A stretch of 47,379 nt of DNA, taken from positions 1-47,379 of the forward strand of contig JAFGLT010000008.1 in NCBI GenBank assembly GCA_016927895.1, written 5' to 3'. Positions within the stretch are counted from its first letter, which is position 1. Every line of letters starts with the position of its first letter. A program made the translations under genes and the position numbers. The notes under the pieces are model-generated. The model saw only the letters and a list, made by a program, of their open reading frames with translations, searched no databases and was not told the origin of the DNA. Source of the stretch: Candidatus Bathyarchaeota archaeon (GTDB lineage: Archaea; Thermoproteota; Bathyarchaeia; Bathyarchaeales; Bathycorpusculaceae). Shown here piece after piece: positions 1 to 47,379 of this stretch.

Positions 1-572
1 ATCGTCTCGGCGCTGACTCGTGTAACCTTTGTAAGTAGTAGTATAGCGCCAGTCGCCAGCAGGGAGAATAAAAATGCGCAGATAGTTGTGACATAGGGAT
101 TATTGATAGAGACAATAGAGGTCATGCTGCTGCCAGCACCAAGAAAGATAATCGCGAAGGAGGCACCAAAAGCTGCGGCGCTAGATATTCCTAAAGTGAA
201 CGGTGAAGCCAACGGATTACGAAGAATACACTGCATCACCACCCCTGCAACGGCCAGACCAGCGCCGGCAAGCAAAGCTCCGACAATTCTGACCATGCGA
301 ATGTTCCATATGACGCCTCCCGCCCCGTTCACATCAAAAGTAAAAATGTATCTGATAACGTCTATGAAAGAAATGTTGATAGGCCCGTTCTGGGCGGCAA
401 TAATTATACAAAGACCCAGTAGCAGCAAACCAACGATGAGAAAAAGGCGCTTCCGTTTTACGAATCCTTTGTAGGTCTTTGAAATCTGGTTGCCTTCTTC
501 CTGATTGTCCTCGTAAATGTCAAATGCTTCCGGTCCACCGTGATTCTTGGAACCCTGATTTTCGGTCGTTAT
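1..572 (-). CDS. FecCD/BtuC-type ABC transporter permease, 3' part outside window
   Basis: Reading the minus strand from about 572 down to 1 gives one open frame. A basic segment (KTYKGFVKRKR) is followed by a hydrophobic helix, then the spacing and residues of FecCD-family permeases (GPINISFIDVI, then IRMVRIVGALLAGAGLAVAG, then MQCILRNPLASPFTLGIS). These permeases form the membrane channel of iron-siderophore, heme or cobalamin importers. The gene follows the binding-protein gene on the same strand by about 40 bases, so the two are probably cotranscribed. The start is unclear. An in-frame ATG (584-582) is followed three codons later by TAG (575-573), and no ATG, GTG or TTG lies between that stop and the first helix. 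An ATT codon behind a purine-rich stretch (AGGAAGAAGG), directly before the SKTYKGF segment, is the best-placed alternative. The protein continues beyond base 1. The family call is firm; the substrate is unknown. Confidence 0.82.
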   Translation of the reverse strand, partial: MTTENQGSKNHGGPEAFDIYEDNQEEGNQISKTYKGFVKRKRLFLIVGLLLLGLCIIIAAQNGPINISFIDVIRYIFTFDVNGAGGVIWNIRMVRIVGALLAGAGLAVAGVVMQCILRNPLASPFTLGISSAAAFGASFAIIFLGAGSSMTSIVSINNPYVTTICAFLFSLLATGAILLLTKVTRVSAET

Positions 573-612
573 CTACACCGCCATCAAAAAAAGGAAAGGG
601 GTATTTAATAAA

Positions 613-1704
613 TTACAGCGTGACCGCGCTGCATCCGTTGCCTGTTTGACCAGCTGCGATATCCGAATAGGTCATTGTGGTTCCTGGATAGAATAGCTGT
701 ATGATCTCGTTTGCTTTGTCCTCGAAGGTCCAAGAGTACAAGTCCCCATTGATTACGGATGCGACGTAGTACACGTTGATCAGTTGATTGTCCCAATTGG
801 TGCCGTAACACTTGTAGACCATTGTTGAGTAGATGTTGTTGTTTTCCACTGCTGAAACATCTTGTAATCCAGTGTTCGAGTCTATGTCTTCGTTTATTGC
901 GTCGATGCAGCTACTTAGTCCTATGCTGTCTATGAATATGTAGTCTGGGTTGGCGGCGATCAGAGTTTCCAGTGTGATGACGTATGGTTGACCGTTATCG
1001 GCAGGGTCGATGGCGTTGGGGACATTAGAATAGTCGAAGGGTAGATAATTGCCCGACCCTTTCAGAAATGATGCCCCGCCGTAATAGAACATGCCACAGG
1101 CATATGCGCTTTTTGCACTGGCGGTGGTGGCTTCAGATGTAATGTCGCTAATCATTGTGGCGATGCCTTCATTGAGTTCAGAAGCCCTGTTCTGTTCACC
1201 AAACAAGGTGCCTAAAGAGGTTATCTGGTCGTAGAAAGCCTGTCCAAATTCGACGTTGGCATCGATAACGTACACGGGGATGTTAGTTTGGTCTTGCAGG
1301 GTTTCTGCGGTTGCTGCATCCTCCGCTGTAGAGCTGATAATGATGCTGGGATTTAGGTCTAAAATGGCTTCTGCTGTAGTGGCTATCTGCGGCAGTGCGG
1401 AGAATGTTTCTTTGTTGATGAAGTAGTATGTTTGATCGTCTCGGGTATTGAAGGTGCCGGCGGTTTCAATTGCTTGGACTTTTTCAACTGCATCAAAATA
1501 GGATACCAACCTTAAGGAGCACGCACCTATGCAATAGATGGAGTCTATCTGGTCGGGGATATTTACTGTCCTTCCTAAGGCATCGGTGACGGTTGTTTCT
1601 GATTCGCCATTGTCTCCCGTTGGAGTTAGGATGTAAACAACGCCTACGGCGGCGATTATAACTACTACTATTGCCACGATTGCATAAACTTTGGTTTTTT
1701 CCAT
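613..1704 (-). CDS. ABC transporter substrate-binding protein, iron/cobalamin (PF01497-like) type
   Basis: 363 residues. Residues 7-27 form a single hydrophobic signal or anchor helix (VYAIVAIVVVIIAAVGVVYIL) without an obvious lipobox cysteine, so the protein is probably held at the outer face of the membrane by this helix. The mature part opens with the family hallmark VTDALGRTVNIPDQIDSI and continues with two lobes, including a SIIISSTAE segment and ANPDYIFIDS near residue 260. It should deliver a chelated metal or corrinoid to the FecCD-type permease encoded just downstream. The two genes look like an operon, and the ATPase would lie past the window start. An 18-base palindrome sits 19-36 bases upstream of the start codon, suggesting metal-dependent repression. 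The ligand cannot be read from the sequence. Confidence 0.85.
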   Translation of the reverse strand: MEKTKVYAIVAIVVVIIAAVGVVYILTPTGDNGESETTVTDALGRTVNIPDQIDSIYCIGACSLRLVSYFDAVEKVQAIETAGTFNTRDDQTYYFINKETFSALPQIATTAEAILDLNPSIIISSTAEDAATAETLQDQTNIPVYVIDANVEFGQAFYDQITSLGTLFGEQNRASELNEGIATMISDITSEATTASAKSAYACGMFYYGGASFLKGSGNYLPFDYSNVPNAIDPADNGQPYVITLETLIAANPDYIFIDSIGLSSCIDAINEDIDSNTGLQDVSAVENNNIYSTMVYKCYGTNWDNQLINVYYVASVINGDLYSWTFEDKANEIIQLFYPGTTMTYSDIAAGQTGNGCSAVTL

Positions 1705-1722
1705 TCAATCACTTCCATTGAA

Positions 1723-1740
1723 TAATACCTATGAGTATTA
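1723..1740 (-). promoter_or_regulatory. Operator-like palindrome upstream of the metal/cobalamin uptake genes
   Basis: On the minus strand the sequence reads TAATAC-TCATAG-GTATTA, a perfect 6-base inverted repeat with a 6-base spacer. It lies 19-36 bases before the binding-protein ATG. An AT-rich TATA-like stretch (CTTATTAGTTATAG) lies about 30 bases further upstream, which puts the palindrome near the expected transcription start, where a repressor would act. The form fits a dimeric metalloregulator such as DtxR-like proteins, or NikR, which is encoded in this window. Which regulator binds is inference. Confidence 0.45.
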
Positions 1741-1939
1741 CTAATTTTGACCTAAGTAACACTATAACTAATAAGCATTTCTAGAAAAAGACAGCGAACA
1801 ACCATTCATGCATATCATTTTTTGTATGCGACGTAAATGTCTGCTTCCAGATTGCGAAGCCCGCGACGATTGGTAATTTTGAGACAGCAACGTTTGACTG
1901 ATCTTTGCAGTCTAGTATAGTTGTCCCACTGGCAAATCC

Positions 1940-2012
1940 ATGACGACGGACCCAACGGAAGACCTAAAGTCCCACAAAGCTTGCTACTTATGATGGCGGG
2001 TTTACCCACTAC
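1940..2012 (+). repeat. Left copy of an imperfect direct repeat flanking the integrase
   Basis: This stretch begins ATGACGACGGAC and aligns with the stretch starting at 2958 (ATGACGGAC) through a shared run of motifs: AAG..CACAAA, then TTGC, then GTT..ACCCA. Read as protein it would be MTTDPTEDLKSHKACYL followed by a stop, against MTDLTEERKKHKSCTY in the right copy. The pair therefore looks like two diverged copies of the start of one short gene, one on each side of the integrase. They could be a duplicated insertion target or relics of a small element gene. Confidence 0.45.
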
Positions 2013-2909
2013 GGCAAACACTATTACAAAACCGTCAACACTCAAACCAGAAATAATAAATTTTGTAGCTAAAATGAAAGCAGACAACTATTCAGAAGAC
2101 ACAATCGAAAGCTACGGAAGAGCCTTAGTAACTTTAACCAAAAGAGGCGCCGACCTCTACAGCGTACAAAGCATGAAAGATGTAATAGCAAACCAGAAAA
2201 CCAGCAACGGAACAAAGCAGAACATGAGAAACGCAACTATGCTGTTTCTGAAATACCAAGGAATACAAGCAAACCCTCCAAAATACCGAAGAATAAGAAA
2301 ATGGCTTTTATCCCATTGGAGAACGAGTTAGACCAACTGATATCTGGATGCAAACACCAAATGGCAACATTCCTACAAACGCTTAAGGAAACTGGCGCGA
2401 GATTTGGAGAAGCATTAAACCTAAAATGGACAGACCTAAACATTGAAACAAGCACGTTATCAATAACCTTAGAAAAAAGAAGCAACCCACGCTCAATAAA
2501 AAAAAGCAACAAACTAATAATAATGCTAAACACGCTACCACACAACACACCAAAAATTTTCAATTACTCAAGCAAGAAAAGCGCGAGAAACAACTTCATA
2601 CGAGCAAGAAAACGAATAGCCAATAACCTATGCAACCCAAGAATCAAACAAATCCACTTTCACACTTTTAGACACTGGAAAGCAACAACCGAGCTACACC
2701 GCACAAACAACGTTTATGCAGTAATGAAAATGTTAGGACACAAAAACCTAAACAACACTCAAATGTACATAGGACTTCTACCAGACTTCTCAGACGAATA
2801 CATTTGCAAAGTAGCCCACAACACTCAAGAAGCCTGCAAACTCGCACAAAATGGCTACACTTACGTTCAAACCATAGGCAATGAACATATCTACAAGAAA
2901 CGGAAATAA
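1990..2909 (+). pseudogene. Tyrosine recombinase/integrase (XerA/phage-integrase type), split by a frameshift
   Basis: Two overlapping frames together make one integrase. The first (to 2331; likely start ATG at 1990) carries the SAM-like core-binding domain (KADNYSEDTIESYGRALVTL). The second (2301-2909) carries the whole catalytic domain: Arg in KETGARFGEAL, the His-x-x-Arg box in HTFRH, the GHK His, and the nucleophile Tyr in NTQMYIG. The join lies near 2290-2302, in an A-rich run (AGAATAAGAAAATGG), where one extra A would restore a single frame. The options are a decayed gene, a sequencing or assembly error, or programmed -1 slippage. The coding strand is strikingly A-rich compared with the neighbouring housekeeping genes, a sign of transfer. 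No tRNA lies next to it, so the integration target is not obvious. The recombinase call is firm; whether it is functional is open. Confidence 0.85.
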
Positions 2910-2957
2910 ACCACAACCCCCATTTTTTATTTGTCTCACCGAAATTGAGCACCCATA

Positions 2958-3071
2958 ATGACGGACTTAACAGAGGAACGTAAGAAACACAAATCTTGCA
3001 CCTATGACGCGCGAGTTCTACCCAATTATGGAACAGGTGAGACGCGGGCATGGATAAAAATCCCATGCTGA
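2958..3071 (+). repeat. Right copy of the integrase-flanking repeat, with a 37-codon open frame
   Basis: An ATG at 2958 opens a 37-residue frame (MTDLTEERKKHKSCTYDARV then LPNYGTGETRAWIKIPC) ending at TGA 3069-3071. Its first 25 codons match the sequence in front of the integrase at 1940. I recognise no family. It may be a small gene of the integrated element or a remnant; the left copy is interrupted by a stop after 17 codons. The rest of the gap to 3245 has only short, unsupported frames. Confidence 0.4.
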
Positions 3072-3245
3072 GAGAGCTTACCTTAGAGAGGCGCATCGCC
3101 CCACAATGAAGTTAAGTGTTAGGTTACATGGGAAACAATCCAGCCCGTCATTAGCCACAAAACGGGAAAATTTGCAGATTAGGTTTTTAAGTTCAGCGTT
3201 TACATTTAAGGCTAGGAAAATCACGAGTAAGCTGGGAATTGCATC

Positions 3246-4334
3246 TTGGATTTAGAGAAAAAGATTGAGTTGATTTGTAGACCGCCGACAGAAGAGGTTT
3301 TAACGCCTGAAGATTTGCGTCAGCTTTTGGAAATGGAAGAGCACCCTATCGCCTATAATGGCTGGGAGCCTTCGGGCTTGGCACATTTAGGAACCGGCAT
3401 GATTTGCGCTTACAAGATGAAAGATTTCGCGGAAGCGGGTGTGCGTTTCAAAGCGTTTTTGGCTACGTGGCATGGATGGCTGAACAATAAGCTCGGCGGG
3501 GACCTTGTGCTTATCAGGAAAGCAGCCGACCTTTTCCGTCACTCGTGGATAGCGCTTGGCGTGCCAGCTGACAAGGTGGAGTTCATCTACTCGGACAAGC
3601 TTTACGAGGATATAGATTACTGGGCGAAAACCGTCACGATAGCCAAGAACCTGACCATTGCGAGGACAAGGCGCACGTTGGAGATTGCTGGCAGAAAAGA
3701 AACCGACGCCCGCTATGTTTCAGATTTTCTGTACACACCCATGCAAATTGCTGACATTTACCACATGAACGTGAAAATCTGCCAATTAGGGCTGGACCAG
3801 CGGAAAGCCAACGTCGTCGCCCGAGAAATAGGCGAAAAAATCGGTTACTGGAAACCCGTCTGCGTTCACCACCACTTGCTGCAGGGACTGGAGAAGCCTG
3901 CGGTTTGGCCGATTCCCGAGGGACAGGAAAAAGAGGCGGTGGCTTCAGCGAAAATGTCTAAGAGTAAACCAGACACTTGCATATTCATTTACGACACACC
4001 CGCTGAGATAAAGCAGAAGATGACGAGAGCCTTCTGCCCAGACAGAACCATAGCGTTCAACCCCATCATAGACATGTGCAAGCACATAATCTTCAGGGAA
4101 AAACAGGTGCTCACCATAGAGCGACCAGCAAAATTCGGCGGCAACATAGAATTCCAAAGCTTCAACGAACTTGAAACCGCTTACGCAGAGGGCAAACTGC
4201 ACCCGCAAGACCTCAAAAACGGTGTCGCAACCGAACTCGCCGAGATTCTCGAGCCTGTACGCAGGTACTTCACGAATAACCGTGAAGCGCAAGATTGCTT
4301 AGAAGCCGTTCGACAGGCTAAGGTAACAAGGTAA
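3246..4334 (+). CDS. tyrS: Tyrosyl-tRNA synthetase, archaeal type
   Basis: 362-residue class I synthetase that charges tRNA-Tyr. The ATP-binding HIGH motif appears as HLGTG at residues 47-51 in EPSGLAHLGTG, and the second signature KMSKS is intact at residues 236-240. The stretch QLGLDQRKANVVAREIG between them is the tyrosine-binding region typical of TyrRS, which separates it from TrpRS. The length suits archaeal/eukaryotic-type enzymes, which lack the bacterial S4 tail. The start is a TTG at 3246 immediately before DLEKKIELI. A Toprim gene follows after only 6 bases, so the two are probably cotranscribed. Confidence 0.93.
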   Translation: MDLEKKIELICRPPTEEVLTPEDLRQLLEMEEHPIAYNGWEPSGLAHLGTGMICAYKMKDFAEAGVRFKAFLATWHGWLNNKLGGDLVLIRKAADLFRHSWIALGVPADKVEFIYSDKLYEDIDYWAKTVTIAKNLTIARTRRTLEIAGRKETDARYVSDFLYTPMQIADIYHMNVKICQLGLDQRKANVVAREIGEKIGYWKPVCVHHHLLQGLEKPAVWPIPEGQEKEAVASAKMSKSKPDTCIFIYDTPAEIKQKMTRAFCPDRTIAFNPIIDMCKHIIFREKQVLTIERPAKFGGNIEFQSFNELETAYAEGKLHPQDLKNGVATELAEILEPVRRYFTNNREAQDCLEAVRQAKVTR

Positions 4335-4340
4335 ACCGCT

Positions 4341-4760
4341 TTGTCCACGAGGCTGAAAGAGAAAGAAGAAAAAATTCTCAAAATCCTTGAAAAGTTGGCG
4401 GAAGAATCGGTGAAAGGCAAACCCATCGTGGTGGAAGGAAAAAAAGACGTTGTCGCCCTTCGTGCCCTAGGCGTAAAGGGTACAGTGTTAACGGTTAAAA
4501 CAGGCGGAAGATCCTTTCTTGATGCAATCTGTGAAATAGAAAAGATGTGCGTGCCCGAAGTTATTCTCTTTTTGGATTTTGACAGGCGCGGAAAAGAAGG
4601 AACAAAACACCTCAAACAAAGCCTGGAAAGAGCAAAAATAAAACCCAACACCAAACTCTGGCGCGCCCTCTCAGCAACAGCAGGAAAAGAAATCCAATGC
4701 ATAGAAAGCCTAACAGCCTACCTGCAAACTTTACACGAAAAACTCGGTGTCAAAAGCTAA
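4341..4760 (+). CDS. Small Toprim-domain protein
   Basis: 139 residues with TTG start. A short charged helix (residues 1-25) precedes a Toprim fold: the catalytic-type glutamate is E32 in IVVEGKKD, and the metal-binding DxD motif is D79/D81 in LFLDFDRRGKEG. The domain is found in primases, topoisomerases, RNase M5 and OLD nucleases. Stand-alone proteins of this length are common in archaea and resemble the RNase M5/DnaG Toprim unit. It lies 6 bases behind tyrS, which hints at an RNA-processing or translation-linked role, but the substrate is unknown. Confidence 0.8.
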   Translation: MSTRLKEKEEKILKILEKLAEESVKGKPIVVEGKKDVVALRALGVKGTVLTVKTGGRSFLDAICEIEKMCVPEVILFLDFDRRGKEGTKHLKQSLERAKIKPNTKLWRALSATAGKEIQCIESLTAYLQTLHEKLGVKS

Positions 4761-4778
4761 CCAAACTCAACTAATCAA

Positions 4779-4862
4779 CATATTTGGATTCTAATAGAAA
4801 TTCATTACAGAAACCTATAGGGGGGGTCTACCCAAAGGCTCCTCTTTCCGAAAGAGATGGGT
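4779..4862 (+). repeat. Structured intergenic repeat, copy A
   Basis: This convergent intergenic stretch matches copy B near 21941: the first 37 bases (4779-4815) agree at 31 positions, with no gap. The block includes CATATTTGGA, CTAATAGAAAT and CAGAAA. It then continues into a G run and TCTAC. The 3' half folds into a hairpin: CTCTTT(4842-4847)-CCG-AAAGAG, enclosed by ACCCA(4830-4834)/TGGGT(4858-4862). It ends two bases before the stop codon of the convergent gene, so it may also act as a terminator. Its nature (small RNA, terminator or mobile repeat) is unknown. Confidence 0.5.
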
Positions 4863-4864
4863 AC

Positions 4865-5827
4865 TCAGGGAAGCGTTACTGTACCAGCTACGCGCAGTTT
4901 TCCGTTTTCCAGATACGTTAACACAGCTTCGTCCCCAGGATAATGGACAATTTCCTTTTCCAAAGCCAACTTTAAAGTGGGTTTCCGCCAGTCTCCCTCT
5001 TCTGTGGCGGCTTCGACTTTGCAGTTAAGAAACTGCATCCAGTGACCCAGATGCAGCACCATACCAGTTTTCAGCGGGGTCTGCCAGTACTTAACCAGCG
5101 TGGCGTGGGTGTCCAGCGTTTTTGATGCTTTAACCGCGGGGTCAGTCGTTAACACTGTGCCCCGCTCTACTTCTTTGACTTCAACGTTTTTTAAAGCCAG
5201 CCCCACCCTGTCACCTGCACACGCCGAGTCAAAATCGTCATCATGCTTTTGTATCGACCGCAACTGAACCGTCTTTGTGCCCGGCAGAACTTTCAGGGCA
5301 TCATGCTTCTTGATTGTTCCCTTAGCTACCAAACCAAGAATCACTGTTCCTACGCCTTTCACGCCGAACGCATGGTCAACCGGAACGGCCCCGAACGCAC
5401 CTTCCGCTTCACAGTTTGTCTTCTGCGCCGCCTCAATCAGAAGGCGCTCCTTCAACACTTGGGGGTTGTCTTCTGCAAACTCGAATTTCTCTAAGCAGGT
5501 GCCCTTGATTAGCGGCAGGATTTTCTCCTTTGGGATGTAGTTTCGCAGGACAAAGTATCCGCTTGTTAAGCCGGCGCATTGCAGCATCACGAGGCATTCG
5601 CCGAATGTGGCGTTTAACTCGTCCACGACCACAATTGCCTTCTCAGCCATGGCAACAGCGTAGAAAAGAGGCGCCAACCTTTCAGGGTACCTTGTGGGCT
5701 CGATGAGTGTTACGGTGTCTTCGCCTTTTTTAAGGTTGTACAGAGTGACATCTGAAACTGTACCCTTCTTACCCAAATTGTTTGCATATTCTGATGCGCC
5801 GAGAACGGCAACTGTAAGGTTTCCCAT
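4865..5827 (-). CDS. SelB-like (aSelBL-type) elongation-factor homologue without a P-loop
   Basis: About 320 residues. The C-terminal part is recognisable EF-Tu domain 2/3 material (DHAFGVKGVGTVILGLVAKGTIKKHDALKVLPGTKTVQLRSIQKHDDD), as in SelB/EF-1alpha relatives. The N-terminal part keeps the order of a G domain but lacks GxxxxGK[ST]: in its place stands VLGASEYANNLGKKGTVSD. The NKxD box is also absent. This fits the archaeal SelB-like family (aSelBL), described as having lost canonical GTPase motifs. No selenocysteine machinery is visible nearby, and FwdB in this window uses a normal Cys. The ATG at 5827 gives the usual start (MGNLTVAVLG); a GTG at 5842 would add five residues. A TATA-like box (CATAAAATTTATC) lies near 5870-5882. 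Function unknown. Confidence 0.75.
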   Translation of the reverse strand: MGNLTVAVLGASEYANNLGKKGTVSDVTLYNLKKGEDTVTLIEPTRYPERLAPLFYAVAMAEKAIVVVDELNATFGECLVMLQCAGLTSGYFVLRNYIPKEKILPLIKGTCLEKFEFAEDNPQVLKERLLIEAAQKTNCEAEGAFGAVPVDHAFGVKGVGTVILGLVAKGTIKKHDALKVLPGTKTVQLRSIQKHDDDFDSACAGDRVGLALKNVEVKEVERGTVLTTDPAVKASKTLDTHATLVKYWQTPLKTGMVLHLGHWMQFLNCKVEAATEEGDWRKPTLKLALEKEIVHYPGDEAVLTYLENGKLRVAGTVTLP

Positions 5828-6033
5828 AGACAGATAACCCACGAATTACCGCACGGAACAGATGTCTACCAGATAAATTTTATGCCGCCAAAAACCAAAA
5901 TGAACCAAACCAACACCGACAGCTACAACTAAATACATTCACAAGATGTGGGCTACAAAAAAACTGCTTTAACACCCAGAATTGGCGAAAGTTACATCAG
6001 ATAAGAGAGGAGGAGTCTCCAAAGAAACTATTG

Positions 6034-6606
6034 TTACTTGAAGTGTTTTTGGAACGCTTCGCGGATTTTGGGGGGACCTTTCAACACATGCACGTCTTCC
6101 ATGCGTTCTAGTTTTTTGACCTGCTCCACCTCTTCTTTTCTAACTCGCAGTTTCATGTCTTTGCCGTTTGGAAGTTTAGTGTAAACCGTGCCTTCCTCGT
6201 AGTCTGTTGGTGCAACGTAAACGGGTACGAACGCTTTTAGGCTCATTATGGCGGCGTTGGTGAGCATGGTGTCGCCTATGCTGTTCGCGATTTTCGAAAC
6301 CGTGTTTGACGTGGCAGGCGCGATAAGCAGGAAATCGTACTTGCCCATTTGCATCCACGCTGCAAGGAAGGGCGCGTTAGAGTTAATTTCAACTCGCACC
6401 TTGTCGAAGTTACGTTTCAAGTCTTCTTCAAGCCTGTAATACTTCAAAACTTGGTCTGCAGCCTTGGAAAGGAAAACTTGTATCTCCATCGTATCAGAGT
6501 ATTCCTGCTGGATTTTCTTCATTTCTTCTATGAAATCAGCGATTTTGTCGCCTGCGCCCGTTATGCCCCAAGCAACCTTCCGCTTCTTAACTTTCTCCGC
6601 AGTCAT
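6034..6606 (-). CDS. afpA: Archaeoflavoprotein AfpA (flavoprotein-fold electron carrier)
   Basis: 190 residues. The N-terminal KVAWGITGAGDKI and the central IAPATSNTVSKIANSIGDTMLTNAA are the FMN-binding segments of the HFCD/Dfp flavoprotein fold, and the overall pattern and length match archaeoflavoprotein AfpA. AfpA is an FMN protein that shuttles electrons in anaerobic archaea. Its ATG overlaps the end of the upstream iron-sulfur flavoprotein gene by four bases (6603-6606), so the two are translationally coupled and the proteins are likely redox partners. It is cytoplasmic, with no membrane segments. Confidence 0.85.
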   Translation of the reverse strand: MTAEKVKKRKVAWGITGAGDKIADFIEEMKKIQQEYSDTMEIQVFLSKAADQVLKYYRLEEDLKRNFDKVRVEINSNAPFLAAWMQMGKYDFLLIAPATSNTVSKIANSIGDTMLTNAAIMSLKAFVPVYVAPTDYEEGTVYTKLPNGKDMKLRVRKEEVEQVKKLERMEDVHVLKGPPKIREAFQKHFK

Positions 6607-7202
6607 TTCTTATCCTCCTGCCCATAGCGCTTCAAGAACGCACCAAACTTCTTCACTGTTTTCTTCAAACTTCTGAAGCCCTCTTCATCCAGCTTCACTC
6701 CCTCCAAAGTATCTTTAGACCAAAAAGTCGCACCCAAATTTGCACCAAAGAACCCACCACCCACAGGAATCATGCCCTGTATGATGTAGAACGCATGAAT
6801 CTGCATGAGCGCAAACTCTTGACCGCCAGCCCTGTCTCCACCAACCGCTATACCCATGCCAACTTTACCCCTGAAAAAGTTTTTATCCTCAGCAACCACT
6901 GCTCGCATCCTATCCATAACCGCCTTCGTTTGAGAACTCACGCCACCATTGTATACTGGAGAAGCAAAGATAATTCCCTGTGCCTGAGAAAGCAACGCGT
7001 AAAGCTTTTGCACATCATCCTGAATAACGCACTCCTTTTCCGTGAGGCAATGATCACAATGCGCACAATGATCCACCCATTTACCTCGAACAGTCCAAAA
7101 ACGCGTCTCAAAACCCTGCTCCTCAAGCAGCCTTAAGGCTTCTTTTAAGACGTGTTCAGTGGCTTGCTGCCGAGGGCTACCGCTTATGCCTACAATTATC
7201 AT
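6603..7202 (-). CDS. Iron-sulfur flavoprotein (Isf-type NADPH-dependent FMN reductase family)
   Basis: 199 residues. A flavodoxin-like FMN site is seen in GISGSPRQQATEHVL at the N terminus and in SPVYNGGVSSQTKAVMDR near residue 95. The compact cysteine cluster C46-x2-C49-x2-C52-x5-C58 is the [4Fe-4S] motif of methanogen Isf proteins, which take electrons from ferredoxin and reduce O2, peroxide or other acceptors. It is the first gene of a coupled pair with afpA (4-base overlap). The combination suggests an oxidative-stress or electron-bifurcation side path in an anaerobe; the exact acceptor is unknown. Confidence 0.85.
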   Translation of the reverse strand: MIIVGISGSPRQQATEHVLKEALRLLEEQGFETRFWTVRGKWVDHCAHCDHCLTEKECVIQDDVQKLYALLSQAQGIIFASPVYNGGVSSQTKAVMDRMRAVVAEDKNFFRGKVGMGIAVGGDRAGGQEFALMQIHAFYIIQGMIPVGGGFFGANLGATFWSKDTLEGVKLDEEGFRSLKKTVKKFGAFLKRYGQEDKK

Positions 7203-7305
7203 AACTCATCAAAATTCAATATTCGCTTATACACATATAACTTTCTCAAACAAGAGCAGACTCCAAGCACTAACGCTACGCAGCAAACGCTAAAAGGGGA
7301 GCGGG

Positions 7306-7839
7306 TCATCTCATGGGCAACGCAGTCATGTCAGTGAATTGATTCATGAACCCTTTGATGTGGCTCACTGGGACGTTGACGTTATCCTTGAACCTGTCTA
7401 ACATGTAAAGTAGCCACTCAGACTGTTCCCCGATGAGCCTCCACACTTCTTCAATGCTTTCGTCCCTAAGCAAAGACACGTCAAACTGTGCCCCGTTACC
7501 ATCGATGGCAACTGATTTAACCCATTCAGGCTCTACTTGTCTCGTTAAAACGCAGTAAATAGGCAGAATATCTACTGGGCTAACGTGTTTTTTAAGTTCA
7601 AACCTTATGTGAAAATACAAGTACTCGTCATCCTCAGACGTTGGAACTCCACTATTCTTATCATGAATCCAAAAACAGTACCAACCAACACTGCCCTTAG
7701 CCTTCAACATAGAAATCGTATACGCAACCTTATCCCGAATCAAACCAATATACCCACCAGAAGACAAATCATCCCACGAAAACCTGATGAAAGTCTCCCA
7801 CAAACGATCCAAATTAGGCTTCTCCATATTTTTCTCCAC
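7306..7839 (-). CDS. Conserved hypothetical soluble protein
   Basis: 177 residues, rich in aromatic residues and acidic on balance. I do not recognise the family. There is no signal peptide or membrane helix. The N-terminal half (LWETFIRFSWDDLSSGGYIG, then VAYTISMLKAKGSVGWYCFW) alternates hydrophobic and polar residues like a beta-rich sensor or ligand-binding fold; the C-terminal half is helical. A second ATG at codon 5 is an alternative start. It stands alone on its strand, behind a good TATA box near 7935. Codon use looks like the neighbours, so it is probably a resident gene. Confidence 0.65.
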   Translation of the reverse strand: MEKNMEKPNLDRLWETFIRFSWDDLSSGGYIGLIRDKVAYTISMLKAKGSVGWYCFWIHDKNSGVPTSEDDEYLYFHIRFELKKHVSPVDILPIYCVLTRQVEPEWVKSVAIDGNGAQFDVSLLRDESIEEVWRLIGEQSEWLLYMLDRFKDNVNVPVSHIKGFMNQFTDMTALPMR

Positions 7840-7934
7840 CTAAACTAACTATACAACTAATCCATTAAACAGCTTTACGCTTCCCACAACCAAAAAACCA
7901 CCCCAAACTCAACGAAAATTAACCCCTAAATTCC

Positions 7935-7946
7935 CTATATATAAAG
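7935..7946 (-). promoter_or_regulatory. TATA-type promoter element upstream of the 177-residue gene
   Basis: On the minus strand TTTATATATAGG is close to the archaeal TATA consensus. It lies about 100 bases before the ATG at 7839, which implies a leader of roughly 70 bases. The box is nearly symmetric and could also drive plus-strand transcription towards 7990, where only a six-codon frame is present. Confidence 0.45.
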
Positions 7947-8005
7947 AGGGGCTATAGACTTTTCCGAGCGCTAGAGAACAAGCAAAAATGCGGCATACTC
8001 TAATT

Positions 8006-8046
8006 TGAAAAGAAGAAAAGAAAAATGAAAAAGAAAGAAAAATCGG
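8006..8046 (-). terminator. Pyrimidine/T-tract terminator after EF-2
   Basis: Directly after the EF-2 stop codon the minus strand reads a long run of T with scattered C (complement of the A-rich block from GAAAAGAAG to GAAAGAAA). Such T tracts terminate archaeal RNA polymerase without a hairpin. Confidence 0.6.
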
Positions 8047-8048
8047 GT

Positions 8049-10265
8049 TTATTCTGCTTCGTAGAATTCTTGTGGTTTCGGTGGTGTCTCTGGTAAGCCT
8101 CTGCGTTCACGTATCTGCTTTACGATTTCCGCTTGCATCTGTTCTGGAACTGGTGCCCAACGGCTGAACTGAGTCGCCCAGAAAGCTCTGCCTTGAGTTG
8201 AAGAGCGCAGTTCATCTGCGATACCAAAGGATTCGGAAACTGGCATCTCAGCCTTGACAATTACCATTTCATCTTCGTTTGTCATGTCCAAGATTTTACC
8301 ACGGCGCTTTTGCACTAAAGCTATGACTGGACTGACAAAGTTGTTCGGAACCTTGCATTCAAAGCTTATCAACGGCTCCAAAAGCTTCGGGTCACTCAAA
8401 AGAAAAGCGCACCAAATCGGACGCCAAGTCATAGGCAAAATCTGCGCTGGACCCCTGTGAACAGGGTCTTCGTGAACCGTGATGTCTTCCAAGTTAACTT
8501 TCAAACCGTAAGCAGGCTCCTTCGCCAAAACAGAACTGTGCACCGCTTCGCGGAAACCAGATTTCACATGGTCTAAAACTTCATCAACGTACTGTCGTCC
8601 CTTAATCCTGTTAACCAGAATATTATTCTCTTCAATAGCTATAACACTTCGTGCATCATCAGTCGACCAACCCAACGCTTTAAGATTCTTCTGCCGCTCC
8701 TCCCTAGTCTGCATCTCAGTAATCTTTTCCTCTTTAATTGCCTCAACAACCTCTTCAGGCAACTTCTCCATAGATATCCAAAGCTTACTGTGCTTGTTAG
8801 GACTCTTACCCATTACCGGACGACCATTATAGTCATGACTGATGGTCTCACGGTAAATCACAATGGGCTTGCTGAGCTTCGCCTTCAACCCTGCCTCCTG
8901 CATCCGATAAGCAGTAATCTCAAGGTGAAGTTCACCCATTCCGCTCAACAGGAATTCACCGCTTTCCTTGTTCATCGTAAAATGCAAGTTCGGGTCTTCC
9001 GTAGTCAACTTATGCATAACCTTATCGAACAAAGGAAGATCCTTAACGTCTTCAGGCTCAACTGCCACCGTAACCACTGGGTCAGAAACATACTTCAAAC
9101 CCTCAAACGGATGCGTTTCCACATCTTCTTCAGCAACAGTTTCGCCAACGTGAAGCGACGGCAACCCTGAAATCGCAGCGATATTTCCCGCAGGAACATG
9201 ATCTACGATAACTCTGTCGGTTACCATGCTCATATAAACCTGTTGAACCGTGCCTTTCTGATGACTATTCACAAGCTGCACCATTTTGCCTTTTCTAACC
9301 GAACCACTGAATACGCGACCAATAGCTACTGTGCCAGTATGAGGGTCAACTTCAATCGTTGAAATACACATCAAAAGTGGACCATTAGGGTCTACCTTCG
9401 CCATACCCTTTCCAGTCGCGCTTTCCGCGTCCCCAGGCCAAATTTGGCTCTGCCGATACGGTTGCGCCTGCAAAGGATTAGGAAGCTGCTCACAGAACAT
9501 GTCCAAAATCGGCTCAGGCAAAGGTGCCTTCTTGCTTAAAGCGTCAACCTTTTTCCCAACGTCTTCTGGCGCACCACTGTATGCATCAATGATGTCAGCA
9601 AAAGAAATTCCTTTAGCTTTCATGTGAGGCAAGTTTAGTCCCCACTTGTGAAGAGCTGAGCCAAAAGCTACACGACCATCTTCAACTTTGACTTGCCAAT
9701 CCTTTTTATGCTCTTCTGGCGCGTATTTTTCTATGAGCGTGTTTATTCTTACGATGATTTTCGCGAATTTGCGTTGTACCTCTTCAGGAGTTAACTTAAT
9801 TTCTTTAATGAGCCTGTCAACCTTGTTAATGAACAAAATTGGTTTTACGCGTTCACGAAGCGCTTGCATAAGCACAGTTTCTGTCTGAGTCATAGGTCCT
9901 TCAACCGCGTCGACAACCACAAGAGCGCCGTCTACGGCTCTGAGGCTTCGCGTTACTGCTCCGCTGAAGTCGATGTGGCCTGGAGTATCGATGAGGTTAA
10001 TCAGGTAGTCCCTGTCTTGGAATGTGTGTGCTAAACTGACGTTTGACGCGAAAACGGTCATTTGCCTTTTCTGCTCAAGGTCCCATGAATCAAGGAACAG
10101 TTTCTGCCCTGCTGTTTGGGTGCTGATTATACCCGCTGCAGCTAAGAGGCTGTCTGAAAGGGTAGTTTTTCCGTGGTCAACGTGGGCAATTATGCTGGTG
10201 TTCCTAATGACTTCTGGACTATTCATCAGTTTGACAATTTCGTCAACCTGTTTATATCGTGCCAT
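8049..10265 (-). CDS. fusA: Translation elongation factor 2 (aEF-2)
   Basis: 738-residue GTPase that drives ribosomal translocation. The G domain has P-loop AHVDHGKTT (G1), DTPGH (G3) and NKVD (G4). Switch I reads EQKRQMTV where most EF-G/EF-2 proteins have RGITI, a variation I believe is common among TACK-type archaea. Domain II (GTVAIGRVFSGSVRKGK), domain III (GMGELHLEI) and the domain IV loop follow; the loop VHEDPVHRGPAQ keeps the histidine that is modified to diphthamide. The C-terminal domain V is complete. It is monocistronic, with an A/T-rich promoter region upstream and a T-tract terminator downstream. The length is normal for archaea. Confidence 0.96.
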   Translation of the reverse strand: MARYKQVDEIVKLMNSPEVIRNTSIIAHVDHGKTTLSDSLLAAAGIISTQTAGQKLFLDSWDLEQKRQMTVFASNVSLAHTFQDRDYLINLIDTPGHIDFSGAVTRSLRAVDGALVVVDAVEGPMTQTETVLMQALRERVKPILFINKVDRLIKEIKLTPEEVQRKFAKIIVRINTLIEKYAPEEHKKDWQVKVEDGRVAFGSALHKWGLNLPHMKAKGISFADIIDAYSGAPEDVGKKVDALSKKAPLPEPILDMFCEQLPNPLQAQPYRQSQIWPGDAESATGKGMAKVDPNGPLLMCISTIEVDPHTGTVAIGRVFSGSVRKGKMVQLVNSHQKGTVQQVYMSMVTDRVIVDHVPAGNIAAISGLPSLHVGETVAEEDVETHPFEGLKYVSDPVVTVAVEPEDVKDLPLFDKVMHKLTTEDPNLHFTMNKESGEFLLSGMGELHLEITAYRMQEAGLKAKLSKPIVIYRETISHDYNGRPVMGKSPNKHSKLWISMEKLPEEVVEAIKEEKITEMQTREERQKNLKALGWSTDDARSVIAIEENNILVNRIKGRQYVDEVLDHVKSGFREAVHSSVLAKEPAYGLKVNLEDITVHEDPVHRGPAQILPMTWRPIWCAFLLSDPKLLEPLISFECKVPNNFVSPVIALVQKRRGKILDMTNEDEMVIVKAEMPVSESFGIADELRSSTQGRAFWATQFSRWAPVPEQMQAEIVKQIRERRGLPETPPKPQEFYEAE

Positions 10266-10565
10266 AACTAAACATACTCCAATTTATTCAAACTATTATG
10301 CAACCATTTTTTAATGTGAAATGTGCTAATCTGAGCATTTTTCAGGTTCTCTCTGAACTAGATAAGCTACATGGAAATGAAAACTGTCGCCTATTAACTT
10401 TATGGCAACCATTCGTGGAATATTTGATGTAAATATCAGTCATGCTGGTTCAAAATCGATTTTCGCATCCGATTAGTTTAAATTTAAGCTATAGTACCTT
10501 AGCCGAAAAACGTTGTAAATTCATCAGCGCTGAATAGAGAACCGCAGAGTTTTGGTTGGGATAAC
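10266..10565. promoter_or_regulatory. Divergent promoter region between EF-2 and the P-type ATPase
   Basis: The 300 bases separate two divergently transcribed genes. On the minus strand an ATTAAAAAATGG box near 10302-10313 lies about 40 bases before the EF-2 start. On the plus strand TTTAAATTTAAG at about 10477-10488 is a good TATA element, with about 75 bases to the ATPase TTG. I see no convincing gene in between. Confidence 0.45.
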
Positions 10566-13310
10566 TTGGAAAAAGCTGCTTCTATGCGTCTCAATGAGGT
10601 TTTCGACGCTTTGGATGCGTCACCTAGAGGATTAACCAGTGAAGAGGCTGAGGCGCGTCTTAGAAAGCACGGGTTTAACATGCTGGTAGAAAAGAAAAAC
10701 CGCAGGTTCTCGTACAAGTTTCTGTCCCACTTCAAAGACTTGTTTGGTGTGCTGCTACTTTTTGCGAGCGCTCTTTCAGCTGTTAGTGGACTGTGGCAGC
10801 TGAGCTTGATTATTTTGGGTGTTGTGTTGCTTAACATTTTTTTCAGTCTCTTTCAAGAGTCGCGCGCTGAGAAGGCGATGCAAACTCTGAGGCATTGGAT
10901 GCCTGAGTACGCAAAAGTTTTCCGCGATGGAGAACTTAGGAAAGTTTTGGTCAGAGAGGTAGTTCCCGGTGACATTATTGTTTTGGAGGCAGGCGACCGT
11001 GTTCCGGCGGATGCGCGTTTGATTACTGCGTTTGATTTGTGGACGAATAATGTTCCGTTGACTGGTGAGTCTGATCCACAGCCAAGGAATGCGAAGCCTG
11101 TGAAGTCGCTTGACAGGGCGTATTTGGATTCGCCTAACCTGGTTTTCATGAGCACAAGTGTTGCTAAGGGCAGGGGGAAAGCAGTTGTTTTAGCTACTGG
11201 TATGGATACGCAGTTTGGTAAGATAGCAAATTTAACTCAGACTATTCGCGAGGAATCTAGTCCGCTTCAGAAGGAAATCGGCAACATGGCAAAATACGAT
11301 TTCATCATAGCGGTTGTTGTGGGAAGCGTTTTCTTTTTTGCCAGTTTGGTTTGGCTGAACCTGGATTTTTACAGCAGCATTCTCTTCATGATTGGCGTTA
11401 TGGTTGCGTGTGTTCCAGAAGGTTTGCAGGTTACGGTGTCCAGCGCTTTGGCGATTAACGTGTTGAAGATGGTAAAGCAGAACGTTCTTGTGAAGCGTTT
11501 GTCTGCAGTTCAAACTTTGGGCAGCGTCACGGTGATATGCACTGACAAGACTGGGACAATCACGAAGGGTGAGATGACCGTCAAGAAGTTGTGGGTTGAA
11601 AACCGTGTGGTTGAGGTTTCTGGAGTAGGCTATAGTCCTGAGGGCGATTTCACCTTGAACGGCAAGGCGTTGAAGGAGCAGGATTCAGTTGAGGTTGAGA
11701 AGCTTATTGAGATTGCGGCGCTCTGTAACGGTGCAAAAATTGACCCACCTTCTGACAGGAATGCTGCTTGGAGTGTGATTGGTGATCCAACCGACGGAGC
11801 GTTGATTGTTGCGGCGCTCAAGTATGGGATTAATGTTAGGAATCGTCTTGTTGAAAAACCCATGGTTCACAATATACCTTTCGATTTTACGAGAAAGAGG
11901 ATGACTACGGTTCACAAGCTTAACGGTGATGTATTAGTGTACACGAAGGGTGCTCCAAGAAGCGTCTTGTCTGTATGCAGCAAAATCCTTGTTGACGGCA
12001 AACTTGAAGAGGTTACGCGTAAACGCTTGCGGTCTGCGGAAGCTAAGATTCGTGAGTTCGCTAACGAAGGCTTGCGAGTTATTGCTGTCGCATACAAGAA
12101 TCTACCTAAGAGCGAGTATTCCAAGAATGCTGCATTCGAACGGGACTTGGTTTTTGTTGGTTTGGCTGCTATGCGTGATCCACCTAGGTTTGAGGTTAAG
12201 GAGGCGGTCGCGAAGGCTAAGCAAGCGGGAATAAGAACGGTGATTATCACGGGTGATTATGGTCCTACAGCTGAGGTTGTGGCTCGTGAAGTTGGCATTG
12301 TTGATGCTGGTTGCTGCAGTATTGTTCGTGGGGTGGATTTGGATGCGTTGAATAACGCAGCGATTGTGGATGCGGTTAGGCGTGGCAACGTTGTTTTCGC
12401 GCGTGTTTCTCCTGAGCAGAAGCTTCGGATTGTTAAGGTTGTGAAGAAAAGCGGTGAGGTTGTGGCTGTTACGGGGGATGGTGCGAATGATGCGCCTTCG
12501 TTGAAGGAGGCGGATATTGGTGTGGCAATGGGGGCTTCTGGGACTGATGTGGCGCGTGAGGCTGCGGACATTGTTTTGTTGGATGACAGTTTTGAGTCGA
12601 TTGTTAAGGCTGTTGAGTCGGGTAGGGCGATTTACGAGAACATACGTAAGTTTATCGTGTATGTTTTTTCGCATAACTGGGCTGAACTTATTCCGTACAT
12701 GCTTTACGCGTTGTTGGGGATTCCTTTGCCTTTGCTTGTGGTTCAGGTTTTAGCCATTGACCTTGCTATAGACGTGATTCCGTCTTTGGCTCTTAGCCGT
12801 GAAGCGCCTGAAGCGGGAATTATGCTGGAACCGCCTAGAAGCCTTAAGCAGCGCTTGTTTACTGCCAAAGTTTTTCTTCGGTCCTTCTACATTGGGGTGA
12901 TAATTGCGGTTGGTGCTATGTATGGCTGTTTGAGCACTTGGATGGCGGGTGGCTGGGAGCTTGGGATGACTTTGCCCTTGGATAGTCCAGTCTACGTTAA
13001 GGGTGTCACCATGACTTTTGCTGGCATAGTAGTAGCTCAGCTGGGCAACGTTATAGCCTGTAAAACGAGCAAGGTTTCCATTTTTAAAACGAAACTAGCG
13101 ACCAGCAAATGGCTCATCCTAGGCATAATAGCACAACTTTCCATCCTGTCGTTTCTCATTTATGTTCCATTCATGCAATCATTCTTCGGCACAACAGCGC
13201 TTGGCATAGAAGAATGGTTGTATCTGGCTTCACTTGCGCTAATAGTCGTATTCGCTGAGGAAATCCGAAAATTCTTCACTAGACGATGGTATAAAAGTGC
13301 TAAGAACTAA
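10566..13310 (+). CDS. P2-type cation-transporting ATPase, Na+,K+-ATPase-like
   Basis: 914 residues with a full P-type architecture: cation-ATPase N domain (residues 1-70), M1-M2, actuator loop with PLTGES, M3-M4 containing CVPEGLQVTVS, phosphorylation site ICTDKTGT with D327, nucleotide-binding loop with KGAP, hinge TGDGANDAPSLK, and six C-terminal helices. M4-M5 resemble the Na,K/H,K subgroup (VPEGL; then IPLPL and IDLAIDVIPSLALS ending EAGIM) more than SERCA (IPEGLP; NLVTDGLPA). It pumps cations across the membrane using ATP; Na+ or K+ is the inference from these motifs, and Ca2+ remains possible. No beta subunit is adjacent. The start is a TTG behind a weak GGG; ATG at codon 7 is an alternative. 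Confidence 0.92.
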   Translation: MEKAASMRLNEVFDALDASPRGLTSEEAEARLRKHGFNMLVEKKNRRFSYKFLSHFKDLFGVLLLFASALSAVSGLWQLSLIILGVVLLNIFFSLFQESRAEKAMQTLRHWMPEYAKVFRDGELRKVLVREVVPGDIIVLEAGDRVPADARLITAFDLWTNNVPLTGESDPQPRNAKPVKSLDRAYLDSPNLVFMSTSVAKGRGKAVVLATGMDTQFGKIANLTQTIREESSPLQKEIGNMAKYDFIIAVVVGSVFFFASLVWLNLDFYSSILFMIGVMVACVPEGLQVTVSSALAINVLKMVKQNVLVKRLSAVQTLGSVTVICTDKTGTITKGEMTVKKLWVENRVVEVSGVGYSPEGDFTLNGKALKEQDSVEVEKLIEIAALCNGAKIDPPSDRNAAWSVIGDPTDGALIVAALKYGINVRNRLVEKPMVHNIPFDFTRKRMTTVHKLNGDVLVYTKGAPRSVLSVCSKILVDGKLEEVTRKRLRSAEAKIREFANEGLRVIAVAYKNLPKSEYSKNAAFERDLVFVGLAAMRDPPRFEVKEAVAKAKQAGIRTVIITGDYGPTAEVVAREVGIVDAGCCSIVRGVDLDALNNAAIVDAVRRGNVVFARVSPEQKLRIVKVVKKSGEVVAVTGDGANDAPSLKEADIGVAMGASGTDVAREAADIVLLDDSFESIVKAVESGRAIYENIRKFIVYVFSHNWAELIPYMLYALLGIPLPLLVVQVLAIDLAIDVIPSLALSREAPEAGIMLEPPRSLKQRLFTAKVFLRSFYIGVIIAVGAMYGCLSTWMAGGWELGMTLPLDSPVYVKGVTMTFAGIVVAQLGNVIACKTSKVSIFKTKLATSKWLILGIIAQLSILSFLIYVPFMQSFFGTTALGIEEWLYLASLALIVVFAEEIRKFFTRRWYKSAKN

Positions 13311-13404
13311 TGCGCTCGGAAAATAACTTTTTTGAACAGCTACTGTAAAGTTGAGAAAAAATGTTTTGTTGAAACGGGAAAAGATAGGAGTTGTGAAGGC
13401 GTGT

Positions 13405-13680
13405 TTAGTCTTCTTCGAGTTTGCGTTCTTTAACTTTCAGCGTGTCTTCGTCACCGCTTATGACTCTGTAATACTCTTTCAGTTCTGTCTTGTGCAGGTA
13501 CTTCTTCACGAGCACTCGAAGGTACTTTTTGGTGACTGCTGAAGTTTCGCCTTTAACTGTAACCTTGTTTGATTCGTTGGTTACATCTGCTCCTGTTTTT
13601 TCTTTCATGAAGTCAACTAAGCCTTGAATTACTTCTTTTCCTTCATCTTTAAGTTCGGAAGCATCAACTGTTATCTCCAT
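13405..13680 (-). CDS. rpl22e: Ribosomal protein eL22-like (L22e family)
   Basis: 91 residues, charged, no membrane segments. The C-terminal two thirds align by eye with eukaryotic eL22: NKVTVKGE.S.VTKKYLRVLVKKYLHK.ELKEYYRVI corresponds to [35 protein letters not shown] of human RPL22, and both end in an acidic tail (KLEED). The N-terminal half (ASELKDEGKEVIQGLVDFMKEKTG) matches the first helix region. eL22 is a large-subunit protein of eukaryotes, reported from only some archaea. The ATG at 13680 is preferred because GAGGTG lies eight bases upstream; a longer frame would add nine poorly coding residues. It is a single gene between convergent and divergent neighbours. Confidence 0.8.
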   Translation of the reverse strand: MEITVDASELKDEGKEVIQGLVDFMKEKTGADVTNESNKVTVKGETSAVTKKYLRVLVKKYLHKTELKEYYRVISGDEDTLKVKERKLEED

Positions 13681-13846
13681 ATTATTGTTCACCTCGTTTC
13701 GGTTCACGCTTTCATATGCGCTTTATCGGAGTGTTTCACAACTGCTTTACTGATAAATTTTCCGCATCACTCGCAGTTAACAGTTAAGCTTTCTAATGAC
13801 AACTGATATTACTATATCGCATCATTAATGCTAATGGTGGGTTGGA

Positions 13847-15169
13847 ATGTCCGATTCAACGGAAGAAACTTACTCGGCCATGTTTAGTTCTTTGAGGCAT
13901 CCAGCACGTCGCAAAATACTTAAAATGCTCTCGGAAAAAGAGATGACCTTCTCGCAAATGCTTGACGAACTGGAAATTCCAGGTTCCCATTTGACATACC
14001 ACTTGGAAAACCTTGGAGAATTCCTGATTAAAATGGATGATGGGAAATACAAGCTTTCCAGTATTGGAGATGCCTGCTGTGCTGTCATGAAAGGTGCAGA
14101 AGAAGTCCCAAATAGGCATACAGAAAAGTTCTCAGGGTTAACCTTAAAATGGAAAACCATCCTTGCAATCTTTGCCATAGGCATTATCCTACTAGCAACC
14201 ACATCAGGTGTTCAATACTACTTTTTCAACCAGTTATCAGGCGACTACGAAACTTTGGAAGCTGAACTTGAAGAAGCAAAAATGCAGAATCAACAAATAA
14301 TACCATGGAGCTCCGCAGAAAGAGCAATGACCATTATTAGAGACGTCGCCCAAATCGACACCACAAAATATGAAACAAAACTGCTTCAAGCATCTGTAGA
14401 CGAACGCGCAGATTTAGCAGGTGCTGTTGAAGAGATACTTAAATACTCACTTACAACCAGCGAAAGCAAAATTGACTTGGTCTTAAGGTTTAGAAACGAC
14501 CACTTTTCACTCTACCAATTATCAGTAATTGAAGGCATACCCCCCTTCGACCCCATCTACATTCAGCCCCAATCATCAAACATTCTCACAGCTGCCAAAG
14601 GCCTAATTGAAAGATACAAATCCATCTCAAACGACCCGTACTTGGAAGATATGACTACACTATTAGCCTCCGCCACCGAAACCGATGGAGAACAAACGCT
14701 AGGCAACGTCAAATTGAAAGTGACAACATACGGAGACAACTCGGAAGTACTGTTGATGTACACAGCAAACGAGTATGACTACTCAGCAAAAAGCATACGC
14801 CTCATATTTCAAGAGAACGTGCTACAAGAACTAACTGACGACTTTTTCCTCTACACAGTCAGCAACCTCGAAGTACCCATTTCCAGAGACGAAGCCATAC
14901 AAACCGCGAGAAACGCAGCCAAAAACTTCGAGTGGAGTGCAGGTGGAGAGCAAGTAACTGATTTTAACGTGCTCTCAGAACCCGTCTCAGCGGTGTTCTT
15001 CCCCCATCCCAAAAACGAAGGGTCACTCGCACTAGCACCCTACTGGTTCGTGACCCTATACCTCGACCAAGAATATCCAGGTGGAGTAAACAGCATAGCC
15101 GTTGGAATATGGGCAGACACTGGAGAACCCGCAAACATCCAAGCAGTTAGCAGCCAAATAACCACATAA
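13847..15169 (+). CDS. Membrane-tethered ArsR-type winged-helix regulator with extracytoplasmic sensor domain
   Basis: 440 residues in three parts. Residues 5-80 are an ArsR-like winged helix (SSLRHPARRKILKMLSEKEM, then FSQMLDELEIPGSHLTYHLENL). Residues 102-124 are one transmembrane helix (KTILAIFAIGIILLATTSGV). From about 130 a short coiled coil (YETLEAELEEAKMQNQQ) leads into a large domain expected outside the cell. Two segments near 170-260 and 330-430 look like helix-plus-sheet units of PepSY-like type (SRDEAIQTARNAAKNFEW, then PYWFVTLYLDQEYPGGVNSI), though I would not assign the family. The design is that of a one-component signal transducer: external sensing, internal DNA binding. The target is unknown; the nitroreductase downstream is separated by 190 bases. 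Confidence 0.8.
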   Translation: MSDSTEETYSAMFSSLRHPARRKILKMLSEKEMTFSQMLDELEIPGSHLTYHLENLGEFLIKMDDGKYKLSSIGDACCAVMKGAEEVPNRHTEKFSGLTLKWKTILAIFAIGIILLATTSGVQYYFFNQLSGDYETLEAELEEAKMQNQQIIPWSSAERAMTIIRDVAQIDTTKYETKLLQASVDERADLAGAVEEILKYSLTTSESKIDLVLRFRNDHFSLYQLSVIEGIPPFDPIYIQPQSSNILTAAKGLIERYKSISNDPYLEDMTTLLASATETDGEQTLGNVKLKVTTYGDNSEVLLMYTANEYDYSAKSIRLIFQENVLQELTDDFFLYTVSNLEVPISRDEAIQTARNAAKNFEWSAGGEQVTDFNVLSEPVSAVFFPHPKNEGSLALAPYWFVTLYLDQEYPGGVNSIAVGIWADTGEPANIQAVSSQITT

Positions 15170-15211
15170 ACACGCCAAAGCAGGATTCGCATAGCACACG
15201 CTAGAAACAAA

Positions 15212-15307
15212 AGTTAGCTGTTGCTGTCAGTTCGCCCGTCGAGTCAACATCACCGCATTAAGCTCTTGACTCTAAAGCTCATCATCCAAGCATAATGGAA
15301 GCTAACT
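15212..15307. other. Nested inverted repeats between regulator and nitroreductase
   Basis: An outer perfect inverted repeat AGTTAGCT (15212-15219)/AGCTAACT (15300-15307) encloses an inner perfect one, GAGTCAA (15241-15247)/TTGACTC (15266-15272). The 96-base stretch could form a two-level RNA structure or hold two operators. A TATA-like CTTTTA lies downstream of it, so it is not clearly in the nitroreductase leader. Confidence 0.35.
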
Positions 15308-15358
15308 AAAACTTAAGGCTTTTACCCAAGAACCGCATGCTCTAGGTTGTGAAGATTT

Positions 15359-15880
15359 ATGGAACTTTTAGAAGCCATCAAGGGGAGAAGAAGCATAAGA
15401 GCCTTCAAGCCTCAAGACATTCCTGACGAGACAGTTGAACAACTCATCGACGTCGCAAGCTATGCGCCGTCCGCTGGAAACACTCAACCATGGGCGTTCG
15501 TAATAGCCAAAAAAGTGGAAACCAAAAAGAAACTTGCAAGCGCCGCCTACAACCAAGCTTTTGTTGAGAAAGCGCCTGTTGTGATTGTGGTTTGTGCAGA
15601 TGAAAACAGGTGTTCAATACGGTATGGACGCCGCGGCAAAACGTTATATTGCGTACAGGATACTGCGGCTGCAACTCAAAATATTCTTTTAACTGCCTAT
15701 TCGCTTGGACTGGGCACCTGCTGGGTAGGCGCATTCAATGAGGAAGAAGCAAAAAAGGCTCTGAAAACGCCTGATGGAATTCGGCCAGTGGTTATGATTC
15801 CTGTGGGCTACCCCGACAAAAAGCCGTCGCAGAGAAGCAGAAGACCCTTGAAGCAGATAGTGTACCATGAAGATTTTTGA
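15359..15880 (+). CDS. Nitroreductase-family FMN oxidoreductase
   Basis: 173 residues, the short form of the family. The N-terminal KGRRSIRAFKPQDIPDETVE, the FMN-contact segment ASYAPSAGNTQPWAF and the C-terminal GLGTCWVGAFNEEEAKKAL, followed by RPVVMIPVGYPDKKP, are standard nitroreductase motifs. These enzymes are FMN-containing homodimers that reduce nitro compounds, quinones or flavins with NAD(P)H; archaeal members usually have unknown natural substrates. It is a single gene with GTGAAG-type ribosome binding sequence close to the ATG. Cytoplasmic. Confidence 0.9.
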   Translation: MELLEAIKGRRSIRAFKPQDIPDETVEQLIDVASYAPSAGNTQPWAFVIAKKVETKKKLASAAYNQAFVEKAPVVIVVCADENRCSIRYGRRGKTLYCVQDTAAATQNILLTAYSLGLGTCWVGAFNEEEAKKALKTPDGIRPVVMIPVGYPDKKPSQRSRRPLKQIVYHEDF

Positions 15881-16051
15881 AGCGTAGTTCGCCGCGGTTT
15901 TTATTATGGATTTTCAGTAAGAAAAGTTTAAAAGCGACGCTTTAATTCCCATGTGACTTCATTGAGGCTTAACGGCACACCTGCTAACATGCGAGCCAGC
16001 GTGTTCAGCAAAAATGCTTGTTTTGCCCGCGAATAATCAGAAGGAGGCGAA

Positions 16052-16183
16052 ATCAAACTGTTATCAAGAGATTGCGATGGTTGCTCACAAATGAAAGCGT
16101 GCAGCAAACGCTACTTCGTCGTCAGTAAAGGCGAGAAAGTCTACTGTCCAGACGGAACAGCCCACCTAGTTGATGGACTGTAA
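16052..16183 (+). CDS. Small Cys-rich (zinc-ribbon-like) protein, non-standard start
   Basis: A 43-codon frame after TAA (16033-16035) reads IKLLSRDCDGCSQMKACSKR, then YFVVSKGEKVYCPDGTAHLV and a stop. Four cysteines (CDGC, KACSKR, VYCPDG) suggest a small metal site. A strong ribosome binding sequence AAGGAGG (16041-16047) ends four bases before ATC (16052-16054), where an ATG would be expected (ATC-AAA-CTG for MKL). The next ATG is inside the Cys motif. So the gene probably starts at a non-canonical ATC or CTG, or an ATG has been lost or misread. A TTG-initiated 24-codon frame lies upstream in the same frame, separated by the TAA. Family not recognised. Confidence 0.5.
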   Translation: MKLLSRDCDGCSQMKACSKRYFVVSKGEKVYCPDGTAHLVDGL

Positions 16184-16496
16184 AACAACCTTTCATCCAC
16201 CTCCTAATCACTCGCGACTGTATTCTAAGCACTGAGAGTAACGTTTAATCCGAATTCCTTCCCACTCGCAAGTACTCGGTTACTTATACTCCCACATTTC
16301 TATTGGTGTCCATGTGTTTGTGGCCACTCACCCAACACTTCGCTACAAATACAAGTTACCTGAAAAATCGCACAAAAAATTCAATAATGATTTACTCCAT
16401 AACCAAAAATTAAGACTTTGAATCACTTCTACGGTAAAACATAAATATTTCATATGTACAACCTTTCTCGCACCTGAGAGACGCTGAGGGAAAAAT
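16184..16496. promoter_or_regulatory. Intergenic region with promoter of the secreted-protein gene
   Basis: About 310 bases without a supported gene. The last part contains a TATA element (CATAAATATTTCAT near 16440-16453), and the ribosome binding sequence GAGGG lies six bases before the ATG at 16497. I see nothing else in it. Confidence 0.45.
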
Positions 16497-17282
16497 ATGA
16501 AGAAAATAATTTTACCTACGGGTCTTTCAATTTTACTATTGCTTGCAATGGCAGTTCCCGCTCTGGCTCAAAAAGAGCTTGTAGGTGTCCAAGTAGGCGA
16601 CTGGTTCAAATACAAAGCGGAAGTCACTCAATGGGAAAGCACAATGGAATTTCTTCCAGATAATTATTTGGGTCCCTTAATCTTGGCTGAAAATCAGACA
16701 GATGCGATATGGTATAATGTTACGGACATAACATCGGGTGATGGTGGTGACAACGTGACCTTCGCAATCCAATATGATTGGACAAACGGCACTGTAACAT
16801 ACGCGACTATGGTAGAAAACGTATCAACTGCGAATCAGATGATATTCATTATAGGCGCCAACATGACGTCAGGTGAAATGGTAAGCGATACATATGATTT
16901 CTTAAACATGAACATTTTTCAGTATCCAGCACGATACATAAATGAGACAATCGATTTTGCAAATCCTAACGCAACAAGAGAAACAAATGTACTTGAATAT
17001 GATATTAATATCCTTGGAGCCCCTTATGAATACATATTCTACTGGGACAAAGCAACTGGAATGCGAGTTTGGTACTGGAACCACGGAGACGTACCTGAGA
17101 TTGATTTTGGAACGGGGACACCGCAACCCGCGTACGAATATACTGTTGTATGGGAGCTAGTAGATTCAAGCGTTGAAGATTTGTTAGTACCTGATTTTAC
17201 AGGACCAATTCTGCTGCTAACGCTCATGACAATCACGGCGCCAAAAGTCTTTCTACACAGGCGAAAAAAACTAATCACCTAA
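16497..17282 (+). CDS. Secreted, membrane-anchored hypothetical protein with many N-glycosylation sequons
   Basis: 261 residues. Residues 1-24 are a signal peptide (KK, then a hydrophobic run ending AVPALA before Q). The C-terminal end (LVPDFTGPILLLTLMTITAP followed by HRRKK) is a membrane anchor with a positive cytoplasmic tail. The region between is extracellular and contains at least eight N-x-S/T sequons (NQT, NVT twice, NGT, NVS, NMT, NET, NAT), typical of archaeal surface glycoproteins. It opens with VGVQVGDWFKYKAEVTQW, a motif seen in several archaeal surface proteins of unknown function. Single gene with its own promoter. Function unknown. Confidence 0.75.
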   Translation: MKKIILPTGLSILLLLAMAVPALAQKELVGVQVGDWFKYKAEVTQWESTMEFLPDNYLGPLILAENQTDAIWYNVTDITSGDGGDNVTFAIQYDWTNGTVTYATMVENVSTANQMIFIIGANMTSGEMVSDTYDFLNMNIFQYPARYINETIDFANPNATRETNVLEYDINILGAPYEYIFYWDKATGMRVWYWNHGDVPEIDFGTGTPQPAYEYTVVWELVDSSVEDLLVPDFTGPILLLTLMTITAPKVFLHRRKKLIT

Positions 17283-17358
17283 ACCTGTCCCTCCTCTTTT
17301 TTTGAACGATTGACTTGCAAACGAACAAATTAATGCCAGTCTTTTTCCGAGAGCAGTC

Positions 17359-18345
17359 TTAGATGTTTATGAAGCATCCGGCTTTTCTGGACAGCGCTTT
17401 TTTGTAGGCTAATTCAACTGTTGCGGCGTCTTGAATTGCTAAGCCTGTGGAATCGAATACTGTGATTTCGTCCTTTGATGTTCTGGCAGGCTTGGTTCCA
17501 GCTACGAGGTCTCCGAGCTCAGCCCACACGTCTTTCTCTGATAAAATGCTCTGCGACAAGGGAACGTTTATTTCTCCGCTGTGTGCGGCTTGTTCCCGGT
17601 CATCCACAACAATTTTCGCCCGCTTCAGGATAGCTGGGTCCAGCTCCTCTTTAAGTGGGGCGTCAGCACCGATGGCGTTGATATGGGTGCCTTTAGAAAT
17701 CCACTCGTCAAAAACCAGTGGCTTCTTCGAAGGCGTCGTGGTAACCACAATGTCGGCTCCTCGAACAGCTTTCTCCTCGCCAGAGACAATTATTACTTTG
17801 GTTTGAGTTGCTTTTTTGGCTTCGGAGGCAAATGCTTCTGCCGCTTTGTGTGATATATCGCAGACGCGTATTTCTTCGAGATTCGGAAAAACTAGAAGAA
17901 GTGCCTGCAACTGCGCTTTAGCTTGGACGCCTGCGCCGATGAAACCGGCGATTTTTGAGTGCTTGTTTGCAAGGTATTTGGCGGCTATTCCTCCAGCGGC
18001 GGCTGTACGCATGGCCGTTATGCTGTTTCCCCCCATCAGCGCCAGCAGTGTTCCATTCTTCGGGTTCAGCAACAACACCGTCGCCGACACTGTGGGCAAC
18101 CCGAATTTGCAGGGGTTTTCGGGGTGAGAATTCACGATTTTAACCGACGCTACATCCAGCCTTTCAAGGTAAGCGGGCATGGCTCTCACGTCGCCATTGT
18201 ACTTTGCAAAGTCCAAGTAAACTTTAGAAGGCATCTGAACGTAACCCAACGCTTTTTCTCTGAAAACGTTTTCAACAGCCTCCATGACCTCTTTAATTGA
18301 CAATAACTCAGTGACTTCTTGTTCAGACAGCAACAAAACCTTCAT
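17359..18345 (-). CDS. Ornithine cyclodeaminase / mu-crystallin family (possibly archaeal alanine dehydrogenase)
   Basis: About 328 residues. Family segments in order: YVQMPSKVYLDF; the substrate and NAD region VKIVNSHPENP; the Rossmann loop GFIGAGVQAKAQLQALL near residue 130; VTTTPSKKPLVFDEW; INAIGADAPLKEELDP near 225; and ITVFDSTGLAIQDAATVELAY near 300. The family includes ornithine cyclodeaminase, archaeal NAD-dependent alanine dehydrogenase and related imine reductases, which cannot be told apart safely by eye. The ATG at 18345, right behind GGAAGTGGG, is preferred over the GTG three codons upstream. Divergent from the DNA ligase gene. Confidence 0.85.
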   Translation of the reverse strand: MKVLLLSEQEVTELLSIKEVMEAVENVFREKALGYVQMPSKVYLDFAKYNGDVRAMPAYLERLDVASVKIVNSHPENPCKFGLPTVSATVLLLNPKNGTLLALMGGNSITAMRTAAAGGIAAKYLANKHSKIAGFIGAGVQAKAQLQALLLVFPNLEEIRVCDISHKAAEAFASEAKKATQTKVIIVSGEEKAVRGADIVVTTTPSKKPLVFDEWISKGTHINAIGADAPLKEELDPAILKRAKIVVDDREQAAHSGEINVPLSQSILSEKDVWAELGDLVAGTKPARTSKDEITVFDSTGLAIQDAATVELAYKKALSRKAGCFINI

Positions 18346-18523
18346 TTTGCCCACTTCCTAATCACAGAGTTCTAACTTTGAAAGCTGATAAGGGTTTCTT
18401 CCCGCAAAAGTCTATTTCGTTGAATCCGCGAAGCGGTTAGGCACAAAACTTGCACGTCAAAAGGTGATTGTGTCGATGCACTTTTAATACCGTACTGCAC
18501 GGTATATTCTGTGAGGTTTACCT

Positions 18524-20302
18524 TTGGAATCCGCCGAGTTGGAGTACGCTGTAATCGCTGATGCCTACGAGAAAATTGAAGCCACCACCAAACGGCTTGA
18601 AATGACTGACCTGCTAGTTGACCTGTTGAAGAAAACGCCGAAGAACGTTATAGCCAAAGTCGTCTACTTAACTCAGGGTAAACTGTACCCCGACTTTGTG
18701 GGCGTGGAGATAGGTGTAGCGGAAAAACTAGCCATAAAAGCTTTGGCTCGTGCTTCAGGCATAAGACAGAACGTCATTGAAGAAGACCTGCAGAAAACAG
18801 GTGACATCGGCGAAACCGCCCAAAAACTCTTGGCAAAAAAGAAGCAAACTACTTTTTTCCAGAAAACGTTAACCGTGCAGCACGTTTACGCGACGCTTGA
18901 CAAAATGGCTAAAACAACAGGTTCTGGCGCGGTGGATTCAAAAATGGCGCTATTAGCGGGGTTGCTGTCAGACGCTTCACCGCGGGAAGCTAAGTATATA
19001 ATGCGCACGGTTACAAGCAAGCTACGTCTGGGCATAGCAGACATGACGGTCCTGGACGCGCTGGCTATAGCATACGGCGGCGGCAAGGAAAACCGCGAAC
19101 TGATAGAACGCGCTTACAACATCTCCTCGGACCTCGGCAGAGTCGCAAACGTAGTAGCCGAGAAAGGCTTAGAAGGCATCAAAAAGTTTCAAGTGATGGT
19201 TTTCGAGCCGATAAGACCAATGTTAGCGGAGAGACTTTCATCTCCTGAAGAGATTTTGGATAAGCTTAGCGGGAAATGCGTGGCTGAGTACAAGTACGAC
19301 GGCGAACGCGTGCAGGCACATAAAAAAGGAAATGACATTGAGCTGTACTCTAGGCGCATGGAACGTATTTCTGACCAGTATCCAGACGCTGTTGAACTAG
19401 TTAGAAACAACGTGAACGCTGAAGAGGCTATTTTAGAGGCGGAGTGCGTGGCAGTGGATGTTGAAACGGGCGAGCTGCTTCCTTTTCAGGAGCTGATGCA
19501 CCGACGCCGCAAATACGGCGTTAACGAAGCTATGCAGCAGTATCCAGTGTCGCTTTTCATGTTTGACGCGCTTTACGTTGACGGCAAGGACCTGACGCTT
19601 GACGCTTACCCTTCAAGGAGGAATCTGCTGCAGAAAACAGTAAAGGAAAATGACCGCGTTAAAGCCGCTAAGCAGATTAAAACGGGCAACGTGAAGGAAC
19701 TAGAGGAGTTTTTTGAGGAAGCCATAGAGGCCGGGTGCGAAGGGTTAATTTGCAAGTCAGTTGGAGCAGATTCTGTTTACCAGGCTGGTGCGCGAGGTTG
19801 GATGTGGATAAAGTACAAACGGGACTACAAAAGCGAAATGAAGGACACTGTGGACCTTGTGGTTGTGGGCGCTTTTCACGGTAGAGGAAAGCGTGCCGGA
19901 ACGTACGGCGCTTTGCTTCTTGCAGCTTACAACCACGAAGCGGATACCTTTGAGACTGTTACAAAGTTGGGCACGGGCTTCACAGATGAAGACTTGAAGA
20001 GGTTGTCTGAAGTTTTGAGAAATCACATTGTTCCGCGTAAGCCTTCGCGGGTACAGTCAACTTTGGCGGCTGACGTCTGGTTTGAGCCTAAAGTAGTTTT
20101 GGAGGTCCTAGGCGCCGAGATAACGTTGAGCCCCATCCACGTGTGTGCCTTAGACTCCATACGTAAGGGCAGCGGTCTTGCTATCAGGTTTCCGCGTTTC
20201 ACAGGCAAGTACCGAACCGACAAAACTGCTGAGGACGCAACAACCTCTACTGAAGTTGTGGAAATGTACCGCAATCAACTTAAGCAAATCGGCGCCGCTT
20301 AA
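18524..20302 (+). CDS. lig: ATP-dependent DNA ligase
   Basis: 592 residues, the usual archaeal size. An N-terminal DNA-binding domain (about 1-220, with LRLGIADMTVLDALAIAYG) is followed by the nucleotidyltransferase core. The adenylated lysine is K257 in EYKYDGERVQ (motif I); RMERISDQYPD (III), FMFDALYVDG (IIIa), EGLICKSVGADSVYQAGARG (IV) and MWIKYKRDY (V) follow. The OB domain ends with SGLAIRFPRFTGKYRTDK (VI). It seals nicks in replication and repair. The start is TTG; TTTTAATACC near 18482 serves as TATA box. Confidence 0.95.
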   Translation: MESAELEYAVIADAYEKIEATTKRLEMTDLLVDLLKKTPKNVIAKVVYLTQGKLYPDFVGVEIGVAEKLAIKALARASGIRQNVIEEDLQKTGDIGETAQKLLAKKKQTTFFQKTLTVQHVYATLDKMAKTTGSGAVDSKMALLAGLLSDASPREAKYIMRTVTSKLRLGIADMTVLDALAIAYGGGKENRELIERAYNISSDLGRVANVVAEKGLEGIKKFQVMVFEPIRPMLAERLSSPEEILDKLSGKCVAEYKYDGERVQAHKKGNDIELYSRRMERISDQYPDAVELVRNNVNAEEAILEAECVAVDVETGELLPFQELMHRRRKYGVNEAMQQYPVSLFMFDALYVDGKDLTLDAYPSRRNLLQKTVKENDRVKAAKQIKTGNVKELEEFFEEAIEAGCEGLICKSVGADSVYQAGARGWMWIKYKRDYKSEMKDTVDLVVVGAFHGRGKRAGTYGALLLAAYNHEADTFETVTKLGTGFTDEDLKRLSEVLRNHIVPRKPSRVQSTLAADVWFEPKVVLEVLGAEITLSPIHVCALDSIRKGSGLAIRFPRFTGKYRTDKTAEDATTSTEVVEMYRNQLKQIGAA

Positions 20303-20389
20303 AACGGCTTTTGCATGTAGCACGAACTGGGTGAAAGGGGAAAGAATTCATAAACATCAACTGCCTAAAATAGTACCCGTGTGAAGTGA

Positions 20390-20995
20390 ATGTCACAGGA
20401 TTCCGAGAAACTGAAAACGCTAGTTAATTTCAAGAAAAAACTTGAAAAAAAAATTGAAGAGTTAAACGCTGAAATTGAGGATATGACTGCCACGTTGGAT
20501 GTAGTCAATTCGGTTTTGCTTGAGAAGGGCTTCAAACGCGGGGACGTCAAAGAGGTGAAGGAGCCGAAAGAAGAGGAGCAACCCAAATTGCACGTTACAG
20601 TTACAGAAGAAAAACCTGCTGAGCTGCCTGCTTTGGAACCTGAAAGCGTTATTCCATTGAAGACAATGGGTGATGAGCCGTTGGCTCTAATTTACGTTGA
20701 AAAGGAGGCTTTGCATGTTCTGCCAGATGAGAGCAAGAAGTTCAGTGTTAGCACGCCGCCGTTTCAGCCGTTTCTTGTTGAGCGGGTGTTGATGAAGATG
20801 CAGGAGAAAGACAATGAACTCGTAAAAACTGGTCAGTTAACACCGGACAAAAAGTTTGCTTACGACATAGTTAATGAAGGCGACTTGCTCCGTGAAATAG
20901 TGTTAAAAAACGTTGATGAAGACCGCCTGAAAGAACTCAAGTCCAGCATCCGTTGGACACTTGAGAAAATGTACGAGAAAACAGGAAAAAGTTGA
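20390..20995 (+). CDS. Coiled-coil hypothetical protein
   Basis: 201 residues. Residues 5-45 form a coiled coil (KLKTLVNFKKKLEKKIEELN continuing EIEDMTATLDVV). An acidic, proline-containing linker (KEVKEPKEEEQPKLHV) leads to a compact domain from about 90 to 195 (PLALIYVEKEALHVLPDESK, then FQPFLVERVLMKMQEKDNEL), ending in a charged helix. I do not recognise the family; the layout resembles archaeal scaffold or DNA-associated proteins. It follows the ligase gene by 87 bases and is convergent with thioredoxin, with only 10 bases between the stops. Cytoplasmic. Confidence 0.65.
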   Translation: MSQDSEKLKTLVNFKKKLEKKIEELNAEIEDMTATLDVVNSVLLEKGFKRGDVKEVKEPKEEEQPKLHVTVTEEKPAELPALEPESVIPLKTMGDEPLALIYVEKEALHVLPDESKKFSVSTPPFQPFLVERVLMKMQEKDNELVKTGQLTPDKKFAYDIVNEGDLLREIVLKNVDEDRLKELKSSIRWTLEKMYEKTGKS

Positions 20996-21005
20996 GAATT
21001 AGAAG

Positions 21006-21329
21006 TTAAAGGTGTTTCTTCAGCAGGTCTTCTATTCTGTTTTTGGCGCAGAGACCCACTAGCCTTTCAACTTCGCTGCCGTCTTTAAACACGATAAGTG
21101 TTGGTATGCTAAAGACTTGGTAGCATTCAGCTGTTTTAGGGCTTTCGTCGACGTCAAGTTTGGCGACAAGAACTTTTCCGTTGTAGTCATTGGCTAACTC
21201 TTCAATTGTGGGCGCTAAAGCTCTGCAGGGACCACACCAACCAGCCCAAAAATCTATCAAAGCAACCTTGTTGTTTTTTATGGTTTCATCGAAGTTCGCG
21301 TCATTTACATGAAAAGGTGGATTTCCCAT
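21006..21329 (-). CDS. trxA: Thioredoxin
   Basis: 107 residues. The redox-active WCGPC motif is at residues 31-35 (C32, C35), the buried aspartate is D26, and the cis-proline appears in FSIPTLIVFKDG. The length and motifs are those of a classical thioredoxin, which reduces protein disulfides in the cytoplasm. Single gene; a matching reductase is not in this window. Confidence 0.93.
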   Translation of the reverse strand: MGNPPFHVNDANFDETIKNNKVALIDFWAGWCGPCRALAPTIEELANDYNGKVLVAKLDVDESPKTAECYQVFSIPTLIVFKDGSEVERLVGLCAKNRIEDLLKKHL

Positions 21330-21405
21330 AATTTTTCACATCCCAAGATTACAGTTAATTGTTGAACTGCTCGGATATAAACAGTTCGCGTGAACGCCGT
21401 ATACA

Positions 21406-21837
21406 TCACTTGCCAGCTACAAATGACTGCAGTAACTCCTTGAACGTCTCATAAGCCCGTTCAGGATCAGATATGCCCTCCGCCGCCTTCTCAAACGGGC
21501 AAACACCGCTTCGGTTAAAACCAAGAATGGTATCCACCAGCTTGCTCCATTCGCACAATACCTCGTTTTCTTTAAACACTGTTTTGGCTTTTCGGCTCAG
21601 AACCTCCGCGTAAACCTCGCGTATACCTGCGTAAATGCATAGAAGAGCAATAGCTTTACCAACCACACGATCAGCAACTGAAGCACCCTCAAGCCTATCA
21701 CCAAGCTGCTCAATGGCACCCAAGAAACCCGATATCCTGTGAGAAGCCGTTTCAAAAACAACACCACCGTTCTTCACAATAACCAATGTTAAATCTTTTC
21801 GACAAAGCTGATCCTTGGCGATGCCCAAATCATTCAT
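21406..21837 (-). CDS. DUF1893-family protein
   Basis: About 143 residues. The segments DLTLVIVKNGGVVFETASHR, GASVADRVVGKAIALLCIYA, GIREVYAEVLSRKA and GVCPFEKAAEGISDPERAYE fit the DUF1893 pattern (PF08973), a deaminase-like fold found in archaea and some bacteria; its biological function is not established. A GTG at 21852 would add five residues. TATA-like CTTTTTATC lies about 40 bases upstream. Monocistronic. Confidence 0.75.
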   Translation of the reverse strand: MNDLGIAKDQLCRKDLTLVIVKNGGVVFETASHRISGFLGAIEQLGDRLEGASVADRVVGKAIALLCIYAGIREVYAEVLSRKAKTVFKENEVLCEWSKLVDTILGFNRSGVCPFEKAAEGISDPERAYETFKELLQSFVAGK

Positions 21838-21940
21838 GGCTAGCTTATACACTTAAAGTTAGAATGATAAAAAGTCTCTGCTCGTTTTTTCGGCAATTAT
21901 TATAAAATCGAAAAAGACGGCTCATATTCCTCAACACCAT

Positions 21941-22023
21941 CATATTTGGAGCCTAATAGAAATGCAATGCAGAAAACGAGGGGATCTACGCTGAAGAGCA
22001 TTATTTTCGAAAATGCGCTCTTC
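21941..22023 (+). repeat. Structured intergenic repeat, copy B
   Basis: The first 37 bases (21941-21977) match copy A (4779-4815) at 31 positions. The G-rich run and TCTAC also recur. The 3' half forms a strong stem GAAGAGC (21993-21999)/GCTCTTC (22017-22023) over ATT..AAAATGC. The stem sequence differs from copy A while a hairpin is kept, which is the pattern expected of a conserved RNA structure. It lies between two minus-strand genes. Confidence 0.5.
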
Positions 22024-22049
22024 TGAAAGAATTTGTGTGCTCTATAAAG

Positions 22050-22081
22050 GTTCTAAAAAAAGAAAAAGGAGAGACTTTATT
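22050..22081 (-). terminator. T-tract terminator after the CdvA-like gene
   Basis: Right after the stop codon the minus strand reads CTCTCC, then CTTTTTCTTTTTTTAG, a typical archaeal oligo-T termination signal. Confidence 0.55.
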
Positions 22082-23443
22082 TTATAATTCTTCGTATTCA
22101 GTTTCTTCGTCTGCTTCTGCTGCTTCTGTGGTTTCTGCTTCGTCTTGTTCCTCGTCTGCTATGACTTCTACGCTTATTTCTGGCGGCGCCTCTTTTGGGG
22201 CTCCGAAAGGGTGAACTTCAGTGGAAGTTTCTTCCACACTTTCCAGCGTCTCTTCTGAGGTTTGAGGCTCATTCTCTATAAACTGCGGCATGTCTTCCTC
22301 AGGTTGAGCAATTTCTTCTGTGACTTCTGTGTTGCTCTCTACTTCTGCTTCTACGTTTTGCGAAAATTCTTCTGTGACTTCTGTTGTCTCCTCTGTCATC
22401 TCTGGAGTTTCTTCCACACTTTCCAGCGTCTCTTGAACCATTTCTGGCTGATACTCTGTTTCCTGTGTTTCTTGTGCGGTTTCCTCTGAGGCTTGTGGGA
22501 TTTCCTCTTCGAGTTGCCATGGTGCTTCTGCGGGTTCTGTGTTGCTCTCTACTTCTGCTTCTACGTTTTGCGAAAATTCTTCTGTGACTTCTGCTGCTTC
22601 TGTGGTTTCCTCTGTTACCTCAGGGATTTCGTTCATGTCTTGCTGTACATCCTCAGTGATTTGCGGTTCTTGTGGTACATCTTCAGTGATTTGTGGTTGC
22701 CATTCTGTTTCTTGTGGTGTGTATTCTGTGGTTTGCGGGATTTCTTCTGTGATTTCTGGCTGGTTCTCTATTACTTCTGTGTTTTCTTCCACAATTTGCG
22801 GTGTCTCTTCTGGTGTAATGTATGCGTTTTCGATTGAGGACTCTTCTGGAGCTGTCTCTTCCACGGGTATATCTGGCTCTTGAGCATACGACTCTGTTGG
22901 AGATTCCATTTCCGCTGGGGCATCTGCGACGTTTTCTACTGTCTCGGTTGGGACGGCTTCAACGTTTTCTTCTACTGGCAAAACTGGCTCTGTTGTTGCC
23001 TCTTCGGCAGGTGGACAAAGCTGGGTTGTGGCTTCTTTTATTATATTCAGTTCGTGTCTGGCGCTTTCCAGTCCTGTTGAAAGCACGGTTATTTCGCGCT
23101 GATACATTTCCTCATCGATCTCGCCAACCACATGCTGTATTTCATAGTTGGCAAGAAGCGTCTCCAAAGTTTTTATTTGGCTTTCCAATTCCTGTGTTTT
23201 ACCCTGCATTTTCGTAAGGAGGGCATTTTGCTGTTTCTCAATTTCCATTATCACTGCGTTTATGTCGCTGTCGAACGAGTCACGGGTGGCCTGCGAAATT
23301 CTGCCGTTTTCAAATAAATTGTCCAAAGCTTGCTTCTTTTTCTTCGCTATCTCATATTCTTCGTTTAATCGCTTAAATGAGTGTTTCCACGAAATCAAAT
23401 TTAACACCTTGCCCTTTCTAAGGCATAAAAGAGGAAATAACAT
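22082..23443 (-). CDS. CdvA-like coiled-coil protein with long acidic repeat tail
   Basis: 453 residues. Residues about 20-145 are a long coiled coil (RLNEEYEIAKKKKQALDNLF; then ESQIKTLETLLANYEIQHVV; GEIDEEMYQREITVLSTGLE; ARHELNIIKEAT). This resembles the helical part of CdvA-like proteins of TACK archaea, the membrane- and DNA-associated partner of the ESCRT-type division system. The remaining 300 residues are a low-complexity E/T/P/V-rich tail with imperfect repeats; one 59-base block occurs twice identically. No CdvB/ESCRT or CdvC gene is in the window. The start is uncertain: a GTG at LNLISWKH is another candidate. The N-terminal family call is moderate; a role in division is inference. 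Confidence 0.65.
   Translation of the reverse strand: MLFPLLCLRKGKVLNLISWKHSFKRLNEEYEIAKKKKQALDNLFENGRISQATRDSFDSDINAVIMEIEKQQNALLTKMQGKTQELESQIKTLETLLANYEIQHVVGEIDEEMYQREITVLSTGLESARHELNIIKEATTQLCPPAEEATTEPVLPVEENVEAVPTETVENVADAPAEMESPTESYAQEPDIPVEETAPEESSIENAYITPEETPQIVEENTEVIENQPEITEEIPQTTEYTPQETEWQPQITEDVPQEPQITEDVQQDMNEIPEVTEETTEAAEVTEEFSQNVEAEVESNTEPAEAPWQLEEEIPQASEETAQETQETEYQPEMVQETLESVEETPEMTEETTEVTEEFSQNVEAEVESNTEVTEEIAQPEEDMPQFIENEPQTSEETLESVEETSTEVHPFGAPKEAPPEISVEVIADEEQDEAETTEAAEADEETEYEEL
22227..22593 (-). repeat. Identical internal DNA repeats in the acidic tail of the CdvA-like gene
   Basis: A 59-base block at 22325-22383 is identical to 22535-22593 (210 bases apart, 70 codons), and a 28-base block at 22227-22254 is identical to 22407-22434 (180 bases apart, 60 codons). 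All copies are in the same reading frame and encode EEFSQNVEAEVESNTE and ETLESVEET. Perfect identity at the DNA level implies recent duplication or gene conversion. Confidence 0.85.
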
Positions 23444-23853
23444 TTGTTAACATGCATGTATATCGCTGAATAATAAAATCGACAACCTTAACCATCAAAA
23501 TGGAAATTATGCGTTTAAAATTCTATTGGTTCCACGTTATTTATATAACTAAAAATTGAAATTTTTTCAACAAAAATTCTGGCGTAATTTTTTCTTCTAC
23601 ACACAACCGCTCTTGTAGACTATATGAATTCTGCTCAAGGTTGCCGAGAAACCTTTTTTTCCTGCAGTCAGCTGGCCTGACGCGTGATTTTTGTCCCCAC
23701 CCCCCCACAAATAAGGTCCAACGTCGAAAACAAAACACCTTTCGGTTTCGATGATAACTTGACAACCGCGCACTACCAGTTTTATTAAATTCAAATCGAA
23801 ACGCTAAAAAACCCCTTTCTTGTTTCTCCTATGAGCAACAAAAACTAACAGAA
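23444..23853. other. 410-base intergenic region before tRNA-Lys
   Basis: AT-rich, holding presumed promoters for the minus-strand CdvA-like gene and the plus-strand tRNA (an AT-rich TTTTATTAAATT lies near 23780). A run CCCCACCCCCCC occurs near 23695-23707. A TTG-started 65-codon frame on the minus strand has no recognisable family or ribosome binding sequence. I see no supported gene. Confidence 0.4.
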
Positions 23854-23931
23854 GGGCCCGTAGCTCAGCAAGGCCAGAGCATCGGACTTTTAATCCGAGG
23901 GTCACGGGTTCAATTCCCGCCGGGCCCGCCA
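23854..23931 (+). tRNA. tRNA-Lys (anticodon UUU)
   Basis: Cloverleaf: acceptor GGGCCCG/CGGGCCC, D stem GCTC/GAGC, anticodon stem TCGGA/TCCGA with loop CTTTTAA (anticodon TTT), T loop TTCAATT with stem ACGGG/CCCGC (one A-C mismatch at the outer pair), discriminator G and an encoded CCA at 23929-23931. No intron. A frame of A residues follows. Confidence 0.96.
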
Positions 23932-24028
23932 AAAAACCCTGAGCCGACTTACCCCCCCAGATGAGGAAAACTAAAGGTGAAATTTTATAAACCAGCCAAA
24001 AACAGATATAATTCAGTAGGGTGATTAT

Positions 24029-24469
24029 GTGGCATCTAAACAATTGTTGGATTTGTTGACTAAGGGAATAGCGCTTGAACTCCAAGTTTCGATGAAGTAC
24101 ATGTGGCAGCATATTTTAGTCAAAGGACTTGAAGGCGCTGTTGTAGAGAAACTTTTCAGAGACATAGCCATCACAGAAATGAAACACGCCGAGACCCTTG
24201 TAGAGAGACTTGCTTTTCTCAACGGTGTGCCACCCAACAAGTTTGACCCTGTCCACGCTGGCGTGACTTTGGAAGAAATGCTGAGAGAGGATGAGCAAGC
24301 CGCGGAAGAACTCGTAAACTTGTTTAAGAGGGCTATACAGGTTGCCAGTAAAGAGGGCGATTTTGCCACTAAACGATTGCTTGAGGACATTCTCGCGGAC
24401 GAAGAGAAACATCTTGACAAGTTCTCAAAACTACTAGTTGGAATGACCAGCCCGTTCACACAGCCGTAA
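24029..24469 (+). CDS. Ferritin-like (bacterioferritin/Dps-type) diiron protein
   Basis: 147 residues, GTG start behind GTGATT. Four-helix bundle with diiron-type ligands: E in GIALELQVSMKYMWQHIL, E-x-x-H in ITEMKHAETL, and E plus E-x-x-H in LEDILADEEKHLDKF. The pattern is that of bacterioferritin-like iron-storage or iron-detoxifying proteins; such a protein also suits the peroxide-handling set (Isf, AfpA) earlier in the window. Single cytoplasmic gene. Confidence 0.85.
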   Translation: MASKQLLDLLTKGIALELQVSMKYMWQHILVKGLEGAVVEKLFRDIAITEMKHAETLVERLAFLNGVPPNKFDPVHAGVTLEEMLREDEQAAEELVNLFKRAIQVASKEGDFATKRLLEDILADEEKHLDKFSKLLVGMTSPFTQP

Positions 24470-24616
24470 CCTGATTCAACACTTGATAGAAACGCTGGTT
24501 TTTCGATGATAGGGTAATCAAGTTTTCAAGGGTCTGACTGGTTTTTCCTTTTTGTTTGTTCAAATCAGTTAACTTTAAAAGGGTTAAGGGCGCATCCTAT
24601 TCGAAGAGGTTTCCAT

Positions 24617-25885
24617 GTGAATCATAAAATGAACAATGGATGGCCATATGACCATGTTGAACATTGGCCGCCGATGACTTATCGAAATAGGGAGCCTCCC
24701 ACCTCTCAGATTTTATCTGATTTTGCTAATTTCCTCAAAAACGATGGTTCCAGCGATCAAAATAAGGAGCTGCAACCATGGATTCCTTTTTGTGAAGGTA
24801 GGTGTGCCTTCTGCTATTTCGCAGTAAGTTGTGATAAGCAAAACGTGGTTTCCTATATTGCTGCGCTCAAAAAAGCATTAGCTCTATATTCTGAGAATAA
24901 TTATGTTAAATCGAGTGTTTTCACCGAATTATATGTGGGTGGGGGAAGCCCTTCCGTAATTTCTAATGAGCAAATTGCTGATGTTTTGAGTTTTTGTCGA
25001 GAAAAATTCAATTTAAGAGCAGACCACTTGACAAAATTCACTGCATGTACCAACAGTCTATCTGAAAACAAAATTACTGCACTCTACTCCAATAATGTCA
25101 ACCAGTTGGATATAGGAATTCAAACGTTTAATGATTCACTGCGCAAAACTTTAATGATTCGTGATGGCAGCCGAGATGCAAAAAATAAGTTGAAGCTAAT
25201 AAAGAAAAAGGGTTTACGAGTTAGTATCGACTTGCTTTACAATCTTCCGGGTCAAACATTAGAGCAATGGCAAGATGACATAACGCAAGCATTGGAGCTT
25301 GAAGTTGAAAGCGTAGACTGCTATCCCTTAGATTTGTATCCTGAAACTCCCCTTGCAAAGAAAATTGCAACAGGAGAATTGCCGCCTGTAGGGGATGACT
25401 CTACAGAACTGGATATGTATGTTGAAGCTTACCGAATTTTTAAGGAAAACGGTTACGAACCTACTTGTCACAACCGGTTCTCACGGGTTAAAGAGGATTT
25501 CAACAAGCCTTCTTCCGAAGTGGTGGGCACGGGCGCCGGTTTTTTCATGGGGCATATCGATCGCTTTCTCTATTCAGATATTGAGGACATTCAAGGCTAC
25601 ATCTCTAAAGTTAAGGAAGGCTCATTTCCTATTGCACGCCTAAACAAGATCTCAAAAGAAGAGGAAATGAGAAAAGCCATGATGCTTATCTACATACGCG
25701 TTCCTGTTGACCGCGAAAACTTCAGAGCCAACTACGGCAAATTCCCCGAAGAAGCATTCCCAAACGCAATCAACAAACTGAAAAGCAAAGGCCTTATCGA
25801 AGAAAAAGACGGAAAAATACAACTTACTGAAAAAGGCGACCCATGGCGATTCAACATTTCATGGGAGTTCTTCAAAAACGCCTAA
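24617..25885 (+). CDS. Radical SAM protein of the HemN/HemW type
   Basis: 422 residues. The [4Fe-4S]/SAM motif is C59-x3-C63-x2-C66 in PFCEGRCAFCYF; LYVGGGSPSVIS is the glycine-rich SAM contact; QLDIGIQTFNDSLRKTL and SIDLLYNLPGQTLEQWQDDI are typical of coproporphyrinogen dehydrogenase-like enzymes and their HemW (heme chaperone) and ChuW/HutW relatives. The C-terminal part (about 320-420) is a winged-helix-like HemN_C domain. The exact reaction cannot be set from sequence; no heme pathway genes adjoin it. GTG at 24617. Confidence 0.82.
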   Translation: MNHKMNNGWPYDHVEHWPPMTYRNREPPTSQILSDFANFLKNDGSSDQNKELQPWIPFCEGRCAFCYFAVSCDKQNVVSYIAALKKALALYSENNYVKSSVFTELYVGGGSPSVISNEQIADVLSFCREKFNLRADHLTKFTACTNSLSENKITALYSNNVNQLDIGIQTFNDSLRKTLMIRDGSRDAKNKLKLIKKKGLRVSIDLLYNLPGQTLEQWQDDITQALELEVESVDCYPLDLYPETPLAKKIATGELPPVGDDSTELDMYVEAYRIFKENGYEPTCHNRFSRVKEDFNKPSSEVVGTGAGFFMGHIDRFLYSDIEDIQGYISKVKEGSFPIARLNKISKEEEMRKAMMLIYIRVPVDRENFRANYGKFPEEAFPNAINKLKSKGLIEEKDGKIQLTEKGDPWRFNISWEFFKNA

Positions 25886-25975
25886 CACTAAACGCATGAA
25901 CAAAACATGGCGAAAGAGGGTAAAAACATATATTTCTTCATTTGTCCTCTTACTGCTCACAATTAAGGCGAAACC

Positions 25976-26887
25976 ATGAACCTCATAGATGAAATTGAGA
26001 AGCTTAAGAAAGAGAAACGGGCTGTGATTCTTGCTCATAATTATCAGAGGGCAGAAGTCCAGGATATAGCTGATTACGTTGGCGACAGCATAGAGTTAAG
26101 CCGCAAAGCGATGCTTGAACAAGACGCAGAAATCATTGTGTTCGCAGCTGTTGATTTTATGGCGGAGTCTGCTGCGGTGCTTAACCCTGAGAAGAAAGTG
26201 CTTCTTCCCTCTTTGGGTGCGCGTTGTCCCATGGCGCAGATGCTTACTGTGGATGAGATTAAACGGTTAAAGGTTCATTATCCTGATGCTCCTGTTGTGC
26301 TTTACGTGAACACTTTGGCTTCATCAAAAGCGTACTGTGACATCTGCTGCACCAGCGCTAACGCAGTAGAAGTTGTAAACTCGTTGGATGCAGACACCAT
26401 AATTTTTGGTCCCGACCGCAACCTGTCAGAATACGTTGCAGAACAAACCGGTAAAACCCTTATTCCAATTCCCGAATGGGGCTTCTGCCCAACACACCTG
26501 CTTTTCCAGCCTGAAGACGTAACCGTGCTCAAACAAAAATACCCAGACGCAGTTGTGATGGTTCACCCAGAATGCAGCAAGGAAATGCGGCAAACAGCCG
26601 ACTTTATAGGCAGCACCTCAAAAATGTGCCGCTACGCACGAGAAACCCCTGCTAAAACCATAATTGTAGGCACTGAAGAAGGACTTCTGCATCGCCTGCA
26701 GAAAGAAAACCCCGAAAAACAGTTTACAATTGCTTATTCGGATGCAGTTTGCCCAAACATGAAGTTGCTTACGCTTGACCGTGTTTACGCTTCGTTAAAA
26801 GAAGAGAAACATGTGGTGAAGATTCCGGAACAGATAGCGATAAAAGCCCGTGGTGCGCTGGAGCGAATGTTTCAAGTTAAGAGCTGA
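25976..26887 (+). CDS. nadA: Quinolinate synthase A
   Basis: 303 residues, archaeal length. It condenses iminoaspartate with dihydroxyacetone phosphate to quinolinate in de novo NAD synthesis. The three [4Fe-4S] cysteines are visible: C84 in GARCPMAQM, the HPEC cysteine near residue 200, and the DAVCPNMK cysteine near 260. ILAHNYQRAEVQDIADYVGD at the N terminus is the family signature. An aspartate dehydrogenase gene 2 kb downstream could supply the iminoaspartate. ATG behind GGCGAAA. Confidence 0.95.
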   Translation: MNLIDEIEKLKKEKRAVILAHNYQRAEVQDIADYVGDSIELSRKAMLEQDAEIIVFAAVDFMAESAAVLNPEKKVLLPSLGARCPMAQMLTVDEIKRLKVHYPDAPVVLYVNTLASSKAYCDICCTSANAVEVVNSLDADTIIFGPDRNLSEYVAEQTGKTLIPIPEWGFCPTHLLFQPEDVTVLKQKYPDAVVMVHPECSKEMRQTADFIGSTSKMCRYARETPAKTIIVGTEEGLLHRLQKENPEKQFTIAYSDAVCPNMKLLTLDRVYASLKEEKHVVKIPEQIAIKARGALERMFQVKS

Positions 26888-26890
26888 AAC

Positions 26891-27301
26891 CTAGACTGAA
26901 ACAATCATGGCTTTGAGGATTTTTACTCCTCTTTTAGTGGTTAATTCATTGCTTAAATGTCGTATTTCAGATGCGGTACCTTTCACTGCGATGGCTTCCA
27001 AGCAGTCTCGTTCGCCTAGGTGAATGTGCATGGTGGACGAAATCAAGTCGGAATGGTGGTGCTGTGTCTCGGTTAAGTCACGGTCCAAACCTCTTACTTC
27101 GTGGTCATAAACCATCAGCAAGATGCCTGTTTGGCTGGCTTTTTCCTCCTCTTTAAGCCACTTCTTTTCAGAAACAAATAACCTAACAGCATCCTGTACG
27201 GCTTTGCTGCGGCTTTCGTACCCCATTTTCTCTGTGATTTCATCAAATTCCTTCAGAAGCTCTGGAGGAAACGTTACACCAACTCGAACGATTTTTGGCA
27301 T
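26891..27301 (-). CDS. nikR: Nickel-responsive regulator NikR
   Basis: 136 residues. N-terminal ribbon-helix-helix (PKIVRVGVTFPPELLKEFDE), then an ACT-like domain with nickel ligands in ETQHHHSDL and MHIHLGERDC (His, His, His, Cys). NikR dimers/tetramers bind palindromic operators when nickel-loaded and repress nickel uptake. The preferred start is ATG at 27301 (PKIVRV is the usual beginning). It is convergent with nadA, with three bases between stops. Its targets could include the metal transporter at the window start. Confidence 0.92.
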   Translation of the reverse strand: MPKIVRVGVTFPPELLKEFDEITEKMGYESRSKAVQDAVRLFVSEKKWLKEEEKASQTGILLMVYDHEVRGLDRDLTETQHHHSDLISSTMHIHLGERDCLEAIAVKGTASEIRHLSNELTTKRGVKILKAMIVSV

Positions 27302-27333
27302 ACCAGTCACAAATAAAAGTTAACCAATCACCC

Positions 27334-27345
27334 TAAAAGCTTTTA
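27334..27345 (-). promoter_or_regulatory. Palindromic TATA-like element upstream of nikR
   Basis: TAAAAGCTTTTA is a perfect 12-base palindrome lying 33-44 bases before the preferred nikR ATG, where a TATA box for a short-leader transcript would sit. It may be the promoter itself, a regulator site, or both. Confidence 0.35.
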
Positions 27346-27431
27346 CATTAACCAAAGCGCTGAACAAATCGCAGAACAAAGAAGTCACTTAAGAAGCAGA
27401 TTGAGCATTGAAAAAGCGTGTGAGCATAAAA

Positions 27432-28625
27432 TTAGCGCGAGTTTTTGTCAATCTGCTGTTTTCTTCTGTAGAATATGCCTGTAAGAAATATCGTTACCGC
27501 TAAGAGAGAAACAACAACGAATACAGCATACTCTGGAATTGACGGGCTAGGTAACTCTGAAACAGAGGGACTAGGCAAGGGCGACTCTGAAATGGAAGGG
27601 CTTGGCGACGGATGAGAGGGAACTGATATAACTGAGACTCTATGGCTTTCAGAGTAGGCTACAAATATCTTTTCTTTGCCGTAATCATAACCTATAGCTT
27701 GAGGTGGACCTTCCAGGGGTATGGTTGCGATTACTGTCTGGTTGTTGTCTGATATCACTGAGATAGAGTATGAAAAGTAGTTTGCTACGTAAATTTGGCT
27801 ATTACCCGAATCATAAGCTAAGGCGCAGGGTTGGTTTCCTACGGGTATAGTTGCAACCACGGTGTGGTTGCTGTTTGATAGCACTGAAACCGTATCGGAA
27901 CCATGGTTAGCTACGTAAATTTCTTCCTTACCAGAATCATAAACTAAGCTTATGGGTTCATTCTCCACGGTTACGTTTGCAACAACAGTGTAGTTTTTGT
28001 TTGATACAACTAAGACCTGATCACAGCCAGAATGACCTACGAATATCTCTCCTCTGCGAGAGTCATAAGCTAAAGCACTGGGTTGATTTCCTACGGGTAC
28101 AGTGGCGACTACAGTATAGTTACTATCCGATATCACTGAGACAGAATTGGAGCCATAGTTAGCTACGTAAATTTCTTCCTTACCAGAATCATAAACTACT
28201 CCCATGGGTTGGTTTCCTACGGGTATGGTTGCAACTACAGTGTGGTTGTTATCTGATATCACTGAAACCGTATCGGAACGAAAGTTGGTTACGAATAGTC
28301 CACCTTTGGCAGGATTATATGCTATTCCCGATGGCGTTCTTCCTACGGGTATGGTTGCAACCACGATATTCGTACTGTCTGATATTGCGTATACCAAATC
28401 GAAATCCCCATTGGTTAAGTAGATTTCGCCTTTGCCGGAATCATAAGCTACCCCATAATAGCCACCATGTCTTTCCAAATTTATGGTATCGGTTACTTCA
28501 AAGGCGTAAACGGTGGCTGGAGACAAACCAAGAATTAACACGATTAGAAATAAAGCAAAACAGGTCTTTTTTAGTCTCTTCATAGTGAATGTTGCCGTGA
28601 ATGTTTTTTTACTCATGGCAATCAA
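27432..28625 (-). CDS. YVTN-type beta-propeller surface protein with PS-rich stalk and C-terminal sorting-like signal
   Basis: 397 residues. A signal peptide lies at about 15-41 (KRLKKTCFALFLIVLILGLS up to YAFE). The body is seven roughly 42-residue repeats of the form VVATIPVGNQPxxLAYDSGKEEIYVANxxSxTVSVISD, forming a seven-bladed propeller. A Ser/Pro linker (SPSPSISESPLPSPSVSE) follows, then IPEYAVFVVVSLLAVTIFL with a basic tail (YRRKQQ). Pro-Glu-aromatic plus helix plus basic tail is the layout of archaeosortase-type C-terminal signals (PEF-CTERM-like). Probably a cell-surface adhesion or binding protein. The start may be at codon 4 or 15 instead of 1. Confidence 0.82.
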   Translation of the reverse strand: MIAMSKKTFTATFTMKRLKKTCFALFLIVLILGLSPATVYAFEVTDTINLERHGGYYGVAYDSGKGEIYLTNGDFDLVYAISDSTNIVVATIPVGRTPSGIAYNPAKGGLFVTNFRSDTVSVISDNNHTVVATIPVGNQPMGVVYDSGKEEIYVANYGSNSVSVISDSNYTVVATVPVGNQPSALAYDSRRGEIFVGHSGCDQVLVVSNKNYTVVANVTVENEPISLVYDSGKEEIYVANHGSDTVSVLSNSNHTVVATIPVGNQPCALAYDSGNSQIYVANYFSYSISVISDNNQTVIATIPLEGPPQAIGYDYGKEKIFVAYSESHRVSVISVPSHPSPSPSISESPLPSPSVSELPSPSIPEYAVFVVVSLLAVTIFLTGIFYRRKQQIDKNSR

Positions 28626-28795
28626 GTTACTGTAGGTTTAACCGTCCTATAAAGGTGTTTATAACATGCAGTTCGCTAACGTTCAGGCAAAATTGCGCCT
28701 CTTTTCTGATTCCATTGACTGCTTAGCTTGAGGAAAAGTACAAATGTAGTATCTTATAATAAGCGGGATGCTTTTTTCATAGTAACAGACTAAGC

Positions 28796-28821
28796 GGGAT
28801 AGCCCCCTCTACAGGTTTCTG
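28796..28821 (-). repeat. Core of structured intergenic repeat, possible copy C
   Basis: The minus strand holds CAGAAACCTGTAGAGGGGG followed by CTATCCC, identical at 20 of 26 positions to copy A at 4808-4833. The upstream half of the element is not clearly conserved here. Two copies of AAGCGGGAT (about 28761 and 28792, plus strand) flank a 22-base spacer next to it. Confidence 0.35.
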
Positions 28822-28873
28822 GTTCGTTGTGAAGTAAGCGTAGCGGTTGCGGGTAGCGGCGAATTGGCGTTTG

Positions 28874-29632
28874 CTAAGTTGAATTGAGTAGAAGCGTTTG
28901 CAGCAGTTTTATTGCGGACCAAGCTGCAAGCGCGCTGGTTCGCGGGTTCTCGGGGTGTGGGTCATTTGCGAACCTTAGGAACATTTCGCCGAATTGCCAT
29001 TTCACCCTGAACTCGTGTGTGTTACGCTGCACTCCAGGATCGGAAACCACTTGGACTAGTACTTTCGCGGGTTTAACAGTTAACGCCAGAGTAGCGGCAA
29101 CGTTCATTTTGCGTGGATAAAGCCGTGCTGCCTCTTCAGCAGTGCCCTCGTACACGACCTTTGCTTCCTTGTTATGCATCTCAAACGCTCTTGGATTTTT
29201 CCGGGAAGTAAAAACTACTTCATCTATTCCAGCTAAAGCTGCACTGGAAAGCGCGTCTAAGCCGCCGATGGCTCCAGCGGGCACATGAATCTTGCTGCTC
29301 TGTAAGTTTAAGTCTAAAAGGGCGCCGGTGCTCATGACTATCAAATCTATGCCTTCAGTGGCTATCTGCTCAGCGTATTCTCGTGCTGCTTGCTGTGACG
29401 CGGCTTCCACGATAACTTTTGGCTTGAGTGTAAGCATTTCTTCGATGCCCGACACAACCGTTGCGGGAAAACGTAGGGCGCTTTTGAGTGTCTCAGCTTT
29501 TTTCGTATCTTGATCGTAAAAAACCAGTTCGTCGCAGATAACCAGTTTTCGTTCCACCGCTTCAGCTATAAGCTTAGCGATGGCTCCACAACCGATTAGG
29601 CCAACTTTCGTTGACTCGCGATTTTCTTGCAT
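28874..29632 (-). CDS. nadX: L-aspartate dehydrogenase
   Basis: 252 residues. The N-terminal Rossmann loop VGLIGCGAIAKLIAEAVE binds NAD(P). AASQQAAREYAEQIATEGID and MSTGALLDLNL follow, then VPAGAIGGLDALSSAALAGI, and the catalytic His region in DPGVQRNTHEFRVKWQFGEM. The enzyme oxidises aspartate to iminoaspartate, the substrate of NadA, and replaces L-aspartate oxidase in anaerobes. It sits 12 bases behind valS on the same strand, so it may be cotranscribed with it. nadC is not in the window. Confidence 0.9.
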   Translation of the reverse strand: MQENRESTKVGLIGCGAIAKLIAEAVERKLVICDELVFYDQDTKKAETLKSALRFPATVVSGIEEMLTLKPKVIVEAASQQAAREYAEQIATEGIDLIVMSTGALLDLNLQSSKIHVPAGAIGGLDALSSAALAGIDEVVFTSRKNPRAFEMHNKEAKVVYEGTAEEAARLYPRKMNVAATLALTVKPAKVLVQVVSDPGVQRNTHEFRVKWQFGEMFLRFANDPHPENPRTSALAAWSAIKLLQTLLLNST

Positions 29633-29644
29633 ACCTATCGCCTG

Positions 29645-32107
29645 TCAGTATTCAATTTGGAAGGAAACATCGTATGGGTTTATTTGTCTGCCGTCGCTTC
29701 GCTTTTCCGTGTGAACTCTAACCTCGGCGATTTTAAGAGTTCCAGCAATGTCTTCTTTGACCGAGTTGATTACGTTCGCGGTTTCTGCATTTACAGAATA
29801 GACATCTAGTATTTTGACGGGCGCGTTAAGCGGCAACTGTTTCTCCGCCTTGTCTTGTCTAACTCCACTCATTATTGCCATGACGAGGTCTCCATTGTTT
29901 TCCACAGCTTCATCTTCTAGCTCGGAGTTATACTTGGGCCAAGGCGAAACCTGCAAGCTCTTGAAGCCCTTGTCTTCAGCAAACATAGACTGGTAAATTT
30001 CCTCCGTTAAATGAGGCGTTATTGGTGACAGCAACTGCAGGACACGATGAAGAACCTTGTAAAGGGTATACTGAGCCGCAACCTTCTTTGCTTGGCCATA
30101 CGAATCAGGGTTATATAACTTATCTTTCACTGCTTCTATGTAATAGTCACAGAATAAGTGCCAAGTGAAATTGCGAATCTCCTCCACAGCAACGTTGAAC
30201 TGGCATTTCTCCATGGCTTCAGTCACCTTCTTCGTTAGCTTTTCTGCCTTGCTTAAAATCCATTTATCCAAAGGCTGAAGCTCAAACTCAACCTTTTTAC
30301 TGGGCTTATAGCCATCTAAGAGGTTAATTGCGAATTTGGATACGTTCCACAATTTAACAAGGAAGCGCCTGCCATACTCTACATCTGGCCACCTGAAGGG
30401 AATATCTGAGCCTGTAGCGCCGCCTCCTGCTGCCCATTGTCGCGTGGCGTCCGAACCGTGCTTGTCTAAAACTTCTGGTGCCGCAACATAGTTCTTTAGC
30501 GACTTGCTCATTTTTCTGCCGTCTGAACCCAACACCATGCCGTTTATGAGGCAACTCTTGTAAGGCGTCTCGCCGAACAACGCCAAGTGCCGAACCATCA
30601 GGTAGTAAGCCCAGGTTCTGATGATGTCTATGCCAGACGGGTGCACATCAGCAGGGAAAAGCCGTTTCCAATCTGGGCGGTCAGGCCAGCCAGCATGCAC
30701 CGCACACGTTATTGAGCTATCCATCCACGTGTCAAAAACGTCACGCTCGGGAATGAAGTCGCGGCCTCCGCATTTAGGGCACTTGTCAACACGCGGGTTT
30801 TCCAGCTTCGGGTCTACAGGAACCCACTCTTCCTCTGCCAAAAGCAATTCTCCACAGCTTTTGCAGTACCACACGGGTATGGGCGTAGCGAACACGCGTT
30901 GGCGGCTGATAACCCAGTCCCAATCAAGAGATTTTGCCCAGTCAACTAAACGCGTTTTCATGTAATCAGGATACCACACGACTTCGTTGGCGGTTTTCTC
31001 TACCTCATCAGTTAACGCACGGGTTTTCATGAACCATTGTTTATGCTCGAGAATTTCAACGTGTGTTTTGCATCGGTCGCAAACGCCGACTTCCTGCGAA
31101 AGCGGCTCAACCTTCTCCAGCAATCCTGCAGCTTCAAGGTCTTCAACAATGGCTTTTCGGGCTTGGTTTATCGTTAACCCAGCGTATTTTCCGCCGTTCT
31201 CGTTAATTCTGCCGTTGTCCGTTAGAAGCCTGATAACAGGAAGCTTGTGTTTCATAACTGTCTTCACGTCTTCCTTGTCGCCGTACGTGCAAATCATAAC
31301 CACGCCAGTGCCAAAAGATGGGTCAACAGCCTCTTCCGCAATTATTTTTACAGTGCGGTTAACAACGGGCACTACAATGTTCTTGCCGATGTACTTGTTG
31401 AAGCGTTCATCCTCAGGGTTCACTTCAACCGCCACGCACGCAGGAATAAACTCGGGTCGGGATGTGGCAATCAACAAGTGCTCAGTTGTGCCTTCCAGCG
31501 GAAAACGGATGTAATTAAGTGAGCCTTGCCGCTTTTCGTAGTCCACCTCAGCGTCTGCAATAGCTGTCTCGCAGCGTGGACACCAGTTCACGGGGTGCGT
31601 TCCCTGATACATGAAACCCTTTTCATGTAGAAGTATGAAGCTGAGTTGCGTGCGTCTCCAGTAGTCAGGGTCCATGGTGCGGTACTCTGTTGTCCAGTCT
31701 ATGCTGCAGCCCAGTTTTAAGATGGAGGCTTTCATCAGGGCGATGTATTTTTCGATAAGTTGTTCGCACCACTTGCGGAACTGGTCAGGCGGCACATCAC
31801 GCTTTCGGATTTTCTGCTCTTTTTCCACCTGTATTTCTATGCTTAGCCCGTGGCAGTCCCATCCCTGCGGGAAAAGCACGTTGAAACCGCGCATACGCTT
31901 GTACCGAGCTAAGATATCAAAGTAGGTCCAGTTCAGAATGTTGCCCATGTGAAAATTGCCAGACGGATACGGCGGCGGAGTATCAACCGTGAAAGCGGGT
32001 CGCGTCGTGTCGTTCCAGTCGAAATGGTATATTCCAAGCTCTTCCCACTTCTGCTGCCACTTCCGCTCGATTTCATCGAATTTATATTTTTTTGGCAGAG
32101 GCTGCAT
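29645..32107 (-). CDS. valS: Valyl-tRNA synthetase
   Basis: 820-residue class I synthetase. The HIGH motif is HMGN in PPYPSGNFHMGN, and KMSKS is intact in GRKMSKSLKN. The editing (CP1) domain includes TTEHLLIATSRPEFIPACVA and SFGTGVVMICTYGD; zinc-type cysteines appear in NWCPRCETAIAD, GVCDRCKTH and YCKSCGELL. The anticodon-binding region (WHLFCDYYIEAVKDKLY) is that of ValRS. The length is typical of archaeal enzymes without the C-terminal coiled coil. Divergent from the TPP-riboswitch operon. Confidence 0.94.
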   Translation of the reverse strand: MQPLPKKYKFDEIERKWQQKWEELGIYHFDWNDTTRPAFTVDTPPPYPSGNFHMGNILNWTYFDILARYKRMRGFNVLFPQGWDCHGLSIEIQVEKEQKIRKRDVPPDQFRKWCEQLIEKYIALMKASILKLGCSIDWTTEYRTMDPDYWRRTQLSFILLHEKGFMYQGTHPVNWCPRCETAIADAEVDYEKRQGSLNYIRFPLEGTTEHLLIATSRPEFIPACVAVEVNPEDERFNKYIGKNIVVPVVNRTVKIIAEEAVDPSFGTGVVMICTYGDKEDVKTVMKHKLPVIRLLTDNGRINENGGKYAGLTINQARKAIVEDLEAAGLLEKVEPLSQEVGVCDRCKTHVEILEHKQWFMKTRALTDEVEKTANEVVWYPDYMKTRLVDWAKSLDWDWVISRQRVFATPIPVWYCKSCGELLLAEEEWVPVDPKLENPRVDKCPKCGGRDFIPERDVFDTWMDSSITCAVHAGWPDRPDWKRLFPADVHPSGIDIIRTWAYYLMVRHLALFGETPYKSCLINGMVLGSDGRKMSKSLKNYVAAPEVLDKHGSDATRQWAAGGGATGSDIPFRWPDVEYGRRFLVKLWNVSKFAINLLDGYKPSKKVEFELQPLDKWILSKAEKLTKKVTEAMEKCQFNVAVEEIRNFTWHLFCDYYIEAVKDKLYNPDSYGQAKKVAAQYTLYKVLHRVLQLLSPITPHLTEEIYQSMFAEDKGFKSLQVSPWPKYNSELEDEAVENNGDLVMAIMSGVRQDKAEKQLPLNAPVKILDVYSVNAETANVINSVKEDIAGTLKIAEVRVHTEKRSDGRQINPYDVSFQIEY

Positions 32108-32180
32108 TCCTCAACGTTCTCCGTTACAGTATAGGCTTTAGGAAAATTAAAATACCACTAAATAACATTATCCCCTTCAA

Positions 32181-32274
32181 GGTTTGGGGAGCTGAGATTT
32201 TCACTCGGCTGAGAGGACGGCTGAATCGCTGTCGACCCTTAGAACCTGAACCAGATAATACTGGCGGAGGGAAA
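32181..32274 (+). promoter_or_regulatory. TPP (THI-box) riboswitch
   Basis: The conserved THI elements occur in order: GGGGAGC (from 32186), the pyrimidine-sensor loop GCTGAGA (32208-32214), the P3 stem GGACGGC..GCTGTC, ACCCTT, and the pyrophosphate-sensor half AACCTGAACCAG, ATAATACTGGCGGAGGGA. The ribosome binding sequence GGAGG (32266-32270) lies inside the conserved 3' strand, seven bases before the GTG of the next gene. Ligand binding would therefore hide the site and block translation of the S-component-like gene and its coupled followers. Confidence 0.92.
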
Positions 32275-32277
32275 AAA

Positions 32278-32808
32278 GTGAACAACCAGATAAATGAAAC
32301 TACTTCTCGAAGTAAAATAGTAGCTTTAACGTCGATTATGGCGGCTTTAATCGCGGTAACAACAATGATTGCCATACCAATGCCGCCTCCACTTTCCAGC
32401 ATAACCTTAGCGCCAATAGCCATATTCATAACAAGCATTCTTCTGGGGCCATCAGCTGGACTAATTTCAGCCGCCATCGGTTCCGCCATAGGGTTCCTTG
32501 CGGGAACAAGCATAGGAACAATAATGGCGCCCCCAGCGTATCTTTACCTGTTCTTATTCGGGATAGTTATTGCAAGAGCGCCAATGGGTTTACTGGTAGG
32601 ACTCCTCAGAAAGAAAAAAGAGACAGCAGCAATGATTGTTGGCGTATTAACTGAAACCATAATCTTCTTTGGGATAGACTCATTCGTATTTGGAGTAGCT
32701 TTCGCGCTGATAACTCTGGGAACGCTCGCAGACCTCATATTTGTACCAATAAGCTACGGCATCCTCAAAGCCGTAAGAAAAATTCTAAAAATTAGTTATT
32801 TGGCATGA
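32278..32808 (+). CDS. ECF-transporter S-component-like membrane protein, presumed thiamine/precursor uptake
   Basis: 176 residues from the GTG at 32278; a longer upstream frame would run through the riboswitch and is rejected. Five or six hydrophobic helices: SIMAALIAVTTMIAIPMP; ITLAPIAIFITSILLGPSAG; ISAAIGSAIGFLAG; AYLYLFLFGIVIARAPMG; MIVGVLTETIIFFG; and a C-terminal one. The size, early small-residue pattern and GPxxG motif fit substrate-capture (S) subunits of energy-coupling-factor transporters (ThiT/ThiW/HmpT group). The substrate is inferred from the TPP riboswitch. The energising EcfA/T genes are not here. Its TGA overlaps the next ATG (ATGA). Confidence 0.75.
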   Translation: MNNQINETTSRSKIVALTSIMAALIAVTTMIAIPMPPPLSSITLAPIAIFITSILLGPSAGLISAAIGSAIGFLAGTSIGTIMAPPAYLYLFLFGIVIARAPMGLLVGLLRKKKETAAMIVGVLTETIIFFGIDSFVFGVAFALITLGTLADLIFVPISYGILKAVRKILKISYLA

Positions 32809-33491
32809 TCGAAATGCAGAAAGAAGCATGGTACTTCCAAGAAGACACAGTTAAGAATTACGAGCACTTCTATCAAACCAAATACAAAAAAGCAGACAAA
32901 CTAGAGAAAAAGCTGCTGAAAAAAATGTTAGACACAATGGGCCACAGTGAGAAGCTGCTTGAAATAGGCTGCGGCACAGGCCACTTCACAAGATGGCTAA
33001 ACTCCATGGGACTAGAGTGCTACGGGCTTGACCTGTCACATCTCATGTTAAAAGAAGCAAAGAAACATTGGCCAACCGGGTCGTTACTGCAAAGTGAATC
33101 AAGCCACTTGCCCTTCAAGGACAAAACCTTCGATGTTGTAGTGTTCGTAACCTGCTTAGAGTACATGCCTAACATCATAAAAGTAGTTAATGAAGCCGCC
33201 AGAGTGTCCCGAAAAGGAATAATCATCGGACTAATGAACAAATGGAGCGTACCCACAATGCGAAGAATCATCCAAATCAAAAGAGGAAAAAACCCCTACT
33301 ACAGCAACGTCAGGTTCTACTCAATCTTCGACATGAAACACGTGTTAAAAGAGGCGCTTCACGACAACTACGTTATCGGTTTCTGGAGCACAACAGCCTT
33401 TCCAAAAATTTTCGGCGACACAGAATCCAAGCTTTTACCGTTTGGCGCTTTCCTCGGAGTAGCCGTAAAACTAGGTGAAAAAGTTGATTGA
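32805..33491 (+). CDS. SAM-dependent methyltransferase in the thiamine operon
   Basis: 228 residues. Class I Rossmann methyltransferase with SAM-binding motif I LLEIGCGTGHFTRWL near residue 46, an acidic motif in CYGLDLSHLML, and motif IV-like DVVVFVTCLEYMP near 108. It is the UbiE/Methyltransf_11 type, with no substrate-specific domain. Its ATG overlaps the stop of the S-component-like gene, and its end overlaps the next gene by 17 bases, so it is translationally coupled to a TPP-controlled gene. A methyltransferase is not part of the standard thiamine pathway; the substrate is unknown. Confidence 0.85.
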   Translation: MIEMQKEAWYFQEDTVKNYEHFYQTKYKKADKLEKKLLKKMLDTMGHSEKLLEIGCGTGHFTRWLNSMGLECYGLDLSHLMLKEAKKHWPTGSLLQSESSHLPFKDKTFDVVVFVTCLEYMPNIIKVVNEAARVSRKGIIIGLMNKWSVPTMRRIIQIKRGKNPYYSNVRFYSIFDMKHVLKEALHDNYVIGFWSTTAFPKIFGDTESKLLPFGAFLGVAVKLGEKVD

Positions 33492-34545
33492 CAAACCAGT
33501 AATTGGAAAATTTCCATTAGACATAATTGAAAAAATAGTCTACTCAAAGTTAGGAGCACCCAAGTCAGAAATACTCGTGGGACCAGGTCACGGTTGCGAT
33601 AATGCAGTTATCAGATTAGGAAATAACCAAGTTTTAGTTGCCACGGCAGACCCGCTGTCGATGATTCCTGCCCTAGGAATACGGGACTCCGCTTGGCTCT
33701 CCGTTAATTTGCTAGCTTCAGATTTAGCTACATGCGGTTTTCCACCCCAATTCATCATGGTGAACCTAAGCCTTCCCCCTAGCATGAGTGATGGCGAGTT
33801 TGAGGAGTATTGGGGTGCGTTTCATGAGGCATGCGAAAAGCTGGGTGTTGCTATCTTGGGGGGTCATACGGGAAGGTATGTTGGATGTGATTACACGATT
33901 ATAGGTGGAGGAGTTATGATGGCTATAGCCCCAAAGAACCAATACTTGTCGAGCAAGATGAGTAAGCCTGGAGACTTGCTAATTATGACGAAGGGAGTAG
34001 CAATAGCGGCTACTGGAATACTTTCCCGGGTTTTCCCAGAAACTATAGAGAAAGCGTACGGATTAGCTTTCCTTAAGAGGGCTCAATCATATTTCAGTCG
34101 ATTCAGTGTGGTTGAAGACGCGTTAACTGTGGCTTCCACAGGCTTAAGGGATGGAGGAGTCACATCTATGCATGACGTTACAGAAGGCGGCTTGCTGGGA
34201 GCAATTTATGAGCTGTCCGAAGCCTCTGGAAACGGCTTAGAAATTGAGCTTTCAGACGTTATAGTTACTGAGGAGGCAAAACGTGTTTGTGACCTCTTCG
34301 AGATAGATCCATATTCAACGTTGAGTGAAGGAACTCTGATTATCAGCGTGAAGCCTGAAAAAGCCGAAAAAGTGCTTCAGGCGTTAAAATCCAAGGGAAT
34401 GAGGAGCGCGGTAATCGGGAAAGTCACAGATCTGCACGAGGGCAGATGGGTTAAAAGAAGTGGAATTCGAGAAGCGTTGGAAAAGCCATCTGTTGATCCA
34501 TACTGGGAAGCTTATTGGAAAGCGCAGCAGAAGGGATGGAAGTGA
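33475..34545 (+). CDS. AIR-synthase-related kinase, ThiL/HypE-like
   Basis: 356 residues, GTG start inside the methyltransferase 3' end. PurM/HypE/ThiL fold: GPGHGCDNAVI (phosphate and Mg region), LVATADPLSMIPALGIRDSA, ASDLATCGFPPQFI, LGGHTGRYVGCDYTIIGGG in the N-terminal half, and HDVTEGGLLGAIYELSEASG plus STLSEGTLIISVKPEKAEKV in the C-terminal half. HypE's terminal Cys tail is missing. It lies between a TPP riboswitch and thiE, so thiamine-phosphate kinase activity (ThiL role) is the natural guess, but the motifs diverge from classical ThiL. Confidence 0.75.
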   Translation: MKKLIDKPVIGKFPLDIIEKIVYSKLGAPKSEILVGPGHGCDNAVIRLGNNQVLVATADPLSMIPALGIRDSAWLSVNLLASDLATCGFPPQFIMVNLSLPPSMSDGEFEEYWGAFHEACEKLGVAILGGHTGRYVGCDYTIIGGGVMMAIAPKNQYLSSKMSKPGDLLIMTKGVAIAATGILSRVFPETIEKAYGLAFLKRAQSYFSRFSVVEDALTVASTGLRDGGVTSMHDVTEGGLLGAIYELSEASGNGLEIELSDVIVTEEAKRVCDLFEIDPYSTLSEGTLIISVKPEKAEKVLQALKSKGMRSAVIGKVTDLHEGRWVKRSGIREALEKPSVDPYWEAYWKAQQKGWK

Positions 34546-35180
34546 CCCGGCGGCTAGAAGGTTTGTATCTTGTTGTTTCCCCAGTTATGCCTTTTGATGA
34601 ATTGCTTGTCGCTGTTGAGAAAGCTTTGGAGGGAGGCGTTGACTTGTTACAGCTTATTCCCGGCGAAGAGAGTTCCGAAACATTGAGGTTGGCTGAGGAT
34701 TTGGCGAATCTTACAGAGCAATATGACTTGCCTTTTCTTGTTAACGGCAGTTTGCAGTTAGCCAAGAAAGTCGGTGCAGAAGGATTACATTTAGATAGCT
34801 ACGATGTAACTCCAAGCGATATTAAACGAGCGCTTGGCGACCCTTGTATAGTAGGTTATACCGTAGGATGTCAGCTTGAGAAGTTGAGGTGGGCTGAAAC
34901 TGTTGGAGCCGATTACGTGTCTTTCTGCTCTGTTTTTCCAACGTCTTCTGCGGCTCAATGCGAGATAGTACCCATTGAGACCATAAAAGCGGCAAAACGT
35001 CAAACTGCTCTGCCAATATTCGCTGCGGGTGGCATAAACCTTAACAACGCTGGACTTGTCCTCAAAGCAGGCGTCAATGGAATCGCTGTCACCTCAGCGG
35101 TGATAGAAGCTGAAGACCCGAAGCAAACAGCAGTAAAATTCAAAGAGATTATCCGCAGAGCGCGAAAAGCAAAGCGGTGA
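34536..35180 (+). CDS. thiE: Thiamine-phosphate synthase
   Basis: About 214 residues. TIM-barrel ThiE that joins HMP-diphosphate and hydroxyethylthiazole phosphate. Motifs: LYLVVSPVMPFDELLVAVEK; GGVDLLQL; DLPFLVNGSLQLAKKVGAEG followed by LHL; GYTVGCQLEKLRWAETVGAD; YVSFCSVFPTSSA; and FAAGGINLNNAGLVLKAGVN followed by GIAVTSAV. The phosphate-binding loops are intact. The ATG at 34536 behind AGAAGGG is preferred; an earlier ATG at 34515 would add seven residues. It overlaps the kinase-like gene, the last member of the riboswitch-led operon. Confidence 0.88.
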   Translation: MEVTRRLEGLYLVVSPVMPFDELLVAVEKALEGGVDLLQLIPGEESSETLRLAEDLANLTEQYDLPFLVNGSLQLAKKVGAEGLHLDSYDVTPSDIKRALGDPCIVGYTVGCQLEKLRWAETVGADYVSFCSVFPTSSAAQCEIVPIETIKAAKRQTALPIFAAGGINLNNAGLVLKAGVNGIAVTSAVIEAEDPKQTAVKFKEIIRRARKAKR

Positions 35181-35234
35181 AGAAGAATCATTTGTTAGGC
35201 GATGATTCCGCCGAACTAATTTACCTATGTGGTT

Positions 35235-36113
35235 TTAGCGTTTCAGCTCGGACAAGATGAAGTTTACCATTTCGTCGGCGACGTTGACTTTCGTGACCAT
35301 CTGCAAGCCTTTCCAGCCTGGCTGGCTGTTCACGTCAACTATCACTGGGCCTTTTGGTCCTTCGAGGATGTCTACTCCGGCGATTTTGCAGCCGATAACC
35401 TTGGCGGTTTTAACTGCTAGCTCTTCAAGATCTGGCGGAAGTTCCAGCGGGGTTGGTTTGGCGCCTTGGCTGAAGTTTGTTTTCCAGCTTTCTGAGATTC
35501 TTCGCATTGCGGCTATTACCTGGTTGTCTATGACGAATGCGCGGATGTCTGAGTATCCGTGGGGTACGAATTCTTGGATGTAGATTACGCTGTGGTGGAA
35601 GGTTAGGGCTTTGAAGACTGTGGAGGCGATTTCTGAGTCTACGAGGCGGGTTGCGCCTATTCCTCTTGAGCCGAAAAGCGGTTTGACTACCACGTCGCCG
35701 CCTAGCTCAGTGAATGCTTTCAGCGCTTCGGTTACGCTTTCTGTTGCTACTGTGCGGGGTACGGGTATGTCGTTGTCCTCTAGAAGCGCGAGAATGTCGT
35801 ATTTGTCGACGCAGTGTTCTATGGCTTCAGTGGGGTTTATGACGAGGAAGCCTTTTCGTTCAAGTCGGTATAGCATGTCCATCCTGAAAACTAGTTCCTC
35901 CAGTGACCCGCGACCTATTGGGCGGATTACGAGAGCGTCCAGTTCCTCCATCAGGTTTACGTCGTTGACTTTGAAGTATGGTTTTTTGCCGAGCCATGCT
36001 ACAAGCTTCGGGAACGTGAAACACACATGGGGAACGCCTCGTTTAGTCAGTGCTTCTCGTAGTTGGGTGCTGCTCCAGGATTCCATGTTTCTGGTTGTGA
36101 TTCCGATTTTCAA
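35235..36113 (-). CDS. mptN: RimK-like ATP-grasp ligase, MptN-type (tetrahydromethanopterin glutamate ligase) candidate
   Basis: 292 residues. ATP-grasp: NPTEAIEHCVDKYDILALLE, then GGDVVVKPLFGSRGIGATRL (ATP lid), VIYIQEFVPHGYSDIRAFVI, and the metal-binding IAGVDILEGPKGPVIVDVNS. It belongs to the RimK/LysX/CofF/MptN group that adds amino acids to a carboxylate. The overall pattern is nearest MptN, which adds glutamate to tetrahydromethanopterin to give tetrahydrosarcinapterin. That suits the Fwd/Mch genes downstream. LysX/ArgX or other RimK-type roles are possible. Convergent with thiE. Confidence 0.72.
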   Translation of the reverse strand: MKIGITTRNMESWSSTQLREALTKRGVPHVCFTFPKLVAWLGKKPYFKVNDVNLMEELDALVIRPIGRGSLEELVFRMDMLYRLERKGFLVINPTEAIEHCVDKYDILALLEDNDIPVPRTVATESVTEALKAFTELGGDVVVKPLFGSRGIGATRLVDSEIASTVFKALTFHHSVIYIQEFVPHGYSDIRAFVIDNQVIAAMRRISESWKTNFSQGAKPTPLELPPDLEELAVKTAKVIGCKIAGVDILEGPKGPVIVDVNSQPGWKGLQMVTKVNVADEMVNFILSELKR

Positions 36114-36200
36114 GAGCGAAACCCTCCTTGTCAGTTGATGTATGAAATGCAGATTGCTTTTGCTCTTAAAGTTTCCGTGAGAAAAAGCTGGAGGTTGGTG

Positions 36201-36296
36201 ATGTTTTTAGGTGTTGTGACTGTTATGCTTGGAAAAGACTTTAGACCTCTCATACAGGAGCTCTTTAAAAACCTAATAGGGGAAGAGGAAAAATAA
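36201..36296 (+). CDS. Possible very small protein (31 residues)
   Basis: GGAGGT (36190-36195) lies five bases before an ATG at 36201 that opens MFLGVVTVMLGKDFRPLIQE followed by LFKNLIGEEEK. A hydrophobic first half and charged end suggest a membrane-associated micropeptide. A CTTAAAG stretch upstream could serve as TATA. The frame stays open further upstream, with an ATG at 36139. Family unknown; presence as a gene is only suggested by the ribosome binding sequence. Confidence 0.4.
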   Translation: MFLGVVTVMLGKDFRPLIQELFKNLIGEEEK

Positions 36297-36316
36297 GTTG
36301 AATGGGTTATTGGGGT

Positions 36317-36718
36317 TTATTTTTCGATTGCTTTTTGTATTTGGTTTATGCTTTCTGAGAAGTCTGCTGGCGTGTCTTTCTTCATTTTTTTGGAAGTGCT
36401 AAGGATGGTTTCGTAGCCTTTGCTTGACAGCTTGTTCTTCAAAGTGCCGAAGGTTCTGCCTTTCCAGAGTGCGCACGTGCAGAATATTATTGCTTTTTTG
36501 CCTTCGGTTTTTGGCAGTCGCTCCACGAACGCTGTGGTTTCCTTTGCTGGGTTAAAACCTTCTACGGGTGTACCTACAATCAGCAGGTCAAAGTCCTCCA
36601 CTGCTGACGGTTCAGAAGAGGTAATGGCGAACACTGGCGCTTTTATTGCTTCAGCGATGGCTTCTGCCATACTTTTGGTGTTCCCTGTTCTTGAAAAATA
36701 CAATACACAAGGCTTCAT
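36317..36718 (-). CDS. Flavodoxin-like protein
   Basis: 133 residues. The FMN phosphate loop LYFSRTGNTKSMAEAIAEAI opens the protein; DLLIVGTPVEGFNPA is the second FMN loop, and IIFCTCALWKGRTF the third. It has the short flavodoxin length of archaea. Probably a soluble electron carrier. Single gene. Confidence 0.85.
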   Translation of the reverse strand: MKPCVLYFSRTGNTKSMAEAIAEAIKAPVFAITSSEPSAVEDFDLLIVGTPVEGFNPAKETTAFVERLPKTEGKKAIIFCTCALWKGRTFGTLKNKLSSKGYETILSTSKKMKKDTPADFSESINQIQKAIEK

Positions 36719-36810
36719 AATCGTCTAGTGCAGTCTGTTGCTTAATAAAATCTACTATACAGCTCTAAAGAGGGAAAAGATGTGGGTTGGTACTTGGTGT
36801 GAGAGTTGGA

Positions 36811-37017
36811 TCATACCAGAATCACGTTTTTTGCGAGAATGAACGTGCCGATAGCTGCGAGTATCAAGATTGCAGTGCTTATGGGGGTGAAAGAGCAGGC
36901 GGCTTTGTATCCTATTAGGCAGGGTTTGCTTACTTTCTCGTTGGGTATTACTGTCTTAACTGCGGCTATGCTTAATATGACAATTACTGCAACAGCGACT
37001 ATTCCTAATGTTTGCAT
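36811..37017 (-). CDS. Small two-helix membrane protein with conserved-looking Cys pair
   Basis: 68 residues: helix 1 at 4-22 (LGIVAVAVIVILSIAAV), a loop with SKPCLIGYKAACSFTPIST (cysteines eight residues apart), and helix 2 at 48-66 (AILILAAIGTFILAKNVI). Its ATG overlaps the stop of the upstream 85-residue gene (TAATG), behind GGGAGGTG, so the two are translationally coupled. Family not recognised; the cysteines may bind a metal or form a disulfide. Confidence 0.7.
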   Translation of the reverse strand: MQTLGIVAVAVIVILSIAAVKTVIPNEKVSKPCLIGYKAACSFTPISTAILILAAIGTFILAKNVILV

Positions 37018-37274
37018 TATTTCACCTCCCGTGCTTCGGCTTTTTTGGGTGGCTTCAGCTCTTTTGGTTTCAAGTTTATTCTCAGGGTTCCTTTTTTGCC
37101 GATTATTTCCAGGATTACGTCTTCCACGAACATGGCCTGCACCAGTTCGCCTATGGTGCCCTCCACCAGAACGCTGTCGTAGGAGTCGTTTGCCAAGGTG
37201 ATGTTTTTCAGTTCAGTTTTTGATTTGAGTTCAACTGAGAAGTAGCGTTCTTCAGCTTTCATTTCATTTCCCAT
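37017..37274 (-). CDS. Small beta-rich hypothetical protein, coupled to the two-helix membrane protein
   Basis: 85 residues, soluble and charged. Alternating strands (YFSVELKSKTELKNITL, then DSVLVEGTIGELVQAMFVED followed by VILEIIGKKGTLRINL) suggest a small beta sandwich or barrel. A lysine/proline-rich tail (KPKELKPPKKAEAREVK) ends it. ATG at codon 5 is an alternative start. Its stop overlaps the next ATG, so the two proteins probably work together, perhaps as a membrane-associated complex. No family assigned. Confidence 0.65.
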   Translation of the reverse strand: MGNEMKAEERYFSVELKSKTELKNITLANDSYDSVLVEGTIGELVQAMFVEDVILEIIGKKGTLRINLKPKELKPPKKAEAREVK

Positions 37275-37382
37275 GTTTCTGCCTCACGTTTTCTCCTTGG
37301 GCAGCAAAACTGATTACTTTTATTTGCTTACAATGTGCAATGGTATACAACGGTGTGAATGGTTTAGCATCAGTGAGGAAAA

Positions 37383-38102
37383 ATGGAGAACCAAGAAGGA
37401 ATGGAAAGACTGTTTTTTGAGCTTGCCAGCGAAAGCAGACTCAGTATACTGCGCAAGTTAATGGAAAAAGATTGGAAGATGAATGAGGTCGCACGCAAAC
37501 TAGACTTGACTACTACCGAAACTTTTAGGCAACTGCAGCGTCTGAGTGAAGACCTGCTTGTTCAGAAGCAACCTGAAGGCACTTACGCCATCACTGAGTA
37601 TGGCAGGCTTGTGTTGATGCTCTCCGCCCCTTTGGAGCTTGTTTTCAAACACAAAGAATACTTTTTGAACCATGACGTGTCGTGGCTTCCGCCTCAATTC
37701 TTGTACAGGATAGGGGAACTTTCGCAAGCTAACTTGATGATGGGTATGGTTGAAAGCACAATGAAGACTTCCATGATGATTGGAGAGGCTGCACAGTTCA
37801 TGTGGGCGGTCTCCCCAGAACCAGTCCCGCAAACTTTTAACGAGATATCTAAGCAAATCCCTAAAGGCGCAGAATACAGGATACTTTCACCCCAGCCACC
37901 TGTAAAACTATCGAACCTCGAAAACAGAACTTACACTGACCCTCCAGCAATAATGGCAATCACCGAAAAAGAAGCCGTCATTTGTTTCCGCTTCAAAGAA
38001 GGAAGAGTGGATTACGCAGGCTTTACTGGAAAAGACCCCGATGTTATCAACTGGACCAAAGACGTATTCCTCTACTATTGGAATAAAGGACTGCGATACT
38101 AG
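37383..38102 (+). CDS. Winged-helix regulator with FilR1-like (DUF1724) domain
   Basis: 239 residues. The N-terminal winged helix (FFELASESRLSILRKLMEKD, then WKMNEVARKLDLTTTETFRQ and LQRLSEDLLVQK) is ArsR-like. A middle domain (about 110-230) includes ELSQANLMMGMVESTMKTSM, PKGAEYRILSPQPP and PPAIMAITEKEAVICFRFKE, resembling the DUF1724/FilR1 domain of methanogenesis-type regulators of euryarchaea. ATG directly behind GAGGAAAA. It stops with TAG. A regulator of C1 or energy genes is a plausible reading, given the Fwd/Mch operon in the window. Confidence 0.78.
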   Translation: MENQEGMERLFFELASESRLSILRKLMEKDWKMNEVARKLDLTTTETFRQLQRLSEDLLVQKQPEGTYAITEYGRLVLMLSAPLELVFKHKEYFLNHDVSWLPPQFLYRIGELSQANLMMGMVESTMKTSMMIGEAAQFMWAVSPEPVPQTFNEISKQIPKGAEYRILSPQPPVKLSNLENRTYTDPPAIMAITEKEAVICFRFKEGRVDYAGFTGKDPDVINWTKDVFLYYWNKGLRY

Positions 38103-38139
38103 CGGGTCTCGTTTTTATTTTGACGGTTCAGCATACGGT

Positions 38140-39063
38140 TTAAAATTTGTGGATCCAAGGGATAAGCTGTTGCGTGTTCTCGAATTTCTTAGAAAGTGGA
38201 AGTTGCAAGTAGGCTCCATAAGCGTTGTAGTACGGGGCGCCTTTTCTGGAAAACAATGTTAATACTTTGCCGTCGTGGTTGAATTTGAAGCCGTTTTCGC
38301 ACTTTTCATGCCCGCGTATCAAGATTTTGACGCCTAGTTTGTTTAGAACGTTTTCTGTAACGTTTTTTCCGAAGAATTTTCCAGCGCCCCTCGGCGAATT
38401 TGAAACCGTTTTAACCATGTCGTTGGGGTCGCTCCAAAGCAGGTCTTCGAGGAAATCTTGTTTAGGATGCGTTAGGTGCGCACGGGCCAAGTCTTGGACG
38501 CTGTTGATGTTAGGTGATAAGCCGCCGTGAACCATTAGGCAACGCTCTTCCACCAGCACGGCATTATAAAGATAGGCAAACAACTCACGAATTTTAGAGT
38601 ACGCCGCTATCCAGTTTTCCTTGAATCTGGCTTGTAACTGCAGGGGCAAGTCGTGGGGAGAAGCCTTCAGGTCTTCGGGGCCTTCGTGGTTTCCACGTAA
38701 GAGAACCACTTGCTCGGGAAAGGCGAGTTTAAGTTTAAGAATTGTGTAGTAGACTTCCGCTGAACGAGTGCCTCTGTCGCCATAGTCGCCCAGAAAAATC
38801 AAGGTTGCGTCTTTGGATTTGGCCAATTTCTGTGTGAACCCGCTGTTTTGCAGGATGCGAAGAAGACTATCGAGGTCGCCGTGTAAATCTCCAATCACTA
38901 AAGCCTCGCCTGAAGGTTCAAGCGTTACTAAATGGTCTGAAATTGTTAGGCACCCAGTTTTTCCGCGTTCGCCATCCAGCAAATCAATAACGTTATTGAT
39001 GGTTTTAACGAAGTTGCTGCTTTGGATAGCTTTGGATTCTTTTATTATTGATGAAAGTTTCAT
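38140..39063 (-). CDS. PPP-family serine/threonine phosphatase
   Basis: 307 residues. All metal-binding motifs are present: GDLHGD near residue 78, GDYGDRG near 112, RGNHEG near 145, and HGGLSP near 195 plus a later RGHEK. This is the PP1/PP2A-like dimetal fold, more eukaryote-like than bacterial PPM. It follows a coiled-coil gene by 15 bases on the same strand, so the two are probably an operon. Substrates unknown; cytoplasmic. Confidence 0.9.
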   Translation of the reverse strand: MKLSSIIKESKAIQSSNFVKTINNVIDLLDGERGKTGCLTISDHLVTLEPSGEALVIGDLHGDLDSLLRILQNSGFTQKLAKSKDATLIFLGDYGDRGTRSAEVYYTILKLKLAFPEQVVLLRGNHEGPEDLKASPHDLPLQLQARFKENWIAAYSKIRELFAYLYNAVLVEERCLMVHGGLSPNINSVQDLARAHLTHPKQDFLEDLLWSDPNDMVKTVSNSPRGAGKFFGKNVTENVLNKLGVKILIRGHEKCENGFKFNHDGKVLTLFSRKGAPYYNAYGAYLQLPLSKKFENTQQLIPWIHKF

Positions 39064-39078
39064 GGGATGGACCGTGAA

Positions 39079-40326
39079 CTATAGGATGTGGATTGTTTGG
39101 CCTAGAGACTCCTGTATGTTCTTTTCTATTGCTTTTTTGTGGTTGTGGATTCTGTGAACTATATCGTTGTACGCGCGTTTTTTGACTGCTTCATGAGCTT
39201 CAACTCTTGCTTTTTTTGCTTTTAGGCGCTTAGTTTGCTCCTGAAACATTGAGAGACTATTTCTAGTTTCCGCCATTTTTTCCGAGTTCAAAATTTCCCG
39301 TTCTTGCTTGGCTACGTCGGCACATCGCGTGTAGATTTTCGCCAACGAGTCACGGTTAAGTATCGCATCTATATCCTGTTCGGCCTTACGTTTTTTGTCT
39401 GACTTCAGTTTCAGCTTACCCTCATTCATCAAACGTTCCATTTTCTGCAAAATTTGTTTCAGTAGTGGGTACCCCTCCTGTTCAGTAGAAAAAGCTTTGA
39501 AAGGTTTCTGTAAATATTGGCTGAGCTTGTTGCGTTCGTCCGGTGTTAATCCTGCACCGCCTCGGTACAAAGCTAAAGCTTGCATTTTTTTGAAGGGTTT
39601 CTGAAGATGCCGCAACGCTTGTTTCAGCTCTTTGTTTAATTTTTCTATTTCTGCTTCTATCAAGAAAAGCTGGTCTACGGGGCCTTCGCTTTTCAAATCA
39701 GTTATTTTCTTTTCGAGTTCAGCAAGCTCTTTCTCTACGGGAAAACGGTCTTGTTCTATGCTTTTTGTTTCTGCTTCAACATCTAACAATTGCTGTTCCA
39801 GACTGTGCAGCTCGTCTATGAGCTGGAACGTTTCCTCTAGAGTTTTGGTTTTAACGTATTCTTTTGACAGAAAATCGTTGAAGGTGGAAAGCGATATTTT
39901 TGCTTTTTCGTGAACTGTCAAGAATTTTCGTCTATCCATTATGAAGTAGGGAGAAATTCGCGGAAACCAATTTTTGATGTCAATATCGGTTACAATAAAC
40001 ACTTTTTGAATTTCTTGAGCGAACCTGTTGAGGTTATCATAAGAAGTTTTGTCGGGAATAGTTACCTTTTTGATTCTGTCAGTGAAAAGACGCGCAAGCT
40101 TGTTCATGGCACGGGCGCGGTTGTAAGTGCGCATGTTTCTTCTTTCAATTTCCTTGGAGCTGTTATCCACAAGCATTTTGCCAACTTCAGCGAAGTTTTG
40201 AACTGCATCACGAATTTCGTCGCAAAGTTTCTGGGCTTGCGTCTGGACTGGAGTAAGAGTTGAGTTGGTTTGCTCTTTAAGCCAACCCTCTATATCAGCA
40301 GAAGAGAAATTTGTAGCTTCAGACAC
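39079..40326 (-). CDS. Long coiled-coil hypothetical protein, operon partner of the phosphatase
   Basis: About 415 residues from GTG at 40326 behind GGGAGTG; a longer frame begins 15 codons upstream. Central heptad-rich stretches (LEQQLLDVEAETKSIEQDRF; PVEKELAELEKKITDLKSEG; FLIEAEIEKLNKELKQALRH) and a C-terminal helix (FQEQTKRLKAKKARVEAHEA) dominate, with a compact N-terminal domain (DNLNRFAQEIQKVFIVTDID). A GAGLTPDERNKLSQYLQKPF segment lies in the middle. I know no family. Its place 15 bases before a PPP phosphatase suggests a scaffold, regulator or substrate of it. Confidence 0.68.
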   Translation of the reverse strand: MSEATNFSSADIEGWLKEQTNSTLTPVQTQAQKLCDEIRDAVQNFAEVGKMLVDNSSKEIERRNMRTYNRARAMNKLARLFTDRIKKVTIPDKTSYDNLNRFAQEIQKVFIVTDIDIKNWFPRISPYFIMDRRKFLTVHEKAKISLSTFNDFLSKEYVKTKTLEETFQLIDELHSLEQQLLDVEAETKSIEQDRFPVEKELAELEKKITDLKSEGPVDQLFLIEAEIEKLNKELKQALRHLQKPFKKMQALALYRGGAGLTPDERNKLSQYLQKPFKAFSTEQEGYPLLKQILQKMERLMNEGKLKLKSDKKRKAEQDIDAILNRDSLAKIYTRCADVAKQEREILNSEKMAETRNSLSMFQEQTKRLKAKKARVEAHEAVKKRAYNDIVHRIHNHKKAIEKNIQESLGQTIHIL

Positions 40327-40459
40327 AACAATGCACTCCCAGAATATTATTTGGACAGGCTTATTTATCAATTTTAGCCAAAATTAAGCCTAAATTCCAA
40401 TACTCACTATTGAGTAGTTACGCTTAAATAATTACATCGCCAACTAAAGCTGACCCAAG

Positions 40460-41026
40460 ATGAACACTAAAGCATTAGCTACAACAATAGTTTTCGCTGC
40501 TCTAACGGTAGCATTGAACCCAGGAGTTTCAGGAATCGGCGTTCCCGCACCTTACGCGCCATACCTAATCTACGGCCTTTGGGAAATACCCATAGTTGCA
40601 GCCTTTCTGCTGATTAGTCCCGCATCAGCAATAATAATTACCCTTTTAAACTCCGTCGTCTTGTTCGCTTTTTTCCCCGGTCCCTTGCCAACAGGACCAT
40701 TCTACAATCTCATAGCCGTATTCTCAACCCTGCTGGGTCTCTTTATAGCTAAAATATTCATCAAGCGCGAAAGTGCTGACCGCCAGACAGTGATTAAAAT
40801 CACTACTGGATCCACTATTCTCGGAATCGTCCTCCGTGTAGCAGTGATGACGCTCGTAAACTATATTACGCTACAGCAACCTTACCCTATCGGTTTCGAA
40901 TTGGAAGAAATAGCAGTTATTGCATCGCTTCCATTAACAGCCTTATTCAACGCCACAGTAGTCCTGTACACAATTCCCATAGGAGAATTCATAGCGCACG
41001 TTATCAAAGATAGAATAAAACTGTAA
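40460..41026 (+). CDS. Membrane protein of ECF S-component type
   Basis: 188 residues with about six transmembrane helices (LATTIVFAALTVALNPG; YGLWEIPIVAAFLLISPASA; IITLLNSVVLFAFFPGPLP; YNLIAVFSTLLGLFIAKIF; STILGIVLRVAVMTLVNYI; VIASLPLTALFNATVVLYTI). The size, N-terminal MNTKALATTIVFAALTV and a polar loop PAPYAPYLIYG before helix 2 resemble vitamin-capture subunits such as RibU. The substrate is not determined and no riboswitch precedes it. Divergent from the coiled-coil gene. Confidence 0.62.
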   Translation: MNTKALATTIVFAALTVALNPGVSGIGVPAPYAPYLIYGLWEIPIVAAFLLISPASAIIITLLNSVVLFAFFPGPLPTGPFYNLIAVFSTLLGLFIAKIFIKRESADRQTVIKITTGSTILGIVLRVAVMTLVNYITLQQPYPIGFELEEIAVIASLPLTALFNATVVLYTIPIGEFIAHVIKDRIKL

Positions 41027-41040
41027 ATCTGAAACTTCAT

Positions 41041-41056
41041 CGTTTAATGAAAAAGA
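41041..41056 (-). terminator. T-rich terminator after mch
   Basis: Just after the mch stop the minus strand reads CTAATTTTCTTTTTCATT, a T-rich tract suited to end the fwd-mch transcript. Confidence 0.45.
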
Positions 41057-41059
41057 AAA

Positions 41060-42022
41060 TTAGAAACCTAAAGACTGGAACAGTACTTTAGGGTTTTTTT
41101 CTCCAGCTTTGAACGTGTTACCAGTTTTTGCGTTGTTGATTATCAGTGTTGCTGGGGCGAAGAGGTTATGATCTATCTTGTAGAAGTCACGGTCTGCTTC
41201 ACGGAAAATCTGCAGGAAAGGCTTGCCATAATCCTTTGAAGTTCCAGAGGGGGCTTTCTCAACGATTTTTTGTAATTCAGCTTCGTCGTCGTATTCAACG
41301 GTGCAGTACACTGTGCCGCCGTAGAGTATAGCGTCGTTTGTCCTAGCCATAGCCACTTCGAAATCTTTGCAAACAGGAGGAACCGGAGCATAGCCGATCG
41401 CGTAACGAATCAATTTCGGGCTTAAACCGAGCGTTTTCAGCTTGTGGATGCCGACTTCAACTATTCTGCCCGCGACCTGTGTCAACCCGGCAATGCTTGC
41501 TGTGGGCGCCACAACCGCAATCAGGTTTTCAGGTGCAATGTTGCAGGCTCCAGTGACCTTTTCAATTAAGGCGTCAGAGGGAAGCTTGTTGCTTTCCAGA
41601 GTTATCACGGCTTTGTCGGAAACGTCTTTGTAGCCTATTTCCTCGTAAATCGCCTTTGGTTTAAGCGCTAAGGCTCTTGCAGGTCCCGAACCTATGGCTA
41701 TGGAGTCACCTTCTTTTATGCGCCAACCGGCAAACTGGGAACCTAAAGCCGCAATCGCAGGGTAATCAGTAGAAACCGTTATTGAGGGAAGCGCGAGGTC
41801 ACCGTACGATTTGAAGTCTATTCTTGCTGTTCCAGCGCCGCCTAAGCAAGTTTCGGTTAAAACTTCTCCCGCTTGGAAGCCACCCGACACATTTACTCCC
41901 GCGTCGATAACTGTGGCTCCCGCCGTTGTTTTGGAGGCGTGAACGCCGTAAAAAGCCTGATTGTTCAAGAGTTTTTCTGCAAGTTTCCAAGCTAAACTGT
42001 TTACGCTTAAGGCTTCATGCAT
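41060..42022 (-). CDS. mch: Methenyltetrahydromethanopterin cyclohydrolase
   Basis: 320 residues, normal for the family. It interconverts formyl- and methenyl-tetrahydromethanopterin. Family segments: VHASKTTAGATVIDAGVNVS; GGFQAGEVLTETCLGGAGTA; ALPSITVSTDYPAIAALGSQ; IGSGPARAL; IAVVAPTASIAGLTQVAGRI; VPPVCKDFEVAMARTNDAIL; YGGTVYCTVEYDD. Last gene of the fwd operon, 10 bases after fwdC. Confidence 0.96.
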   Translation of the reverse strand: MHEALSVNSLAWKLAEKLLNNQAFYGVHASKTTAGATVIDAGVNVSGGFQAGEVLTETCLGGAGTARIDFKSYGDLALPSITVSTDYPAIAALGSQFAGWRIKEGDSIAIGSGPARALALKPKAIYEEIGYKDVSDKAVITLESNKLPSDALIEKVTGACNIAPENLIAVVAPTASIAGLTQVAGRIVEVGIHKLKTLGLSPKLIRYAIGYAPVPPVCKDFEVAMARTNDAILYGGTVYCTVEYDDEAELQKIVEKAPSGTSKDYGKPFLQIFREADRDFYKIDHNLFAPATLIINNAKTGNTFKAGEKNPKVLFQSLGF

Positions 42023-42032
42023 AGGTTACACC

Positions 42033-42857
42033 TTAAAGATACTTATCGTAAATAGCGCTGAACTGAGGATTACTGGGTTGCGAAACAAAAAGCTTACCGG
42101 TTCCATGCTCAGCCAAGTCGCCGAGAAACACGTAAAACGGACCTTCCGCTTTAAAGTCGTCATCAATTTTAACTTTCTTCTTGATACCATCAACTGTGAA
42201 CGTTGGCATAAACTCATCCACGGCGCCTGAAACCACTATTTTTCCCCCAGTCATGCTAGCGCCAAGTCGGCCTCCAGCGTTCTTTTCCACGTAGATCACG
42301 CCTTTGCTAATGTGGAAACCCAAGAAAGGCCCAGCATTACCTTTGACTATGATTGTACCGCCACGCAGGTAGCAACCTGAGTCGCCACCAACGTTTCCGT
42401 CGACAATGATTGTACCACCACGCATTCCCGCGGTGCTCCCGCGGTAAGGAGAAGCCAAGTAGTCACCAGCGTCACCGTGAATTTCAATCAGCCCCTTCTT
42501 CATGGAGCTACCTGTCCAGCCGTTTGCGGTGCCGTTTACGGTGATTTTGCCGCCAGCCATTTTTTCGCCAAGATGCATTCCAGCGTTGCCGTTAATCACT
42601 ATTTCGCCGTTTTTCATACCTTGACCTACGCGTCGGACTTCTGTTGCGTCGCCGTTTATAGTTATGTCTGGTGTTTCAGCAGGTGTTTCTTCGATTTTGA
42701 AAATGTCAGAGAGTTTCTTTTTCTTGTTGCCTTCCCAAACGGGTAGTGCAGCAATTTCCTTCACGGATTTGCCTTTGAAAACGTCTGGGTTTATGCATTC
42801 AGCATGAACTGGGAACTGGAATTTTTTGAGAGGAGTCAGGACTATCATGTTAAACAT
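42033..42857 (-). CDS. fwdC: Formylmethanofuran dehydrogenase subunit C
   Basis: 274 residues. A right-handed beta-helix built from GxxMxxGxIxxxGxxG repeats (GEIVINGNAGMHLGEKMAGG; KITVNGTANGWTGSSMKKG; AGMRGGTIIVDGNVGGDSGC; YLRGGTIIVKGNAGPFLG), as in FwdC/FmdC and the C-terminal glutamate synthase domain. It scaffolds the FwdA/B tunnel complex. Its start overlaps the fwdA stop by eight bases; ATG at codon 4 is an alternative. Confidence 0.95.
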   Translation of the reverse strand: MFNMIVLTPLKKFQFPVHAECINPDVFKGKSVKEIAALPVWEGNKKKKLSDIFKIEETPAETPDITINGDATEVRRVGQGMKNGEIVINGNAGMHLGEKMAGGKITVNGTANGWTGSSMKKGLIEIHGDAGDYLASPYRGSTAGMRGGTIIVDGNVGGDSGCYLRGGTIIVKGNAGPFLGFHISKGVIYVEKNAGGRLGASMTGGKIVVSGAVDEFMPTFTVDGIKKKVKIDDDFKAEGPFYVFLGDLAEHGTGKLFVSQPSNPQFSAIYDKYL

Positions 42858-44544
42858 CCGCCTTCACAGTTATTGCTTCAGGAACCTTAACGTAGTGGTC
42901 GAACACTGGATAGTTTTCGTATTCAACCGTCCAATACTCCTTGAACTTGCGCTTCATTTCCTCATCCACCTTTAACTGTTCCCTGGTCTTAACATCGAGC
43001 CAAATGGTTCTACCGTCAACGTTCTGCACAACTTCACCGTCTTTAACAACGACCTTGCCATCTTTAATTGTATAGGCAGCATTGTCGAAAGCTTTTCGGG
43101 CAGTCTTGTACTTCTTTGCGATATCCAGTGTTTCAGGGTTGATATTGTAGATAGCTACGTCTGCGTCTGCGCCTACACCTAAGTGACCTTTGCCCGTGAG
43201 ACCTAAAGCTTTAGCCTGTCCGGCTCGCGTCATTATGGCAAGCTCGTAAAGGCTTAATTCACGGTCTATCGACGGTAGCAAGCTTTTCTTCTGAGCTTTT
43301 TTGTGGCACTTCGCCAGTGTTGCCATGCGGGCTTTCTTGCTGGTGAGCCACGCAATGATTTTTGGGTAAGCGAAAAACGGTCCAGCATTCGGGTGGTCTG
43401 TGGTCATGAATATTTTCCACGGGTCTTTCACAAGTAAAGCGATTTCCAAGCCGATTGACCACTGTGTGGCGTTAACTGCGCTTTTGCGTTTGTAATGCAT
43501 TGGTATGATGCCGCCGCTTGTCTCTGTTTCTACGTCACTGTTAACCCATTTGTGTCCGCTCAACTGGTAAAGGGTGAACTCGAATGGTCCGTCAGCTGTC
43601 ATTGTTGTTGTGTCCGTGAATATGATTTGCCCCATGTCGAAGGTCATGTGATTGTGGTTGTTTATGTATCTGGAGATTTCATCTGCAGCAGATTTCATGT
43701 TTCCCCAGTTTTCACCTGCAAAGCTGCTGAATTGTACGTGTGTTATATGGCATATAGGTTTGCCGTCGTTAGGCACACTTTCTAATGCCTTCATTGTTTC
43801 AAGGGTGGTGAGGTAGTTGCCTGGAATGCCAAGGTTGTTAGTGTGAAGGTGAATTGTGTGGGGCAAATTCAGCATCTTGTTTACTTTTGCTAGGCCACAC
43901 ACAATTTCGCGGGGTGTAATGTCAAAATTGGGAACCACATCATCTATTGAATGAACGTTTCGCCCGAAACCCCAAGATTCCAAGCCGCCAGGATTCACAA
44001 TTTTTATGGCGTAACCTTTGGTGGTCTCCATCATCCATGCAATATGTTGTGCGCAGCCCGCTAAATCTCCTTTTTGGAGGTTTTCAAGAACGAACCACCA
44101 ATCGCCGAGCAGTGGAAAAGTGGCTTTGTCTAAAAGAGGTATATCGTTTAATTCTTCGTGAGTGTGTTTAGCGCCTAGGGGAGCCATTGAAGGATTCATA
44201 ACTGTAGTGTAACCCATTTTCGAGTAGCGGTAACCAGTAACAAAAGTTGAAGGAATCGAATAGCCAGTGCCTGAACGCGTTATAGCTGTTTTTCTAACAA
44301 CGTCTTTCACATGGTCTTCAGGTCTAATCATCCGACCTGTATTAACTTCTCCTCCTGCAATGTGTGTGTGAATGTCCACGGCGCCAGGCATCACAGTCAA
44401 GCCGGTAGCATCTATCTTCTTCGCTTTTTGGTCACTTACACTTTCAACGATTTTACCGTCCCTTATGGCAATGTCCATTTTTTCGCCGTTAATCTCGCTT
44501 AACGGATCAAAGACAAAACCGTTTTTTATAAGCAGCTCAGTCAT
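42850..44544 (-). CDS. fwdA: Formylmethanofuran dehydrogenase subunit A
   Basis: 564 residues. Amidohydrolase (dihydroorotase-like) subunit that condenses formate with methanofuran at a dinuclear metal site. PGAVDIHTHIAGGEVNTGRM holds the HxH ligands; GYAIKIVNPGGLESW contains the lysine that is carbamylated; HLHTNNLG, HITHVQFSSF and MTTDHPNAGPF carry later His/Asp ligands. Its ATG immediately follows the fwdB stop (TAAATG). Complete. Confidence 0.96.
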   Translation of the reverse strand: MTELLIKNGFVFDPLSEINGEKMDIAIRDGKIVESVSDQKAKKIDATGLTVMPGAVDIHTHIAGGEVNTGRMIRPEDHVKDVVRKTAITRSGTGYSIPSTFVTGYRYSKMGYTTVMNPSMAPLGAKHTHEELNDIPLLDKATFPLLGDWWFVLENLQKGDLAGCAQHIAWMMETTKGYAIKIVNPGGLESWGFGRNVHSIDDVVPNFDITPREIVCGLAKVNKMLNLPHTIHLHTNNLGIPGNYLTTLETMKALESVPNDGKPICHITHVQFSSFAGENWGNMKSAADEISRYINNHNHMTFDMGQIIFTDTTTMTADGPFEFTLYQLSGHKWVNSDVETETSGGIIPMHYKRKSAVNATQWSIGLEIALLVKDPWKIFMTTDHPNAGPFFAYPKIIAWLTSKKARMATLAKCHKKAQKKSLLPSIDRELSLYELAIMTRAGQAKALGLTGKGHLGVGADADVAIYNINPETLDIAKKYKTARKAFDNAAYTIKDGKVVVKDGEVVQNVDGRTIWLDVKTREQLKVDEEMKRKFKEYWTVEYENYPVFDHYVKVPEAITVKADV

Positions 44545-46011
44545 TTAGACAACCTCCGCTTTCTTTGCTTTTTGAGCTTTAATACTTCTGACTTCTTCAA
44601 GAATATTCTTCAGAAGCACCTCGTCTGAAAGTATACCTTCTGGAGGCTCAACAACTTTCTTCAGCGGTAACGGCACATTATCCATGCGGTAAGCGGTACC
44701 TTCAACCTCTATTCCGACAAACGCTGAGGGAAAAACCACGTCGCCCAGCATCGCCGTCGGGTTCATGTGCGGGTCAATAACTATCAAAGGATGCTTCACC
44801 AAATTCTGTATTGCCCTCTTCGGGAAAGTTGCACCTGGATCAGAAGCAATAACCAAGGCTGCGTCTGACTCACCGCGTAACAGAATATCCATAGAAGTGG
44901 TTTCGCCAGGGTTGTAACGTGGATAACCCAGCGAAAAGTCAACGCCGAACGCGTAACCACTTTGCCAAGCAAAAACTATGTTGGCTCCGCTGACGTTGAA
45001 GTGTCCTCTCATGGGCATGATTAAGAACTTTGTCCGCAGGTTCAGGTCTCGTGTAAGGGATATTGCTACTTCGATGTTTCGGAATTTTCCAGCAGACTGG
45101 GTTAAACCCATACCGAAGAAAATTATACCGAAATTGCAGTTAACAAGTGCATCAACAACTTCCTTAATGTATTCAACTGGAACACCTGCGACTTGGTCAA
45201 CATCTAGCTCTTGTTCTTTTACCAAAGCTCTAATTGCCTGCATCAACTCATAATCTTTGTTAGGCTCAACCTTGATGAAGTAGTCAGCCACCTCAGCAGT
45301 CATGCTTTTCCTAACGTCGATAACAATGAGTTTGCGTCCTTCTTTCTGCAAGGTTTCCGGAGGCTTATTGAAAACCACTTCCTCCGCAACGGTGGCACGC
45401 TGTTGCTTAGGTGCAACTCTTGTGGCGCTCAAAACCTTCTTTCTGCCTGCGGCAGCTTTAACCTTGTTTAGGTAAGATTTCCATTCGCTGTCTTCAAACC
45501 TGCCTTTTGTGAAGCTTGTGTATCTTTCAAGGTGTCGTGGGTGTGCACTCCACGGGTCACACCCCCAGTAGATAATCAAGTCTGCGCGGTGTCTAATCTG
45601 CCCCAGAGTGGATGTTGGGATACCCACTTCTTGAGTGCCCATAAGAGATGGGCCGTGGCATACAACAGCAGTATTGTCAAGGACGCCGCCAACTTCTTCT
45701 GCTAATTCTACGCCTACACGTTGAGCTTCGCAGTTTGTAGAGCTCCAACCGTAAAGTATAGGGTAGTTTGCATTAGCAAGAATCTCCGCAGCCTTGTGTA
45801 TAGCTTCTTTCATGGGAACTGGAACGAATTTGCCGTCTTTGCGGATTAAGGGTTGACGAATTCTGTGCTCGCTTTTGTAACCCATATATTTGGCTTCGCA
45901 GACGGCGCAGCCGTTCTTAACTTTTACAACTTCGTTGTTTACGACGGTTACTTCTATATCGTCGCATAAACAGCCGCATATTGGGCATGTTACCGCGTTA
46001 ATCACTGACAT
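44545..46011 (-). CDS. fwdB: Formylmethanofuran dehydrogenase subunit B (Mo/W-pterin catalytic subunit)
   Basis: 488 residues. N-terminal [4Fe-4S] cysteines in TCPICGCLCDDI and NGCAVCEAKYMG; the pterin-coordinating residue is Cys118 in NTAVVCHGPS, encoded by TGC, so this is a Cys rather than a selenocysteine enzyme. It reduces CO2 to formate inside the complex; FwdA then forms formylmethanofuran. The ATG at 46011 follows GGGAGGT by six bases, so it is preferred over the ATG five codons earlier. Maturation probably needs FdhD-type sulfuration; fdhD lies 1 kb away. Confidence 0.95.
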   Translation of the reverse strand: MSVINAVTCPICGCLCDDIEVTVVNNEVVKVKNGCAVCEAKYMGYKSEHRIRQPLIRKDGKFVPVPMKEAIHKAAEILANANYPILYGWSSTNCEAQRVGVELAEEVGGVLDNTAVVCHGPSLMGTQEVGIPTSTLGQIRHRADLIIYWGCDPWSAHPRHLERYTSFTKGRFEDSEWKSYLNKVKAAAGRKKVLSATRVAPKQQRATVAEEVVFNKPPETLQKEGRKLIVIDVRKSMTAEVADYFIKVEPNKDYELMQAIRALVKEQELDVDQVAGVPVEYIKEVVDALVNCNFGIIFFGMGLTQSAGKFRNIEVAISLTRDLNLRTKFLIMPMRGHFNVSGANIVFAWQSGYAFGVDFSLGYPRYNPGETTSMDILLRGESDAALVIASDPGATFPKRAIQNLVKHPLIVIDPHMNPTAMLGDVVFPSAFVGIEVEGTAYRMDNVPLPLKKVVEPPEGILSDEVLLKNILEEVRSIKAQKAKKAEVV

Positions 46012-46015
46012 TTTT

Positions 46016-46417
46016 TTACCTCCCAAATTCTTTCTTTAGAAGTTCTTTCATACTTAAAATGGGCTGGTCAGGGGCTGCTTCAACCGTTGCAGGCGTCCCC
46101 TTGAATGAGGGCATACCTATGCTGTTAGTCGTATTGCTAACTATAGAGTTCGCCCATGGACCATAAGGAATGTAGATCATACCTGACATGGAACCACGAG
46201 GATGCTTAACGGCTTTAAGGACTACGGAACCGTTTGGCGTAGTCACCAAAACGTTGCTACCGTGTTTCACTCCAAGTTTCTGCATGTCGCCTGCATCCAT
46301 GTAAACCATGGAACAAGCATCGTAATATTGGTGTGAGGATTTTCCGTATTCTTTTCCTACACCTTGCTCGATTGTTCTACCAGTAAGTAAAGTAACGTGC
46401 AACTTTTGCTGCATCAT
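46016..46417 (-). CDS. fwdD: Formylmethanofuran dehydrogenase subunit D
   Basis: 133 residues. Molybdopterin-dinucleotide-binding beta-barrel domain: LLTGRTIEQGVGKEYGKSS, DAGDMQKLGVKHGSNVLVTT, GMIYIPYGPWANSIV. In methanogens this domain is fused to or paired with FwdB and closes the pterin site. First gene of the operon, four bases before the fwdB start; GGGAGGG lies about 12 bases before its ATG. Confidence 0.93.
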   Translation of the reverse strand: MMQQKLHVTLLTGRTIEQGVGKEYGKSSHQYYDACSMVYMDAGDMQKLGVKHGSNVLVTTPNGSVVLKAVKHPRGSMSGMIYIPYGPWANSIVSNTTNSIGMPSFKGTPATVEAAPDQPILSMKELLKKEFGR

Positions 46418-46447
46418 CAGATCTTACCCTCCCAATAGAAATTCAAT

Positions 46448-46462
46448 TGCTTATATTTAAGA
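46448..46462 (-). promoter_or_regulatory. TATA-type promoter of the fwd-mch operon
   Basis: The minus strand reads CTTAAATATAAGC about 32-44 bases before the fwdD ATG, a near-consensus archaeal TATA box predicting a very short leader that still contains the GGGAGGG ribosome binding sequence. The Lrp/AsnC gene starts divergently 287 bases away and may regulate it. Confidence 0.55.
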
Positions 46463-46703
46463 TTAAGTTCAAAGAATTGTGAATTCCAACACCGAGCACC
46501 GCATATTTTGAAAGAGAAAAGAGAAATGGTATGACAGCATAGTCTTGGAATTAAAAATTTTTGTATACATGTTTCTTCCATATTCCACACCTGTCTTTAA
46601 TTTTCAGGAACAAAATACTTATTAAACAGTCGTCAAATATTTACTTATCGTAAGGAAACAGCATTAAAACGTCATAAAAAGTGCGAATTCAGGAAAGAAA
46701 AAC

Positions 46704-47138
46704 ATGTCAAACACAGATGAATACGACGGAAAAATTATTCAAATGCTAGAACAGAATAGTCGAAGGTCTTTTAATGACATTTCCAAGAAACTTAAACTAA
46801 GCGAGTCAGCTGTTAGAAAGCGAGTCGTAGCCCTACAGGATAAAGGCGTAATCAAAAAATTTACTATCCAAGTGGACCCTGCGAAGCTTGGTGCCAACAG
46901 CATCTCTATAGTAGGAGTAGATGTGGAACCAACAAAACTACTGGACGTTGCTCAAAAACTTTGCGAGATAAAAGAAATCAGAAGCGTAGCTACATCAACA
47001 GGCGACCACATGATAATGACGGAAATTTGGGCAAAGGATGGACGAGAACTCACAAAAATTTTGTCAGAGAAAATTGGAGCAATGGACGGAATCAAGAAAA
47101 TTTGCCCAGCAATGATACTCGAAAAATTCAAAGAATAA
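46704..47138 (+). CDS. Lrp/AsnC-family transcriptional regulator
   Basis: 144 residues. The N-terminal helix-turn-helix (IIQMLEQNSRRSFNDISKKL, then KLSESAVRKRVVALQDKGVI) is followed by a RAM/ACT-like effector domain (SISIVGVDVEPTKLLDVAQK, then IRSVATSTGDHMIMTEIWAK). Full family length. ATG behind AGGAAAG. Divergent from fwdD, hence a candidate local regulator of the methanofuran operon; convergent with fdhD. Effector unknown. Confidence 0.9.
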   Translation: MSNTDEYDGKIIQMLEQNSRRSFNDISKKLKLSESAVRKRVVALQDKGVIKKFTIQVDPAKLGANSISIVGVDVEPTKLLDVAQKLCEIKEIRSVATSTGDHMIMTEIWAKDGRELTKILSEKIGAMDGIKKICPAMILEKFKE

Positions 47139-47214
47139 CATAACACTTCAGTTGACGAAGAAATAACTACCTGAAAAACAAGTTTTTTCGGCTATTTTCT
47201 GTACAAACAGGCAA

Positions 47215-47379
47215 CTAAAAGGTTATGCGCTCTGAACCTGTGTATATATTCATGCGTTTTCCCCTTACAAATCCAACCAAAGTCAAATTAGCATTCTCGC
47301 CCATGGCTATGCCTGAAGAAAGCGCCGCCGCCAAAGAGGCGATAATGGGTAAGCCAACCTTTGCTGCTTTGAAGGCTAC
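47215..47379 (-). CDS. fdhD: FdhD C-terminal end (formate dehydrogenase accessory sulfurtransferase), partial
   Basis: The minus strand carries 54 codons ending in TAG (47217-47215), reading VAFKAAKVGLPIIASLAAAL, then SSGIAMGENANLTLVGFVRG, then KRMNIYTGSERITF. The K-A-A..G-P-I-I-A-S and NLTLVGFVRGKRMNIYTG segments are the FdhD C-terminal signature. FdhD passes sulfur from IscS-type desulfurases to the molybdenum or tungsten bis-pterin cofactor of formate dehydrogenases; FwdB next door is a homologous enzyme. The N-terminal part lies past the window end. Confidence 0.85.
   Translation of the reverse strand, partial: VAFKAAKVGLPIIASLAAALSSGIAMGENANLTLVGFVRGKRMNIYTGSERITF

Follow-up and report, generated by a model that had tools for sequence, protein, structure and literature searches.

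A TPP riboswitch-led operon in a bathyarchaeon whose methyltransferase, AIR-synthase-superfamily and ThiE-like proteins appear to fit no known vitamin B1 route

Analysis of a 47,379-nucleotide stretch of DNA from Candidatus Bathyarchaeota archaeon (the window; contig JAFGLT010000008.1 of assembly GCA_016927895.1) revealed a four-gene operon behind a TPP riboswitch. Judged by their sequences, three of its products have no place in any known vitamin B1 route: a methyltransferase (MT), an AIR-synthase-superfamily protein (K) and a ThiE-like protein (E). These three are also found together in unrelated bacteria (Kryptonia). We propose, with a probability of roughly 0.5, that the operon serves TPP-repressed thiamine salvage in an archaeon without de novo synthesis, in which an S-component-like protein (S), K, ThiL, MT and E would take the roles set out below. 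The features of the locus are as follows.

32175..32289, + strand: TPP riboswitch aptamer (THI element), from its RF00059 match and a fold test
32266..32280, + strand: ribosome-binding site GGAGGGA (32266-32272) with the GTG start codon of S (32278-32280), from the sequence and the cmscan alignment
32278..32808, + strand: S, ECF transporter S-component-like membrane protein (PF07155)
32805..33491, + strand: MT, class I SAM-dependent methyltransferase (Methyltransf_11; motif I)
33475..34545, + strand: K, member of the AIR-synthase superfamily and predicted kinase of thiamine or of its thiazole moiety (PF02769, PF00586, tree)
34536..35180, + strand: E, ThiE-like barrel lacking the canonical HMP-pyrophosphate (HMP-PP) site (PF02581, structure model, residue table)
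29645..32107, − strand: divergently oriented neighbour, a class I aminoacyl-tRNA synthetase of valyl type (PF00133, 333 bits)
35235..36113, − strand: RimK-like ATP-grasp protein, convergent neighbour (PF08443, 113.5 bits)

The riboswitch and its locus

The TPP riboswitch claimed by the sequence-only reading was confirmed by the RF00059 covariance model, which matched over its full length (model positions 1-105 of 105) and scored 59.7 bits (E 2.6e-9; gathering score 54.3). The aptamer strand folded better than 199 of 200 shuffles, and the RF00059 search found this to be the sole TPP riboswitch across the whole assembly. The same reading had placed the ribosome-binding sequence inside the 3' strand of the aptamer, and this too was borne out: the conserved AGGG of the P4 3' strand sits within GGAGGGA, 5-6 nt before the GTG start of S, so that the folded aptamer includes the ribosome-binding site. 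Among the 27 riboswitch loci of the class, 15 have, 3-10 nt past the conserved AGGG, the start codon of a frame that runs for 100 codons or more. A 2007 survey knew archaeal TPP riboswitches from euryarchaea only (PMC2258182), and none of the papers searched linked 'TPP riboswitch' with 'Bathyarchaeota'. The earlier view that such an element is a notable rarity among archaea outside Thermoplasmata did not survive comparison with related genomes, because RF00059 is present in 130 of the 201 genomes of the class, making the TPP riboswitch ordinary there.

Downstream of the riboswitch the gene order is S-MT-K-E, and every gene overlaps the next, stop to start, as originally described. A homologue of the aminoacyl-tRNA synthetase lies divergent from the riboswitch in the window and at 13 other riboswitch loci, and a rimK homologue lies directly 3' of the operon in the window and in three other genomes (G174, G176 and G102); these homologues mark one conserved locus. 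Other riboswitch loci of the class have ThiT-like proteins downstream (TIGR02357-confirmed in three loci), frequently accompanied by a KaiC-like ATPase and by K', a protein related to K. Further genes found 3' of riboswitches in the class encode ThiW (confirmed in one case), ThiC, ThiD and permease-like proteins. Given the conserved flanking genes, different thiamine cassettes (S-MT-K-E, S-MT plus ThiT-K', and ThiT-K') seem to replace one another at a single regulated locus.

Proteins of the operon and the remaining pathway

Searches of the source genome for the rest of the thiamine pathway found a canonical ThiL (253 bits, cut-off 184), encoded on a different contig, and no match to ThiC. Thi4 gave background only, near 28 bits, compared with 257-281 bits for true Thi4 in two genomes of the set (G006 and G141). 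ThiD reached 27 bits in a 537-aa frame, compared with 308-328 bits in true cases, and the ThiM search (PF02110) gave 36 bits in the same frame, which we read, from its length, as NAD(P)H-hydrate dehydratase. A motif scan for thiamine pyrophosphokinase over about 80% of the genome found nothing. ThiC, Thi4, ThiD and ThiM were absent alike from the source genome (93% complete), G029 (99%) and G174 (96%, one contig); from its gene content, the source archaeon therefore looks incapable of producing the pyrimidine or the thiazole half of thiamine.

S matched the ECF riboflavin S-component model PF07155 at 40 bits (cut-off 26.7), and had no match at E 0.1 to ThiT (TIGR02357), the thiamine importer, or to ThiW (TIGR02359). 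MT is a SAM-dependent methyltransferase by its Methyltransf_11 match (74.7 bits, cut-off 21.2) and its intact motif I, in which E53, G55, C56 and G57 are invariant across an alignment of seven orthologues. Its best curated family scores fell far under their cut-offs, and its structure model, of low confidence (pLDDT 68.4), resembles many unrelated methyltransferases.

The genomic distribution of MT was more informative. Orthologues (E < 1e-20) were found in five of the 201 genomes of the class; the order S-MT-K-E is that of G000, G029 and G174, and in a further genome (G176) S-MT has a riboswitch to itself, after which comes another riboswitch with ThiT-K'. Three Kryptonia genomes lack S but share the order MT-K-E, and no TPP riboswitch was found before the Kryptonia MT in searches of three loci at the gathering score and of one locus at E 1. 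No relatives of MT were found in plasmid records at 1e-15. In a search of 46 genomes, the only true ThiE matches were in the six MT-K-E genomes and Melioribacter, and all six ThiE-bearing genomes without ThiC (three archaeal, three Kryptonia) have MT-K-E. MT thus tracks E, and on this distribution both appear tied to thiamine. The sequence-only reading linked MT and K to thiamine, and this is upheld by the conserved order and by the riboswitch loci in relatives. It had named as refuting evidence that MT should never occur together with thiE and the S component in related genomes, whereas S, MT, K and E do occur together there. Its suggestion that MT acts on a precursor, a breakdown product or an analogue would be compatible with these findings.

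K was assigned to the AIR-synthase superfamily by AIRS (PF00586, 52.3 bits, cut-off 24) and AIRS_C (PF02769, 87 bits, cut-off 23.1). Its earlier description as AIR-synthase/ThiL-like stands for the superfamily, but 'ThiL-like' was too specific, with K scoring 79.4 bits against ThiL TIGR01379 (curated cut-off 184.15). The score against HypE TIGR02124 was higher (87.9 bits) and likewise below its curated cut-off (251.6); the C-terminus of K, KGWK, lacks the functional cysteine found at that of HypE. About 20 of the 201 genomes have K orthologues, at 40-67% identity, and in the tree archaeal K, Kryptonia and Melioribacter form one clade (support 100/99), far from ThiL. Relatives of K in plasmid records were only AIR-synthase paralogues, of about 31% identity, among the matches listed. 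A TPP riboswitch above cut-off lies just upstream in 14 of the 18 K-bearing archaeal genomes examined (placement checked in part). Sub-threshold riboswitches of 36-41 bits precede the K locus in G082 and G067, and none was found upstream of it in G118 or in G109, whose contig starts at S.

E matched TMP-TENI (PF02581) at 142.6 bits (cut-off 27) and fell narrowly short of the curated ThiE cut-off (TIGR00693, 142.8 bits, cut-off 145.1); its AlphaFold model (pLDDT 91.8) had B. subtilis ThiE (2tps) as best Foldseek match, with a TM score of 0.87. A residue table set six rows of the E clade against ten rows of canonical ThiE, namely Melioribacter, B. subtilis and eight from plasmid records; a mis-framed Halarchaeum ThiE row was left out. 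R59, K61, D93, G109, D112, G151 and K159 are kept in 9-10 of the ten canonical rows; R59, K61, D93, G109, G151 and K159 occur in none of the six E-clade rows, and D112 occurs only in that of the window protein, which has I, G, G, D and A at the positions of R59, K61, D93, D112 and K159. In B. subtilis ThiE structures these last five residues belong to the pyrophosphate/Mg site for HMP-PP. Q57, G188 and S209, which include the residues expected on the thiazole-phosphate side, are kept, and the clade has two new invariant residues, D109 and C151 in this numbering. The loss of HMP-PP-site residues matches the absence of ThiD, so E probably does not use HMP-PP. The earlier identification of E as ThiE thus holds for the fold; an ordinary ThiE is not supported, since this site is gone in the clade and ThiC and ThiD were not found. 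TenI was also considered and rejected for E: E-clade proteins carry G or N where B. subtilis ThiE has H132, which would correspond to the catalytic histidine of TenI.

A proposed salvage route and its alternatives

At low TPP, the ribosome-binding site in P4 would be free and the four overlapping genes would be translated together, while TPP binding would close P4 over the site, a switch suggested by the RNA match. S would import thiamine or a thiamine-related compound. K would phosphorylate the hydroxyethyl side chain of the compound taken up, most likely converting thiamine to thiamine phosphate, because in some genomes the only thiamine genes detected are the riboswitch, an importer, K or K', and ThiL. 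Relatives have riboswitch-ThiT-K', and the f24 genomes have riboswitch-S-K, with searches there returning neither ThiE nor ThiC; in the latter, the role that suits K best is that of the thiamine kinase otherwise lacking ahead of ThiL. ThiL, whose gene lies elsewhere in the source genome, would then make TPP. Finally, E, which lacks the HMP-PP site and has the residues expected to hold thiazole phosphate, may act with MT to convert a second congener into a usable form.

Four observations sit less easily with salvage. Thiamine pyrophosphokinase was excluded only for the scanned part of the genome, so K need not be the sole phosphorylating enzyme; S has no thiamine-specific family match; the Kryptonia trio occurs without S and with no riboswitch found; and the order riboswitch-thiC-K-thiD-thiE in Melioribacter, whose assembly has no ThiL above cut-off, better suits a thiamine-phosphate kinase, which K could be in that organism. 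Extending that activity to the source genome, with K as a second thiamine-phosphate kinase and the operon raising TPP synthesis at low TPP, is doubtful. Such an analogue of ThiL would share its superfamily, and Melioribacter makes the pyrimidine; against this, canonical ThiL is present above cut-off in 15 of the 18 K-bearing archaeal genomes and kept in the three Kryptonia genomes, and a long, fully supported branch splits K from ThiL in the tree. Because the source genome has its own canonical ThiL, the proposal that K is its thiamine-phosphate kinase is unsupported and replacement of ThiL by K there is rejected. We regard as unlikely, though somewhat less so, that K stands in for ThiM, S importing thiazole, K making thiazole phosphate, E using HMP-PP from an unrecognised kinase and MT being accessory. 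The PF02110 search found no ThiM in K-bearing genomes, E keeps G188 and S209 on the expected thiazole-phosphate side, and Melioribacter, where no ThiM was found either, places K between thiC and thiD-thiE. This reading nevertheless conflicts with the loss from E of R59, K61, D93 and K159 on the HMP-PP side and with the missing ThiD, and a plain ThiM substitute is weakened further by the f24 genomes, which have K yet no ThiE to use thiazole phosphate.

Other alternatives concern MT. That it is a passenger gene with no thiamine role seems improbable: the family is very large, with many substrates, and the G153 orthologue lies away from thiamine genes, but seven of the eight orthologues examined adjoin S and/or K-E, and the order MT-K-E is common to archaea and Kryptonia. 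We give very little weight to production by the operon of a modified thiamine, either an antivitamin or an altered cofactor, in place of TPP salvage. A methyltransferase beside a ThiE-like enzyme recalls the pathway to the thiamine antivitamin bacimethrin, in which a SAM methyltransferase acts on an analogue of the thiamine pyrimidine; regulation by a TPP riboswitch, in a genome that has ThiL but lacks the de novo genes, points instead to TPP supply. A bypass of HMP-PP is a long shot only slightly better placed than modified thiamine: by methylation MT would give a thiol or amine derived from pyrimidine breakdown a good leaving group, E would join this pyrimidine to thiazole phosphate made by K, and ThiL would finish TPP.

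The six genomes that have a ThiE-like enzyme with MT beside it, and in which no source of HMP-PP (ThiC or ThiD) was found, point to a step in vitamin B1 salvage that has yet to be described. The K/K' kinase family may provide the thiamine phosphorylation otherwise lacking in archaea with ThiT uptake but only ThiL.

Comparison with known systems

As an RNA, the element resembles other RF00059 TPP riboswitches in its full-length match above the gathering score and its position upstream of thiamine genes, and differs only in having the ribosome-binding site inside the aptamer. The operon as a whole is most readily compared with TPP-regulated ThiT (TIGR02357) uptake operons, which likewise consist of a riboswitch followed by an S component and, in relatives, an AIR-synthase kinase-like protein; here, in contrast, S is not ThiT, and MT and E are added. 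K has the superfamily and domain order of ThiL and HypE but falls far below both cut-offs, forms a separate clade and lacks the HypE C-terminal cysteine. The resemblance of MT to the bacimethrin methyltransferase is one of concept only. Finally, E shares its fold and PF02581 with ThiE (TIGR00693) and TenI, whereas it falls just below the ThiE cut-off, has lost the pyrophosphate/Mg-site residues and carries an invariant D and C of its own.

Riboswitch loci with ThiT or ThiW

L009:1582-3113, TPP riboswitch followed by ThiT (thiamine importer), a KaiC-like ATPase and K', an AIR-synthase protein related to K
L002:1611-2779, TPP riboswitch followed by ThiW and a P-loop-like protein

The gene set of L009 recurred in L003, L012, L015, L019, L025, L026 and L029, and the KaiC-like ATPase of these loci is ~237 aa long. 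ThiW was tested in L002, where it scored 134 bits against TIGR02359 (cut-off 84). A TPP riboswitch followed by ThiW or a similar protein, together with the P-loop-like protein (~200 aa, with a motif of the GEIGSGKT type), was also found in L006, L008, L016 and L018.

Paired riboswitches

L081:6373-6483 and 7733-7847, two TPP riboswitches
G020:C26:6091-6202 and 8438-8549, two TPP riboswitches

The members of each pair are spaced 1.3-2.4 kb apart, with one short operon behind each riboswitch.

MT and K in other genomes

L082:7808-8491, MT orthologue of genome G153
L035:4506-8515, Melioribacter TPP riboswitch, thiC, K, thiD and thiE
L032:7765-8598, putative cobalamin/metal-chelate binding protein, after Kryptonia MT-K-E

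No thiamine genes lie near the G153 methyltransferase orthologue; a tRNA gene is ~460 nt away. The Melioribacter genome contained no ThiL above cut-off, and a second thiE lies away from its riboswitch locus. Read by eye, the Kryptonia protein has no obvious signal peptide and looks like a cobalamin/metal-chelate binding protein; the same putative protein occupies the corresponding position in two further Kryptonia loci (L033 and L034).
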